A stretch of DNA of 64,000 nucleotides from NCBI GenBank assembly GCA_018651345.1, contig JABIEF010000073.1, positions 62,001 to 126,000 of the forward strand, read 5' to 3'. A program made the translations under genes and the position numbers. Positions 1 through 64,000 of the stretch are shown here, piece after piece (positions within the stretch are counted from its first letter, which is position 1; each line of letters begins with the position of its first letter). The notes below the pieces were generated by a model, which saw nothing but the letters and a program-made list of their open reading frames with translations, was not told the origin of the DNA and searched no databases. This DNA comes from Rhodobiaceae bacterium. Its GTDB lineage: Bacteria; Pseudomonadota; Alphaproteobacteria; Rhizobiales; TMED25.

Positions 1-2
1 AG

Positions 3-815
3 TCCGTCAAGTATGCTATCGCAGAAGACCTAGGTCAAATAGGCGACTTAACAAGCAACTATCTTATTAGCAAAGATCAAGAGAATGAATGGGTAATTAC
101 GTCCAATCAAAATGGAATAGTTGCAGGAATAAACTGCGCTGAATATGCATTCAGTTTTATTGACAAAGATATATGTTTCAATGCTTTTATTGATGACGGA
201 GAAAAAGTTATAACAGATACTAAAATAGCATCAATATCTGGAAGAAGTTTATCTATTTTAACGGCGGAAAGAACTGCCTTAAATTTTATAGGACACTTAT
301 CAGGAATTGCTAGCGAAACAAATAAATATGTTGAATTGACAAAACATACAAAGGCCAAAGTTGTCTCAACAAGAAAAACAACTCCAGGAATAAGGGCATT
401 AGAAAAGTATGCCATACGTTGTGGTGGAGGATTTAATCATAGATTAGGCTTAGATTATGCAATTTTAATTAAAGATAATCATATCGAAGCAGTAGGTAGC
501 GTAAAAGAAGCCTTAAAATTAGCAAAACAAAAAGCTAGTCATTTAATGTCTATTGAAATTGAAGTTGATACTATCGAACAATTAGAGGAAGCACTAATGT
601 GTGATGCAAAGATAATACTTTTAGACAATATGACAATTGATAACTTAAAAGCTGCAGTTAAAATGAATAATGGGCGGGCTATCTTAGAGGCATCAGGTAA
701 TATAAACGAAAATAATGTATTAGAAGTTGCAGAAACAGGTGTCGATATAATATCAATTGGAAGATTAACTCATTCTTCGCCTTCATTAGACATAAGTTTA
801 CACTGTAGCAGATAA
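3..815 (+). CDS. nadC: Nicotinate-nucleotide pyrophosphorylase (carboxylating), 5' end truncated by window
   Basis: The reading frame is open from the window start (VKYAIAEDLGQIGDLTS...LTAERTALNFIGHLSGIA...KVVSTRKTTPGIRALEKYAIRCGGGFNHRLGLDYAILIKDNHI), typical of QPRTase. The tracked ORF at 336 is only an internal Met. Confidence 0.95.
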   Translation, partial: SVKYAIAEDLGQIGDLTSNYLISKDQENEWVITSNQNGIVAGINCAEYAFSFIDKDICFNAFIDDGEKVITDTKIASISGRSLSILTAERTALNFIGHLSGIASETNKYVELTKHTKAKVVSTRKTTPGIRALEKYAIRCGGGFNHRLGLDYAILIKDNHIEAVGSVKEALKLAKQKASHLMSIEIEVDTIEQLEEALMCDAKIILLDNMTIDNLKAAVKMNNGRAILEASGNINENNVLEVAETGVDIISIGRLTHSSPSLDISLHCSR

Positions 816-817
816 AT

Positions 818-3505
818 TTATTTATTCTTTATCATTATCTCTGCTTGCGCTGCTGAAAGTCTTGCAATTGGAACTCTATAAGGAGAACATGAAACATAAT
901 TCAATTTACTCTCAGCGCAAAATTCAATAGAATTCGGATCCCCTCCATGTTCGCCACAAATGCCTAATTTTATAGAATTATTTTTTGCCCTACCTCTTTC
1001 AACTGCAATTTCTATTAACTCGCCGACTCCCTCTCTGTCGATGGATACAAATGGATCTCTTTCAAAAATACCATTTGAAATATAGGAGTCCAAAAATCTT
1101 GAAGAGTCATCTCTACTAATCCCGTATGTAGTTTGAGTAAGATCATTTGTTCCAAATGAAAAGAAATCTGCAACTTCAGCTATCTCAGCAGCTTTCAAAG
1201 CCGCCCTTGGCAACTCAATCATAGTTCCAACTGTATAGTGTAATTTTAATTGGTATTCATTTTCTATTTCCCTAGCAACACCATCAATCAGATGCTTAAC
1301 AATCTCTAATTCTCTTCTTGAGGCAACTAAAGGCACCATAATTTCAGGTTGAACTTTTTTCCCTGATTTTTTATTAATTTCAACACAAGCCTCAAAGATT
1401 GCCTTTGCCTGCATCTCAGGTATTTCTGGGTATGTTATTGCCAATCTACATCCTCTATGCCCTAACATTGGATTAGATTCAGACAGCTCTTCAATTCTTA
1501 TTCTTAATGTGGTAGAATCAACACCTAATGCAGTTGCTACTAAATCTATATCTTTCTGTGTATGTGGTAAAAATTCGTGCAACGGAGGATCTAGGAGGCG
1601 AATGGTCACTGGCAATTCATCCATAACCTCAAAAAGATCTAAAAAATCTTTCTTTTGCATGGGCAAAATCTTTAACAAAGCTTTCTTTCTACCCTCTACA
1701 TTATCAGCTAAAATCATTTCACGTACTGCATTTATCCTTCCTTCTTCAAAAAACATATGCTCAGTCCTACACAACCCTATTCCTTCAGCACCAAAACTTC
1801 TTGCTACCTCAGCATCAATCTTTGTTTCAGCATTAGCTCTTACTCTAAGCTTCCTAAACTTATCTGCCCATTTCATTAGTTGAGAAAAGTCTCCTGATAG
1901 CTCAGGATCCTTCATTTTTACCTCACCTGAAATTATTTGGCCACTTGAACCATCTATTGTTATTATATCACCGACCGTGAACTTGAGATCACCAATTATC
2001 AATATTTTGTTTACATAATCAATTCTAAGCGACCCTGCACCAGAAATACATGGGCGTCCCATTCCACGGGCAACAACTGCTGCATGACTTGTCATACCAC
2101 CTCTGGTTGTTAATATTCCTTCAGCAGCATGCATCCCATGAATATCCTCAGGACTTGTTTCAATTCTAGTTAAAATCACTTTTTTTCCATCGTTTGCTAA
2201 TTTTTCAGCTTCATCTGCGCTAAAAACAATCTCACCAGAGGCAGCGCCTGGTGAAGCGGGGAGACCGGTAGCCACTACATTCAGCTCTACATCTTTATCA
2301 ATGGTTGGATGAAGCAATTGATCTAACTCGTTAGGATTTATTCTAGATACAGCTTCTTCTTCAGAAATCAAACCTTCTTTAACAAAATCTACAGCAATCT
2401 TTATTGCAGCTTTGGTTGTTCTCTTGCCCGATCTAGTTTGAAGCATCCATAAACGGCCTTCTTGAATAGTAAATTCAATATCTTGCATATCGCAGTAATG
2501 GCTTTCTAAATTGTCTGCAACTTCTTTTAGTTCCTTAAACACGTCTGGCATCAATTTTTCTAGTGATATATCTTCAGAACCCGATTCAATTCTAGATAGC
2601 TCTGAAATATTTTGCGGTGTTCTAATCCCCGCCACAACATCTTCGCCCTGAGCATTAACAAGAAACTCTCCATAAAATTCTTTATTTCCATTCGATGGAT
2701 TGCGAGTAAATGCGACGCCTGTTGCACTATTATCATCTAAATTACCATATACCATAGCCTGCACATTAACAGCTGTACCCCAATGATCCGGTATATCATT
2801 TAATTTCCTATAAGTTTTTGCTCTATTATTCTGCCAAGAACCAAAAACTGCTGATATCGATCCCCATAATTGTATATTAACATCTTGCGGAAAAGGCTCA
2901 CCATGCTCTTCTAATAATTGTTTTTTATATTCGCCTACAATACTCTTCCAATCTGTATCGTTTAAATCAGTATCAAGGATATAATTATTATCACTCTTGT
3001 AATCTTCAAGAATATCCTCAAAAATATGATGCTCTACCCCTAAAACTACATTCGAATACATCTGTATAAATCTACGATAAGAATCATATGCAAATCTTGC
3101 ATCTCCAGATTTTTTTGCCAATGCTTCGACTGTAATATCATTTAATCCTAGATTTAATACTGTATCTAACATACCTGGCATAGATGATCTCGCACCAGAT
3201 CTTACAGAAACTAATAAAGGATTTTGGTCACTTCCAAATTTTGAATCAACTATATCTTCAATTTCCTTAATCGCATTATTAACTTGATCATTTAATTCAT
3301 CTGGTAAATTAGAATTATTTTCATAATACGAAGTACAGACTTCAGTTGTAATAGTAAAACCTGGAGGAACAGGAAGCTTTAAAGAACACATTTCAGCTAA
3401 ATTAGCCCCCTTACCACCCAATAAATTACGCATTGAAGTGTTGCCTTCTGTATTCTTTCCACCAAAAGTATATACCCATTTAGTCATTTGTTTAAAATCC
3501 TTCAT
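818..3505 (-). CDS. ppdK: Pyruvate, phosphate dikinase
   Basis: 895 aa; GGKGANLAEM, LTTRGGMTSHAAVVARGMGRPCISG phospho-His region, and C-terminal PEP-binding domain (SFGTNDLTQTTYGISRDD). Confidence 0.97.
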   Translation of the reverse strand: MKDFKQMTKWVYTFGGKNTEGNTSMRNLLGGKGANLAEMCSLKLPVPPGFTITTEVCTSYYENNSNLPDELNDQVNNAIKEIEDIVDSKFGSDQNPLLVSVRSGARSSMPGMLDTVLNLGLNDITVEALAKKSGDARFAYDSYRRFIQMYSNVVLGVEHHIFEDILEDYKSDNNYILDTDLNDTDWKSIVGEYKKQLLEEHGEPFPQDVNIQLWGSISAVFGSWQNNRAKTYRKLNDIPDHWGTAVNVQAMVYGNLDDNSATGVAFTRNPSNGNKEFYGEFLVNAQGEDVVAGIRTPQNISELSRIESGSEDISLEKLMPDVFKELKEVADNLESHYCDMQDIEFTIQEGRLWMLQTRSGKRTTKAAIKIAVDFVKEGLISEEEAVSRINPNELDQLLHPTIDKDVELNVVATGLPASPGAASGEIVFSADEAEKLANDGKKVILTRIETSPEDIHGMHAAEGILTTRGGMTSHAAVVARGMGRPCISGAGSLRIDYVNKILIIGDLKFTVGDIITIDGSSGQIISGEVKMKDPELSGDFSQLMKWADKFRKLRVRANAETKIDAEVARSFGAEGIGLCRTEHMFFEEGRINAVREMILADNVEGRKKALLKILPMQKKDFLDLFEVMDELPVTIRLLDPPLHEFLPHTQKDIDLVATALGVDSTTLRIRIEELSESNPMLGHRGCRLAITYPEIPEMQAKAIFEACVEINKKSGKKVQPEIMVPLVASRRELEIVKHLIDGVAREIENEYQLKLHYTVGTMIELPRAALKAAEIAEVADFFSFGTNDLTQTTYGISRDDSSRFLDSYISNGIFERDPFVSIDREGVGELIEIAVERGRAKNNSIKLGICGEHGGDPNSIEFCAESKLNYVSCSPYRVPIARLSAAQAEIMIKNK

Positions 3506-3529
3506 TATTTAAAGTAAAGAAGCAATACA

Positions 3530-5617
3530 CTAAAAATCTATTACAGAAAAATCTGCTATTTTTTGTGTAAAAGAACGAATTCCTGCTAATAATTTTAATC
3601 TATTATCTTTTGTTTCTTTTTTATCCACATTAACTATTACAGAGTCGAAGAAGTTATTTATTGGTTTCGTAAAAGCTAACAATAAGTCCTCGTAGATTTT
3701 TTTATCCCCCTTTTTATACACAGAAATATCAATATGGGAAAGTTTCGTTAATACATTATACAATTCTTTTTCTTCATTAAATTCAAAAAAAGATTCGTTT
3801 ATAATACTATCAGATGCAGAGTAATCATTCTTCCTTTCCTCAGCTTGTAGTATATTATGTACTCTTTTAATGGCTTTAACGAAGTCTATGCCTTCAATTG
3901 ATTTAATAAAATTATTTAGTAATTTTATTTTTTCTGATAATAAATATAAATCATCTACTTCTTGCGCATTAATCGTAGCATCTATAACTTCTTTTCCGAT
4001 ACCATATTCTCGCATATATGTACGCAATCTATCTAACAAAAAATCTATTAAATCAGCACATATATCGTTACAATTAATATCTATTTCATCAGACAAAATA
4101 TCTTGAGATTTATTTATAATTTGACGTATTGGAACCTCTATCTGACTTTCTATTATAATTCTAATTATACCATTTGCAGATCTTCTTAAAGCAAATGGAT
4201 CTTTAGACCCAGTAGGTTTCTCGTTAATAGTCCAGAAACTAACCAACATATCTATCTTCTCGGCCAAAGCTATGCTTATAGAGACAGAAGAAATTGGCAA
4301 TAAATCACCACTACCAACAGGCAAATAATGCTCTCTAATTGCATCAGCAACAATACTATCTTCACCTTGTTCAATAGCATAATATCGACCAATAGTTCCC
4401 TGGAGTTCTGGAAACTCAGAAACCATACCAGTTTGGAGATCTGCCTTCGATAAATAAGCAGCTCTAGAAACTAATTCTACATTGGCACCAACAAATCCTG
4501 CTATCAGCATTGATATATTCTTTATTCTAATAACTCTATTATACAATGTTCCTAATTTCTCATGAAATACAACTTCTTGCAATCCTTGAACCCTATTTTC
4601 AAGTTTGGTTGAAAGATCCTCCTCCCAGAAATACAAAGCGTCATAGAGTCGTGCACTTAGAACTCTCTGATTACCATTAATTATTGATTTTCCTAGATCT
4701 TGTGAATCAATATTTGATACAACTAAAAAATTGTTTGTCATTTCATTTGTTTTTTTATCAAAAACAGAAAAATATTTTTGATGATTTCTCATAGAGGTTA
4801 TCAATACCTCCTCTGGCAGCATTAGAAATTTGACATCAAAGCTTCCCAATAAAACAACTGGCCATTCAACTAGTCCTGCAACCTCATTCAAAAGAGTTTC
4901 ATCTTCGTGAATTATAAGATTTCTATCTGCCATAATCAATGAAGCTTGCTTATTAATTTTGTTTTTCCTCTCAATAATATCAACGTCCACATAACTGCTC
5001 TTTAAAGACTTATGATACTGATCAATGGTATGTATCTCTATGGAATTATTTGCCATAAATCTATGGCCAAAGGTAATATTAGTTGCCTTCATATTATCAA
5101 TTTTAAAATCTAAAATAGTTGTTCTGTCTTTAAAAATTAATATTCCTAAAATATTCTTTAGAGGTCTCACCCATCTCAAATCTCCATTTCCCCACTTCAT
5201 TGACTTTGGCCAAGGGAAATTTTGTATTATATCAGGCATAATCTGAGAGATAATTTTATCTGCATCTCTTTTAGGTATTTTTCTATGAAAAGAATATCTA
5301 CTTCCTTTCGTTCCAGACTTTATTTCACATTGATCTACCGTAGATAGATTATTTGAATCTAAAAAACCCTTAATAGCAGTTTCCGGAGCATCTGTTCTAG
5401 GTCCAAGTTTTTCTTCTAGGGTTTCTTTGCTAAATGCATCCACATTACGCAAAATAAGAACAAGTCTGCGTGCGGAATAATATGTATGCGGACTGTCAAA
5501 GCTCAAGCCATTTTCTTTTATTTTATTAGACACTAACTTTAACAGGTTGTCTGCTGCTGGGGCTTGCATCCGAGCTGGAATTTCCTCTGATAGCAATTCA
5601 ATTAAAAGATCTGGCAT
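3530..5617 (-). CDS. glyS: Glycyl-tRNA synthetase beta subunit
   Basis: N-terminal LLIELLSEEIPARMQ, WPKSMKWG, RWVRPL; lies directly downstream of glyQ. Confidence 0.96.
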   Translation of the reverse strand: MPDLLIELLSEEIPARMQAPAADNLLKLVSNKIKENGLSFDSPHTYYSARRLVLILRNVDAFSKETLEEKLGPRTDAPETAIKGFLDSNNLSTVDQCEIKSGTKGSRYSFHRKIPKRDADKIISQIMPDIIQNFPWPKSMKWGNGDLRWVRPLKNILGILIFKDRTTILDFKIDNMKATNITFGHRFMANNSIEIHTIDQYHKSLKSSYVDVDIIERKNKINKQASLIMADRNLIIHEDETLLNEVAGLVEWPVVLLGSFDVKFLMLPEEVLITSMRNHQKYFSVFDKKTNEMTNNFLVVSNIDSQDLGKSIINGNQRVLSARLYDALYFWEEDLSTKLENRVQGLQEVVFHEKLGTLYNRVIRIKNISMLIAGFVGANVELVSRAAYLSKADLQTGMVSEFPELQGTIGRYYAIEQGEDSIVADAIREHYLPVGSGDLLPISSVSISIALAEKIDMLVSFWTINEKPTGSKDPFALRRSANGIIRIIIESQIEVPIRQIINKSQDILSDEIDINCNDICADLIDFLLDRLRTYMREYGIGKEVIDATINAQEVDDLYLLSEKIKLLNNFIKSIEGIDFVKAIKRVHNILQAEERKNDYSASDSIINESFFEFNEEKELYNVLTKLSHIDISVYKKGDKKIYEDLLLAFTKPINNFFDSVIVNVDKKETKDNRLKLLAGIRSFTQKIADFSVIDF

Positions 5618-5666
5618 TTAAATTAACATTCCTTTGTTATAAATAATCTAATTATATTACCCGTTA

Positions 5667-6560
5667 TTACTTATTCATAAGCCAAGCATCGGCTGATGAT
5701 TTGGCTAAATTTCTTACTCTAAAGATATAGGATTGTCTTTCTGTAACAGATATGACCCCCCTTGCGTCTAATATATTGAATAAATGTGAAGCCTTAATAC
5801 ATTGATCATAGGCAGGTAAAGCTAACCCAATTGATGCCAACCGTAAACCTTCATCTTCACAATCTTTAAATTGTCTGAATATGTAATCAGTATTAGCCTC
5901 TTTAAAATTATAGTAAGAGAACTCCTTTTCAGACCTTTTAAAAACATCCCCATAAGTAATCTTATTTTCATCTTGTAGTCCGTTATAATTTAAATCATAG
6001 ACATTATCTACTTCTTGAACGTACATAGCTAATCGTTCGAGTCCATATGTTAATTCTCCAGGTATTGGATTACATTCATACCCACATACTTGCTGAAAAT
6101 AAGTAAATTGAGATACTTCCATTCCATCACACCAAACTTCCCATCCTAAGCCCCAAGCGCCCAATGTTGGGCTCTCCCAATCATCTTCAACAAACCTAAT
6201 ATCATGTAAGTCCTTACTAATGCCTATCTGATTTAAGCTCTCTAAATACAAATCTTGTATGTTATCTGGAGACGGTTTTAATATCACTTGGAATTGGTAA
6301 TAATGCTGCATTCTATTTGGATTTTCACCGTACCTGCCATCAGATGGCCTTCTTGATGGTTGCACGTAAGCAGCATTCCAGGGGTCAGGACCCAAAGCCC
6401 TTAATATCGTCGAAGGATGGAAAGTGCCAGCACCAACCTCCATATCATAAGGCTGAAGTATAGTGCAACCAACACTTGCCCAATAATTTTGTAATGTTAA
6501 AATTAGACCCTGAAAAGAATTTTTTGGATCCAATGAACTTTTGCCATCTATATTACTCAT
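5667..6560 (-). CDS. glyQ: Glycyl-tRNA synthetase alpha subunit
   Basis: [78 protein letters not shown]. Confidence 0.97.
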
Positions 6561-6671
6561 AATGCTTAAAACTTTTTTATTAATTAAGATTTTTATATTA
6601 TCCTATTATCTCCAAATACTAATCAGATATCGAATACAACCATAATATAAAAAATTAAAAAAATACTTAAA

Positions 6672-7481
6672 TTATTTAACTATAATATAATTTGATTTTG
6701 ATAAATCAATAGTTGCTCCATTTCTTAACACATATTCAGCTTGTTTTGTATAAGAACCATCATTGTCGTGTAAAATTAATGGTGGCAATAATTTTAACTC
6801 AGATCTACTGCCTTTTTTTGCTTGAACAATTACCCTTGAGGCGTTAGATGTGATTTTTGGCATTATTGGTAGAATATTTATTTCGCCAAAAGATTTATTT
6901 AGTGCAATTAACAGCTCATCCAAAGCAGACATCCTGTTAATTATTGTAATTGTACCTTTTTCGACCAAAATTTTAGAAAGTTTATGGATCCAAATTGTAG
7001 AAGTGCCTTTGGACGAAACTTTAGCTATTTGATTTTTATAATTAGATGGCAATTGTACTCTACCACTTTCATAATACGGCGGGTTCATTAATACATGATC
7101 GAATGGAAAAGGGAGGTTTAATTTTTTAATTGATTTAGAGCTTAAATCTGAAATATCCATTTTTACAAAATTTGATATCTTTTCTAAATTATTAAATTTT
7201 GAATTATAGTTAGCATAAGAAATATTCATTTCATCCAAATCGATACCACAAATATTTATATTAGAAACTCTTGTCGCCACAGCTAAAGCGGCCGCCCCGT
7301 TGCCGGTTCCTGCATCCAAAATATTATCACTTTTCTTTGCAGGTACCGCGGCAGCTAGTAACATGGTATCAGAAGTAACTCTCGCACCTTCAGTTGATTG
7401 TTTTAGAAGTAATCGCCCACCTAAAAATTCATCCGTAGAGTGTGTTGCCTTTATATTTATTCCTTTATTCATAAAATCCAA
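6672..7481 (-). CDS. tRNA1(Val) adenine-N6 methyltransferase-like SAM-dependent methyltransferase
   Basis: DAGTGNGAAALAVATRV SAM motif; HVLMNPPYYESG (NPPY motif) as in TrmN6/YfiC family. Confidence 0.8.
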   Translation of the reverse strand: MDFMNKGINIKATHSTDEFLGGRLLLKQSTEGARVTSDTMLLAAAVPAKKSDNILDAGTGNGAAALAVATRVSNINICGIDLDEMNISYANYNSKFNNLEKISNFVKMDISDLSSKSIKKLNLPFPFDHVLMNPPYYESGRVQLPSNYKNQIAKVSSKGTSTIWIHKLSKILVEKGTITIINRMSALDELLIALNKSFGEINILPIMPKITSNASRVIVQAKKGSRSELKLLPPLILHDNDGSYTKQAEYVLRNGATIDLSKSNYIIVK

Positions 7482-7572
7482 TTACAAAATTCATTAATTT
7501 AAGCTATACAAAGAAATATAAAAAAAAATTTAAACATTAATAAAAAAATATATTATAATTAAAGTAAATAAA

Positions 7573-8613
7573 ATGCAAAATACTTCTATAAATAATATGA
7601 TAATTCCAGCTAATATAAAAAAAGAACCGTCAAATAACAGTGGCATTAATTCCTTAATAGAATTAACAGCAACTGATATGGAAAAAGTAAATTCTTTAAT
7701 TATAAGCCAAACAATATCTAAGACGGATATGATTCCTAAAATTTCTAGATATCTAATAACAGCAGGTGGAAAAAGATTAAGACCCATGTTAACAATCGCA
7801 TCTAGTATATTATGTGGCTGCAAAGATGATAATCATATTTTACTAGCTACTAGTGTTGAGTTCATGCATACGGCGACTTTATTGCATGACGATGTAGTTG
7901 ATGACAGCAGTATGAGAAGAGGAAAAATTTCTGCTAAGATGTTATGGGGTAACGAAGCAAGTGTTCTTGTTGGGGATTATATATTAGGACAAGCATTTAA
8001 AATTATGGTTGAATCAGGATCATTAAAAGCTCTTGGCACATTATCTAATGCTGCTGCTATTATTGCCCAAGGGGAAGTAATGCAATTATCTAGTGTAAAA
8101 AATATCTCTACATCTGAAGATGACTATATTAATATAATTGAATCAAAGACTGCGGCTTTATTTGCTGCAGCAACAGAAATCGGTGCGATTATTAATGACC
8201 GTCCTAAAAAAGAATGTGAAGCGTTAAGATCCTTTGGTTACAATCTCGGATTAGCATTTCAATTGACCGATGATGCTTTAGATTACAACGGTGATGTTAA
8301 AACTCTAGGAAAAGAAATTGGTGATGATTTTAATGAAGGAAAAATAACCTTACCTGTCATACTTTCTTATAAGAAATCAAATTCAGAGGAAAATAAATTC
8401 TGGAATAACGTCATGTTAAAGGAAGAAAGAACGCGAGATGACTTCATTCAGGCGATGGTAATATTACAAAAACATGATTGCATAAATGAAACTATTGAAG
8501 CAGCCAAGCATTACGCAAGCATAGCAATTAAAGCTTTGGAACTATTTCCCGATTCTGAGATAAAAAAATCTCTGATTGAAAGTGTATTGTTTTCCTATAA
8601 TCGCAATCATTAA
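7573..8613 (+). CDS. ispB: Polyprenyl (octaprenyl-type) diphosphate synthase
   Basis: Trans-prenyltransferase motifs: GGKRLRPML, LLHDDVVDDSSMRRG, FQLTDDALDYNGD. Confidence 0.88.
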   Translation: MQNTSINNMIIPANIKKEPSNNSGINSLIELTATDMEKVNSLIISQTISKTDMIPKISRYLITAGGKRLRPMLTIASSILCGCKDDNHILLATSVEFMHTATLLHDDVVDDSSMRRGKISAKMLWGNEASVLVGDYILGQAFKIMVESGSLKALGTLSNAAAIIAQGEVMQLSSVKNISTSEDDYINIIESKTAALFAAATEIGAIINDRPKKECEALRSFGYNLGLAFQLTDDALDYNGDVKTLGKEIGDDFNEGKITLPVILSYKKSNSEENKFWNNVMLKEERTRDDFIQAMVILQKHDCINETIEAAKHYASIAIKALELFPDSEIKKSLIESVLFSYNRNH

Positions 8614-8621
8614 AATTTGAA

Positions 8622-9491
8622 TCAAAATAAATTAACCTTGCGGCACCAATATTCAGGACAAGCATGGACAATGCAATCATATGCCTTGTCCAAATACTTT
8701 CGATCTTCATATAACCCAAAACAAGTGGCGCCACTTCCAGACATCCGTGAAACTATACATTTATCTGTTTTTTGAATTGCCAGCAATATTCTATCTATTT
8801 CAGGATCTAAAGAACAAGCAATATCTTGTAAATCATTCTTACCGTTGACAATAAATTCTAATAAGTCTTTCTTACTATTTGGGATAACTGTATTATTTCT
8901 ATCCGCATCTATTAAATTATTTGATTTCATCATTGAAAAAACTTTTTTAGTAGACATTTCTTTATTTGGATTAACCAATAAAGCAGAAAATTTGATATCA
9001 TTATTCAATGGCTGTATCTTTTCACCCGTACCATGCAGAAATAATAGCTTTGAAAATAAACAAGCGTTAACGTCCGATCCAATAGAATATGGAATACCAG
9101 ATTCTTTGATTTCGCTAACTCGATTATTATTAATACTACATAAACCTCTAAATATTGCAGCTGCGTCAGCAGATCCACCGCCTAAACCAGCTGCAATTGG
9201 TATATTTTTATCTAATTTATATAGATAAAAATTCGAACTAGGATAAAGACTTCTATATCCACAATCACTTTTAATAATAAGATTATCTAAGGTAGAAATA
9301 ATACCCTTAACATTACTCTTTATAAGAAGCTCAGTTTTTTGGTTTCTATAAAAATCTATTGAATCGTACAAATCAGTAAATGCAACTATACTGTTAATAT
9401 TATGAAGGCCGTTTAAACCTTTATCAAAAACATTTAAAGTTAGATTTATCTTAGCAAATGCTTTTTCTGTATGTATGATTTTATTGTTAAT
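8622..9491 (-). CDS. ispE: 4-diphosphocytidyl-2-C-methyl-D-erythritol kinase; probable non-canonical ATT start
   Basis: The ORF track begins at an internal TTG (9371). In-frame sequence upstream encodes ...IIHTEKAFAKINLTLNVFDKGLNGLHNINSIVAFTDLYDS, the conserved IspE N-terminus; IPIAAGLGGGSADAAA GHMP motif follows. The frame is open back to TAG at 9498-9500. Confidence 0.88.
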   Translation of the reverse strand: MNNKIIHTEKAFAKINLTLNVFDKGLNGLHNINSIVAFTDLYDSIDFYRNQKTELLIKSNVKGIISTLDNLIIKSDCGYRSLYPSSNFYLYKLDKNIPIAAGLGGGSADAAAIFRGLCSINNNRVSEIKESGIPYSIGSDVNACLFSKLLFLHGTGEKIQPLNNDIKFSALLVNPNKEMSTKKVFSMMKSNNLIDADRNNTVIPNSKKDLLEFIVNGKNDLQDIACSLDPEIDRILLAIQKTDKCIVSRMSGSGATCFGLYEDRKYLDKAYDCIVHACPEYWCRKVNLF

Positions 9492-9541
9492 TTTATTCTA
9501 ATTCCTTGATTTTTAAAGATTATCTAATTCTTAATTATAAA

Positions 9542-11203
9542 TTACATATTAGAATAATTTGGTCCCCCACCACCCTCTGGAGCTACCCAGGTAATATTTT
9601 GGTTTGGATCTTTGATGTCGCAGGTCTTACAGTGAACGCAATTTTGGCTATTGATTTGTAATATTTTATTATCTTGTTCACCAATCCATTCGTAGACGCC
9701 TGCAGGACAATAATTACCAGACGGTCCTCCATATATTTGGAACTCACTATTAATTTGGATATCCATATTATTAACTTGGAGATGAACAGGTTGATCTTCT
9801 TCGTGATTAGTTGCCGATAAGAATACTGAAGACAGTTTGTCAAAGGAGTATTCTCCATCTGGTTTTGGATAAACTATTCTATTTCTATCATTGGCAATTT
9901 CCAATGTTTCATGATCAGCTTTTCTATGAGACATTGTAATGGGAAGACTAATACCAAAATTTCTTAACCACATGTCAATCGCACCTAAGCTTATGCCAAG
10001 ATGTGTCCCGAAACGTGACCATAATGGCTTAACATTTTTTACTATATTTAACTCTTTTTTTACATCACTGCAGTCGTATTTATTCTGATAATCAATAACT
10101 TCATCATTAGACCTATTATTAATAATAGCATCAAATATAGATTCAGCAGCCATAACGCCTGTTAATATAGCGTTGTGTGAACCTTTAATCCTTGGTACAT
10201 TAACAAATCCAGCCGAGCAACCAACCAAGACTCCACCAGGAAAGGTAAGCTTAGGCACAGATTGATAGCCGCCTTCATTAATTGCCCTAGCTCCATATGA
10301 AATTCTCTTCCCCCCTTTTAAAATCTCTTTTATCATTGGGTGAGTTTTAAAACGCTGAAACTCTTCGTATGGAGATAGATGAGGGTTAGTATAATTTAAA
10401 TGAACAACAAAACCTATTGATACTAAATTCTTATCGAACTGATATAGAAAAGATCCGCCACCAGTTTTCTTATCCAAAGGCCAACCCATCGTATGTTGTA
10501 CGAGACCAGGTGTGTGATTTTCTTTTGGGATTTCCCATAATTCCTTTAAACCGAGACCATATTTTTGCGTATCACTCTCTCTATCGAGACTGTATTTTCC
10601 TATTATTTCTTTAGACAACTGACCTCTAACGCCTTCTGCAAATACTGTATATTTTGCAAAAATTTCCATACCCCTCATATAAGTTTCTTTTTTAGATTGG
10701 TCTTTGGCAATTCCTAAGTCACCTGTTGCAACCCCAATCACGGAACCTTCCGAATTATATAAAATTTCATTTGCTGGGAAACCAGGGTAAATTTCAATAC
10801 CCATAGATTCCGCTATATTTCCAAGCCATTTAGTTAAATTTGACAAACTGGTAACATAACACCCGTCATTTGACATTATTGGAGGCATAAGTAAATTTGG
10901 AATTCTTATACCACCTGCCGGACCAAGAAAATAAAATTTATCAGTGACCACTTCATCCATTATAGGATGATCTAAGTCTCTCCAGTTAGGTAACAAAGAA
11001 TCTAAACCCACTGGATCAATAACTGCTCCAGATAAAATATGCGCACCTACCTCAGATCCTTTTTCTAAAATAGTAATCGATATTTCTTTACCAGCTTCTT
11101 CCGCTTGTTGTTTTAATTTAATAGCCGTGGCAAGACCTGCGGGGCCAGCGCCTACTACGACTACATCTATATCTATTGATTCACGATTTTCAATTTCTAT
11201 CAT
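9542..11203 (-). CDS. Electron transfer flavoprotein-ubiquinone oxidoreductase
   Basis: 553 aa; FAD motif VVVGAGPAGLATAIKL; C-terminal 4Fe-4S CVHCKTCDIKDPNQNITWVAPEGGGGPNY. Confidence 0.96.
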   Translation of the reverse strand: MIEIENRESIDIDVVVVGAGPAGLATAIKLKQQAEEAGKEISITILEKGSEVGAHILSGAVIDPVGLDSLLPNWRDLDHPIMDEVVTDKFYFLGPAGGIRIPNLLMPPIMSNDGCYVTSLSNLTKWLGNIAESMGIEIYPGFPANEILYNSEGSVIGVATGDLGIAKDQSKKETYMRGMEIFAKYTVFAEGVRGQLSKEIIGKYSLDRESDTQKYGLGLKELWEIPKENHTPGLVQHTMGWPLDKKTGGGSFLYQFDKNLVSIGFVVHLNYTNPHLSPYEEFQRFKTHPMIKEILKGGKRISYGARAINEGGYQSVPKLTFPGGVLVGCSAGFVNVPRIKGSHNAILTGVMAAESIFDAIINNRSNDEVIDYQNKYDCSDVKKELNIVKNVKPLWSRFGTHLGISLGAIDMWLRNFGISLPITMSHRKADHETLEIANDRNRIVYPKPDGEYSFDKLSSVFLSATNHEEDQPVHLQVNNMDIQINSEFQIYGGPSGNYCPAGVYEWIGEQDNKILQINSQNCVHCKTCDIKDPNQNITWVAPEGGGGPNYSNM

Positions 11204-11322
11204 TTATATCTCCTACCCCATTAATAAACATGTATTCTCAATAAATAAATAAATAAAATCTAAGTTTTATTAAATTTAGTATAAAATTATAATATATATA
11301 TATTAAACACATTGGAATTATT

Positions 11323-12102
11323 ATGGAAATTGATCTAATAAAACAATTATATCTCTTAAAGTGGTATGAGCAAGAAGGAATTTATGAATTAGTAAAAAAT
11401 CAACCGATTAATAGAACTCAAAATAATGATAACGATATAATAAAAAATAATGACACGATTATTGATTACGCAGCTAAATATAATGAAAAAAAAATAAACT
11501 CTAATTCCAATATAGAAAAATTAATTGCAAATGTTGCAAATATCGAAGAACTAGAAAGTATTATTAAAGATTATGATTTATGCCACCTAAAAGCAATATC
11601 TAACAAAACATGCTTCAAAGAAGGTAACACCTCTGCAAAGATTATATTAGTCAGCGATTACCCAAAAGCAGATGATGATCTTAGCGGTAGAATTTTTTCT
11701 GGCTTAGTTTCTGATTTATTAGTTAAAATGCTTATATCAATTAATCTCTCAATAAATGACGTATACATGACAAATATTATCTATTGGAGAACACCCGGGG
11801 ATAGAAATCCAAGTGATGAAGAAATAATTTTATGCAAACCATTTCTTGAGAGGCAAATCGAGATTTTAAAACCTAAAATTATCATCACCCTTGGAGAAAT
11901 TGCAACTAATGTATTATTAAATAAAAATAATACAATAATGCAATCAAGAGGAACTTGGCATAGTTTTAATAATAGAAAAATAGAATATCCAGTGATGCCG
12001 ATGTTACATCCATCATACCTTTTAAGGCAACCTGCTCAAAAAAAACTTGCTTGGCATGATTTGTTATTGATTAAAGACAAAATAGATGAGCTAAATTTAT
12101 AA
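11323..12102 (+). CDS. Uracil-DNA glycosylase superfamily (family 4-like)
   Basis: VYMTNIIYWRTPGDRNPSDEEI, CKPFLERQIEILKPKIIITLGEIA, MLHPSYLLRQPAQKKLAWHDL; motif A diverged (SDYPKADDDLSGRIFSG). Confidence 0.85.
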   Translation: MEIDLIKQLYLLKWYEQEGIYELVKNQPINRTQNNDNDIIKNNDTIIDYAAKYNEKKINSNSNIEKLIANVANIEELESIIKDYDLCHLKAISNKTCFKEGNTSAKIILVSDYPKADDDLSGRIFSGLVSDLLVKMLISINLSINDVYMTNIIYWRTPGDRNPSDEEIILCKPFLERQIEILKPKIIITLGEIATNVLLNKNNTIMQSRGTWHSFNNRKIEYPVMPMLHPSYLLRQPAQKKLAWHDLLLIKDKIDELNL

Positions 12103-12118
12103 TAATGGGAAGATAGAA

Positions 12119-12652
12119 ATGACAATAATTCGCAAATTTATTCCTCTAAACATAGCGGTTATAACTGTATCTGACACACGAAACGAATCAAACGATAAAT
12201 CCGGCAACACTCTATGCAGTAGATTAACAAAATCTGGTCACAATTTATATAAAAAAATAATCATCAAAGATGATATACAGGCCATAAGAAATGCGGTTAA
12301 CAAATGGCTAAGCATAAAAAAAATAGATGTTATAATTACTACAGGAGGAACAGGATTAACTGGAAATGATGTCACACCAGAAGCTATTCAACCGTTATTT
12401 GATAAAGAGATACCTGGATTTTCTATAATTTTCCATCAGATTAGTTATAAAAAAATTGAAACTTCAACAGTACAATCTAGAGCGCTTGCTGGAGTGGCGC
12501 GAGGTAAATACATATTTGTACTTCCCGGGTCACCAGGCGCATGTATCGATGCATGGGAATCTATATTAGAAAAACAACTAGATTATCGTCATTTACCATG
12601 TAATTTTGTTGAAATAATGCCTCGACTAGAGGAAAATTTAAAAAGAAAATAA
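12119..12652 (+). CDS. moaB: Molybdenum cofactor biosynthesis protein B
   Basis: IAVITVSDTRNESNDKSGNTL; TTGGTGLTGNDVTPEA; FVLPGSPGACIDAWESIL. Confidence 0.92.
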   Translation: MTIIRKFIPLNIAVITVSDTRNESNDKSGNTLCSRLTKSGHNLYKKIIIKDDIQAIRNAVNKWLSIKKIDVIITTGGTGLTGNDVTPEAIQPLFDKEIPGFSIIFHQISYKKIETSTVQSRALAGVARGKYIFVLPGSPGACIDAWESILEKQLDYRHLPCNFVEIMPRLEENLKRK

Positions 12653-12663
12653 CAATAAATCCT

Positions 12664-13299
12664 ATGAACATAAAAACGTTAAACGGGCCATCTTATGAGA
12701 TAGAAAATAATTACCAGTTAAAGGGCTATAAAATCATAGCGGGTACAGACGAAGCTGGAAGAGGACCTATTGCAGGACCGGTAGTTGCTGCAGCAGTTAT
12801 ATTGGATAAAAAAAATATTCCAGATGGTATCAACGATTCAAAAAAATTATCTGAAAAAAATAGGAAAAAATTGTTTTATGAAATAAAGAAATACGCTGAT
12901 GTTGGGGTTGGGGTTGGGGATGTGGAAAAAATTGATAACATAAATATACTACAATCATCACTCTGGGCAATGAAACAAGCCGTGATGCATTTAAAAGAAA
13001 AGCCAGATTTAGTATTAGTAGATGGTAATAAAGATATAAATCCTCAATATAATAGCGTCCCGATAATTAAAGGTGATGGGGTATCTTTATCAATTGCAGC
13101 CTCATCAATAATTGCAAAAGTTATACGCGATGAACTGATGGTAAAATTCTCATATATATTTAAAGAATATATGTTTGAAGTTAACAAAGGTTATCCAACA
13201 CCAAAACATTTATTAATACTAAAAAAAATAGGACCTTCTTCAATACACAGATTAACATTCAAACCGGTAATAATATCTAAAGCAAATCTAAAAAATTAA
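12664..13299 (+). CDS. rnhB: Ribonuclease HII
   Basis: AGTDEAGRGPIAGPVVAAAVIL; INDSKKLSEKNRKKL; AASSIIAKVIRDELM. Confidence 0.95.
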   Translation: MNIKTLNGPSYEIENNYQLKGYKIIAGTDEAGRGPIAGPVVAAAVILDKKNIPDGINDSKKLSEKNRKKLFYEIKKYADVGVGVGDVEKIDNINILQSSLWAMKQAVMHLKEKPDLVLVDGNKDINPQYNSVPIIKGDGVSLSIAASSIIAKVIRDELMVKFSYIFKEYMFEVNKGYPTPKHLLILKKIGPSSIHRLTFKPVIISKANLKN

Positions 13300-13352
13300 T
13301 AACTATTTTACTTTAATATCATAACTTTGAATTATTAAATAATGGTATTGGT

Positions 13353-14468
13353 TTGAAAATGAAAAAACTCATAAAAAATAATAGTCTAATAGATAGCCTA
13401 AATTCAGTTGTAATTGGAGATTGTATTAAGGTTCTAAGAAACTATCCTGATAATAGTGTTGATTTAATTTTTGCTGATCCGCCATATAATCTTCAACTTA
13501 ACGATAAACTACTCCGCCCAGATAACTCTGAAGTATTAGGTGTTAATGAAAATTGGGATAAATTCTCAAATTTCGAATCTTATGATAACTTTTTAAATTG
13601 TTGGTTAAAAGAATGCCAGAGGATATTAAAACCAACAGGGTCAATTTGGGTAATAGGTAGTTATCATAATATATTCAGAGTAGGAAAAGTTATTCAAGAC
13701 ATTGGATTTTGGATACTAAACGACATTATCTGGAACAAAACAAATCCTATGCCAAATTTTAGAGGAAGAAGATTCACTAACGCCCATGAAACAATCATAT
13801 GGGCGGCAAAAGACAAAGATTCAAAATATAAATATAACTACGATGCAACTAAATCCTTAAATGGTGATATCCAGATGCGTTCCGATTGGAATATTCCAAT
13901 TTGCACCGGGGGTGAGAGAATTAAAAAACAAAATGGAGAAAAATCTCATCCAACTCAAAAACCGGAGGCGCTGCTTCATCGAATTATTCTTTCTGCATCT
14001 GAACCAGGATCTATCGTTCTTGACCCCTTTTTCGGAACAGGAACAACTGGTGTGGTTGCAAAAAGATTAGGAAGAAAATGGATAGGCATTGAAAGTAATA
14101 AGGAATATGCAAAAATAGCTAATGAACGCATATTAAATATAAATGAGGCTAGCAAAGAATCTATTGAGATCAAGCAAACAAAAAGGGATCAACCAAGAAT
14201 ACCTTTTGGTAATTTAGTTGAAAGAGGGCTGATTGAGCCAGGAACAAAACTCTATAGCCTGAAGAAGAAATACTTTGCCATAGTTAAAGTTGACGGAAGT
14301 ATTGAAACAAATAATATAAATGGTTCTATACATAAACTAGGCGCTTATGTTCAGGGGCTTGAATCTTGTAATGGATGGACTTTCTGGCATTTTTCTGATG
14401 GAAGAAAATTATATCCAATCGATACACTTAGAGAGAAAATCCGTTGTGAATTATCAAATGCAGCTTGA
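13353..14468 (+). CDS. ccrM: Cell-cycle-type DNA adenine-N6 methyltransferase (CcrM family, GANTC)
   Basis: LIFADPPYNLQL (DPPY), LDPFFGTGTTGVVAKRLGRKWIGIE, and CcrM C-terminal domain (RIPFGNLVERGLIEPGTKLYS...HKLGAYVQGLESCNGWTFWHF); follows rnhB. Confidence 0.93.
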   Translation: MKMKKLIKNNSLIDSLNSVVIGDCIKVLRNYPDNSVDLIFADPPYNLQLNDKLLRPDNSEVLGVNENWDKFSNFESYDNFLNCWLKECQRILKPTGSIWVIGSYHNIFRVGKVIQDIGFWILNDIIWNKTNPMPNFRGRRFTNAHETIIWAAKDKDSKYKYNYDATKSLNGDIQMRSDWNIPICTGGERIKKQNGEKSHPTQKPEALLHRIILSASEPGSIVLDPFFGTGTTGVVAKRLGRKWIGIESNKEYAKIANERILNINEASKESIEIKQTKRDQPRIPFGNLVERGLIEPGTKLYSLKKKYFAIVKVDGSIETNNINGSIHKLGAYVQGLESCNGWTFWHFSDGRKLYPIDTLREKIRCELSNAA

Positions 14469-14474
14469 TTAATA

Positions 14475-15569
14475 TCAAGTAAATTGTATCACTTTTTTCA
14501 TTAAGCTTGAAAATCCATATTTACAAAATTCTTCAGGTAAAGCCCAAAAACAATTATCTAAATTCAAAGGGACCATAAAATCTTTTTTATTCTCAAATTT
14601 TATTTTACCAACAACAGATACCGTTAAATTAAAATGAGAAAAAGCATGCTTTATAATACCAAGTTCTTTGCAATGAATATTATCTAACTGTACATAGCTA
14701 TTTTTAATTACCTCATCATCATCCCAATCAGTTCCAGGGAATTCAATTGTTCCACCCAACAAACCCTTTGAAGGTCTTTTTCTAAGGAGGTACGCGCCGT
14801 CTTCTCTTGTAATTAAATATAAAGTCCCTATTTTTTTACCCCTAGTAATCTTTCTTCCTTTCCGTGGTATTTGAGAAACTATATCCTCCCCCAATGCAAT
14901 GCATTCAGTTTTTAAAGGGCAAATATCGCATTTATATTGCTTTGCAGAACAAATTAGTGAACCTATATCCATTAACCCTTGCAGAACATCTCCAGGTCTA
15001 TTTCCTAATGTTAATTGAGAAACTATATCTCTAATTTTTTTTTTATTATGCAATAAATTATTAGATTTCAATGCGAATAACCTACTAATTACTCTTTCAA
15101 TATTAACATCCACAGCATTAGACTGTTGATTAAATGCTATAGACATTATTGCAGCGGATGTGTAATCACCAATACCTGGGAGTTTTTTCAATAGATTGAT
15201 ATCTTGAGGAAATATACCTTGGAAATCGCTTACTATTATCTTTGCACATTTTAATAAATTTCTTGCTCTAGCATAGTATCCTAAACCAGCCCAAGCAGTA
15301 ATAATTTCATCTTCACTAGCAGTGGCTAGTAATTCTATATTAGGCCACCTCTCTATAAAATTTTTGAAATACTTTGTTGCCACAGAAACTGTTGTTTGCT
15401 GTAACATAACCTCACTTACTAATACTTTATATGGATCTAAATATTGTTCATCAATATGTGAACGCCATGGCAAATCTCTTTTGTTTAAATCATACCAAAA
15501 AAGTAGTGGGTATTTAATACTATTTAATTTATTCATTTGATGTTCAGTTAATGTATAATGATGAATCAT
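14475..15569 (-). CDS. mutY: A/G-specific adenine glycosylase
   Basis: DLPWRS, SEVMLQQTTV, LPGIGDYTSAAI HhH, VDVNIERV, and 4Fe-4S C-x6-C-x2-C-x5-C (CSAKQYKCDICPLKTEC). Confidence 0.95.
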   Translation of the reverse strand: MIHHYTLTEHQMNKLNSIKYPLLFWYDLNKRDLPWRSHIDEQYLDPYKVLVSEVMLQQTTVSVATKYFKNFIERWPNIELLATASEDEIITAWAGLGYYARARNLLKCAKIIVSDFQGIFPQDINLLKKLPGIGDYTSAAIMSIAFNQQSNAVDVNIERVISRLFALKSNNLLHNKKKIRDIVSQLTLGNRPGDVLQGLMDIGSLICSAKQYKCDICPLKTECIALGEDIVSQIPRKGRKITRGKKIGTLYLITREDGAYLLRKRPSKGLLGGTIEFPGTDWDDDEVIKNSYVQLDNIHCKELGIIKHAFSHFNLTVSVVGKIKFENKKDFMVPLNLDNCFWALPEEFCKYGFSSLMKKVIQFT

Positions 15570-15583
15570 AGTATTACAAATAA

Positions 15584-16087
15584 ATGATAAAAAATTTAAA
15601 AATGATTAATGCTAACAAAAAATATAAAAGCAGGGAAAATTATCCTATTGTAATAGGGCGAATAATTAACCCGATTGTCAAACCAATATATAAAGAATAT
15701 GGAACAGGTCTTCCAGAAATTGAAGAATCGTGGAAATATATCATTGGAGATAAATATTATAAATCTACAAAGCCAAAGCAAATTAAATGGGTTAATCCAT
15801 ATAACTCTAACGAGGATAAGAAGGTAGGAATTTTAATAATACTAGCTTACGGTCCAATATCATTGGAAGTCCAATATTTAAACGATATAATTATCAACAA
15901 AGTAAATAATATATATGGTTATGAAATTATAAAAAAAATACAAGTAATTCAAGTCAATGATTTAAAAATACAAAAAGAACCAAATGAAAAAATTCCCTTA
16001 GTTGCAGATGATTTAACTGAGTTTGATTTAATAAAAGACATCAATCTAAAAAAAGCCCTTTCAAGAATCAAGGCATTAACTAAATAA
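15584..16087 (+). CDS. DUF721-family protein (DciA-like)
   Basis: ESWKYIIGDKYYKSTKPKQIKW... GILIILAYGPISLEVQYLNDIIINKVNNIYGYEIIKKIQVIQ; position between mutY and a DsbA-like gene fits alphaproteobacterial synteny. Confidence 0.72.
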   Translation: MIKNLKMINANKKYKSRENYPIVIGRIINPIVKPIYKEYGTGLPEIEESWKYIIGDKYYKSTKPKQIKWVNPYNSNEDKKVGILIILAYGPISLEVQYLNDIIINKVNNIYGYEIIKKIQVIQVNDLKIQKEPNEKIPLVADDLTEFDLIKDINLKKALSRIKALTK

Positions 16088-16106
16088 ATATAGGAAAGCA
16101 GATAAT

Positions 16107-16799
16107 ATGATAAAAACAATTGCAAAATACAAAATAAAAATTTTTCTTAGTTTATTAATTGCAACCATTTTATGGTTTGTTTTTTTTAATGACAATAATA
16201 CCAATAGCAATCAAAATAGCTCTAATGATATAAGTGACCTTAAAGATTTTTCTTCGGATATTTCTAGTGATCTTCTTCTAACCGGGACACTTGAAGATAA
16301 ATTCATAGGCAATGAAATTGCTCCTATAATTATAATAGAATATGCTTCGATGACGTGTTCGTATTGCGCTGATTTTCATAATAGTGTTCTTCAAGAACTT
16401 AAAGAAAAATATATAGATACAGGAATTGTAAAATTTATATTTAGAGAATATCCCATAGACTCGTTAGCTATGGCAGTATCAATGCTTGGTAGATGTGTTG
16501 AAGATGATAAATATTTCCCATTCATTAACATCTTGTTCCAACAAAGAAATCAATGGATAACAGAAAATCCTATTGAACCATTAAAAAACTTATCCATGCA
16601 AGCAGGTCTATCAAATAAATTGTTTGATCAATGTTTAAATGATCAAGAATTATTAGACGCATTACAAGCAACAAAAAACTATGCAAGCGAAAAGTTGGGT
16701 GTTACATCAACTCCAACATTTTTTATAAACAATAAAATGATCACTGGAAGTAAGTCATTTGAAACTTTTGATAATGAAATTCAGAATATTATTTATTAG
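16107..16799 (+). CDS. DsbA-family thiol oxidoreductase (periplasmic, N-terminal signal anchor)
   Basis: N-terminal hydrophobic helix; IIEYASMTCSYCADFHN (CxxC); LGVTSTPTFFINNKMI cis-Pro region. Confidence 0.88.
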   Translation: MIKTIAKYKIKIFLSLLIATILWFVFFNDNNTNSNQNSSNDISDLKDFSSDISSDLLLTGTLEDKFIGNEIAPIIIIEYASMTCSYCADFHNSVLQELKEKYIDTGIVKFIFREYPIDSLAMAVSMLGRCVEDDKYFPFINILFQQRNQWITENPIEPLKNLSMQAGLSNKLFDQCLNDQELLDALQATKNYASEKLGVTSTPTFFINNKMITGSKSFETFDNEIQNIIY

Positions 16800-16820
16800 C
16801 ATGATGGTATATTTTTAATT

Positions 16821-19800
16821 ATGGAATTTACTAAATTAAAACTTCTAGGCTTTAAATCATTTGTTGACCCTGTAGAACTTGATATCAAATCTGGTTTAAC
16901 AGGAATTGTTGGGCCAAATGGTTGCGGAAAATCAAACCTTCTTGAGGCGTTACAATGGGTGATGGGAGAAACCTCCTACAAAAATCTACGCGGTTCAGAG
17001 ATGGATGATGTTATATTTGCAGGAACTCAAAATATAACAGCAAGGAATATGGCTGAGGTAACGCTTACTATAGATAATAAAAAAAAGGATTGCCCTCCAG
17101 AATACGCAAACGACGAAGTGATTGAGATAACAAGAAGAATTGATAGAAATGAAGGCTCTACGTATTACATAAATTCAAAGGAAAAGAGAGCAAAAGATGT
17201 ACAGCTTTTCTTCGCCGATCTATCTTCAGGAGCACATTCAGTATCATTGGTAAGACAAGGGCAAATTAGTCAGATTGTTGCGGCCAAGCCAATTGACAGA
17301 AGAAAAATATTAGAAGAAGCAGCCGGGATAAGTGGTCTTCATCACAGGAGACATGAAGCGGAACTAAGACTCGATGCCACATTACTAAATCTAGAAAGAA
17401 TTGACGACGTAACTGGAGAAATAAATCTACAGTTAAGTTCTCTAAAACGTCAATCTAATCAAGCCGTTCGATTCAAAAAAATAGCAGAAGAAGTGAGAAA
17501 CCTAGAATCATTAATGTTATTCTTAAAATGGAATGAAATAACAAATAGTAACGATGAAATTAAGCAAAAAAAAACTACCCTTCAAACTGAGGTCCAAGAT
17601 TATACCATAAAAGTAAGTGAGTTGAGTGGTAAAGAAAATAAATATTTTGAAATGTCAAAGCCAATTCGGGAGCAGGAAAGGCAATTAAATAATCAGTTGC
17701 AAGACCTATTAAACCAAGATTCCAATCTTAAAAATGAATTGCATTATATAAGGGAAAAGAAATTAAATTCTGCAGCTACCATTAGCCAGATTAAAAGTGA
17801 TATAATAAGAGAAGAAAGTAATTTAAAAGACCAAAATGAACAAATGAAATTACTTAAAGATAAGGAAAAACTATATAAAACTAGAATATCTAATATAACA
17901 GAAATAGAACAAAAAGCCTCAAAAGAGGCTCTGTATGCAAAAGAAAATCTTATTAACCTTGAAGAAAAATATAATAAAAAAACATCAGAATTAATTAATA
18001 CTAAAGCAATAAGAACGGCAGATAAAAATAGAATAATAGAATATAAAACAGAACTTCATAAGTTAAAACTAGAAAAAGACCAATTAGTAACAACATCAGA
18101 AGATGCTAATAAAGATAGTATTGATTTATTACAAAAGACAAAAATAGTATTATATACATCAAAAGAAAAATCCAAAAAAATTGAAAAAAAAATATTAGAG
18201 TATGAAGAAAATAATCTTTTCTTAATAGCTAATGAAAAAAATATTCAAGAAAACCTAACGGAGGTTAGAATATCTATAGACAGACTAGAGACTGAAAAAA
18301 ATATTTATAACAAAATTTTAGAAGAAAAGAATGGTGGTACACCTACTCTAGAAGAAAGAATTTCTGTTACTAACGGCTACGAAAAGGCTATCATCACTAT
18401 GTTTGAAGATAATTTAGAAGTAACATTAGACAAAAACGATCATACCTATTGGAGGCACATGGAAAATGAAATTAAATATAACAAATTACCAAGCAATACA
18501 ATTCCAATTAAAAAATATATTACAGGCCCCAAAGAAATAGATCTACTAATTAATCACGTTGGATTAGTAGAGAGAGAAAATGGAGCAAATCTTCAGAAAC
18601 AACTCTATCCTGGACAAATATTAGTTTCTATTGAAGGTGATCTTTGGCGTTGGGACGGATATACTTCGAGAGCTAAAGAAGATGAAGTAGGTAATAAAAT
18701 ATACGCAAAAAACCGTCTTGAAATCATCGGCATCGAACTTACGGATAAAAATAAATTATTTAATGCCGCATCCAAAGAACATAAAAATATAACAACCCAA
18801 ATATTAGAACACAAACAAGCAGAAATATCATTAAGGGATGAAAGAAGAATTCTATTAGAAAATCAAGATGAATTGCAAAATAAAATAGCAAGCATAGAAC
18901 AAAAATTATGGGATAAAAAAGAAACTTTAATTAGCCAAAGCCAAAGAAAGAAATTTCTTGAGGAATCTATTGTACAAATTAATCATAATATTAATTCATG
19001 TAAAATCCAGCTTAGCAAAGCAATAGATGAAAATATTCTTGAGATCGAGATGGAACCTCTAAAAAGAAATTTTTTTATGGCTAAAAGTAATGCAGATAGT
19101 AAAGATTTTATTTCCAAAAACCTTACAAACGAAAAAAAATCATTTGAAGATGATTTATCCAGAATATTTACTGACCATATTCTGTGGGAGAAAAGAAACG
19201 TCCAAACAATTGATTATATAGAAGGATTAAGAAAGAGATTACTTGATTCAATGAACGCAGAAAATGAATTATCGATATTGCCAGATAAAATAGAACAGAA
19301 AAGAATTGAACTTTCCTTAGAAATAGAATTAACAAAGAAAGATAGAAATAAATTACTTGAAGACATTCAGGAAGCTGAATTAAATTTACATAAATATCAG
19401 AAGCTTTCAAGATCAGAAGGAAGTATTTTAAGTGAGAAAAGAGAGTTGCTAGCGCATACTAAAGCTCAATATGATGCAATGTTGGAAAGAAAAGAGGATT
19501 TAAATAAAAAAATCAACACATCATTATCATGCAGTCCAGAAGAAATATTAAATAAATATAATTTATTAGAAATATATGAAAAAAATAGATTAAACATTGA
19601 AGATATTGAAAACAAGATAATATCATCAAAGAATCAAAGAGAGGCGATTGGTTCGGTTAATTTAATGGCTCAAGAAGAATATGATCATTTATTCAGTAGA
19701 GCTGGAAAATTAGTCACTGAGAAAGAAGATCTCTTAAAAGCGATTGAAACCCTTAAAAATGGGGTTAAAGAAATCAATACAGAAGCCAGACAAAGACTGC

Positions 19801-20270
19801 TGATTGCATTTAAACAGGTTAATAATAATTTTCAAACACTATTCAAAAAACTTTTCAGTGGAGGAGAAGCTGAACTTAAGTTAATTGGTTCGGATGATCC
19901 TTTAGAAGCAGGCCTAGATATTATAGCATGGCCTCCAGGGAAAAAACCACAGACCATTTCACTTTTATCTGGAGGAGAGCAAGCTCTAACTGCTTTTGCA
20001 TTAATATTAGGAGTATTTCAAACCAATCCTGCACCAATTTGCGTTCTAGATGAAGTCGATGCCCCGTTAGACGATTCAAATATTCAGCGATTCAGCGATC
20101 TAATAAAAAGTCTAACCGAGGAAACAAAAACAAGATTTCTTATAATTACTCACCACCCTTATACAATGTCTAGTATGCATAGACTATTTGGCGTTACAAT
20201 GATTGATCAAGGTGTTAGTAAATTAGTATCTGTAGACCTTAGAACTGCTGAAAATTTAATAGACAAATAA
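16821..20270 (+). CDS. smc: Chromosome segregation protein SMC
   Basis: 1149 aa; Walker A GPNGCGKSNLLEAL, long coiled coil, LLSGGEQALTAFALILGVF signature, CVLDEVDAPLDDSN Walker B. Confidence 0.97.
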   Translation: MEFTKLKLLGFKSFVDPVELDIKSGLTGIVGPNGCGKSNLLEALQWVMGETSYKNLRGSEMDDVIFAGTQNITARNMAEVTLTIDNKKKDCPPEYANDEVIEITRRIDRNEGSTYYINSKEKRAKDVQLFFADLSSGAHSVSLVRQGQISQIVAAKPIDRRKILEEAAGISGLHHRRHEAELRLDATLLNLERIDDVTGEINLQLSSLKRQSNQAVRFKKIAEEVRNLESLMLFLKWNEITNSNDEIKQKKTTLQTEVQDYTIKVSELSGKENKYFEMSKPIREQERQLNNQLQDLLNQDSNLKNELHYIREKKLNSAATISQIKSDIIREESNLKDQNEQMKLLKDKEKLYKTRISNITEIEQKASKEALYAKENLINLEEKYNKKTSELINTKAIRTADKNRIIEYKTELHKLKLEKDQLVTTSEDANKDSIDLLQKTKIVLYTSKEKSKKIEKKILEYEENNLFLIANEKNIQENLTEVRISIDRLETEKNIYNKILEEKNGGTPTLEERISVTNGYEKAIITMFEDNLEVTLDKNDHTYWRHMENEIKYNKLPSNTIPIKKYITGPKEIDLLINHVGLVERENGANLQKQLYPGQILVSIEGDLWRWDGYTSRAKEDEVGNKIYAKNRLEIIGIELTDKNKLFNAASKEHKNITTQILEHKQAEISLRDERRILLENQDELQNKIASIEQKLWDKKETLISQSQRKKFLEESIVQINHNINSCKIQLSKAIDENILEIEMEPLKRNFFMAKSNADSKDFISKNLTNEKKSFEDDLSRIFTDHILWEKRNVQTIDYIEGLRKRLLDSMNAENELSILPDKIEQKRIELSLEIELTKKDRNKLLEDIQEAELNLHKYQKLSRSEGSILSEKRELLAHTKAQYDAMLERKEDLNKKINTSLSCSPEEILNKYNLLEIYEKNRLNIEDIENKIISSKNQREAIGSVNLMAQEEYDHLFSRAGKLVTEKEDLLKAIETLKNGVKEINTEARQRLLIAFKQVNNNFQTLFKKLFSGGEAELKLIGSDDPLEAGLDIIAWPPGKKPQTISLLSGGEQALTAFALILGVFQTNPAPICVLDEVDAPLDDSNIQRFSDLIKSLTEETKTRFLIITHHPYTMSSMHRLFGVTMIDQGVSKLVSVDLRTAENLIDK

Positions 20271-20288
20271 TCAATACCTAATATAAAT

Positions 20289-20312
20289 ATGACAGAATAT
20301 GATAAAATATGA
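20289..20312 (+). other. Candidate 7-codon upstream ORF (MTEYDKI*) overlapping the atpI start by ATGA
   Basis: ATG ACA GAA TAT GAT AAA ATA TGA; it is a near-copy of the first codons of atpI (ATG ACA AAA TAT GAC AAA). Confidence 0.5.
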
Positions 20313-20629
20313 CAAAATATGACAAAAATATTTATAAGACTAAATTAAAGAAAATTGATGAAAAGCTGGCAACTATAAAAAAAAGCTACCAGAAAAACCT
20401 TGATAATCAGGAATCTACAAAAAGAGGCAATCAAATAGGCTTTGCATTTAGACTTGCAACGGAGCTTGTTGCCGGCTTTGTAGTTGGGGGAATAATAGGA
20501 TGGTATCTAGATAAATGGCTTGGGACGCTTCCAATTTTCCTCTTTTTATTTTTTGCCCTTGGCGCAGCTGCTGGTGTATCAAACATTATTAAAACAGCTA
20601 AAAAACTCAATAATAATGACCAAGAATAG
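20309..20629 (+). CDS. atpI: F0F1-ATPase-associated AtpI/AtpZ-like membrane protein
   Basis: AFRLATELVAGFVVGGIIGWYLDKWLGTLPIFLFLFFALGAAAGVSNI; immediately precedes atpB. Confidence 0.9.
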   Translation: MTKYDKNIYKTKLKKIDEKLATIKKSYQKNLDNQESTKRGNQIGFAFRLATELVAGFVVGGIIGWYLDKWLGTLPIFLFLFFALGAAAGVSNIIKTAKKLNNNDQE

Positions 20630-20754
20630 TAAAATATGCTGAATTCACAACTATCTTTATTAAATATGTCTATAAACACATAAAATTGCTATTAATATGA
20701 TTAAAAATTATATATAAGTTTGATGTAAATTAGTTTTTTTAATGGAATAATTTA

Positions 20755-21534
20755 ATGGCAACGAATAATCATGTTATGGAGAATGCAGGAGATGCTGCAC
20801 ATGGGGCTAGCCCTATACAGCCGATGCACCAATTCGAAATTGTAGATTTAATTCCACTTGAACTATTTGGGGTTAATATATCTTTTACAAATTCCTCTCT
20901 TTTTATGGTGGTTGCTGTTCTAGCAATTATTGGATTAACATTACTAACTGTTGATGGTCGCGCAACAGTACCAGGAAGATTACAATCAATCGCTGAATTA
21001 TCTTATGAATTTGTTGCCAAAATGGTGCGAGATAATGTTGGCGATTCAGGCCAGAAATATTTCCCATTTGTCTTTAGCTTATTTATGTTCGTTTTAGCGT
21101 GTAATCTAATAGGTATGATTCCTTATACATTCACCGTAACGAGTCATATAGCTGTAACTTTTGCATTATCAGCTGTAATATTTATTGGCGTAACTGTCCT
21201 CGGATTCATAAAACACGGGATTCATTTTCTCAAGTTTTTTGTTCCCTCTGGAATTCCAATTGCGCTTATGCCACTATTAGTTATAGTCGAAGTAATTTCA
21301 TATTTTACAAGACCAATAAGTCTATCCGTTAGGTTGTTTGCAAATATGATGGCAGGTCATACTATGATAAAAGTATTTGCTGGTTTTGTTGTTATGATGG
21401 GATTTGCTGGAATAGCACCTTTAGCTCTTATTGTAGCTTTTACAGGACTAGAGATATTAATTGCCTTTTTACAAGCCTATGTTTTTGCGATATTAACATG
21501 TATATATCTGAATGACGCAATTCATATGCATTAA
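20755..21534 (+). CDS. atpB: ATP synthase F0 subunit a
   Basis: [23 protein letters not shown] and C-terminal [28 protein letters not shown]. Confidence 0.97.
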
Positions 21535-21571
21535 TTTATATTTTAATTTAATTACAAACAGGAGAAAAAAA

Positions 21572-21802
21572 ATGGAACCAGAAGCAGCTAAATTAATAGG
21601 CGCAGGATTAGCATCAATAGCACTAGCAGGTGCGGGTGTCGGTATTGGTACAATATTTGGCAATTATCTTGCAGGAGCGTTACGTAACCCTTCAGCAGCG
21701 CCAGGTCAATTTCCAAATTTATTACTTGGATTTGCGTTGGCTGAAGCAACAGGTTTATTTGGACTTGTTATTGCACTCATTATGTTATTCGTTCCCCTAT
21801 AA
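21572..21802 (+). CDS. atpE: ATP synthase F0 subunit c
   Basis: [76 protein letters not shown]; start re-assigned to ATG 21572 (GGAG just upstream), not the tracked 21512. Confidence 0.97.
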
Positions 21803-21809
21803 AAAATTA

Positions 21810-21836
21810 TTAGTTGCGGCGTAAAGCCGCAACTAA
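21810..21836 (+). promoter_or_regulatory. Intercistronic stem-loop between atpE and atpF'
   Basis: TTAGTTGCGGC-GTAAA-GCCGCAACTAA: 11-bp perfect stem, 5-nt loop, no downstream T-tract on the plus strand. Confidence 0.75.
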
Positions 21837-21859
21837 AATAAATTTAGAGATATCAAAAT

Positions 21860-22348
21860 ATGCCACAACTAGATTTCCTAACGTTTCCATCGCAAATTAT
21901 ATGGCTTTTTATTACATTTACTGCCTTATATATTATCATGGCTAAGATTGCATTACCTAAGCTGGCAAATGCAATAGAATTACGTCGCGATATTATAGCG
22001 AGAGATCTTGAAGAAGCTGAACATTTCAAAGATGAATCAGAAAAAGCAGAAATTGAATACGAAAGTTTAATCAAAGAAGCCCACAGCAAATCAAATGTAA
22101 TAATAAAAGAAACAAAAGAAAAGCTTTCTCTACAATTTGAGAAAGAAAAAAAGAAAGTTGAAGAAGATAATTCAAAAAAAATAATTGAAGCTGAAAGTAA
22201 GATTTTAAATGCTAAAAATAACGCTTTAAGTCAGATTGATTCAATTGCCACCGATATATCAAAGACAATTGTTGAGAAACTTGTTGGAAGCAAAGGGTTA
22301 AAAGTAAATAATATTGAAGACAATATTAAACTTACAATAAATAACTAG
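21860..22348 (+). CDS. atpF': ATP synthase F0 subunit b'
   Basis: MPQLDFLTFPSQIIWLFITFTALYIIMAKIALPKLANAIELRRDIIARDLEEAE; alphaproteobacterial b' position between atpE and atpF. Confidence 0.92.
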   Translation: MPQLDFLTFPSQIIWLFITFTALYIIMAKIALPKLANAIELRRDIIARDLEEAEHFKDESEKAEIEYESLIKEAHSKSNVIIKETKEKLSLQFEKEKKKVEEDNSKKIIEAESKILNAKNNALSQIDSIATDISKTIVEKLVGSKGLKVNNIEDNIKLTINN

Positions 22349-22357
22349 GATTAATTA

Positions 22358-22840
22358 ATGTTAGATAAACCAGAAACGTGGGTTGCAGTTGGATTTTTAC
22401 TATTTATCTGTTTGGTTCTTTATTTAAAGGTTCCAAAGCTTATAACTAGTGCTTTAGACGATCGAGCAGAAAAAATAAGTAATGAATTAAAGGAAGCGAA
22501 GCTTCTTAGAGAAGAGGCTCATACATTGCTTAACGATTTCCAGAAAAAACAGAAAGAAGCAGAAAAAGTCTCAGAAAATTTAATAGCTAATGCTGAAAAA
22601 ATTGCTAAAGATTACATTAAAGAATCAAAAGAAAAATTAAATGAAACTTTAGATAGAAGAAAAAAATTAGCAGAAGAAAAAATTAAAAGAGCTGAAGCGG
22701 ATGCTATCAAAGAAATTCAAAATATGGCGATAGACATTGCGGTTAATGCAACAAGCAAATCATTATCCAATAATATAAATAATGAAACAAACAGCAAGCT
22801 AGTAGAAAATGCTATAAATAATTTAAATAAAATTAGCTAA
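22358..22840 (+). CDS. atpF: ATP synthase F0 subunit b
   Basis: PETWVAVGFLLFICLVLYLKVPKLITSALDDRAEKISNELKEAKLLREEA. Confidence 0.93.
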   Translation: MLDKPETWVAVGFLLFICLVLYLKVPKLITSALDDRAEKISNELKEAKLLREEAHTLLNDFQKKQKEAEKVSENLIANAEKIAKDYIKESKEKLNETLDRRKKLAEEKIKRAEADAIKEIQNMAIDIAVNATSKSLSNNINNETNSKLVENAINNLNKIS

Positions 22841-23149
22841 GATTTATAACGTTTCTATTAGATAATTCTATAATTTTCCATGTTAAGCCGAACTACCACA
22901 ATCTTATAATTGTTTCTGCTCTTACTCTGCATTAGAACTTAGCTGAATGGCGTAATTGGAGATTGATAATTCGTAGAACTAGAAAAACATTTAAAAAATT
23001 ACCAACACCCAGGATATATAAATTTTTCTATTATACTTGTAGTTAAAAGAAATCTTAGCACACTAATAATCTTCAAAGTTTTAAAGATTTCATGCCCGTT
23101 CCATTCCTTCAACGTTATGGGTATTATGCATATTTCGCAAAATCTTATA

Positions 23150-23746
23150 CTACTGATCTCTGTTATAACCTAATTGTTCAGAATTAAGATTAAATCCAGT
23201 TAAAATCTCGTATAAACTTATGTCTTCAACGGAATCAACATAAAATTCAAAATCCTTTACAACATGATCAAATCTTAGAAGAGTTCCACCTTCAGGCATA
23301 TCCGCTTTAATATTAATAAACTTTCTATTTGTTACGTCCGTATTATTCTTAACCAAAGCTACAAATATAGGCAGATTCTTGCTACCTGAAGCACCTTTTT
23401 GCCCTAACGCAACAGAACCGGATATATATAAATTCCCTTTAACTTGTAAATCCTCATAAGAACATTCATATGTGATTGTTTCTATTCTCGCCTTATGGAT
23501 TAAGTCACTTTCATCTGGTGATGCGTAAGAACTAAATTCATTCAAAGATACTGCATCAGCAAGAATCATTGCATTCGGACAAGGAATAACTTCATCTTTT
23601 GAAAATGGGTTTAACGAATATTTGGTTAAATCTGGCATACCTAGATTCGGCATTGATAAATCAGATACGGTCTCGCACCCTGTTAAAAATACTGGTAACA
23701 ATAAAATTATTAATCTATTAAACTTATTTTTCATTATATTTGACAA
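23150..23746 (-). CDS. Putative lipoprotein of unknown function
   Basis: N-terminal signal plus lipobox LLLPVFLTGCETV; no recognised domain. Confidence 0.75.
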   Translation of the reverse strand: MSNIMKNKFNRLIILLLPVFLTGCETVSDLSMPNLGMPDLTKYSLNPFSKDEVIPCPNAMILADAVSLNEFSSYASPDESDLIHKARIETITYECSYEDLQVKGNLYISGSVALGQKGASGSKNLPIFVALVKNNTDVTNRKFINIKADMPEGGTLLRFDHVVKDFEFYVDSVEDISLYEILTGFNLNSEQLGYNRDQ

Positions 23747-23897
23747 TATTCTTATCCCCCAGAAGATCGCTTTTAAATATATTATTAACTATCTAATATC
23801 CATATCTAAATATTATTTTTATATATTATTCATATTATTTATTTAAAGCTATACAAATCTATAGACTATTTTTTACTATGTGGATAATAATTAACTT

Positions 23898-24857
23898 ATG
23901 TATGAAAATAATAACAAAAAAAATCTTAATGTATTTCTCGCCCAACCAAGAGGATTTTGTGCAGGCGTAGAAAGAGCAATACAGATAGTTGAAAAATCAT
24001 TAGAAAAATATGGAGCACCTGTATACGTAAGACATGAAATTGTTCACAATACTAACGTTGTTAATGATCTTAAAATCAAAGGGGCAGTGTTTGTTGAAGA
24101 ATTAGATGAAATTCCTAAAACAAACCAGCCAATAATTTTTTCTGCTCATGGGGTTCCAAAATCAGTTCCTGAGAATGCTAAGAGTAGGAATCTTTTTCAA
24201 ATAGATGCTACATGCCCTCTTGTATCAAAAGTACATATTGAGGCTGAAAAATTATATAAAAATGGTTTTGAAATAATACTAATTGGTCACCACGGGCACC
24301 CCGAGGTAATCGGAACAACAGGCCAATTACCACATGGAAAAATTAATCTAATAGAGACAATAAAAGATGCTGAATTATATAAAGCAAAAAACCCTAACAA
24401 ATTAGCTTACATTACCCAAACAACTCTCTCAGTAGATGACACAGAAGAAATTGTTAGGTGTTTAAAAAAAAGATACCCCAGCATCACAGCTCCTCATAAA
24501 GAAGATATATGTTACGCAACTACTAATCGACAAAATGTAGTAAAGAAACTATCTTCCCATGTTGATGCATTATTTGTTGTTGGGTCAAAAAATAGTTCAA
24601 ACTCCCAAAGACTTGTAGAAGTTGGCATAAAATCAGGCTGCAAAAAATCTTATTTAATTGAAGATGAGAACGAAATAAAATGGAGTGTAATAAAAAATAT
24701 TGAAAATTTAGCAATAACTGCTGGTGCATCTGCTCCAGAGAAGATAGTACAAAAAATAATAGAAACGTTATCGAATGAATTTAATGTTAACCTAGAATTT
24801 TATAACCACATTAATGAGGATGTTTTCTTCAAATTACCAGTTGAATTCAATGAATAA
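23898..24857 (+). CDS. ispH: 4-hydroxy-3-methylbut-2-enyl diphosphate reductase
   Basis: LAQPRGFCAGVERAIQIVE; VRHEIVHNTNVVNDLKIKGAVFVEEL; DATCPLVSKVHIEA; TAGASAPEKIVQ. Confidence 0.97.
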   Translation: MYENNNKKNLNVFLAQPRGFCAGVERAIQIVEKSLEKYGAPVYVRHEIVHNTNVVNDLKIKGAVFVEELDEIPKTNQPIIFSAHGVPKSVPENAKSRNLFQIDATCPLVSKVHIEAEKLYKNGFEIILIGHHGHPEVIGTTGQLPHGKINLIETIKDAELYKAKNPNKLAYITQTTLSVDDTEEIVRCLKKRYPSITAPHKEDICYATTNRQNVVKKLSSHVDALFVVGSKNSSNSQRLVEVGIKSGCKKSYLIEDENEIKWSVIKNIENLAITAGASAPEKIVQKIIETLSNEFNVNLEFYNHINEDVFFKLPVEFNE

Positions 24858-24871
24858 GATGGTTTTATAAT

Positions 24872-25837
24872 ATGGCCGTATATACAAAAGTAAACGAGAT
24901 TGAATTAAAGAAATTTTTAAGCAATTATCATATAGATGACTTCACCTCCTACACAGGTATTGCAGAGGGTGTTGAAAATACAAATTATTTAATATTATGT
25001 GGGCAAACTAAATACATCCTTACATTGTATGAAAAAAGAGTATCAGAGAAAGATTTACCATTTTTTATAAACCTTCTTAATCACTTGAAAGAAAAAAAAA
25101 TAGGGTCTCCTATTCCTATAAAAATGAGTAATAACCAATATATTGGAAAAATCAATGGAAAATCAGCTGCTCTATTTAGTTTTGTAGAAGGATTTTCGAT
25201 AAAAAAAATAACAGAAAATCATTGTAGTGAGGTTGGAAAAGCATTAGCAAATTTGCATATTGCCAGTAACGATAGTAATCTAATTCGTGAAAATACACTA
25301 TCTTTTAATAGCTGGAAAAATCTATATGTTACGATAGAAGATAAACTCGATAGTATAAAATTAGGACTGTCTCAAGAGATATCAACTGAGCTAGAAAATT
25401 TAAGAAGAAATTGGCCAGTAAATTTACCAAAGGGTATAATTCACGGAGACTTATTTCCAGATAATATTTTTTTCATTAATAAGAATCTTTCTGGCTTAAT
25501 AGATTTTTACTTCGCATGCGAAGAATTCTATGCCTTCGATATTGCTATTTGTATAAATGCTTGGTGTTTTGAAAATGATTATTCATTCAATATTACAAAG
25601 GCCAAAAGACTATTAAGCAATTATCAAAAAACACGTATTTTAACGAAAGAAGAGATCAAATCATTACCAATACTTTGCAGAGGCGCTGCATTAAGATTTC
25701 TCTTAACGAGATCTATTGATTGGCTTAATAAAACAGAAAATGTATTAGTGATTCCAAAGGATCCAATGGAATATTATAATAAGTTAAAGTTTCATCAATC
25801 TATTATCTCAGCAAATTATTATGGCTTATATGAATAA
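24872..25837 (+). CDS. thrB: Homoserine kinase (APH-fold type)
   Basis: GIAEGVENTNYLI, LPKGIIHGDLFPDNIFF, LIDFYFACEEFYAFDIAICINAWCF; ispH-thrB-rnhA neighbourhood. Confidence 0.92.
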   Translation: MAVYTKVNEIELKKFLSNYHIDDFTSYTGIAEGVENTNYLILCGQTKYILTLYEKRVSEKDLPFFINLLNHLKEKKIGSPIPIKMSNNQYIGKINGKSAALFSFVEGFSIKKITENHCSEVGKALANLHIASNDSNLIRENTLSFNSWKNLYVTIEDKLDSIKLGLSQEISTELENLRRNWPVNLPKGIIHGDLFPDNIFFINKNLSGLIDFYFACEEFYAFDIAICINAWCFENDYSFNITKAKRLLSNYQKTRILTKEEIKSLPILCRGAALRFLLTRSIDWLNKTENVLVIPKDPMEYYNKLKFHQSIISANYYGLYE

Positions 25838-26279
25838 AGTAAGTAAAGTGATTAATATATATACGGATGGTGCTTGTTCTGGGAATCCGGGAAACGGAGG
25901 CTGGGGAGCATTCCTGTCGGATGGAAAATATTCAAAAGAAATTTATGGAGGCTCTAAAGAAACGACTAATAATAGAATGGAATTAACTGCAGCCATAGAG
26001 TCTATTAGAATTATCAAAAACCCTAGTAATATTATAATCAATACGGATTCTGTTTACGTAAAAGATGGAATTACTAAATGGATCGCGAATTGGAAAAAGA
26101 ATAACTGGAAAAACTCTCAAAAAAAAGATGTTAAAAATAAAGATTTATGGGAAGAACTTGATAACCTAATTAAAGATCATGAAATAGAGTGGAAATGGGT
26201 AAAGGGTCACGCTGGTAATATTGGAAATGAACGAGCCGATGAATTGGCAAGAAAAGGAGCTTCTGAACAGATCGAATAA
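25830..26279 (+). CDS. rnhA: Ribonuclease HI
   Basis: INIYTDGACSGNPGNGGWGAFL; TNNRMELTAAIES; INTDSVYVKDGITKWI; VKGHAGNIGNERADELAR. Start at 25830 is a choice; an in-frame ATG at 25821 also exists. Confidence 0.95.
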   Translation: MNKVSKVINIYTDGACSGNPGNGGWGAFLSDGKYSKEIYGGSKETTNNRMELTAAIESIRIIKNPSNIIINTDSVYVKDGITKWIANWKKNNWKNSQKKDVKNKDLWEELDNLIKDHEIEWKWVKGHAGNIGNERADELARKGASEQIE

Positions 26280-26294
26280 TGCGCTAATTTATAG

Positions 26295-27143
26295 CTATTG
26301 TTCAATAATAATATCTTCTTTTATTAAGCTATTTTCTGTGACTATAACTAATGATAAAACCTGACCAATGATGTCCTCAATCAGTTGATCTGAATGCACT
26401 TCGTAATAAAAACCTAGATTCCCATTAACCAATTTTTCTGGAGGATTTATGCTTGATAAATACAACTTCTCATTCTCTTCAATAAATAATGAAGCATTTT
26501 TTGATGCATTTAACTCTATTTTTAAATATAAATTCCCTTCGGTGCCTGTCGTAAGCCGAGCGTTTAATACCTTATTCTCACTTATGTAATTATATTTTGG
26601 AACCTGTTCTAACGCTTGATCAATTAATAATGATTTTTGTTCTGATAAAGACATCAGATTATCAATTTTATAGGACAACTTATTACTAACTGGTACGCAA
26701 ACAGTGTCACAAATACCATAATCAAATATTATATTAATATGTAATGGTTTCTTTATAGATTTAGGTTTTAAAATAATTGGAAATATTACACTGTCTCTGT
26801 ATCCATTAGACGATCCAAATGGCTGTAAAATAAGTTCTGGGATGGGATATTTAATATTGTATGCTTCTATGTTCGTTGAATTTTGAAAATCTATAATAGG
26901 AGATATACCTGAATCCCCTGGATTTCTCCAATATGAATAACTACCTTTTTCAATAGATAATTCTAACCCTACAATCAATTTTTTATCTAAATTATAATTA
27001 CCTATTATTAGACGAGTACTGGAATTATAATTATCTTTCCAAGCAGTTGTAATTTCATTACCTTGTGAGGTATCACTAAACCCTAGTAATATTAAGAAAG
27101 AAACTAGAAGCGATCTTAAAAAAATTATATTTTTAATGATCAT
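26295..27143 (-). CDS. DsbD N-terminal-like / ScsB-like periplasmic protein
   Basis: Signal peptide; GSYSYWRNPGDSGISPIIDF and FDYGICDTVCVPV resemble DsbD-alpha-like domains. Confidence 0.72.
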   Translation of the reverse strand: MIIKNIIFLRSLLVSFLILLGFSDTSQGNEITTAWKDNYNSSTRLIIGNYNLDKKLIVGLELSIEKGSYSYWRNPGDSGISPIIDFQNSTNIEAYNIKYPIPELILQPFGSSNGYRDSVIFPIILKPKSIKKPLHINIIFDYGICDTVCVPVSNKLSYKIDNLMSLSEQKSLLIDQALEQVPKYNYISENKVLNARLTTGTEGNLYLKIELNASKNASLFIEENEKLYLSSINPPEKLVNGNLGFYYEVHSDQLIEDIIGQVLSLVIVTENSLIKEDIIIEQ

Positions 27144-27735
27144 CTTTAATCATCGTCTTATAATTTGAACACAACATACCATATAGTAAATGGTCCTGCC
27201 AAATTCCATTAATCTTTAAATATTTGAAAGCCATACCTTCCCCAATGAACCCAACTTTCTCCAATAATGCAATAGATGCAATATTATTAGGAATACAAGA
27301 TGCTTCAATTCTATGTAGCTTTAATGTATTACAAACAAAAGATAAAAACAAATCCATTGCCGCAGTCATATAACCTCTATTTGAATATTTTTTACCAATC
27401 CAATAACCAACAGATCCTGATTGTGAAACCCCCCTCTTAACATTGGTTAATATAATTGCTCCAATTAATTCATTATTTACATTAAAGATAAAGAAAGGAT
27501 AAGTCACCTCATCTCTTATACCGGCATGGTAAGACTTTAATAGTCTTTTATAATAAGACTTTGATAGATGATTTGCACTCCATAAAGGTTCCCAGGGTTG
27601 AAGAAAGTCCTTGCTCTCACTTCTTATTAGATACCATTTATTATAATCAGAAAGCCTAGGTGCTCTAATATATAAATCATTATTTCTAATTATAGACTTT
27701 AAATACACACTGGTTAAACTTCTAAAAAAATCCAT
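27133..27735 (-). CDS. GNAT acetyltransferase, RimJ/RimL type
   Basis: GSVGYWIGKKYSNRGYMTAAMDLFLSFVCNTLKLHRIEASCIPNNIASIALLEKVGFIGEGMAFKYLKINGIWQDHLLY. Confidence 0.9.
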   Translation of the reverse strand: MDFFRSLTSVYLKSIIRNNDLYIRAPRLSDYNKWYLIRSESKDFLQPWEPLWSANHLSKSYYKRLLKSYHAGIRDEVTYPFFIFNVNNELIGAIILTNVKRGVSQSGSVGYWIGKKYSNRGYMTAAMDLFLSFVCNTLKLHRIEASCIPNNIASIALLEKVGFIGEGMAFKYLKINGIWQDHLLYGMLCSNYKTMIKDDH

Positions 27736-27759
27736 AATAATATATAATTTTTAAATAAA

Positions 27760-29025
27760 TTATCCCTGAGAAAAATATTGATTTAACTTATCATAGTTAG
27801 GTAATTTTGAAATTGGGCCCAGAGCGCTAACTGTTAATACTGAACTACCAATCATATTATGAGCATAAGCCTGAATAGATTCAATGCTTTGTTGATCGAT
27901 CTTTTCAATAATTTCATTTGTTGGAAAAACACGACCATATACACTTACCTGTCTAGCAATCTGATTAAGTCTTGAAATCGGACTCTCGAGAGCCATCATC
28001 AAACCTGCTTTTAACTGTTTTTTTGCCCTCTCAAGCTCTTCCTCTGTCAATGTGTTTGTAATATTGAACAATTCTTCAGCTATAACTCTTGAACATTCGT
28101 TTACTTTTTCTGGAGATGTGGCAGCGTATATGCCAAATATTCCCGTATCTTTATAGTTAGATGCAAAGGAAAATACTGAGTACGACAAACCTAATTCTTC
28201 ACGAATATTCTGAAATAATCTAGATGACATGCCGCCGCCTAAGGCATTTGAAAAGAGATGAGATGCATATAAGTTTTCATCGTTATATGAATTTCCTTCA
28301 AAAGCAAACAGTAAGTGCGCCTGTTCTATTTTTCTTTCCTCCCTAATGTCTCCACCATTATATAAAGCAGGAATAGTATTTATTAAATTTTGTTTTTTTA
28401 TGTCAGAGAAATAATCTTCTACTAACTTAACAAAATCAGAATGCTTGATAGACCCAGTTGCTGCTATAACAATATTATTTGAATGGTAATATCGATCTAG
28501 ATAAGATATCAATTCTTTTGAATCAATCCTAGATAGCGTATCATTAGTTCCCAATATTGAACGCCCTATTGATTGATTGGAATAAGCAGTTTTTTGTAAG
28601 TTCTCAAACACTACGTCATCGGGAGAATCATTATTTGATGCTATTTCTTGGTATATAACGTTCTTTTCTTTATCTAATTCTGATTGGTCAAAGACAGAAT
28701 TCTTTATTATATCTGACAGTATCTCTAATGCTACCTTTGCATCACTCTTCATAACCCTTACATAATATGAAGTTCTTTCTAGACTAGTTGATGCGTTTAT
28801 ATCCCCCCCTACATTTTCAATTGCCATAGCAATATCTTTTGCAGATCTTGTTTTAGTTCCCTTAAAAGCCATATGTTCCAATAAATGCGAAATGCCCTGC
28901 TCATTTTCCTTCTCATTTCTTGCGCCGACCTCAATCCAGACACCAAGTGATAGTGTTTCTAAGTGTGACATTTCATGAGAAACAACTCTAATATTATTTT
29001 TAAGTTTCGTAATATTTATATCCAT
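27760..29025 (-). CDS. M16-family zinc peptidase (mitochondrial processing peptidase-like)
   Basis: GISHLLEHMAFKGT (HxxEH), LGGGMSSRLFQNIREELGLSYSVFSF. Confidence 0.95.
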   Translation of the reverse strand: MDINITKLKNNIRVVSHEMSHLETLSLGVWIEVGARNEKENEQGISHLLEHMAFKGTKTRSAKDIAMAIENVGGDINASTSLERTSYYVRVMKSDAKVALEILSDIIKNSVFDQSELDKEKNVIYQEIASNNDSPDDVVFENLQKTAYSNQSIGRSILGTNDTLSRIDSKELISYLDRYYHSNNIVIAATGSIKHSDFVKLVEDYFSDIKKQNLINTIPALYNGGDIREERKIEQAHLLFAFEGNSYNDENLYASHLFSNALGGGMSSRLFQNIREELGLSYSVFSFASNYKDTGIFGIYAATSPEKVNECSRVIAEELFNITNTLTEEELERAKKQLKAGLMMALESPISRLNQIARQVSVYGRVFPTNEIIEKIDQQSIESIQAYAHNMIGSSVLTVSALGPISKLPNYDKLNQYFSQG

Positions 29026-29043
29026 TTTACCTCGATTTATATT

Positions 29044-30420
29044 TTATTGTGAGACTATATAGTCTTTAATTTTCTGAGCATTATTCGGCATACACTGAAT
29101 ATTTTCGCTTAAAGAATGTAAATTTTTATGCTTTGTAGGAAGAGCGGGATACTTTCCAATTGCTTCAAACACAGTTTCAGGAAATTTTGCTGGGTGTGCG
29201 GTTGATAATGTTACAACAGGTAAATTTGGCTTCTTTAATGAGACACCAAATCCCACTGCTGTATGAGGGTCTATGATAATATTATATTTAAGATAAACAT
29301 GTTTAATTGTTTTTAGTGTCTCAGCTATATCTAATGCATCAGCGTCAAACATTTCTTTCAACTGTGAATGAGCATTTTTAGATAATTTAAATTTTCCATT
29401 ATCTGAAAGTAATGTCATACACTTCCTTACTTTCAATGGATCTTTACCCTCTAAATCAAATAATAGTCTCTCAAAATTACTAGAAATTTGAATGTCCATA
29501 GAAGGACTATTACTTGGGATCACATCTGATATTTCATAGATACCAGTATCAATACACCTTTTTAAAATATCATTTATATTAGTGGCTATAATAAGTTTAG
29601 ATATCGGAAGACCCATTGATTTGGCTAGATAACCAGCATATATATCACCAAAATTTCCTGTAGGTACGATAAAATTAATTGGTATGTCTTTATCTTCTAT
29701 AAAAGAGAAAGCTGTAAAGTAATATACACACTGAACCATTATCCTGGCCCAATTAATTGAATTTACTCCAGATAAATTAACGTTTTTTGAAAAATCATGG
29801 TCATTAAAAAGATTTTTTACAATATTTTGACAGTCATCAAAATTTCCATCTATTGATAGTATCTTAATATTTTTAGATTTTACCGTAGTCATCATTCTTC
29901 TTTGGACATCAGAAACTCTTCCGTCAGGTAACAGAACAAATAATTTTACTCTATTATTTGACGAGAATGCATCAACTGCAGCCCCTCCCGTATCACCTGA
30001 TGTTGCACATATTATGGTTGAATCAATATTTCTCTTTGTTAAAATGAAATTAAGCATTCTTGATATTAATTGCATTGCAATATCTTTAAAAGCTAAAGTT
30101 GGACCATGAAATAACTCCATTATATATTTATCTTTTTCATACTCGACCAATGGAGCAATTGATTTACTTGTAAAATTTTTATACGATTCAAAGATCATTT
30201 CATTAAGAACTGAATCGGGGAAAGTTTCACCTGTAAATTTTTTTATTATATGGAATGCTATTTCTTGATATGTTTTTTTGGATAAAGAGTTTATCTCATC
30301 TGCTGACATTACTGGCGTACTTTCTGGAATATATAGACCTCCGTCATCTGCCAAGCCTTTTAGTAAAACCCCTTCAAAATTTAATTTTTTGGCATTACCG
30401 CGTGTACTAATATAATTCAT
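29044..30420 (-). CDS. thrC: Threonine synthase
   Basis: MNYISTRG...LLKGLADDGGLYIPE; LFHGPTLAFKDIAMQ; CATSGDTGGAAVDAF; VPTGNFGDIYAGYLAKSMG. Confidence 0.96.
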   Translation of the reverse strand: MNYISTRGNAKKLNFEGVLLKGLADDGGLYIPESTPVMSADEINSLSKKTYQEIAFHIIKKFTGETFPDSVLNEMIFESYKNFTSKSIAPLVEYEKDKYIMELFHGPTLAFKDIAMQLISRMLNFILTKRNIDSTIICATSGDTGGAAVDAFSSNNRVKLFVLLPDGRVSDVQRRMMTTVKSKNIKILSIDGNFDDCQNIVKNLFNDHDFSKNVNLSGVNSINWARIMVQCVYYFTAFSFIEDKDIPINFIVPTGNFGDIYAGYLAKSMGLPISKLIIATNINDILKRCIDTGIYEISDVIPSNSPSMDIQISSNFERLLFDLEGKDPLKVRKCMTLLSDNGKFKLSKNAHSQLKEMFDADALDIAETLKTIKHVYLKYNIIIDPHTAVGFGVSLKKPNLPVVTLSTAHPAKFPETVFEAIGKYPALPTKHKNLHSLSENIQCMPNNAQKIKDYIVSQ

Positions 30421-30453
30421 CTACAAGCACTTCTTCTAATTTTATTATTATAA

Positions 30454-31182
30454 TTATAAAATATTATTTCTTTTTCTATAAACAAAATACACAACAATCA
30501 AAACTATTGCTAGCCCATACCAAGTAATTATATAAGATAGGTGGTTGTCATTAAATTTTAACCTAGTCTCCCCAGCTTGCGGTAAATCTCCATATTCACT
30601 TGAATAAATATCAATTACAAAAGGAAGAGCATTCTCAATATTAAAAATATTTTTCATGTCACTAGCATTAACTGAATAAAGAATATTCTCATCAAAGTCA
30701 CTATCCGGAGTAAATAAATTTTGTTTTTCAAATCCCTTTATATAACCTTCAATACCAATGATTATTTGCTTATCCCTATCCCTTTCTTTATAAGAGTTAA
30801 TTAGAGACTGGGGAACAAAGCCTCTATTAATAAAAATATAGTCACCGTTTTCAATTAAAAAAGGATTAAATATCCAATATCCAGCACCTCGAAATTTACC
30901 TTTAGGGTCACTTAAGTTTGAAAAGACGTATAATTCTTTTGTAAAATCAAATACACCATTTACTTTAACAATCCTATATTTCCAATCAGATAAATTAAAA
31001 TTATTTAAACTAGAATCTAACAAAAAATCTATTGCCGGAAGATTTGTCATATATTCTACTTGATCAATTAACTGATGCTTCTGACTTCTTCTTTCAATCT
31101 GCCAGGTGCCCAATAAAAACAATACTATTAATGTTAATAAAGTAAAAAAAGAAAACATCGATAGATTTTTTTTTGATTTCAC
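30454..31182 (-). CDS. SURF1-family cytochrome oxidase assembly protein
   Basis: LFLLGTWQIERRSQK; IFINRGFVPQS; NDNHLSYIITWYGLAIVLIVVYFVYRK. Confidence 0.92.
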   Translation of the reverse strand: MKSKKNLSMFSFFTLLTLIVLFLLGTWQIERRSQKHQLIDQVEYMTNLPAIDFLLDSSLNNFNLSDWKYRIVKVNGVFDFTKELYVFSNLSDPKGKFRGAGYWIFNPFLIENGDYIFINRGFVPQSLINSYKERDRDKQIIIGIEGYIKGFEKQNLFTPDSDFDENILYSVNASDMKNIFNIENALPFVIDIYSSEYGDLPQAGETRLKFNDNHLSYIITWYGLAIVLIVVYFVYRKRNNIL

Positions 31183-31189
31183 TTTTTAC

Positions 31190-31570
31190 TCAATCTTCAT
31201 TTGAATTAATGAAATCTTTTTTTATTGAATACTCTCTATATATTAAGGCACTTTTTAGTTGTCTTAATATTAGGAGTGGGAGCAAAAAACACATTGGAGT
31301 CCATATTATCGCATGGATATAATAACTTGGTCTAATAAAAACCTCTAACAACAGAGCCCCTCCAACTATAAAAATACCTACAATTAGTATGACAAAAAAA
31401 GAAGCTCCATCACCAGGGTCAATAGATCTATTTGACAGTTTGCAGCCATCACAATAATCTTTTAAAATAATAAAATTTCTATACAAAGCTCCAATTCCAC
31501 ATCTCGGACATTTACCTCTAAGGACGGACTTTCTTATCGAAACATTTGGATATTTGTACTTATTATTCAT
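31190..31570 (-). CDS. DUF983-family membrane protein
   Basis: VLRGKCPRCGIGALYRNFIILKDYCDGCKLSNRSIDPGDGASFFVILIVG; located in the cox cluster. Confidence 0.9.
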   Translation of the reverse strand: MNNKYKYPNVSIRKSVLRGKCPRCGIGALYRNFIILKDYCDGCKLSNRSIDPGDGASFFVILIVGIFIVGGALLLEVFIRPSYYIHAIIWTPMCFLLPLLILRQLKSALIYREYSIKKDFINSNED

Positions 31571-31599
31571 AAAAAGTTATAAAAACCTTATTTATCAAA

Positions 31600-32433
31600 T
31601 TAATGCGGAATATTATCACCCGCACCCCATACATATATAGAAACAAATAAAAATAACCAGACAACATCTACAAAATGCCAATACCAAGCTGCGGCTTCAA
31701 AGCCAAAATGTTGATCTTGCTTAAAATGACCAGCATTAGTTCGGAGCAAACATACAATTAAAAAAATTGTGCCAACTAGTACATGGAAACCATGGAACCC
31801 AGTTGCCATAAAAAAGGTAGCTCCATATATATGTCCTGAAAAATTAAAAGCAGCGTGAGCATACTCAAATGCCTGCACACAAGTAAATAAAGCACCTAAT
31901 GCAACCGTTAGCAATAAACCTAGCTTTAATCCTCTTCTATCATTATGTAAAAGAGCGTGATGTGCCCAGGTTATAGCAGTTCCTGAAGTCAAAAGTATTA
32001 ATGTATTTAATAACGGAAGATGCCATGGGTCAAAAGTAGCAATATCGTTAGGAGGCCAATGTCCCCCTGTTAATTCGGTTCTTAAGTATTGATGTGCTTC
32101 ACCAGCATAAAAGGATGCATCAAAATATGCCCAAAACCAAGCAACAAAAAACATTACTTCGGAGGCGATAAACATAATCATACCGTATCTAAGATGCATT
32201 TGCACTACTGGTGTATGGTCTCCAGCATGGGCCTCTTTTATTACTTCTCTCCACCAACCAAACATAGTAAATAGGATACCCATGAAACCTGCAGTCAGAA
32301 GCCATGGCGATTCTTGATGAAAATATACAACAGCACCGATAGCAGTTACAAAAGCAAATATTGAACCAATTACAGGCCACGGACTCGGGTCAACCAAGTG
32401 ATAATCATGATGCTTTGTATGACTTTGAGACAT
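31600..32433 (-). CDS. ctaE: Cytochrome c oxidase subunit III
   Basis: HDYHLVDPSPWPVIGS; FIASEVMFFVAWFWAYFDAS; ATGFHGFHVLVGTIFL; AWYWHFVDVVWLFLF. Confidence 0.97.
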   Translation of the reverse strand: MSQSHTKHHDYHLVDPSPWPVIGSIFAFVTAIGAVVYFHQESPWLLTAGFMGILFTMFGWWREVIKEAHAGDHTPVVQMHLRYGMIMFIASEVMFFVAWFWAYFDASFYAGEAHQYLRTELTGGHWPPNDIATFDPWHLPLLNTLILLTSGTAITWAHHALLHNDRRGLKLGLLLTVALGALFTCVQAFEYAHAAFNFSGHIYGATFFMATGFHGFHVLVGTIFLIVCLLRTNAGHFKQDQHFGFEAAAWYWHFVDVVWLFLFVSIYVWGAGDNIPH

Positions 32434-32491
32434 TTCGCCCTCTTCTTTTAATTAATTAAACAAACCTTATTCACATAGAAAACTTTATTAT

Positions 32492-33052
32492 TTATTGCTT
32501 TATATCACTTCTTTTTACCTTATTTTCATAGAAAGTATAGGAAAGTGTTATTGTGTCAACATTTTTTAAATCACGATCTCTATCAATTGCAGGATCAATA
32601 TAAAATACCAAAGGCATATCAATAATTTGATTAGGCTCTAGTCTTTGTTCGGTAAAGCAAAAGCATTCAACTTTCATAAAATATGCTGCAGCTTCAGCTG
32701 GAACAACATTATATGTAGCCGTACCATCTATAGGAATATCAGAAACATTCTTAGCTTTATAATACGTAAAAACATTTTCACCAGTAGCTATTTCAATATA
32801 ATCAAACTCAGGCTCTACTTCCCAATTTAGTTCTGGCGAAATATTTGTATCATACCTTATAATAAAATTTCTTTCTCCTATATCACTTGATCTAATTATT
32901 GCGATCTGTGGCGTGCCACCATAACCCGTAACCTGACAGAATAACTTGTACAAAGGGACAGCTGCAAAAGACAGGCTTAACATTAAAACAAAGATGCCAA
33001 AGCATAAGGTTAAAACAAAATATGGTTTCTTATATTTAGTATTATCTGTCAT
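32492..33052 (-). CDS. ctaG: Cytochrome c oxidase assembly protein CtaG/Cox11
   Basis: AAVPLYKLFCQVTGYGGTPQ; ATYNVVPAEAAAYFMKVECFCFTEQRLEP; LSYTFYE. Confidence 0.96.
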   Translation of the reverse strand: MTDNTKYKKPYFVLTLCFGIFVLMLSLSFAAVPLYKLFCQVTGYGGTPQIAIIRSSDIGERNFIIRYDTNISPELNWEVEPEFDYIEIATGENVFTYYKAKNVSDIPIDGTATYNVVPAEAAAYFMKVECFCFTEQRLEPNQIIDMPLVFYIDPAIDRDRDLKNVDTITLSYTFYENKVKRSDIKQ

Positions 33053-33061
33053 TCATAGCAC

Positions 33062-33217
33062 TTATAAAATTCTATCAGTAATATTGCTACCAATACGAAT
33101 TACCGTAGTTAAAAAGAATACAGCTACTAAAAAAAACAATATACACGCTATAGCTATAGACTTTGATCTTTGATTCTTTAAGGCGACTTCGTTCTTGCTT
33201 TTTATATGACTTTTCAT
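33062..33217 (-). CDS. Small single-TM protein between ctaB and ctaG (CoxF-like), absent from the ORF track
   Basis: MKSHIKSKNEVALKNQRSKSIAIACILFFLVAVFFLTTVIRIGSNITDRIL*, 51 aa, ATG to TAA, tightly packed between ctaB and ctaG. Confidence 0.75.
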   Translation of the reverse strand: MKSHIKSKNEVALKNQRSKSIAIACILFFLVAVFFLTTVIRIGSNITDRIL

Positions 33218-33228
33218 TGAACCCTTTT

Positions 33229-34119
33229 CTAAATGAAGCTTTTTACAATTGCTTCTATTAACAAAATAGCAAATATAAGAAATAAGTAAAAAATAGAATA
33301 AATAAATAATTTTTTAGCTAACTCTTTTTGTAATTTAATTGTGTCTGTATAATATAATTTACAGGATAAGAAAATAAAAATAAAATTTAATAATAAGACT
33401 GCTATTAAATAATAAACACTTGCCATGTTCACAAAGAATGGTAACACAGCTACAAAACTTGTAATAATTGCATATATTAAAATTTGTCTTCTAGTAGCTT
33501 TAGAACCTACTATATTAGGCATCATAGGAATACCTACTTTTTTATAGTCATCAGATATATCGAGTGCAAGAGCCCAAAAATGCGCCGGTGTCCACATAAA
33601 TATTATCAAAAATAATATTATTGGCTCTATTGAAAGGGATCCTGAGGCTGATAACCATCCAATTATAGGCGGGAAAGCACCCGCAGCTCCACCAATTACA
33701 ATATTTTGTGGTGTCCGTCTTTTAAGCCATATAGTATATATGACTATATAAAAAAATATTGTTATAGCTAAGAAAAGAGCGGAGTACCAATTTACTACAA
33801 TTCCCATAACAAAAATTGATCCAAAAGATAAGACTAGACCAAAGCTAAGCGCTTCGGATTTAGGAATTAATCCTAATGGAATTGGGCGATTGACGGTTCT
33901 TTTCATCTCTTTATCGATATCAGCATCATACCACATGTTCAAAGCACCAGATGCCCCTGCTCCAATAGCTATACAAAGCAGTGCTATAAATGCTGTGAAA
34001 GGGTGGATATTATCTGGGGACATAATTAGACCTACCAATGCCGTAAATATAACTAACGACATAACTCGAGGCTTCATCAAGGAATAAAAATCATTAACAC
34101 TAGATATCTGATCTGTCAT
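33229..34119 (-). CDS. ctaB: Protoheme IX farnesyltransferase
   Basis: MKPRVMSLVIFTALVGL; ALNMWYDADIDKEMKRTVNRPIPLG; GGAAGAFPPIIGW. Confidence 0.96.
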   Translation of the reverse strand: MTDQISSVNDFYSLMKPRVMSLVIFTALVGLIMSPDNIHPFTAFIALLCIAIGAGASGALNMWYDADIDKEMKRTVNRPIPLGLIPKSEALSFGLVLSFGSIFVMGIVVNWYSALFLAITIFFYIVIYTIWLKRRTPQNIVIGGAAGAFPPIIGWLSASGSLSIEPIILFLIIFMWTPAHFWALALDISDDYKKVGIPMMPNIVGSKATRRQILIYAIITSFVAVLPFFVNMASVYYLIAVLLLNFIFIFLSCKLYYTDTIKLQKELAKKLFIYSIFYLFLIFAILLIEAIVKSFI

Positions 34120-34161
34120 TATATCTTAACAATTAAGCTCCATAATATTTTGATAAATATG

Positions 34162-35796
<1,635 letters not shown>

Positions 35797-35805
35797 TCAT
35801 TAATA

Positions 35806-36672
35806 TTAATCAAGCTCAGCATATTCTTTGCTTTGCATTGTAGTGTAACCTAAATCTGTAAATTCAATCTTTGCTTTTTGTAACCAAATATTAAAATCTT
35901 CTTCAGCCAGAACGTGAACTTCTATTGGCATAAATGCGTGCCTCATACCACATAGCTCCGAACATTGGCCATAGTATATTCCAGGCTCTTCAACTTTAAA
36001 CCACGTTTCATTTAAACGCCCTGGAACAGCATCAGTTTTTATTCCAAAAGAAGGCATCGCCCAATTATGTATTACATCACCACCAGTAACCTGAACTCTT
36101 ACTATTTTATTAGCTGGAACTACAAGAGGATTATCAACTGATAATAATCGAATTTTATCATCCGTTAATTCACTGCCTTCTAACGGAAGGGAATCAAAGG
36201 CGATATCAGAATGATCTGGATATTCGTAGCCCCAATACCATTGATAACCTGTTACTTTAATAGTCATATCTGCATTTTGAGGAATAGTTTGTTGTGTATA
36301 TAATATTCGGAATGAAGGAACTGCAATTATTGCTAATATTAATATAGGCAGAACTGTCCACATAACTTCAATTAGTGTGTTATGTGTCGTACGTGATGGT
36401 ACAGGATTTCTTTTTGCATTATATCTGAATACAACATAAATCAGCAAAAACATTACAAATAAAGTAATTGCTGTAATAATTGGAAATAAAAACCAATTAT
36501 GAAACCATACAATATCTTCCATATTTGATGTTGCTGCATTCTGAAAATTAATTTGAAAATCTTTTGGTATTCCAAGAATTTCAACTGCCCATACAGATGA
36601 AGTGTTAAAGAAAGCTATCAATGTGAAAGTAGTAAAATACTTAATTAAAGAAATCATATTCAAATATTTCAT
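35806..36672 (-). CDS. ctaC: Cytochrome c oxidase subunit II
   Basis: VMWTVLPILILAIIAVPSF; GYQWYWGYEYPD; CuA motif YYGQCSELCGMRHAFMPIEV. Confidence 0.97.
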   Translation of the reverse strand: MKYLNMISLIKYFTTFTLIAFFNTSSVWAVEILGIPKDFQINFQNAATSNMEDIVWFHNWFLFPIITAITLFVMFLLIYVVFRYNAKRNPVPSRTTHNTLIEVMWTVLPILILAIIAVPSFRILYTQQTIPQNADMTIKVTGYQWYWGYEYPDHSDIAFDSLPLEGSELTDDKIRLLSVDNPLVVPANKIVRVQVTGGDVIHNWAMPSFGIKTDAVPGRLNETWFKVEEPGIYYGQCSELCGMRHAFMPIEVHVLAEEDFNIWLQKAKIEFTDLGYTTMQSKEYAELD

Positions 36673-36885
36673 AAAAAAAACCCTAACTATAATTTACAGA
36701 ACATATAAAATTAATATATTAATATATTAAAAATAATCATTAATTAATAACTTATCAATATACTTACGTATAATAATTTATATGGATATACTATATTTCA
36801 ATAAATTCAAAAAAAAATATGTTTTTTTTACTGAATTAATTAAAATTAATCAATAATTAGCTTAATTTTTAAAAAGTCTATTTAA

Positions 36886-37467
36886 ATGCTAAAAAATAAT
36901 ATCTTTTTTAAGAGTAAAATTCTCGTTTTAACTACCATTTTTTTATTGCTTTCTTTTGGTACAGAAAAATCCTTATCTAAAGAGATTATGGAGGAAAGTA
37001 CTATTTACGATTTAGGAGGGTTTCGGGGTATTTTTATTGATGAGACTGATGATTGGATAACTCTATGTAAATACGACGATATCGATTATTGTTCTTTAAT
37101 GCAATTTATACAATCGGATGATAAAAATATAAGCCACAAAGCTGTACTACAAATTATAAAGAGGCAAAAAGAAAATATAATGAATATATATACCTCTGAT
37201 GGCTTTCCTCTAAATCCTGGAGTAGGTATTATTTTTAATGATAACGATAAATTTAAAGAGTACAAATTATGGATCCCTTACACAGAATGTATAGAAAGTA
37301 GATGCAGAGCAGAATTGGTTTTAAACAACGATCTCTTAGATAGGTTTAATTTATTAGATAATTTTATAATTGTCATACACCCCAAAAAATTAAAAAGAAT
37401 TGGACTTATAACACCAAATAATGGCTTTGAAATTGCATTTAAAAAAATGAAAGAAATGCCAAATTAG
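36886..37467 (+). CDS. Invasion-associated locus B (IalB)-like secreted protein
   Basis: Signal peptide; DDWITLCKYDDIDYCSLMQFI, LWIPYTECIESRCRAELVLNNDLLDRF cysteine pattern. Confidence 0.75.
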   Translation: MLKNNIFFKSKILVLTTIFLLLSFGTEKSLSKEIMEESTIYDLGGFRGIFIDETDDWITLCKYDDIDYCSLMQFIQSDDKNISHKAVLQIIKRQKENIMNIYTSDGFPLNPGVGIIFNDNDKFKEYKLWIPYTECIESRCRAELVLNNDLLDRFNLLDNFIIVIHPKKLKRIGLITPNNGFEIAFKKMKEMPN

Positions 37468-37474
37468 TTTGGCA
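37457..37474 (+). other. Stem-loop spanning the IalB-like stop codon
   Basis: TGCCAAA-TTAG-TTTGGCA, 7-bp perfect stem; no T-tract follows, so a terminator role is uncertain. Confidence 0.45.
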
Positions 37475-37516
37475 AGAAATTAATAATTAATATAATAATT
37501 TATGGTATAATAAAAA

Positions 37517-37543
37517 AATCTTAGTTATTCAAAAACTAAGATT
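37517..37543 (-). terminator. Intrinsic terminator in minus-strand orientation
   Basis: AATCTTAGTT-loop-AACTAAGATT (10-bp perfect stem) followed on the minus strand by a T-tract (plus-strand A's 37512-37518). Confidence 0.6.
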
Positions 37544-37562
37544 GTTAAAAAAAGGGCTAATA

Positions 37563-38042
37563 ATGAAATATCTACTAATACTAATTCTTACTATTACAAT
37601 TTCAAATTATTCTAATACTGCTAATGCTGAAGAAACAGAAATATGTGGAGGTGTGGGTGGCAGTCTCTTGTGTGGTGCAGGAATCGGAGGGGGCATTGGA
37701 GCAGCAATTGGTGGAAATGATGGAGCTAAATCAGGCGCACTTATTGGAGGAATCCTAGGTATTGCATCTAGTATAAACAAACAACAGAAAATTAATGACA
37801 ATACAAATAATATTGATAGTACTAATAATATCTATACCTACGACTTGACTTATAATATACAAATAGCGTTAATTAGTCTTGGTTACGATACCGGAGCCTA
37901 TGACGGGAATTATGGCCCTCAAACAAAAAATTCTATAAAAAGTTATCAAAAAAATAATAGTCTTTTAGTGAATGGATTTCCTTCAAAAGAGCTTTACCTT
38001 CATATTAAGAAGAGCGTTGTAAACCTCTATAGTGAAGAATAA
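37563..38042 (+). CDS. Glycine-zipper plus peptidoglycan-binding (PG_binding_1) domain protein
   Basis: Signal peptide MKYLLILILTITISN; GAGIGGGIGAAIGGNDGAKSGALIGGILG; LISLGYDTGAYDGNYGPQTKNSIKSYQKNNSL. Confidence 0.85.
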   Translation: MKYLLILILTITISNYSNTANAEETEICGGVGGSLLCGAGIGGGIGAAIGGNDGAKSGALIGGILGIASSINKQQKINDNTNNIDSTNNIYTYDLTYNIQIALISLGYDTGAYDGNYGPQTKNSIKSYQKNNSLLVNGFPSKELYLHIKKSVVNLYSEE

Positions 38043-38052
38043 TTAATCAATA

Positions 38053-39231
38053 TTATTTGGATGATTTTGCTATCAAAAAAGATATGGTGCCTATTGATGA
38101 TAACAACACTAACTGCATTGCCATAGGGAATGCAGTTTCTATTGATATTGATGCAGCAATATAAGTACATATTCCCGCCAATGCAAATTGCATAGATCCT
38201 GATAATCCTGAGGCTGCTCCAGCTAATTCCGGTTTAACACTGACAATATTGGCAATAATATTTGGCATAACAATACCGTTTGAATAAGTTATAATCATCA
38301 TAGAACCAAATAACGTATAAATATTCATTAAGTTATGATAGATTACAACTCCCATTACAACTGAACCTAGAATGCCTCCAAAAACACCTATCTTAATCAA
38401 TTTCAGAGAACCAATTCTCTCTGACAATCTTGCTGCAGTAAAGCTACCAAGCATAAAAGCTATAGAAATTGGTATAAAACCAAAGCCATATTGCGTCGGG
38501 CTAAATTCTAAAATCTTAATTATTATATAAGGAGCTACAGCCAGAAAAGTAAAAAACATCGAGTTAGCACAGGCCATAGTCAATGTAAAAAGTACGAATT
38601 TACGTATTCTCAATAAAATAATAAAATTATATAACAATGTTTTAATATCACCACGTGATCTGTTGTCTATATTTGTTTCTTTTATGCCATTATATGCCAT
38701 AATAATTAATAAGATTCCTGTAAAAAATAGTACATAAAAAGAAGATCGCCATCCTACGAAGTCTTCTAACAATCCACCTAATACAGGGGCTATCATAGGG
38801 GCTATGACCATAACTGTAGTCACATACCCTAAGGCACTTGCAGCTTTTTCTCTACCATATACATCTCTTACAATTGCCCTGCCGAGGACTACTCCAGAAA
38901 CACCTCCTAAGGCTTGGATAAATCTTCCAAAAACAAGTATTTCTATTGTTGGGGCTATAGAGCAAATTATTGAACCAATAATAAATATAAATATACCAAT
39001 CATTAAAATTGATCTACGACCGTATGCATCTGATAAAGTTCCAATTATCAGCTGACCAATTGCCATGGCTGCAATAAATGCTGTTATAACCAACTGTGCA
39101 CTAGAATAAGTAACATTATAGTAATCAGAGATACTTGGTAATGAGGGTACTATTATATTGAGAGTAAAAGGGGCTAATCCAGTAATAGCAGCTAATGCTA
39201 ATATTGATGGAGGTTTTTCTAATTTTATCAT
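38053..39231 (-). CDS. MFS transporter, Bcr/CflA drug-resistance type
   Basis: 392 aa, 12-TM pattern; GQLIIGTLSDAYGRRSILMIG; GRFIQALGGVSGVVLGRAIVRDVYG. Confidence 0.92.
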   Translation of the reverse strand: MIKLEKPPSILALAAITGLAPFTLNIIVPSLPSISDYYNVTYSSAQLVITAFIAAMAIGQLIIGTLSDAYGRRSILMIGIFIFIIGSIICSIAPTIEILVFGRFIQALGGVSGVVLGRAIVRDVYGREKAASALGYVTTVMVIAPMIAPVLGGLLEDFVGWRSSFYVLFFTGILLIIMAYNGIKETNIDNRSRGDIKTLLYNFIILLRIRKFVLFTLTMACANSMFFTFLAVAPYIIIKILEFSPTQYGFGFIPISIAFMLGSFTAARLSERIGSLKLIKIGVFGGILGSVVMGVVIYHNLMNIYTLFGSMMIITYSNGIVMPNIIANIVSVKPELAGAASGLSGSMQFALAGICTYIAASISIETAFPMAMQLVLLSSIGTISFLIAKSSK

Positions 39232-39249
39232 AAATATGTAGCTTCTATT

Positions 39250-40629
39250 TTAAATAGTATTTGCAAATAAAACCTTATCTATATTCCTAGACCAATCTTT
39301 ATTATACATTTTTATTAAATAATCAGCCGAGGTCTCTTTCTTGTCTATAATTGAGAATAATGGGGCTAAATATCTTTCTTCGGACTCCCCTTTAATATTG
39401 AAAATACCTCTTGCCGTAAGTCCTTTAGAAGATAGCTCTAATATTTCTAATAAAATCTTATCTATTTTCTTAGATCTAAATTTAGCATTTAAACCAAATA
39501 ACATTACATTTTCTCTTAATTCAACAATTTCATCGAATGTCCAGTCAGAGATTAAATCATAAGCAGATTTAAGTGACTTACTATCATAAAGCAATCCTAC
39601 CCAAAAAGATGACAGAGCTATAATCTTATCAGGCATACCGCCATCCGCACCTCTCATTTCAATAAATTGTTTTAACCTAACTTCAGGAAATAATGTTGTT
39701 AAATGGTTCGACCAGTCATCTAGAGTTGGATATGTTAATTTATTCGATTCCATTTTAAAACCATAATTCATAAAATCTCTAAAAGTTATTTTATTTACTG
39801 GCAGATAAACTCCTTCTCTATATAAAAAATACATAGGAATATCTAATGCATAATCCATATATTTTTCAAAAGACATTGTTTTATCAAATGCGAATGGTAA
39901 AAAACCCGTTCTTTCAACATCCGTATTCGTCCATACTTTTGATCTATAGCTATTATAACCTGAGTTTTCATTTTCATAAAAAGGACTGTTTGAAAATAAT
40001 GCAGTAACCAAGGGCTGCAAAGCAAGGCCAACCCTAAATTTATTAACCATATCAATCTCACTGTCATAGTCTAAATTCACTTGGATTGTTGAAGTACGGT
40101 GCATCATATCTAGACCCATAGAACCAACGGATGGCATGTATTCACGCATAATATCATATCTTTTCTTGGGCATTTTAGGCATTTCATTTAACTTCCATGA
40201 CGGCGGAAATCCAATATTCAAAAAATTAATACCAAGTTCTTCTCCGATAACTTTTACTTCTTTCAAATGACTAAAAAGCTCAGCGCTCGTTTCGTGGAGG
40301 TTGCTCAACGGAGCTCCAGATAATTCTATTTGACCAGCAGGTTCTATTGACACACTCCTATCTGATTTGAACTTATCCTTCAAACCTATCGTGTTGCCAT
40401 TTTCTTTAATTGCCAACCAATCAAATCTATTTGCTAAATTTTCTAACAATGCTTTTACACCATTCTGACCATCGTATTGGATAGGTAGCTTGGAATCTTT
40501 ATAGTAAGCAAATTTTTCATGCTCCGTTCCTATAACCCATTTGCTTTTTGACTTACAACCATATTGGAAATATGCAATTAGATCCTGACAGGTTAAATTT
40601 TTCTCTGATGATTCTGTATTATTTTCCAT
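39250..40629 (-). CDS. gshA: Glutamate-cysteine ligase (plant/alphaproteobacterial type)
   Basis: GTEHEKFAY; SIEPAGQIELSGAPLSNLHET; LDMMHRTSTIQVNLDYDSE; RGADGGMPDKIIALSSFWVGLLYD. Confidence 0.95.
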   Translation of the reverse strand: MENNTESSEKNLTCQDLIAYFQYGCKSKSKWVIGTEHEKFAYYKDSKLPIQYDGQNGVKALLENLANRFDWLAIKENGNTIGLKDKFKSDRSVSIEPAGQIELSGAPLSNLHETSAELFSHLKEVKVIGEELGINFLNIGFPPSWKLNEMPKMPKKRYDIMREYMPSVGSMGLDMMHRTSTIQVNLDYDSEIDMVNKFRVGLALQPLVTALFSNSPFYENENSGYNSYRSKVWTNTDVERTGFLPFAFDKTMSFEKYMDYALDIPMYFLYREGVYLPVNKITFRDFMNYGFKMESNKLTYPTLDDWSNHLTTLFPEVRLKQFIEMRGADGGMPDKIIALSSFWVGLLYDSKSLKSAYDLISDWTFDEIVELRENVMLFGLNAKFRSKKIDKILLEILELSSKGLTARGIFNIKGESEERYLAPLFSIIDKKETSADYLIKMYNKDWSRNIDKVLFANTI

Positions 40630-41071
40630 AAAAACAACAAATCACAATTTTAAATTTATTTCTATACTTTTTTTATATTATTTAAATCGAAATTTATTAA
40701 CCATGGTACCAATCACTTCATAGAGATTAAACTATGATAATATTGACTATGGTGGGTATATATGCCCGAAAGATTCTTAGCTTAAGGCAAATTCTTAATA
40801 CGTTATCAGAAGCTATAATTTATTACCTTTGATTGACTAAAAAGGTAAATAAAAATAGATCAATACTTTTCTTTAAGATTCTTTATGGATTCACAGGAAT
40901 TAACAATTTTAATTACCAGAGAATAATTTATCACTTAAATATAAACTAATATTCTTTATTAAATTAGATTTAATATACATCACTCTACTTATTTGATATA
41001 AAAGGTTATTGTAAAATTTATTTATAATTTACTTCTGATGAAAAAAAACTTTCAAAAAAATATCTAATCCT

Positions 41072-41950
41072 ATGAAAAACAAATTACAAAATAATTTGAA
41101 ATATTATATACAGCTTTCAAGATTTGATAAACCAATTGGTTGGTGGCTGTTATTTATCCCTTGTATTTATAGTCTAACATTATCTTCAGTTAAATATAAT
41201 ATTTACCCTGATTTATACTTGATATTTTTATTTTTAATAGGCTCGATAATAATGAGAGCTGTTGGCTGTATCTTTAACGATATAATAGATAGAAAAATAG
41301 ATGTAAAAGTTGAGAGAACTAAGAACAGGCCATTAGCAAGTAAAAAAATTACACTCTTAGAAGCATTGTTACTTATATCTATATTATCCTTAATAGGGCT
41401 TTTGATATTATTACAATTTAATGATTTGACTGTGGTAATTGGACTATGTTCAATTATAACAATCATCATATATCCTTTTATGAAAAGAATAACATATTGG
41501 CCTCAATTATTTCTAGGCATTGCATTTAATTGGGGTGCGCTAGTTGGATGGACTTCCGTAGGTGGAAGCATCTCTATTGAAATGCTATTCATATACCTAG
41601 CATGCCTATTTTGGACTCTTGGTTATGATACAATATATGGCTATCAAGACATTGAAGATGATAAAAAAATTGGCATCAAATCAACTTCTAGGTTATTTGG
41701 CAAAGATACAAAATTACATATTTGGTTTTTCTATTTTATTAAGTATTTTTTACTAACAGCTGCACTATATCTAGTTAATGTAAATATTATTAGCTATTGT
41801 CTCCTTGCTATGGCAATGATGTATACATTGCAATTAATTAAAAATGTAGACATCAAAGATCCAAATTCATGTGCTATTTTCTTTAATAAAAATCGTAATA
41901 TTGGCTTAATAAACATTCTAGCCATCTCTCTTTCTATCTTTTTGGGTTAA
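41072..41950 (+). CDS. ubiA: 4-hydroxybenzoate polyprenyltransferase
   Basis: LSRFDKPIGWWLLFIPC; RAVGCIFNDIIDRKIDVKVERTKNRPLAS; LFWTLGYDTIYGYQDIEDDKKIGIKST. Confidence 0.96.
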   Translation: MKNKLQNNLKYYIQLSRFDKPIGWWLLFIPCIYSLTLSSVKYNIYPDLYLIFLFLIGSIIMRAVGCIFNDIIDRKIDVKVERTKNRPLASKKITLLEALLLISILSLIGLLILLQFNDLTVVIGLCSIITIIIYPFMKRITYWPQLFLGIAFNWGALVGWTSVGGSISIEMLFIYLACLFWTLGYDTIYGYQDIEDDKKIGIKSTSRLFGKDTKLHIWFFYFIKYFLLTAALYLVNVNIISYCLLAMAMMYTLQLIKNVDIKDPNSCAIFFNKNRNIGLINILAISLSIFLG

Positions 41951-41956
41951 AGTAAT

Positions 41957-43240
41957 ATGAATATAATCAGAAAAAAAATTCTATTTTTATATATTATAAC
42001 TACTTCTATTCTTGGGATATTTATCAATTTTTATTTCACCTATAGAATATTTAAAAATAAAGAAAACAAAGAAAGTGCTCAACAAAAATCATTTAAGAAT
42101 GTTAAGCTTCGACCACTAGGAACTTTAATTTGGATACACGCATCAAGTGTTGGCGAATCTTTATCGGCACTTCCGTTAATAGAATTAATCATTAAAAATC
42201 AAACTTTTGATAATATATTATTTACAACATCAACAATTACATCAAAAGCAATTATAGAAAATAGAATTTCCGACAAGGTATTACACCAATATCTCCCTCT
42301 TGATACTATTTTTCTAGCTAGAAGATTTCTAAATCATTGGAAGCCAAATTCAATAGCGTTCATTGAATCTGAGATTTGGCCGAATTTCTTTCAGCAAATA
42401 AAAAAAATAGATGTTCCCTTCTATATAGCGAATGCCAGAATGTCAGAAAATTCTTTTAAAAAATGGAAGAAATACAATACTGGAGCTAAAGAATTATTAA
42501 GTGCAGCAGACATTATTTTTGCTCAAGATAGCACTGCTGAATCAAAATTTAAAAGCCTAGGGGTATCTAATATATGCAATATTGGAAATATCAAATTTGA
42601 TAGTAGCCCCTTACCCGTAGATAAAATTAAATATAATTCTTTAAAAGCAAAGTTCGATAAGAAAATTATATTCGTTGCTGGCTCAACTCATAAAATTGAA
42701 AATTTTGAAATTGTTAAAATACATCAATCTCTCTCAAAACAGATTAGCAACTTAATGACAATAATTGTTCCTAGGCAGTTACTTGAGATTCATGCGTTAG
42801 AAAAGTTCATGGTAAAAAATAATATATCATATTCAAAAAAATCTAATAGTGAAGATACTAATAATAATTCAAACTTGCTCATTGTAGACACAATGGGTGA
42901 ACTTGGTCTTTATTATAAAATAGCTAACATTGCCTTTATTGGGGGATCTTTGATAAATAAAGGTGGTCAAAATCCGATTGAAGCCTTGCAATTTGATTGC
43001 CCTGTTTTACACGGGAAGCATACCTCTAATTTTCATGAGATTTATAAAAATTTAGATAAATTAGGTGGGGCTATAAGAGTAAATGATGAGAAAGAACTTG
43101 AGAGCACTCTAATAGAATTAATAAAAGATACGAAAACTATAAAAAATATGAATAAGGCAAATGCGAATTTAATTAAACTTAATCAAGGCGCCTCTGTTAT
43201 TATAGAAAGAATTTTGTCATTGAATACGCAAGGGGATTAA
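41957..43240 (+). CDS. waaA: 3-deoxy-D-manno-octulosonic acid transferase
   Basis: IWIHASSVGESLSALPLI; FIESEIWPNFF; NARMSENSFKKW; FIGGSLINKGGQNPIEAL. Confidence 0.95.
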   Translation: MNIIRKKILFLYIITTSILGIFINFYFTYRIFKNKENKESAQQKSFKNVKLRPLGTLIWIHASSVGESLSALPLIELIIKNQTFDNILFTTSTITSKAIIENRISDKVLHQYLPLDTIFLARRFLNHWKPNSIAFIESEIWPNFFQQIKKIDVPFYIANARMSENSFKKWKKYNTGAKELLSAADIIFAQDSTAESKFKSLGVSNICNIGNIKFDSSPLPVDKIKYNSLKAKFDKKIIFVAGSTHKIENFEIVKIHQSLSKQISNLMTIIVPRQLLEIHALEKFMVKNNISYSKKSNSEDTNNNSNLLIVDTMGELGLYYKIANIAFIGGSLINKGGQNPIEALQFDCPVLHGKHTSNFHEIYKNLDKLGGAIRVNDEKELESTLIELIKDTKTIKNMNKANANLIKLNQGASVIIERILSLNTQGD

Positions 43241-43244
43241 AATA

Positions 43245-44261
43245 TTGAGAGAACCAAACTTTTGGAAAAATAAAAATTTTCTGTCACTATCTTTGTTGCC
43301 TATTGGACTTTTATATCATTTGATTGTGAGGGCTAGATTCAACCTAACCGTACCTAAAAAAACAACCAAACTAATCATATCAATCGGCAGCCCTGTAATA
43401 GGTGGCGGAGGAAAAACACCTACAGTAATATCAATAACAAATTTACTGTCATCAAATAATTATAAAAATATTTCTATTATATCCAGGGGCTATAAAGGAA
43501 AAGAATTGGGCCCTCTAGAAGTGCAAAAAAATCATAAAGCTGAGAAGGTTGGGGACGAAGCTTTAGTTTTGTCAAATGTTACAAAAACATATGTATCAAA
43601 AAATAAAATAAAAGGGATTGAATTTGCTATTAAAAATGGTTCATCAATTTTATTACTTGATGACGGTTATCATAACCCAAGTGTGAAAAAAGATATCTCA
43701 ATACTAGTCATTGATGGAATGGTTAATCTTGGTAATGGTATGATTTTCCCTTCCGGTCCGCTCAAAGAAGGTTTTAAATCACAACTAAAAAGATGTGATG
43801 CAATAATTGTAATAAATAAAAAAAATATTGATAAATATTTACTGGAAAAAATAATAAACTCGAAAAAGCCCATTATTAATAGCAAAGTAAATTATCTTCA
43901 TAAAATTAAAGAAATAAGAAATAAGAAAATTATTGGATTATGTGGGATCGGCTCCCCTAACAAGTTCTTTAATGCATTGGCAAGTTTAAGTTTTAAAGTA
44001 ACGAAGCAAATTATTTTTAATAATCACCATCTCTACTCAAGAGAAGAAGTCTCATCCTTGATTAAATTGCTTGATAATGATCCGGGGTATTCCATGATAA
44101 CAACAGAAAAAGATTATGTAAGATTTAGTAATGACAATGATCCAGAATCAAAGTTAAGAAATAAATTAAATATCTTAAAAATGGAAATAGAAATATTAGA
44201 AGAAGATAAACATATACTATTGGACCTTATTGAGAAGAAAATACAAGTGTACAAAAATTAA
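43245..44261 (+). CDS. lpxK: Tetraacyldisaccharide 4'-kinase
   Basis: PVIGGGGKTPTVISI Walker A, ISRGYKG, VGDEALVLS, LLDDGYHNPSVKKDISILVIDG; TTG start. Confidence 0.95.
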   Translation: MREPNFWKNKNFLSLSLLPIGLLYHLIVRARFNLTVPKKTTKLIISIGSPVIGGGGKTPTVISITNLLSSNNYKNISIISRGYKGKELGPLEVQKNHKAEKVGDEALVLSNVTKTYVSKNKIKGIEFAIKNGSSILLLDDGYHNPSVKKDISILVIDGMVNLGNGMIFPSGPLKEGFKSQLKRCDAIIVINKKNIDKYLLEKIINSKKPIINSKVNYLHKIKEIRNKKIIGLCGIGSPNKFFNALASLSFKVTKQIIFNNHHLYSREEVSSLIKLLDNDPGYSMITTEKDYVRFSNDNDPESKLRNKLNILKMEIEILEEDKHILLDLIEKKIQVYKN

Positions 44262-44470
44262 AGTTCATTTTTGTATCTCTTAAGTGCTATGTCAGCGCTC
44301 TCATAAGCTTCTTGCTTGTCCACATTCCAATATTTTAAATCTTCAATATTAATCGAATTTCCAGTAACCGCACATATGACATAATCACCAGGAGTAATGA
44401 TGTCGAACTCACCATGAGAATATTTTAAAATAGCCTCTGATTTAAAATTATATCTTTTATTATTTTCCAT
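44258..44470 (-). CDS. DUF2093-family small protein
   Basis: EAILKYSHGEFDIITPGDYVICAVTGNSINIEDLKYWNVDKQEAYESADIA matches the DUF2093 pattern. Confidence 0.88.
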   Translation of the reverse strand: MENNKRYNFKSEAILKYSHGEFDIITPGDYVICAVTGNSINIEDLKYWNVDKQEAYESADIALKRYKNEL

Positions 44471-44498
44471 TTTTTACTTTTTACTTTTTACTTTATAC
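44471..44498. repeat. Heptanucleotide tandem repeat (TTTTTAC)x3 plus TTTATAC abutting the DUF2093 start codon
   Basis: Plus strand tttttac tttttac tttttac tttatac at 44471-44498; the start codon complement (cat) is 44468-44470. Confidence 0.9.
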
Positions 44499-44552
44499 TT
44501 GTGAAAAATACATTGGTTCAAATAATATGTATTCTTATATTTTAGTGGAATT

Positions 44553-45914
44553 CTACTTTTTTATAACAGTACCTATAGATCCATCTATGAATACAATATT
44601 TAATTCTTTATTTTTAATTGCCTCACATTTAGTTCTTACGATATTAGCATTATTATCCTGTATTAACCCAAAACCCCTTGAAAGAACACTTCTGTAGCTC
44701 AGTGAGTATAATAATCTCGATCTAGATTCAACCATTTTATTGTCCTGGTTAATAATATTTTTTATTGATTTTTTTAGCATCTGGCCCATTAAATCTGATT
44801 TTCCTTTTGCATCATAGATATTTCGTAAAAGATGATTTTTAGAAATATGCTCTTTTAAAAAATTAAATTTTCTCCAATCTTCTTCAATAATTTTTTCAAA
44901 TGACCTTAAAAAACTGCCAATAATCTTATCAAAACGCTGTTGGTATAGATCGAGAACATTAGAGTATCTTGTAATTTTAAAAGAAAATAGATTATAATTA
45001 TTTCTTTTAAACAAAATTAAATCTTTAAATAATTTCTCATTTCTATCGCTAATCTCAGATAACCGAGAACTAAAATCAGAATATTTAAGAATAGCCATTT
45101 CAGCCGCTGCGGTGGGCGTAGATGCCCTTTTATCAGCAACGAAGTCAATTAATGTCCAATCATGCTCATGACCCACACCTGAAATAATTGGTATTTTGGA
45201 ATTATAGACTGCCCGAATTATTAATTCATCGTTAAATCCCCATAAATCTTCCAGTGACCCTCCCCCTCTAGAAATAATAATAATATCTGGTCTATTTATC
45301 TTGGAATCAAGATCTGTATTATTTAATTTATCTATTGCATTAGCAACTTCGATTGGACATTTATCTCCTTGAACGCTTACTGGGAACACTAAGATATTAA
45401 CAGGCATTCTGTCAGAAAATTTTTTTATTATATCTCCTAAAGCATCTCCATTTTCAGATGTAATTACTGCTATGTTTTTTGGAAAATATGGAAGTGCTAT
45501 CTTGTTATCTTCTGAAAAAAGTCCTTCTTTTATAAACTTTCTTTTTCGCTCTTCTAATAAAGCCATTAAAGCACCTTCACCAGACGGCTCAATTCTTTCA
45601 ATCGTTATCTGATATGATGACGATCCAGGATAAGTTGTAACTCTTCCAGTGGCAATAATCTCTAATCCTTCCTCTGGCTTAAAACTTAAACCTTTATATT
45701 TTGTACGCCATATAATTGCTTTTACTATTGCGCCTGAATCTTTTAAACTAAAATAATGATGTCCAGAAGAGTGGGCACCTTTATAGCCGGACACCTCTCC
45801 TTTTAATTTAACATAACCGTATTTATTTTCGATGGTTCTCTTAACATCATTTGAAAATTCACTAACAGTAAATTCTTGTATATTATTTTGGTAATCAATT
45901 TCAAAGTTATGCAT
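44553..45914 (-). CDS. xseA: Exodeoxyribonuclease VII large subunit
   Basis: GEVSGYKGAHSSGHHYFSLKDSGAIVKAIIW; IIISRGGGSLEDLWGFNDE; PIISGVGHEHDWTLIDFVADKRASTPTAAAE. Confidence 0.97.
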   Translation of the reverse strand: MHNFEIDYQNNIQEFTVSEFSNDVKRTIENKYGYVKLKGEVSGYKGAHSSGHHYFSLKDSGAIVKAIIWRTKYKGLSFKPEEGLEIIATGRVTTYPGSSSYQITIERIEPSGEGALMALLEERKRKFIKEGLFSEDNKIALPYFPKNIAVITSENGDALGDIIKKFSDRMPVNILVFPVSVQGDKCPIEVANAIDKLNNTDLDSKINRPDIIIISRGGGSLEDLWGFNDELIIRAVYNSKIPIISGVGHEHDWTLIDFVADKRASTPTAAAEMAILKYSDFSSRLSEISDRNEKLFKDLILFKRNNYNLFSFKITRYSNVLDLYQQRFDKIIGSFLRSFEKIIEEDWRKFNFLKEHISKNHLLRNIYDAKGKSDLMGQMLKKSIKNIINQDNKMVESRSRLLYSLSYRSVLSRGFGLIQDNNANIVRTKCEAIKNKELNIVFIDGSIGTVIKK

Positions 45915-46008
45915 AAGAACCTATATGAAAAAAATTTCTTTTTTAGTAATGTTAAAGTAATATAATATCAAATCAACAATAACATAAATATTAAACTAAA
46001 GAACTACT

Positions 46009-47271
46009 ATGAAAATTCTGATAATAGGAAATGGTGGCAGAGAACACGCAATTGCAAGATCAATTTACTTAAGCTCTATTCCAAATAAAATCTATGCAAT
46101 CCCTGGTAACCCTGGAATAATGCAGTACGCAGAATGTTTAAACATTAGTTCTGATAATCATAAAGATATTTGTAATTTTTCAATAAGAAATAATATTAAT
46201 CTTGTTATTATAGGCCCCGAAGTCCCTATATGTAATGGTTTATCGGATGAACTTGAAAAAGGAAATATAAAAGTTTTTGCTCCATCTAAGTTCGCATCTC
46301 AACTTGAATCTTCTAAAAGCTTTACAAAAGAAATAGCTTATAAAAATAATATCCCAACAGCTGCGTACAAATGGTTTAATAAACAAGATAGAGCCTTACA
46401 ATATCTCGATTCATTAAATACGCCAATAGTTATAAAGGCCGATGGCCTTGCTGCTGGAAAAGGTGTATTTATTTGTGAATCAAAAAAAGAAGCAAGCGAA
46501 TCAATAAATGAAATTTTTAGTGGAAAATTTACTGATAATCCATCGCTAATAATTGAAGAATTTTTAAATGGCGAAGAGGTAAGCTTCTTTGCTTTGGTAG
46601 ACGGAAAAGATATTCAACCCTTAATTAGTGCCCAAGATCACAAAAGATTGCTTGAAGGTGACAAAGGACCAAATACAGGAGGAATGGGAGCTTATACACC
46701 CACACCAATATTGACAAATAATATAATTGGTCAAGTGATGAACAAAATTATTGAACCAACGGTAAGCGCTATGTATAAAAACAATACCCCCTACAAAGGT
46801 GTATTGTTTGCTGGTTTAATGATTACAGAAAAAGGACCAGAATTAATTGAATACAATATTAGATTTGGAGACCCAGAAACTCAAGCGATGTTAATGCTGC
46901 TTAAATCAGATTTATTATCAATGATGTTAGATACAGTTAATGGAGATCTTAAAAATACAAAAATTACATGGAAAAATGAGGCATCATTAACTGTTGTTCT
47001 TGCAAATAAAGGCTATCCTCTAAATTATAAAAAAGATTCCATTATCACCGGAATAGAAGATGCTGAAAAAGACCCAGGCATAAAAGTTTTTCATGCCGGA
47101 ACAAGACTTGAAAACAAAAGACTTATTGCAAGTGGTGGTCGTGTTCTTAATGTAACTGCAACAGGGTTATCAATAGAAGAGGCAAGAAAAAAGGCTTACA
47201 ATGCAATTGAAAAGATAAAATTTAAAACCAAATATTATAGAAAAGATATCGCTTGGAGAGCAATGAATTAA
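46009..47271 (+). CDS. purD: Phosphoribosylamine-glycine ligase
   Basis: MKILIIGNGGREHAIA; VIKADGLAAGKGVFIC; LEGDKGPNTGGMGAYTPTP; RFGDPETQAML. Confidence 0.98.
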   Translation: MKILIIGNGGREHAIARSIYLSSIPNKIYAIPGNPGIMQYAECLNISSDNHKDICNFSIRNNINLVIIGPEVPICNGLSDELEKGNIKVFAPSKFASQLESSKSFTKEIAYKNNIPTAAYKWFNKQDRALQYLDSLNTPIVIKADGLAAGKGVFICESKKEASESINEIFSGKFTDNPSLIIEEFLNGEEVSFFALVDGKDIQPLISAQDHKRLLEGDKGPNTGGMGAYTPTPILTNNIIGQVMNKIIEPTVSAMYKNNTPYKGVLFAGLMITEKGPELIEYNIRFGDPETQAMLMLLKSDLLSMMLDTVNGDLKNTKITWKNEASLTVVLANKGYPLNYKKDSIITGIEDAEKDPGIKVFHAGTRLENKRLIASGGRVLNVTATGLSIEEARKKAYNAIEKIKFKTKYYRKDIAWRAMN

Positions 47272-47753
47272 ACGTCACCATTTAATCTTTTATTTTTAAA
47301 AAAATTTTTTAATAAACTGACTGAGGCTTCAGCTGATATACCCCCATAAACCTCTGGTTTATGAAAACAATTATTAGAGTTAAAAAAACGTATTCCATTT
47401 TCTACTGCCCCGTGTTTAACATCATCTGCAGCATAATATAGTCTTCTTATTCGAGCATGGGATATCGCCGATGCACACATTGAGCATGGCTCTAAAGTGA
47501 CATAAATATCACAATCTATAAGCCTTTCATTGCCCATGAACTTAGCAGCTTCTCTAATAGCCAAAATTTCAGCATGAGCCAAAGGATCTTTGTTGAATCT
47601 AACAAGATTGTGAGCAATTGAGATAATTTTTTTATTTTTATCCAATATCACGGCGCCAATCGGAACCTCATCTAAATTGTATGCTAATCTTGCCTCAGAT
47701 AGAGCAATATCCATTGGATTTATTTTGTTAATCAATTGATTGCTATTTGACAT
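47268..47753 (-). CDS. tadA: tRNA-specific adenosine deaminase-like protein
   Basis: DPLAHAEILAIREAAK (HAE) and VTLEPCSMCASAISHARIRRLYYAADDVKHGAVENG (PCxxC). Confidence 0.94.
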   Translation of the reverse strand: MSNSNQLINKINPMDIALSEARLAYNLDEVPIGAVILDKNKKIISIAHNLVRFNKDPLAHAEILAIREAAKFMGNERLIDCDIYVTLEPCSMCASAISHARIRRLYYAADDVKHGAVENGIRFFNSNNCFHKPEVYGGISAEASVSLLKNFFKNKRLNGDV

Positions 47754-47807
47754 AACTAAATACTATAGTAGATATAGTTCATATCTTCAAATAATAAGGT
47801 AATAACC

Positions 47808-48551
47808 ATGTTAAATGAGAAACAGCGCATAGCTAAAATAATTGCTAGATCTGGAATATGTTCAAGACGTGATGCTGAAAAACTCATACTAGAAAAAAGA
47901 GTTAAACTAAACCACCAAACAATCAATACGCCAGCTATACAAGTTAATAATACGGATATTATTGAGATAGATAATATTAAAATTCCTACAATACAAAAAA
48001 CAAAAGCATGGTTATGTCATAAACCAGGGGGGTATATAACTACATCAAATGATCCACAAAATAGACGAACAATATTTGAATTGTTGCCAAGAGACTTTCC
48101 GCGAGTAATTACTATAGGAAGGTTAGATATAAATACTGAGGGCCTTATAATACTTACAAATGATGGAGAGCTTGCGAGATTACTTGAATTACCTAAAACT
48201 GGTTTATTAAGAGTTTATAAAGTAAGGGTGTATAAGAGAATAACTGACAATGATCTAAAAAAAATTCGATCTTCTCCAACCGTGGATGGGGTAAGATATA
48301 ATGTAGAATCAGTAGATATCATAAGTCAGACGAACTCAAATACATGGCTGGAAATTACCATTAAAGAAGGGAAAAATAGAGAAATTAGGAATATATTATC
48401 GTATTTTGATATAAGAATTAATCGTCTAATAAGAAAATCATATGGACCATTCCAACTTGGTAATATCCATAAAGGGGAAATAATAGAAATCCCTGCACAT
48501 ATATTAAAAAAACAAATATCACTTATAAAAAAATATTCCACAGTGACGTAA
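47808..48551 (+). CDS. RsuA/RluB-family pseudouridine synthase
   Basis: S4 domain RIAKIIARSGICSRRDAEKLI; VITIGRLDINTEGLIILTNDGELARLL; KEGKNREIRNI. Confidence 0.93.
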   Translation: MLNEKQRIAKIIARSGICSRRDAEKLILEKRVKLNHQTINTPAIQVNNTDIIEIDNIKIPTIQKTKAWLCHKPGGYITTSNDPQNRRTIFELLPRDFPRVITIGRLDINTEGLIILTNDGELARLLELPKTGLLRVYKVRVYKRITDNDLKKIRSSPTVDGVRYNVESVDIISQTNSNTWLEITIKEGKNREIRNILSYFDIRINRLIRKSYGPFQLGNIHKGEIIEIPAHILKKQISLIKKYSTVT

Positions 48552-48552
48552 T

Positions 48553-49116
48553 ATGAGAATACTTACTGGTATAGCGAAAGGCATAAAATTAAAGACAGCA
48601 AATAATAATTCAATTAGACCAACAACTGATCGAACAAAAGAATCCTTATTTAACATTTTAGAACATAACCCAATATACAAAAAAATAGAAAAAAAGAGAG
48701 TTTTAGATCTTTTCTCTGGAACTGGTTCCCTTGGAATAGAGGCTTTATCTCGTGGAGCTCAATATTGTGTATTTGTTGATAATAATAATGAATCTATTGC
48801 CCTCATTGAAGAAAATTTAAAAGCATGCAACCTCTATTCAAAGGCTAAAATTATACGAAAAGATGTTAAATCTTTTAGAAAAATGAATTCCTTTGGTGTA
48901 TTTGATATAATTTTTGCCGATCCACCATACAACGAGAACTACAGTGACTTAATTATCAAGCTATCAATTGAAGAGGGTCTTATTAAAAAAAATGGATTCA
49001 TTGTAATAGAGGAAAGTAAGAATGTATCCATAAATTGGCCAAATAATTATGAAATTATAACTGAGCGCGTATATGCAAAAACAAAAATACATATAGCTAT
49101 GTTAAAAGAAGTATAA
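48553..49116 (+). CDS. rsmD: 16S rRNA (guanine966-N2)-methyltransferase
   Basis: MRILTGIAKGIKLKT...IRPTTDRTKESLFNIL; LDLFSGTGSLGIEALSRGA; IIFADPPYNE. Confidence 0.95.
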   Translation: MRILTGIAKGIKLKTANNNSIRPTTDRTKESLFNILEHNPIYKKIEKKRVLDLFSGTGSLGIEALSRGAQYCVFVDNNNESIALIEENLKACNLYSKAKIIRKDVKSFRKMNSFGVFDIIFADPPYNENYSDLIIKLSIEEGLIKKNGFIVIEESKNVSINWPNNYEIITERVYAKTKIHIAMLKEV

Positions 49117-49133
49117 AAAATTATATAATATTT

Positions 49134-49158
49134 ATAGAACGAACGTTCTATTTTTTTT
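49134..49158 (+). terminator. Putative intrinsic terminator downstream of rsmD
   Basis: ATAGAAC-GAAC-GTTCTAT followed by TTTTTTT, in a convergent gap. Confidence 0.65.
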
Positions 49159-49921
49159 AAAATATACCAAAACCACCCATAAGACCGCCCATAAGACCTT
49201 TTAATACAGTTGTTTGTTTATCGATTGGAGGGATTTCATTATTATCATTCTTAGTTATATCAGAATTTTTCTTAAGTAAATCCTCTGATCTAATGCCATA
49301 TTTTAGGTTAGCATCGTTATTAGTAGTAGTAGTTTTATTGCGCAACCTTTCTAATGTCAACTTATTAAGATTAACAACTTCTGCTTCAGATTCCTGAACA
49401 TTATCTTCATCGTTGCTGGAATATAATATATTTTTTACCTCGCTCTTTGAAGTATTTAATCTTTCTATTTCGGTATAAGCATCTAGTGTTTCTGATTTTT
49501 TTCTTTTTAATCTAATTAAATAATCCGATAAGGATTCATCTTTTGATATAATTCCTTCTTCAAGAGATAATTCTTCTTTTATTCGAGGATTGGCATATTC
49601 AACATTAGCTTTTTTTAATATATTTTGTTCACCTGTCGATAACTCAGAAGTATCACTTTCTGACCTTAGAATATATGACCTTGCAAGAACACTTGGTTCT
49701 TTCTGAGAGAGAGCATTAGCACCCTCTTCTGGCGGCCTTAATTGATAATCCGGCGGCATAGTAAGCGGGGATTTAGTTACAGTCATAAATTCATCCGGAT
49801 CACCATTTGTAAAATCACTATTATTCATAACCGTTATTACGGTATCTTTCAGACTAGACCCACATCCTACTAAAAATAAAAAAATAATAATTGATATAAT
49901 GTTCTTATTAATATAATTCAT
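49157..49921 (-). CDS. DUF3035-like lipoprotein
   Basis: Lipobox FLFLVGCGSS; TKSPLTMPPDYQLRPPEEGA motif typical of DUF3035; downstream of lspA. Confidence 0.78.
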   Translation of the reverse strand: MNYINKNIISIIIFLFLVGCGSSLKDTVITVMNNSDFTNGDPDEFMTVTKSPLTMPPDYQLRPPEEGANALSQKEPSVLARSYILRSESDTSELSTGEQNILKKANVEYANPRIKEELSLEEGIISKDESLSDYLIRLKRKKSETLDAYTEIERLNTSKSEVKNILYSSNDEDNVQESEAEVVNLNKLTLERLRNKTTTTNNDANLKYGIRSEDLLKKNSDITKNDNNEIPPIDKQTTVLKGLMGGLMGGFGIF

Positions 49922-49952
49922 TGTAAATACTTATCAATCCTATTAAAAAAAA

Positions 49953-50447
49953 TTATTCAAAGTTATTTGCGATTCTAGGATAAAAATTGATTAATATCAA
50001 TACAAACACACCGAAAACTATAAATACATCAGCCAAATTAAATACATACCAGCTATAACCATAAGCATGTAAGTAATAAAAGTCTGCAACAGCACCAAAC
50101 AACAATCTATCGGTAATATTAGATAAAGCTCCACCGACTATTAAGGACAAGGGGATATAAAGTAAAATATTTTTTGCTTTAAAAATCCATGTAATTATAA
50201 AAATACAAATTAAGCAAGAACACATAGTTAAAATTATTTGCCCTATTGTATTTTCTTGTTGAAACAAACCGTAACTAATGCCCTTGTTCCAAACTAAAAC
50301 TACATCTAAAAAAGGAGTTACTTCTACAATAGATCTTTCATTGATACCTATCTCATTTATAAAAAAATATTTATTTAATCTGTCGATTAAATAAGAAATT
50401 AATATTGTAACAGAAGAAATAAATAATTTTTTCTTAGTGAAATCCAT
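49953..50447 (-). CDS. lspA: Lipoprotein signal peptidase
   Basis: VLVWNKGISYGLF; LIVGGALSNITDRLLFGAVADFYYLHAYGYSWYVFNLADVFIVFGV catalytic Asp motifs. Confidence 0.95.
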   Translation of the reverse strand: MDFTKKKLFISSVTILISYLIDRLNKYFFINEIGINERSIVEVTPFLDVVLVWNKGISYGLFQQENTIGQIILTMCSCLICIFIITWIFKAKNILLYIPLSLIVGGALSNITDRLLFGAVADFYYLHAYGYSWYVFNLADVFIVFGVFVLILINFYPRIANNFE

Positions 50448-50448
50448 A

Positions 50449-53412
50449 TCATTTTAGTCTATTTAAATTCATATATTCGCGAACTGCCACTGCATCTCTT
50501 TTTGACAAATCTGGAAACTCCTCATCTAAACCAATATCAGGAATAATCTTCCACGATCTAGCACATTTTTTACCTTCAGCTAATTTTGATACAACACCAA
50601 TGCCTGAAATATCATCAATCATGAAGGCTGTTTGTGGTTGAATATCATAGATTAATGTAGCATTACTTGTGATGCAAATTTCTGCTAAATCAATACCTTT
50701 AATTGAGTTAATTATATCATCATCTGTTATATAAATATCTGGATTTGCTTCTAGGCTTGATCCTATCCTCTTTTCCCGTCTTTCAATCTCTAAGGCTCCT
50801 GTAACAACACGCCTCAACTTGCGAATATTATCCCATTTTTTATCAAGCTTATCGTTTAACCATGAATTTGGTATGTCGTTAAATATCTCTAAATATATAG
50901 ATTCTTTTTTATTTCCATATCTACTTGACCAAACCTCTTCCATGGTAAAGCATAGAATTGGTGCATATAATTTTGTTAATCTAGTAAATATTTCATCAAT
51001 AACGGCCAGAGATGATTTTCTGGTGTTGCTTGATATAGGATCACAATAGAGAGAATCCTTTCTTATATCAAAATAAAATGCTGATAAATCTTGCGTAGAA
51101 AAGTGAAATAATAGACTTGCTACTTTTTTAAAATCATAATTTTTATAGGCTTCAGTAACTTGTTCCTGCAAGATAGCTAGTTTATGAAGCATATACTTTT
51201 CTAATTCCGGTAAATTCTTATAGTCTAGATCATGCTTTTGATCACAATGGAATAGAACACCCAACATCCATCGCAATGTATTTCTTATTTTTCTGTATGA
51301 ATCAACGTTCGATTTTAATATTTCATCTCCAATTCTTTGGTCATCAGCATAATCAGTAGAACTTACCCATAAACGTAATATATCAGCTCCATATCTTTCG
51401 ATTATCTCCTGCGGAGATATAACATTACCCATAGATTTTGACATTTTCTTACCATTTTTATCCATAGTAAAACCATGAGTTAAAATAGCTTTATAAGGAG
51501 CTCGGCCTCTTGTAATAGAACTTTCTAAGAGCGAAGAATGAAACCAACCTCTGTGCTGATCACTACCTTCAAGATAAAGATCTGCTGGCCATGACAGTTC
51601 AGGTCTAGATTCAAGAACAAAAGCATGCGTAGTTCCAGATTCAAACCAGACATCTAAGATGTCGTCAACTTTAATCCAATCATCAATATCATCAACTAAA
51701 TCTATTAAGAATCTTTTCTTGGCACCTTCCTCAAACCATGAATTTGCTCCTTCGGATTCAAATATAGTTACGATCCTATCTATTAATTTCTGAGAATTTT
51801 TAAATTGATGGTTTGGTATATATTCTGATGTTTTTTTATTCACAAATACAGATATTGGTACACCCCAAGAACGCTGTCTTGATAAAACCCAATCTGGTCT
51901 ATTTTTTATCATTGCCTTAAGTCTATTTTTTCCAGATTTAGGATAAAATTCTGTATCATTAATAGCAGTAAGCGCTGTTTCTCTAAGACCATCTTTCTTT
52001 GAATCTTGCATAGAAATAAACCATTGAGGTGTATTTCTAAATATGACAGGTTTTTTAGATCTCCACGAGTGCGGATATTGATGCTTGAACCTTTGAGTAG
52101 CAATAATTGATTTGGCCTCAATTAATTTTGATATTACTTCTTTGTTTGCATTTCCTTTTTCGCCATTTTTTCCTATTACAAAAATACCCTTAAAGCCTGG
52201 AGCATCGTTAGTAAATACACCGTCTTCTGATACGGTATAAGGAATGGTATGATCAATATTCATATCATTTATTAATTTTTTATTTGCCATCCAAATTTCA
52301 AAATCATCAACTCCATGCCCTGGTGCAGTATGGACAAAACCTGTACCAGTATCATCAGTCACATGATCTCCGTTAAGCAATGGAATATCAAAACTATAAC
52401 CACCGAGATTACTTTTAGACAAAGGATGTGAACATATCATATTTGACAAATCATCAGAACTAATATCATATAATTTTCGAAAATTTGTTACCCTTGCAGT
52501 TTCCATTACATCTGATGATAGTTTGTTCGCAATAATTAACTTTTCACCTTTTATTGCCCAATTATCCTCTGGAGCCTCTTCAATAACATACAATCCATAA
52601 TCGATTGAAGACGAATAAGATATTGCTCTATTTCCTGGAATTGTCCACGGTGTTGTAGTCCATATAACTACAGATGCTTCAGCTAAATCTTTTTTCTTTT
52701 CATCGGTGAAAATAGTTGAGTTCAAGAGACAGTTAATCTTAAACTTTGTCCAAATAGCATCAGAAACATAATCGTGGTATTCAACTTCGGCTTCGGCAAG
52801 TGCAGTTTTCTCAACGACAGACCACATTATTGGCTTTGATCCTTGATATAATGCTCCATTCATAGCAATTTTTAATAATTCATTAGCTATAGCGGATTCG
52901 GAAGTAAATTTCATTGTTGTATAAGGATTATCCCAATCCCCAACAATTCCCAATCTCTTAAATTCCTCTCGTTGTATATTCACCCAATGATCTGCAAACT
53001 CCCTACACTCATCTCTAAATTCATTAATCGGAATACTATCCTTATCTATATTTTTTTCTCTATACCTTTCTTCGACTTTCCATTCGATTGGTAGTCCATG
53101 ACAATCCCAACCAGGAACATAACAAACATCATAGTTCATCATCTGCTGCGACCTAACAACCAAATCTTTTAGTATTTTATTTAAAGCGTGCCCTATATGT
53201 AAATTCCCATTTGCATATGGAGGGCCATCATGAAGAACAAACTTCTCTTTTCCAACGGATACCTTTCTTACTTTATGGAATAATTTTTCATCATTCCATT
53301 TCGATAAAATATTAGGTTCTGTTTTAGGCAACCCAGCTCTCATAGGAAAATCTGTTTGAGGGAGCAGTAATGTATCTACCCAATTTCTTTCATTATCTTT
53401 ATTGTTATTCAT
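50449..53412 (-). CDS. ileS: Isoleucyl-tRNA synthetase
   Basis: HDGPPYANGNLHIGHALNKILKD; WDCHGLPIEWKVE; LTHGFTMDKNGKKMSKSMGNVISPQ. Confidence 0.98.
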   Translation of the reverse strand: MNNNKDNERNWVDTLLLPQTDFPMRAGLPKTEPNILSKWNDEKLFHKVRKVSVGKEKFVLHDGPPYANGNLHIGHALNKILKDLVVRSQQMMNYDVCYVPGWDCHGLPIEWKVEERYREKNIDKDSIPINEFRDECREFADHWVNIQREEFKRLGIVGDWDNPYTTMKFTSESAIANELLKIAMNGALYQGSKPIMWSVVEKTALAEAEVEYHDYVSDAIWTKFKINCLLNSTIFTDEKKKDLAEASVVIWTTTPWTIPGNRAISYSSSIDYGLYVIEEAPEDNWAIKGEKLIIANKLSSDVMETARVTNFRKLYDISSDDLSNMICSHPLSKSNLGGYSFDIPLLNGDHVTDDTGTGFVHTAPGHGVDDFEIWMANKKLINDMNIDHTIPYTVSEDGVFTNDAPGFKGIFVIGKNGEKGNANKEVISKLIEAKSIIATQRFKHQYPHSWRSKKPVIFRNTPQWFISMQDSKKDGLRETALTAINDTEFYPKSGKNRLKAMIKNRPDWVLSRQRSWGVPISVFVNKKTSEYIPNHQFKNSQKLIDRIVTIFESEGANSWFEEGAKKRFLIDLVDDIDDWIKVDDILDVWFESGTTHAFVLESRPELSWPADLYLEGSDQHRGWFHSSLLESSITRGRAPYKAILTHGFTMDKNGKKMSKSMGNVISPQEIIERYGADILRLWVSSTDYADDQRIGDEILKSNVDSYRKIRNTLRWMLGVLFHCDQKHDLDYKNLPELEKYMLHKLAILQEQVTEAYKNYDFKKVASLLFHFSTQDLSAFYFDIRKDSLYCDPISSNTRKSSLAVIDEIFTRLTKLYAPILCFTMEEVWSSRYGNKKESIYLEIFNDIPNSWLNDKLDKKWDNIRKLRRVVTGALEIERREKRIGSSLEANPDIYITDDDIINSIKGIDLAEICITSNATLIYDIQPQTAFMIDDISGIGVVSKLAEGKKCARSWKIIPDIGLDEEFPDLSKRDAVAVREYMNLNRLK

Positions 53413-53485
53413 AATTTAAATATAACCTATAATTTAATTCCTACACATTGACATTGAATTTATAAAAGTTCGTTAACAAAAAAAA

Positions 53486-54427
53486 TTATTCATAATTTTT
53501 CAATATTTCTAGAGCTTTTGAACAATCCAAAGACATTTGAAACTTTAGGTCTTCAGACTTATCAAAATACCGGTCACCCCTTATAAAAGAAATAAATTCA
53601 ACCTTTACCAGACTGTCATACAAATCTTTATCGAAATCAAATAAGAAAGTTTCTAATAAAATATTGCTTCCATCATATGTTGGTCTATCTCCATAATAAG
53701 ATATGGATTTATACTTTTTATTATCTACATATGCAAATGTCGCATATATTCCCGGTAACAGGATTATCCCATCCTCTAAGTGCATATTGATTGTTGGAAA
53801 ACCTAATTCTCTTCCCCTTTTATCTCCACCGATAACTTTCCCAGAAAAAAACCAATTATATCCTAGGGTCTTCGACGCTGATTCAATATTTCCATTAGCA
53901 ATATCATCTCTAATACGAGTTGAAGAATATAGAGTATTTTTGTTATCAGTTGCAGGATCAACTATACTTAATCCTATATTATGTGAATCACATAATTCCT
54001 TCAAAATAGTTGTATTACCAACTCTTCTTGAACCAAATTTAAAATTCCATCCAACAACTAGGTGCTTTACATCTAATCCCCCAATAAGAACCTCTTCAAC
54101 AAATTCTTGAGGTGACATTTTAGATAGATGTTCATTAAAATTTATTTCATAAATAACATTAATACCAATCTTGCCAATTATTTCAGCTTTTTGCTGGCTA
54201 TTAGTAAGTTGAAAAAAAATATTACGTGGTTGAAAAAATTTTTTAGGATTAGGATTGAATGTCATAACTCCTGATAGTACATTCTTTTCGTCTGCTAATT
54301 TTATGGTTTCTTTTAGAAGTGCCTGATGTCCTAAATGAACACCATCAAAATTACCTAAAGCAACGACACCTCCTTTTAGTCTTTCTGGTATATTCTTATA
54401 ACTATTAATTATTTCCATAGTTACCAT
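53486..54427 (-). CDS. ribF: Bifunctional riboflavin kinase/FAD synthetase
   Basis: VVALGNFDGVHLGHQALL; SSTRIRDDIANGNIESA; VIGGDKRGRELGFPTINM. Confidence 0.96.
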   Translation of the reverse strand: MVTMEIINSYKNIPERLKGGVVALGNFDGVHLGHQALLKETIKLADEKNVLSGVMTFNPNPKKFFQPRNIFFQLTNSQQKAEIIGKIGINVIYEINFNEHLSKMSPQEFVEEVLIGGLDVKHLVVGWNFKFGSRRVGNTTILKELCDSHNIGLSIVDPATDNKNTLYSSTRIRDDIANGNIESASKTLGYNWFFSGKVIGGDKRGRELGFPTINMHLEDGIILLPGIYATFAYVDNKKYKSISYYGDRPTYDGSNILLETFLFDFDKDLYDSLVKVEFISFIRGDRYFDKSEDLKFQMSLDCSKALEILKNYE

Positions 54428-55305
54428 TCAAGTTTTTCTTGTGTAGCAATTGGTAGTTTAATATCTGGATAAAATTCTAACATATAATTATTAAAATCTT
54501 CTTGCGTGAAAATATTATTATTATATCTTTTATTCAATTCATTCTTATGCACACCGTTTATTATAAAAAAAGAATCAATACCAAAATTACCAGCTCCCAA
54601 TATATCTGTTTTTAAACCATCCCCAATTGCAAGAATTTCTGATTTTTTTACTTTAAAATTATTATTTTTATTAACTTCTTTAATCGCAAATTCGTATATA
54701 TATTCGAATGGTTTTCCAAAATATTTAACTTGCCCGCCTTTGTTCGCATAATATTCAGCCAACGAACCGGCACATAAAATTGTCTTATCCCCTCTAATAA
54801 CTGTTAAGTCTGGATTTGCGCAATGCATAACAATTTTTTTACTTAGAAATAAATTCATAAGATCATTATAGTCATCTAGTACATCCGTTTCATCATTATA
54901 TAAACCTGTACATAATACAGATTGACAGTTTTTTGAGTTACTAAAGTTTATATCAAGATCTAAAAAAATAGACTTATCTCTTTCTGGACCAAGATGATAC
55001 AATGATGTTTTATTCAAACTCTGAAGCCAAAATCTTGTCACGTCTCCGGATGAAACAATTAGATTATAACAATTTTTATTAAGACCCATTTGATTGAGTT
55101 GCTTTATAACATCGATTGACGGTCTTGGCGCATTGGTTATCAAAACAATATATCCACCAGATTTAGAATACTTCAATAAAGATTCGACAGCATTTTCAAA
55201 CAGATCTTTTCCATTATGCAAAACACCCCAGACATCACATAGAATAACCTTATATTTACTTATGATTTCTGTAATCTCTATATTATTTGAAAATATGTCA
55301 CGCAT
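54421..55305 (-). CDS. HAD-superfamily hydrolase, subfamily IIA (TIGR01459-like)
   Basis: VILCDVWGVLHNG; VLITNAPRPS; FGKPFEYIYEFA; LAIGDGLKTDILGAGNFGIDSFFI. Confidence 0.9.
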   Translation of the reverse strand: MRDIFSNNIEITEIISKYKVILCDVWGVLHNGKDLFENAVESLLKYSKSGGYIVLITNAPRPSIDVIKQLNQMGLNKNCYNLIVSSGDVTRFWLQSLNKTSLYHLGPERDKSIFLDLDINFSNSKNCQSVLCTGLYNDETDVLDDYNDLMNLFLSKKIVMHCANPDLTVIRGDKTILCAGSLAEYYANKGGQVKYFGKPFEYIYEFAIKEVNKNNNFKVKKSEILAIGDGLKTDILGAGNFGIDSFFIINGVHKNELNKRYNNNIFTQEDFNNYMLEFYPDIKLPIATQEKLEW

Positions 55306-55420
55306 GTCTTATTAATCTTTCTAATTATCAATATAATTCATAATCATTTAATAGCTTTTGATAAAGTAATAAATACATTTATATTATATTAAATGATAAA
55401 AAATAATATAAACAAATATA

Positions 55421-55449
55421 TTGACATTTACATTGCCAATACATATATC
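55421..55449 (+). promoter_or_regulatory. Sigma70-like promoter upstream of groES
   Basis: TTGACA (55421-55426), 17-nt spacer, TATATC (55444-55449); predicted +1 lies just before the CIRCE. Confidence 0.65.
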
Positions 55450-55460
55450 TGATATAACTG

Positions 55461-55487
55461 TTATCACTCTATAATTGTGAGTGATAA
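55461..55487 (+). promoter_or_regulatory. CIRCE operator (HrcA-binding inverted repeat) upstream of groESL
   Basis: TTATCACTC-N9-GAGTGATAA, a perfect 9-9-9 inverted repeat; consensus is TTAGCACTC-N9-GAGTGCTAA. Confidence 0.9.
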
Positions 55488-55519
55488 TTATATTTTAACA
55501 ATTAAAATTGGAGATAAAC

Positions 55520-55807
55520 ATGAGCTTTCGACCATTGCATGACCGCGTACTTGTACGTCGTGTAGATGAAGAAGAAAAAACTTTAGGTGGAATTATAATT
55601 CCTGACACAGCAAAAGAAAAACCTAGCCAAGGTGAAGTAATATCTATTGGCCCAGGTGCTCTCGATGAAAACGGTAAAAGAGTTGCATTAGATGTAGCAG
55701 CTGGTGATCGAGTTTTATTTGGAAAATGGTCAGGAACTGAAGTAAAAGTTGATAATGAAGATCTTTTAATAATGAAAGAATCTGACATTATGGGCATTAT
55801 TTCATAA
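55520..55807 (+). CDS. groES: Co-chaperonin GroES
   Basis: [55 protein letters not shown]; start re-assigned to ATG 55520 after GGAG. Confidence 0.97.
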
Positions 55808-55854
55808 ATTTATGATTTTTTCTTTAAAGAATATTTTAGTCATATTAAATTTAA

Positions 55855-57549
<1,695 letters not shown>

Positions 57550-57583
57550 AGATCATTTAACCAATCCAATCAATAAATACAAG

Positions 57584-57613
57584 AACCCCTCATTCTTATG
57601 AGGGGTTTTTTTT
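57584..57613 (+). terminator. Intrinsic terminator of groESL
   Basis: AACCCCTCAT-TCTT-ATGAGGGGTT followed by a run of T's. Confidence 0.92.
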
Positions 57614-57615
57614 AT

Positions 57616-58365
57616 TTAAAGTAAATTTTCTAAAAAATCTTTTTGATTAATCTTATCTATATTTATTTCCATTGATATTTTATCAAATAACTCTTCAAGA
57701 TATTTTTTCTTATCTACTGTCCATCTAGCATTCAAGCTTGCAAACAGACATGATTCACTTTTTAAGATAGTTCCGTCTGTCAATATCTTTAATTCGTTAG
57801 CGAGAAGGGTTGATCCAGTACTTGTAATATCAATAATTGCTTCTGCCGAACCATATGCTGGAGCACCTTCAGTCGCACCAAGACTCTCAACTAATAAATA
57901 ATCTGCAAAACCTTTTTTAGCAAAAAATTCTCTTGATATATTTGGGTATTTTGTAGCTATTCTTAGCCTTCGTTTGCTAGCTAACCTAAATTTAAAAGCA
58001 ACATCATCTAAATCATTTATGTTATCAACATCTATCCATGAAATTGGAACAGCAACCACAACATCTGCGAATCCATAATCAAGTTTGGCAAGGCATTTTA
58101 TATGTTTATCTGCCTGGTAAATATTTTCATAAATTAAATCTAATCCAGTCACCCCTATATCAATAGTTCCAGTGCTTAATTCAATAGAGATTTCTCTTGG
58201 CGATAAAAATACGACCTCGATATTATTTACACCTTCTATTGTTCCGTAATATTCTCTATCACCGTTATTTCTTACAATCTCTAATCCTGATTTCAGAAAT
58301 AAATCAAAAGTTTTTTCTTGCAACCTTCCTTTATTAGGAATGCCTATAACTATTTTATCAGACAT
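57616..58365 (-). CDS. hisG: ATP phosphoribosyltransferase (HisG)
   Basis: IGIPNKGRLQEKTFDLF; IDIGVTGLDLIYE; RIATKYPNISREFFAKKG; ADIIDITSTGSTL-type motif (EAIIDITSTGSTLLAN). Confidence 0.95.
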   Translation of the reverse strand: MSDKIVIGIPNKGRLQEKTFDLFLKSGLEIVRNNGDREYYGTIEGVNNIEVVFLSPREISIELSTGTIDIGVTGLDLIYENIYQADKHIKCLAKLDYGFADVVVAVPISWIDVDNINDLDDVAFKFRLASKRRLRIATKYPNISREFFAKKGFADYLLVESLGATEGAPAYGSAEAIIDITSTGSTLLANELKILTDGTILKSESCLFASLNARWTVDKKKYLEELFDKISMEINIDKINQKDFLENLL

Positions 58366-59512
58366 ACTTATCTCCTGCCATTAACAACCGATCTACGTAG
58401 ACAGAACAACCGACAGCAGGAACCTTTACAGGCGAGCCTAGGTCAGTGAAAAAATTATCATATCTACCGCCTATAGCTATTGGTCCAAGGTCTTTCATCT
58501 TATTCGATCTTATTTCAAAGATTAAGCCTGTATAATACTCTACCCGTCTGCCCAATGAAGTTTGAAATCTAGCACTATCTAAGAATGGCTTGCCTTCATT
58601 TAACAACTTAAACCTTTTATCAAGAGATTCAATTTCTTGATCTAAATCTAAATTATAGGATTTTGCAAAACTTGTTAGCGTTTCTGATGCGAGAATAGCA
58701 GAACAATTTATTGATAAAAAATTTGATAGCATAGAAGATGTATTTTTATCAATTATTTGAGTATCTATAATCTCTTTTTTTTCAATATAATTATTTATTA
58801 TATTTTCAGGATCTCTGCCACCAAAAACATGTAGTTTATCAAAACCGGCAATATTACCAATTAAATCTTTAGCATTATAATCATTTTTGTTATTTTTTAT
58901 TTTATCTAAAGTGTTTTTATTTAAACTAGTTACCTCATGAGGATCTATATTAAGATTAGGAATAATATCATTTGCGCCTCTCCAAAAGAGTCTTTTTATT
59001 CTATCTTTATAAGATAGACTTATATTGATTTTATCTAATATGGAATAAAAAATAGAAACATCACCCAATAGCAAATCATAATCACTAAAATTTACTTTTC
59101 CTAGAACTTGTAATGCATGATTGAGAACAGAAACATCTGTTTCAATTAAATCTCTTGATCCAAAATCTTCAATACCAATTTGTCTAAATTCAGGAGATTT
59201 TCGGCTAATCTCTTTGGATGTAGGGAATCTAAAAGCAAAACCATCGTACACATATCTCTTCGGACTACGATCGGTATTCTTTATGCTCTCTAATACTAGC
59301 GGTAATGTAAAATCAGGCCTTAAACAATGCTCCCTGCCGTCAGGAGACGGTGCAATCAATAATCTCCTTCTAATATCTTCTCCCATATGATTGACAACCG
59401 TGTCTGCTGGAATAATCATATTTGGCTCAACTCTTTCAAATCCCTTATCAATAAAATATTGTGTAATATGATCAGGATTAATATGAATTAGTGATTCTGT
59501 ATTTTTAATCAT
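58358..59512 (-). CDS. hisZ: ATP phosphoribosyltransferase regulatory subunit (HisZ)
   Basis: HisRS-like class II fold: CLRPDFTLPLVLES, FRFPTSKEISRKSPEFRQIGIEDFGS, YYTGLIFEI, IAIGGRYDNFF; lies between hisS and hisG. Confidence 0.9.
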   Translation of the reverse strand: MIKNTESLIHINPDHITQYFIDKGFERVEPNMIIPADTVVNHMGEDIRRRLLIAPSPDGREHCLRPDFTLPLVLESIKNTDRSPKRYVYDGFAFRFPTSKEISRKSPEFRQIGIEDFGSRDLIETDVSVLNHALQVLGKVNFSDYDLLLGDVSIFYSILDKINISLSYKDRIKRLFWRGANDIIPNLNIDPHEVTSLNKNTLDKIKNNKNDYNAKDLIGNIAGFDKLHVFGGRDPENIINNYIEKKEIIDTQIIDKNTSSMLSNFLSINCSAILASETLTSFAKSYNLDLDQEIESLDKRFKLLNEGKPFLDSARFQTSLGRRVEYYTGLIFEIRSNKMKDLGPIAIGGRYDNFFTDLGSPVKVPAVGCSVYVDRLLMAGDKYV

Positions 59513-61011
59513 TTCTTTTGATACCCATATCTTTGCATCATATTACAAACTTTATTGACTAGATCACTTCTTTGTATAACTTCTTGTGCAGGACGTTTTT
59601 CAGTCCAGGTTTCTCTGTCTTGAACACTATTTGATAATTTTTTACCTTCAATTAAATCTTTGATTGTTAAAGTACCCTCTTCTCTTTCAATAGTTCCTTC
59701 AATTATCACCAAAGGAGAATGTCTTCTATCCGCATATTTCATTTGCGCTTTGAGACCAAAACTACCAGTATATACTTCGGTTTTTATACCAACATCCCTT
59801 AATTCTTTGGCCATTTTATGATAATTAGCCTGAGCTTCCTTATCCATAGACAATATTATTACCGGACCATAAAAATTATCTACTAAATTATAGTTTATTG
59901 ATTTTAGTGTAGCATAGAGTCTGCTAACCCCAATTGAAAAACCAGTTGCAGGCATAGTGTTACCATTAAAGCGAGCTACTAAATCATCATATCTTCCTCC
60001 CCCTCCAATAGAACCAAAACTACTACTATTAGAATCAAGATTATTGCTAAATGATAAATTAGCTTCAAATATAGGACCTGTGTAATATCCTAATCCCCTA
60101 ACAACCGATGGGTCAAAAATAATTTTTTCGTCTCCATATCCCGTATCATTTAAAAAATTATTAATCACAGAAAGCTCCTCAATACCTTCCTCGCCAATAG
60201 AACTACCGTATACCAACTTATTTAAATTATCCAAAGTAGTAGAACGGGAAGAGTCACCAGACTGAGTAAAATCTATAATTCTTACGATTTGCGAAACTGC
60301 TAACTCTGCGCCTTTGGTAAAATCTCCTGATTCATCTTTCCTGCCACTGCCTAATAATTTTTCAACCCCCTCATAACCAATTCTATCTAATTTATCTATT
60401 GCCCTTAATATTATCAATTGCCTTTCGGCTGATATATCTTCCTTATTATCGTTATGTATAATCTCAATAATTGCATCTAGTATTTTTCTATTTGAAATCC
60501 TAACATCGTAATTTTCATTTGAAATACCTAAACTCTCAATGCAATCTGCAGCTATCATTACCATTTCTGCATCTGCAATTGGGTTATCTGTACCTACATT
60601 ATCTGCATCTATCTGGATAAATTCTCTAAATCTACCAGGGCCCGGTTTTTCATTTCTCCAGACACTTCCAGTTTGATAACGTCTAAACGGCTTAGGTAAC
60701 AGATCATTATTTTCTGCAACATACCTTGCCAAGGGAGATGTGAGATCATAACGTAATGAAAGCCACTGATCATCATCATCAAGAAATGAAAAGACTCCAG
60801 AATTTGGGCGATCGTCATCGGGCAAAAATTTTCCTAGCGCTTCGCTAAACTCAAAAGCTGGTGTAGACAAACCCTCGAACCCATAACTTTCATAAACTGC
60901 TGATATTTTTGATATGATAAGATTTGTAATACGCAACTCATCTCCCGAGATATCTTTTTGTCCTCTTGGCAAAGAACTTCTAGGATATAATTGTTTTTTC
61001 TTCTTATTCAT
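59509..61011 (-). CDS. hisS: Histidyl-tRNA synthetase
   Basis: LRYDLTSPLARYVA; RPFRRYQTGSVWRNEKPGPGRFREFIQIDADNVG; GLGYYTGPIFEA; GSIGGGGRYDDLV. Confidence 0.96.
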   Translation of the reverse strand: MNKKKKQLYPRSSLPRGQKDISGDELRITNLIISKISAVYESYGFEGLSTPAFEFSEALGKFLPDDDRPNSGVFSFLDDDDQWLSLRYDLTSPLARYVAENNDLLPKPFRRYQTGSVWRNEKPGPGRFREFIQIDADNVGTDNPIADAEMVMIAADCIESLGISNENYDVRISNRKILDAIIEIIHNDNKEDISAERQLIILRAIDKLDRIGYEGVEKLLGSGRKDESGDFTKGAELAVSQIVRIIDFTQSGDSSRSTTLDNLNKLVYGSSIGEEGIEELSVINNFLNDTGYGDEKIIFDPSVVRGLGYYTGPIFEANLSFSNNLDSNSSSFGSIGGGGRYDDLVARFNGNTMPATGFSIGVSRLYATLKSINYNLVDNFYGPVIILSMDKEAQANYHKMAKELRDVGIKTEVYTGSFGLKAQMKYADRRHSPLVIIEGTIEREEGTLTIKDLIEGKKLSNSVQDRETWTEKRPAQEVIQRSDLVNKVCNMMQRYGYQKK

Positions 61012-61259
61012 AATCCACCATTTGTATATTTTAAGCTTCCAAAGGCAATTAATAACATCTTATTAATAATAATATATTAAAAAGTAATATTTTTTCTTGT
61101 AAATTTTTATACAAATAAATAACTTTAAAAAGAAATTTTTATTATATATAGAATATTAATCTAAATTTTTATAATTAATTTATTGATATTAGAAATTTAA
61201 TCTACTATATATGGCATATATAATTTATATATTCTATAACTTAAAAAGGTACTACATTA

Positions 61260-61769
61260 ATGACCGCTAAATTAGATAGGATAGATCGTAAAATATTAAC
61301 CATACTTCAATCTGACTGCACAATGGCCGTATCAGATATTGCACTAAAAGTTGGCCTTTCAACAACACCTTGCTGGAGACGCATACAAAGACTAGATAAA
61401 GAAGGTGTAATAGCAAAGCGTGTTGCAATATTAGACCCTAAAAAAATAAATGCCTCAGTAACAGCTTTTGTAGCCGTTAAAACTAATGAGCATAATAATA
61501 AATGGTTAAGTGAATTTAAAAGAGTAATAGATAACTTCCCAGAAGTTGTTGAATTCTATAGGATGGCTGGAGAGATTGATTATCTTCTGAGAATTGTTGT
61601 CCCTGATATAAACTCATTCGATCGATTCTATAAAAAACTAATTGAACAAATTAATCTTACCGATGTATCAACAAGCTTTGCAATGGAGCAGATAAAATAC
61701 ACTACCTCCTTGCCATTGAATTATACAGAGAATGTTCTTTTAGAAAATAATATCACCCATTATTCGTGA
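61260..61769 (+). CDS. Lrp/AsnC-family transcriptional regulator
   Basis: LDRIDRKILTILQSDCTMAVSDIALKVGLSTTPCWRRIQRLDKEGVI HTH, followed by an AsnC ligand-binding domain (FYRMAGEIDYLLRIVVPD). Confidence 0.94.
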   Translation: MTAKLDRIDRKILTILQSDCTMAVSDIALKVGLSTTPCWRRIQRLDKEGVIAKRVAILDPKKINASVTAFVAVKTNEHNNKWLSEFKRVIDNFPEVVEFYRMAGEIDYLLRIVVPDINSFDRFYKKLIEQINLTDVSTSFAMEQIKYTTSLPLNYTENVLLENNITHYS

Positions 61770-61777
61770 TAAAATAT

Positions 61778-62791
61778 TTATCCGCCGGTTACAGACATAA
61801 ATCTTGATATAGACGGCTTGTTATGCTTTCTATCTATAATAAAATCATGGCCTTTTGGCTTACGACTAATCGCCTCATAAATTACATTTTTTATCGAATT
61901 ATCATCAGCACCTTGTCTTATAGGCGTTAATAAATCTGCAGCATCTTCTTGGCCTAGGCACATATATAACGTACCCGTGCATGTAACTCTTATCCTGTTA
62001 CATGATTCACAAAAGTTATGACTTAAAGGTGTAATAAATCCTAAAACACCGCCAGTTTCTTTAATCTCAACATACCTAGCTGGACCTCCCGTTTTATATG
62101 GAATATCATTAAGAGTATATTTTTCTTCTAGCGTTGACCTTAAGCCGCTTAAAGGTAAATAATGCTCAGTACGGTCACCATCAATATCCCCCATTGGCAT
62201 TGTTTCTATAACAGTTATATCCATACCACCGTTATGCGCCCATTCGATTATTTTTGGAATTTCTTTGTCGTTGATATTCTTAAGCGCAACTGTATTAATC
62301 TTAATTTTTATGCCTGCCTTTTGTGCGACTTTAATTCCATCTAACACTTTAGGCAAATTACCCCATCTTGTTATCTTTGAGAACAGCTCTTCGTTTAATG
62401 TGTCTAAAGAAACATTGATTCTTTTAATATTATTTTTAGCTAAATCTTCGGCATACTTCATCAACTGACTACCATTTGTTGTTAGCGTAATTTCATCAAG
62501 ATGCCCCGAATCAACATAACCAGATAATCTTGATATAAACCACATTAAGTTCTTTCTTACCAATGGCTCACCACCTGTTAATCTAATTCTTTTGATGCCA
62601 CAAGATATAAAAACTGAACATAATCTATCTAACTCTTCTAGTGTAAGTAAATCGTTTTTAGGAAGAAACGTCATATTTTCAGACATGCAATAAACACATC
62701 TAAAATCACATCGGTCTGTAACTGACACTCGCAAATAATCAATTTCTCTTTCAAATGGATCAATTATTCTGTTATTACCAACCAATGACAT
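61778..62791 (-). CDS. moaA: GTP 3',8-cyclase (molybdenum cofactor biosynthesis protein A)
   Basis: [19 protein letters not shown] radical SAM motif; [35 protein letters not shown]-terminal cluster. Confidence 0.97.
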
Positions 62792-62965
62792 CGTATGTTC
62801 TTTATTATTATATTTTTTCTAATTAATTTAATTTTTAAAAGATTAAATTAATATTATCATTATCTATTTAATTTTGATATTATTAGTAATTGCTTCAAGC
62901 GCTTTATATTATAATATATTATTTACATATAAATTAATAACAATTAATTCAAGTTAGACACGAAA

Positions 62966-63676
62966 ATGAATACATCAAGTAAAATATATAATACCACAAA
63001 AGAGGCTCTTAGCGGCGTGCTTTTTGATGGTATGATTATTTTATCAGGTGGCTTTGGTGTTGTTGGCATTCCAGAAAACCTAACACTTGCAATAAGAGAT
63101 AGTAAAATAAAAAATTTAACTGTTGTTTCTAATAATTGCGGCGTCGATAGCTTTGGCCTAGGGTTACTATTAGAAACAAGGCAAATTAAAAAAATGATTT
63201 CTTCTTATGTTGGTGAAAATAAATTATTTGCAGAGCAGTACTTAAATGGAGAAATAGAACTAGAATTCTCTCCCCAAGGAACACTCGCCGAAAGATGTCG
63301 GGCTGGTGGAGCTGGAATACCAGCTTTTTATACAAAAACTGGTGTAGGGACTATTGTAGCGGAAAATAAGGAAATAAAAAATATTGAAGGTGTTGATTAT
63401 TTAATGGAGAAAGCAATAATTGGAGATCTTTCGATAATTAAGGCTTGGAAGTCTGATACCAGCGGAAATTTGATATTCAGAAAAACTGCAAGAAACTTTA
63501 ATCCACCGTTTGCTAAAGCAGGAAAAATATGCGTTGTTGAGGTTGAAGAGATTGTTGAAACAGGTTCTCTAGACTCAGATCACATACATTTACCAGGAAT
63601 TTATGTTGATAGGATTATCAAATGCAGCTCTTACGAGAAAAAGATAGAAAACCTTACTACAAGCGTTGGAAAATAA
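62966..63676 (+). CDS. 3-oxoacid (succinyl-CoA:acetoacetate-type) CoA-transferase subunit A
   Basis: LSGGFGVVGIPENLTLAI; VSNNCGVDSFGLGLLL; FSPQGTLAERCRAGGAGIPAFYTKTGVGT. Confidence 0.95.
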   Translation: MNTSSKIYNTTKEALSGVLFDGMIILSGGFGVVGIPENLTLAIRDSKIKNLTVVSNNCGVDSFGLGLLLETRQIKKMISSYVGENKLFAEQYLNGEIELEFSPQGTLAERCRAGGAGIPAFYTKTGVGTIVAENKEIKNIEGVDYLMEKAIIGDLSIIKAWKSDTSGNLIFRKTARNFNPPFAKAGKICVVEVEEIVETGSLDSDHIHLPGIYVDRIIKCSSYEKKIENLTTSVGK

Positions 63677-63697
63677 TAATAAAATATTAAGGAGCGA

Positions 63698-64000
63698 ATG
63701 ATGGCTTGGTCTCGAGAAGATATGTGTAAAAGGGCCTCATTAGAATTAAAAAACGGGTTTTATTGTAACCTTGGAATTGGAATGCCTACTATGGTAGCTA
63801 ACTACATTCCAGAAAACGTAAATGTCACTTTGCATTCAGAAAATGGGATGCTTGGAATTGGTCCGTTCCCTCTGCTATCAGAAGTTGATCCAGATATCAT
63901 TAATGCAGGAAAACAAACAATTACGGAATTACCAGAATCATCTTATTTTGATAGCTCTGAATCATTTGCAATGATTCGAGGCGGTCATATAGACCTTTCA
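63698..64000 (+). CDS. 3-oxoacid CoA-transferase subunit B, 3' end truncated by window
   Basis: [62 protein letters not shown] catalytic motif; GGAG upstream; runs off the window. The start could instead be 63701. Confidence 0.93.

Follow-up and report, generated by a model that had tools for sequence, protein, structure and literature searches.

The ispE gene of this bacterium, which is probably marine, offers no canonical start codon ahead of its conserved N-terminal sequence, and we consider it very likely that translation begins at one of the near-cognate codons AUU, AUC or AUA (collectively AUH). The best single candidate, as the initial annotation had proposed, is the ATT at 9491-9489 on the minus strand of the window (the whole stretch of 64,000 nucleotides analysed here). 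This codon is probably the one used, as it lies at a workable distance from a Shine-Dalgarno (SD)-like word and is kept in two species, and truncation of the protein is excluded. The coding sequence proposed from this ATT (8622-9491, minus strand) specifies 289 residues of an enzyme required for isoprenoid synthesis, which we take to be 4-diphosphocytidyl-2-C-methyl-D-erythritol kinase (CDP-ME kinase, a GHMP kinase).

Reading the window sequence bore out the local layout described in the initial annotation. The upstream ETF-QO gene (9542-11203) lies on the same strand as ispE and ends 50 nt before the ATT, and the interval from its stop codon (9544-9542) to an in-frame TAG (9500-9498) contains no ATG, GTG or TTG in any of the frames. 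The TAG closes the ispE frame two codons before the ATT, and the frame then continues AAT AAA ATT AAC AAT AAA ATC ATA CAT ACA GAA AAA GCA TTT GCT AAG ATA AAT CTA. The last five of these codons (9455-9441) encode the conserved AKINL motif, in which AAG 9452-9450 specifies a Lys matching, in alignments, the one conserved in solved IspE enzymes; upstream of the motif the frame holds no ATG, GTG, TTG or CTG. A search of the ispE leader for a structured element found none, the leader being A/U-rich and unstructured (folding z +0.9).

Several observations indicate that the start must precede the AKINL motif. The form beginning at the ATT scores 235.7 bits on NCBIfam NF011202 and passes its cut-off of 204, whereas that beginning at the internal TTG picked by the ORF caller (9371-9369) falls below it (191.6 bits). 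The general model TIGR00154, which shares its product name with the equivalog model NF011202, gave 127.6, under its cut-off of 138.7. Alignments by phmmer to solved IspE structures also begin at the AKINL motif, and both the N-terminal AK(I/L)NL motif and the glycine-rich GLGGGSADAA motif are present. Comparison within the genus was limited to two species, i.e. that of the window's genome and a sister represented by the sole other genome of the genus in the collection (G001; a separate MAG, contig CAJIYR010000008.1), whose IspE is 90% identical in amino acid sequence. Differences between the two genes in the body of ispE number 14, 13 and 37 at codon positions 1, 2 and 3, respectively, and only 3 of 67 fall in the first 120 nt; this bias to third positions, with so few differences at the 5' end, indicates that the N-terminus is kept.

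An internal start, at TTG 9371 or later, would give a shortened protein for which no peptide covering AFAKINLTLNVF would be expected; this possibility, or that of a decaying pseudogene, seems to us scarcely credible. Whilst the TTG is the choice of ORF callers, the sister has TTA in its place and no canonical codon before codon 118 of 291, so that an internal start would be unable to make the enzyme; the initial annotation had pointed out that a start at this TTG loses AKINL. Against a pseudogene, both the motif and the reading frame over its full length are conserved, the differences being biased as above; each of the two genomes contains a single ispE match, and both also carry dxr, a gene of the same pathway. 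An intact, functional ispE would therefore be the best explanation of these data. Separately, a methyltransferase-like ORF elsewhere in the window (6672-7481, minus strand) was called from a TTG, and an ATG three codons on (MNKGINIK) may be its true start.

The start region of ispE in the sister reads TAG AAA AAA ATT CAC AAT AAA ATT ATA CAT ACA, and thus retains both the in-frame TAG and the ATT, with no canonical start. This bears on the possibility that a true ATG, or an indel restoring one, was missed through sequencing or assembly error. The sister genome was assembled from a metagenome, and that of the window is split into 79 contigs; nevertheless, the layout is common to two separately assembled species that differ at 7 sites across 9372-9544, and other genes and genomes show the same startless state. 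To judge from these comparisons, error is already refuted by the sister genome, and we give it next to no weight. That the non-canonical state is kept in both species of the genus (2/2) points to a genuine replacement of the start codon. In the neighbouring genus, by contrast, all 12 ispE genes have an ATG start that precedes the Ala of the motif by 10 codons, from which we infer that the start codon most likely disappeared in the lineage leading to the present genus. The initial annotation had named a canonical start in relatives as grounds for refutation; such a start is present in the neighbouring genus, but not in the sister, with its ATT. A further apparent case, the ispE of genome G161, which seemed startless within 22 codons, was discarded on finding a GTG farther upstream.

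To choose among the candidate codons, we used as a reference the 461 genes of the sister genome whose ATG start agrees with that in G003. SD-like words (at least 4 matching bases) precede 60% of these ATG starts, compared with 19% in shuffles, and some 40% of ATG genes in this genome have no clear SD. In the 57 ATG genes led by AAGGA the distance to the ATG is 5-15 nt, with a peak at 7-9 nt; spacings of 11 and 12 nt occur in 2 and 4 of the 57, respectively, and none of the 461 confident starts is preceded by AAGGA at 16-24 nt (24 nt being the largest distance counted). The AAGGA upstream of ispE (9507-9503, the same in the sister) is exactly 11 nt from the ATT, as against about 11 nt in the initial annotation, a spacing that is workable but at the long edge of the range for this lineage. 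The spacing of AAGGA in the lineage accordingly favours ATT 9491.

The start could alternatively be non-canonical but lie farther downstream, at ATC 9479-9477 (ATT in the sister) or ATA 9476-9474, without help from the SD. The ATC remains an ATH codon in the sister and, on the assumption that two codons have been lost, can be aligned to the neighbouring-genus ATG (AAT AAA ATC ATA compared with AAT AAA ATG ATT); starts lacking an SD are, moreover, common in the lineage, as noted above. The AAGGA would, however, then be 23 nt (ATC) or 26 nt (ATA) away, the former a distance found before none of the confident starts, and in an ungapped alignment the ATC does not fall on the neighbouring-genus ATG. 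No candidate, the ATT included, is exactly homologous to that ATG, the ATT lying 12 codons and the ATC 8 codons before the motif's Ala rather than 10. On balance we consider a start at the ATC or ATA unlikely.

For the preferred AUU start, a mechanism can be outlined. The ATG of ispE would have been lost in this genus and replaced by a near-cognate AUH codon, most likely the AUU at 9491-9489. The AAGGA, together with a leader that is A/U-rich and unstructured, would position the 30S subunit at this codon, and AUU would then be read, with a mismatch at its third position, by the normal initiator tRNA with its CAU anticodon. The product would be a 289-residue IspE beginning with fMet ((f)M-N-N-K-I-I). 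Initiation from such a codon is expected to be weak. The exact start codon, the incorporation of fMet, the low efficiency and any sensitivity to IF3 are what we infer from the arrangement described above.

The clearest case of start codon replacement in the family is provided by the cobalamin adenosyltransferase gene. In the 8 family genomes read, the start position is occupied by ATC in 7 and by ATA in 1 (G007), in each instance followed by GTN (loci: contig C8, 211495, in the sister; contig C57, ~24434, in the window's genome). An in-frame stop lies a few codons upstream, and in G005 just one codon stands between it and the ATC. The corresponding site is NTG in all 56 matching genomes from other families of the order, and in this order-wide pattern comparison the four sampled members of the family, and no other genomes, have NTC there. 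With a stricter pattern, nine genomes of the class have ATG (8) or GTG (1), and the ATH form was found only in the window's genome among 385. On the strength of these comparisons the adenosyltransferase is a case of positional replacement of the start codon that has been kept across the family, which makes the AUU reading of ispE more believable.

To see how many conserved genes are in the same position, we compared G001 with G003 (1051 reciprocal non-overlapping pairs) and selected those in which homology reaches upstream of the first ATG, GTG or TTG. The unfiltered survey was dominated by antisense frames, and overlapping frames were therefore removed. Approximately 11 of the 1051 conserved G001 genes, ispE included, lack a canonical start ahead of the conserved N-terminus. 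The others are infC (with ATA), the cobalamin adenosyltransferase (ATC), a carboxylesterase and a nudix hydrolase, the last three confirmed by Pfam (the carboxylesterase as an esterase), together with genes labelled by sequence reading only as an M20-type peptidase, an MFS-type transporter, FemAB-like, KpsF-like and NDUFA9-like proteins and an integral membrane protein. In 10 of the 11 an in-frame ATT, ATC or ATA is found 5-11 nt after an SD-like word; when the 11 genes are taken together, 13 of 31 ATH codons occupy such a position, compared with 15 of 125 codons of other kinds (Fisher p 3.5e-4, an approximate value, since neighbouring codons are not independent and the upstream limits were set by eye).

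For the carboxylesterase and the nudix hydrolase a canonical start is missing in both species of the genus, with an ATT behind an SD-like word; the nudix gene of the window's genome is on contig C30 at ~56.3 kb, just outside the window. Among the 110 genes on the window contig that have a G003 homologue, only ispE and one nudix gene show an N-terminal gap, a third flagged frame being antisense-like and so rejected. Also set aside was prfB (G001, contig C5, plus strand, 80873, and its G003 counterpart), whose startless main frame we put down to what is presumably its usual programmed frameshift. As a separate observation, a G003 gene labelled uvrA by sequence reading only lacks a canonical start ahead of the conserved N-terminus, the first being at codon 76, and ATC or ATA is likely to serve there.

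The initial annotation had regarded the ispE start as an isolated oddity comparable to that of infC. The start does appear to be non-canonical, but it is not isolated, as infC and about nine other genes of the lineage are alike in this respect. A related possibility is that AUU was selected so that the level of IF3 tunes IspE, as in infC, which is compatible with AUU initiation itself. AUU starts in E. coli are IF3-sensitive; consistent with a device of this kind, infC in the lineage starts with ATA and ispE is unusually well conserved at its 5' end. Unrelated genes nevertheless have the same kind of start with no shared pathway evident, so that relaxed or drifting start codons fit better than regulation gene by gene, and we regard selection for IF3 control of ispE as rather improbable. 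From the genes compared, a broader tolerance of AUH in the family would fit the evidence better than special infC-like control of ispE.

The initiation machinery was inspected with such tolerance in mind. The infC gene starts with ATA throughout the family, and in this genus does so behind (A)AGGAGG. IF3 itself was checked for a loss that might explain relaxed starts, and nothing stands out in a near full-length alignment to solved IF3 (8jsg). In both G001 and G003 the anticodon stem of the initiator tRNA-Met(cat) reads TCAGG/CCTGA, so that, of the three conserved G-C pairs, the first (29-41) is replaced by A-U. Variants of this kind in the anticodon stem of the initiator tRNA occur in some other bacteria, and that seen here is possibly connected with the relaxed starts. 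Tentatively, and with a little less than even confidence, we suggest that this AT-rich family of small genomes has relaxed start discrimination, such that AUU, AUC and AUA form a standing minor class of starts in ~1% of conserved genes, some of them fixed in the family (e.g. the AUC of the adenosyltransferase), possibly in connection with the initiator tRNA.

These considerations have consequences for annotation, as gene callers that accept only ATG, GTG and TTG truncate or lose such genes; in the present case AKINL is removed from an enzyme of the MEP isoprenoid pathway. Should the lineage carry many AUH starts, comparative surveys of start codons that are based on annotation would undercount them, and the lineage would offer a natural test of drift in the fidelity of initiation (IF3, initiator tRNA). 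The family-wide AUC of the adenosyltransferase is a clean case for experiment.

A literature search for an AUU start in ispE or an AUC start in cobalamin adenosyltransferase found nothing relevant, but starts of this type are known in other genes. AUU is an established start in E. coli for both infC and pcnB (PMC13009471); Binns & Masters 2002, listed among the references of that paper, describes pcnB in its title as the second chromosomal example of AUU in this species. As with these two, AUU would be the sole start of ispE and weak initiation is expected; ispE differs in being another gene, and in that several such genes occur here in one genome. In S. aureus, starts located by ribosome profiling include AUA in infC, ccpN and citZ and AUU in cvfC1, of which those of infC, cvfC1 and ccpN were mapped in the cell; reporters for cvfC1, ccpN and citZ gave ~10% of AUG, and that for ccpN up to 30% in rich medium (PMC13009471). 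The putative ispE start resembles this set in combining AUU with SD support. In contrast to infC, cvfC1 and ccpN, with their extended SDs and mapped starts, it is a predicted start behind a modest AAGGA at a long distance. A survey of start codon switches in 36 genome triplets found 1 AUU among 61,358 ancestral AUG codons (PMC5622118). Like those switches, the change in ispE would replace AUG with another codon between close relatives; unlike that survey, which was annotation-based and in which such starts are rarely proposed, ~1% of conserved genes here look non-canonical. We hold with moderate confidence that this proportion is unusual for one lineage, the figure coming from the G001-G003 pair. 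The AUU of ispE is thus a further instance of an established phenomenon, whereas the number of cases within one family is new.
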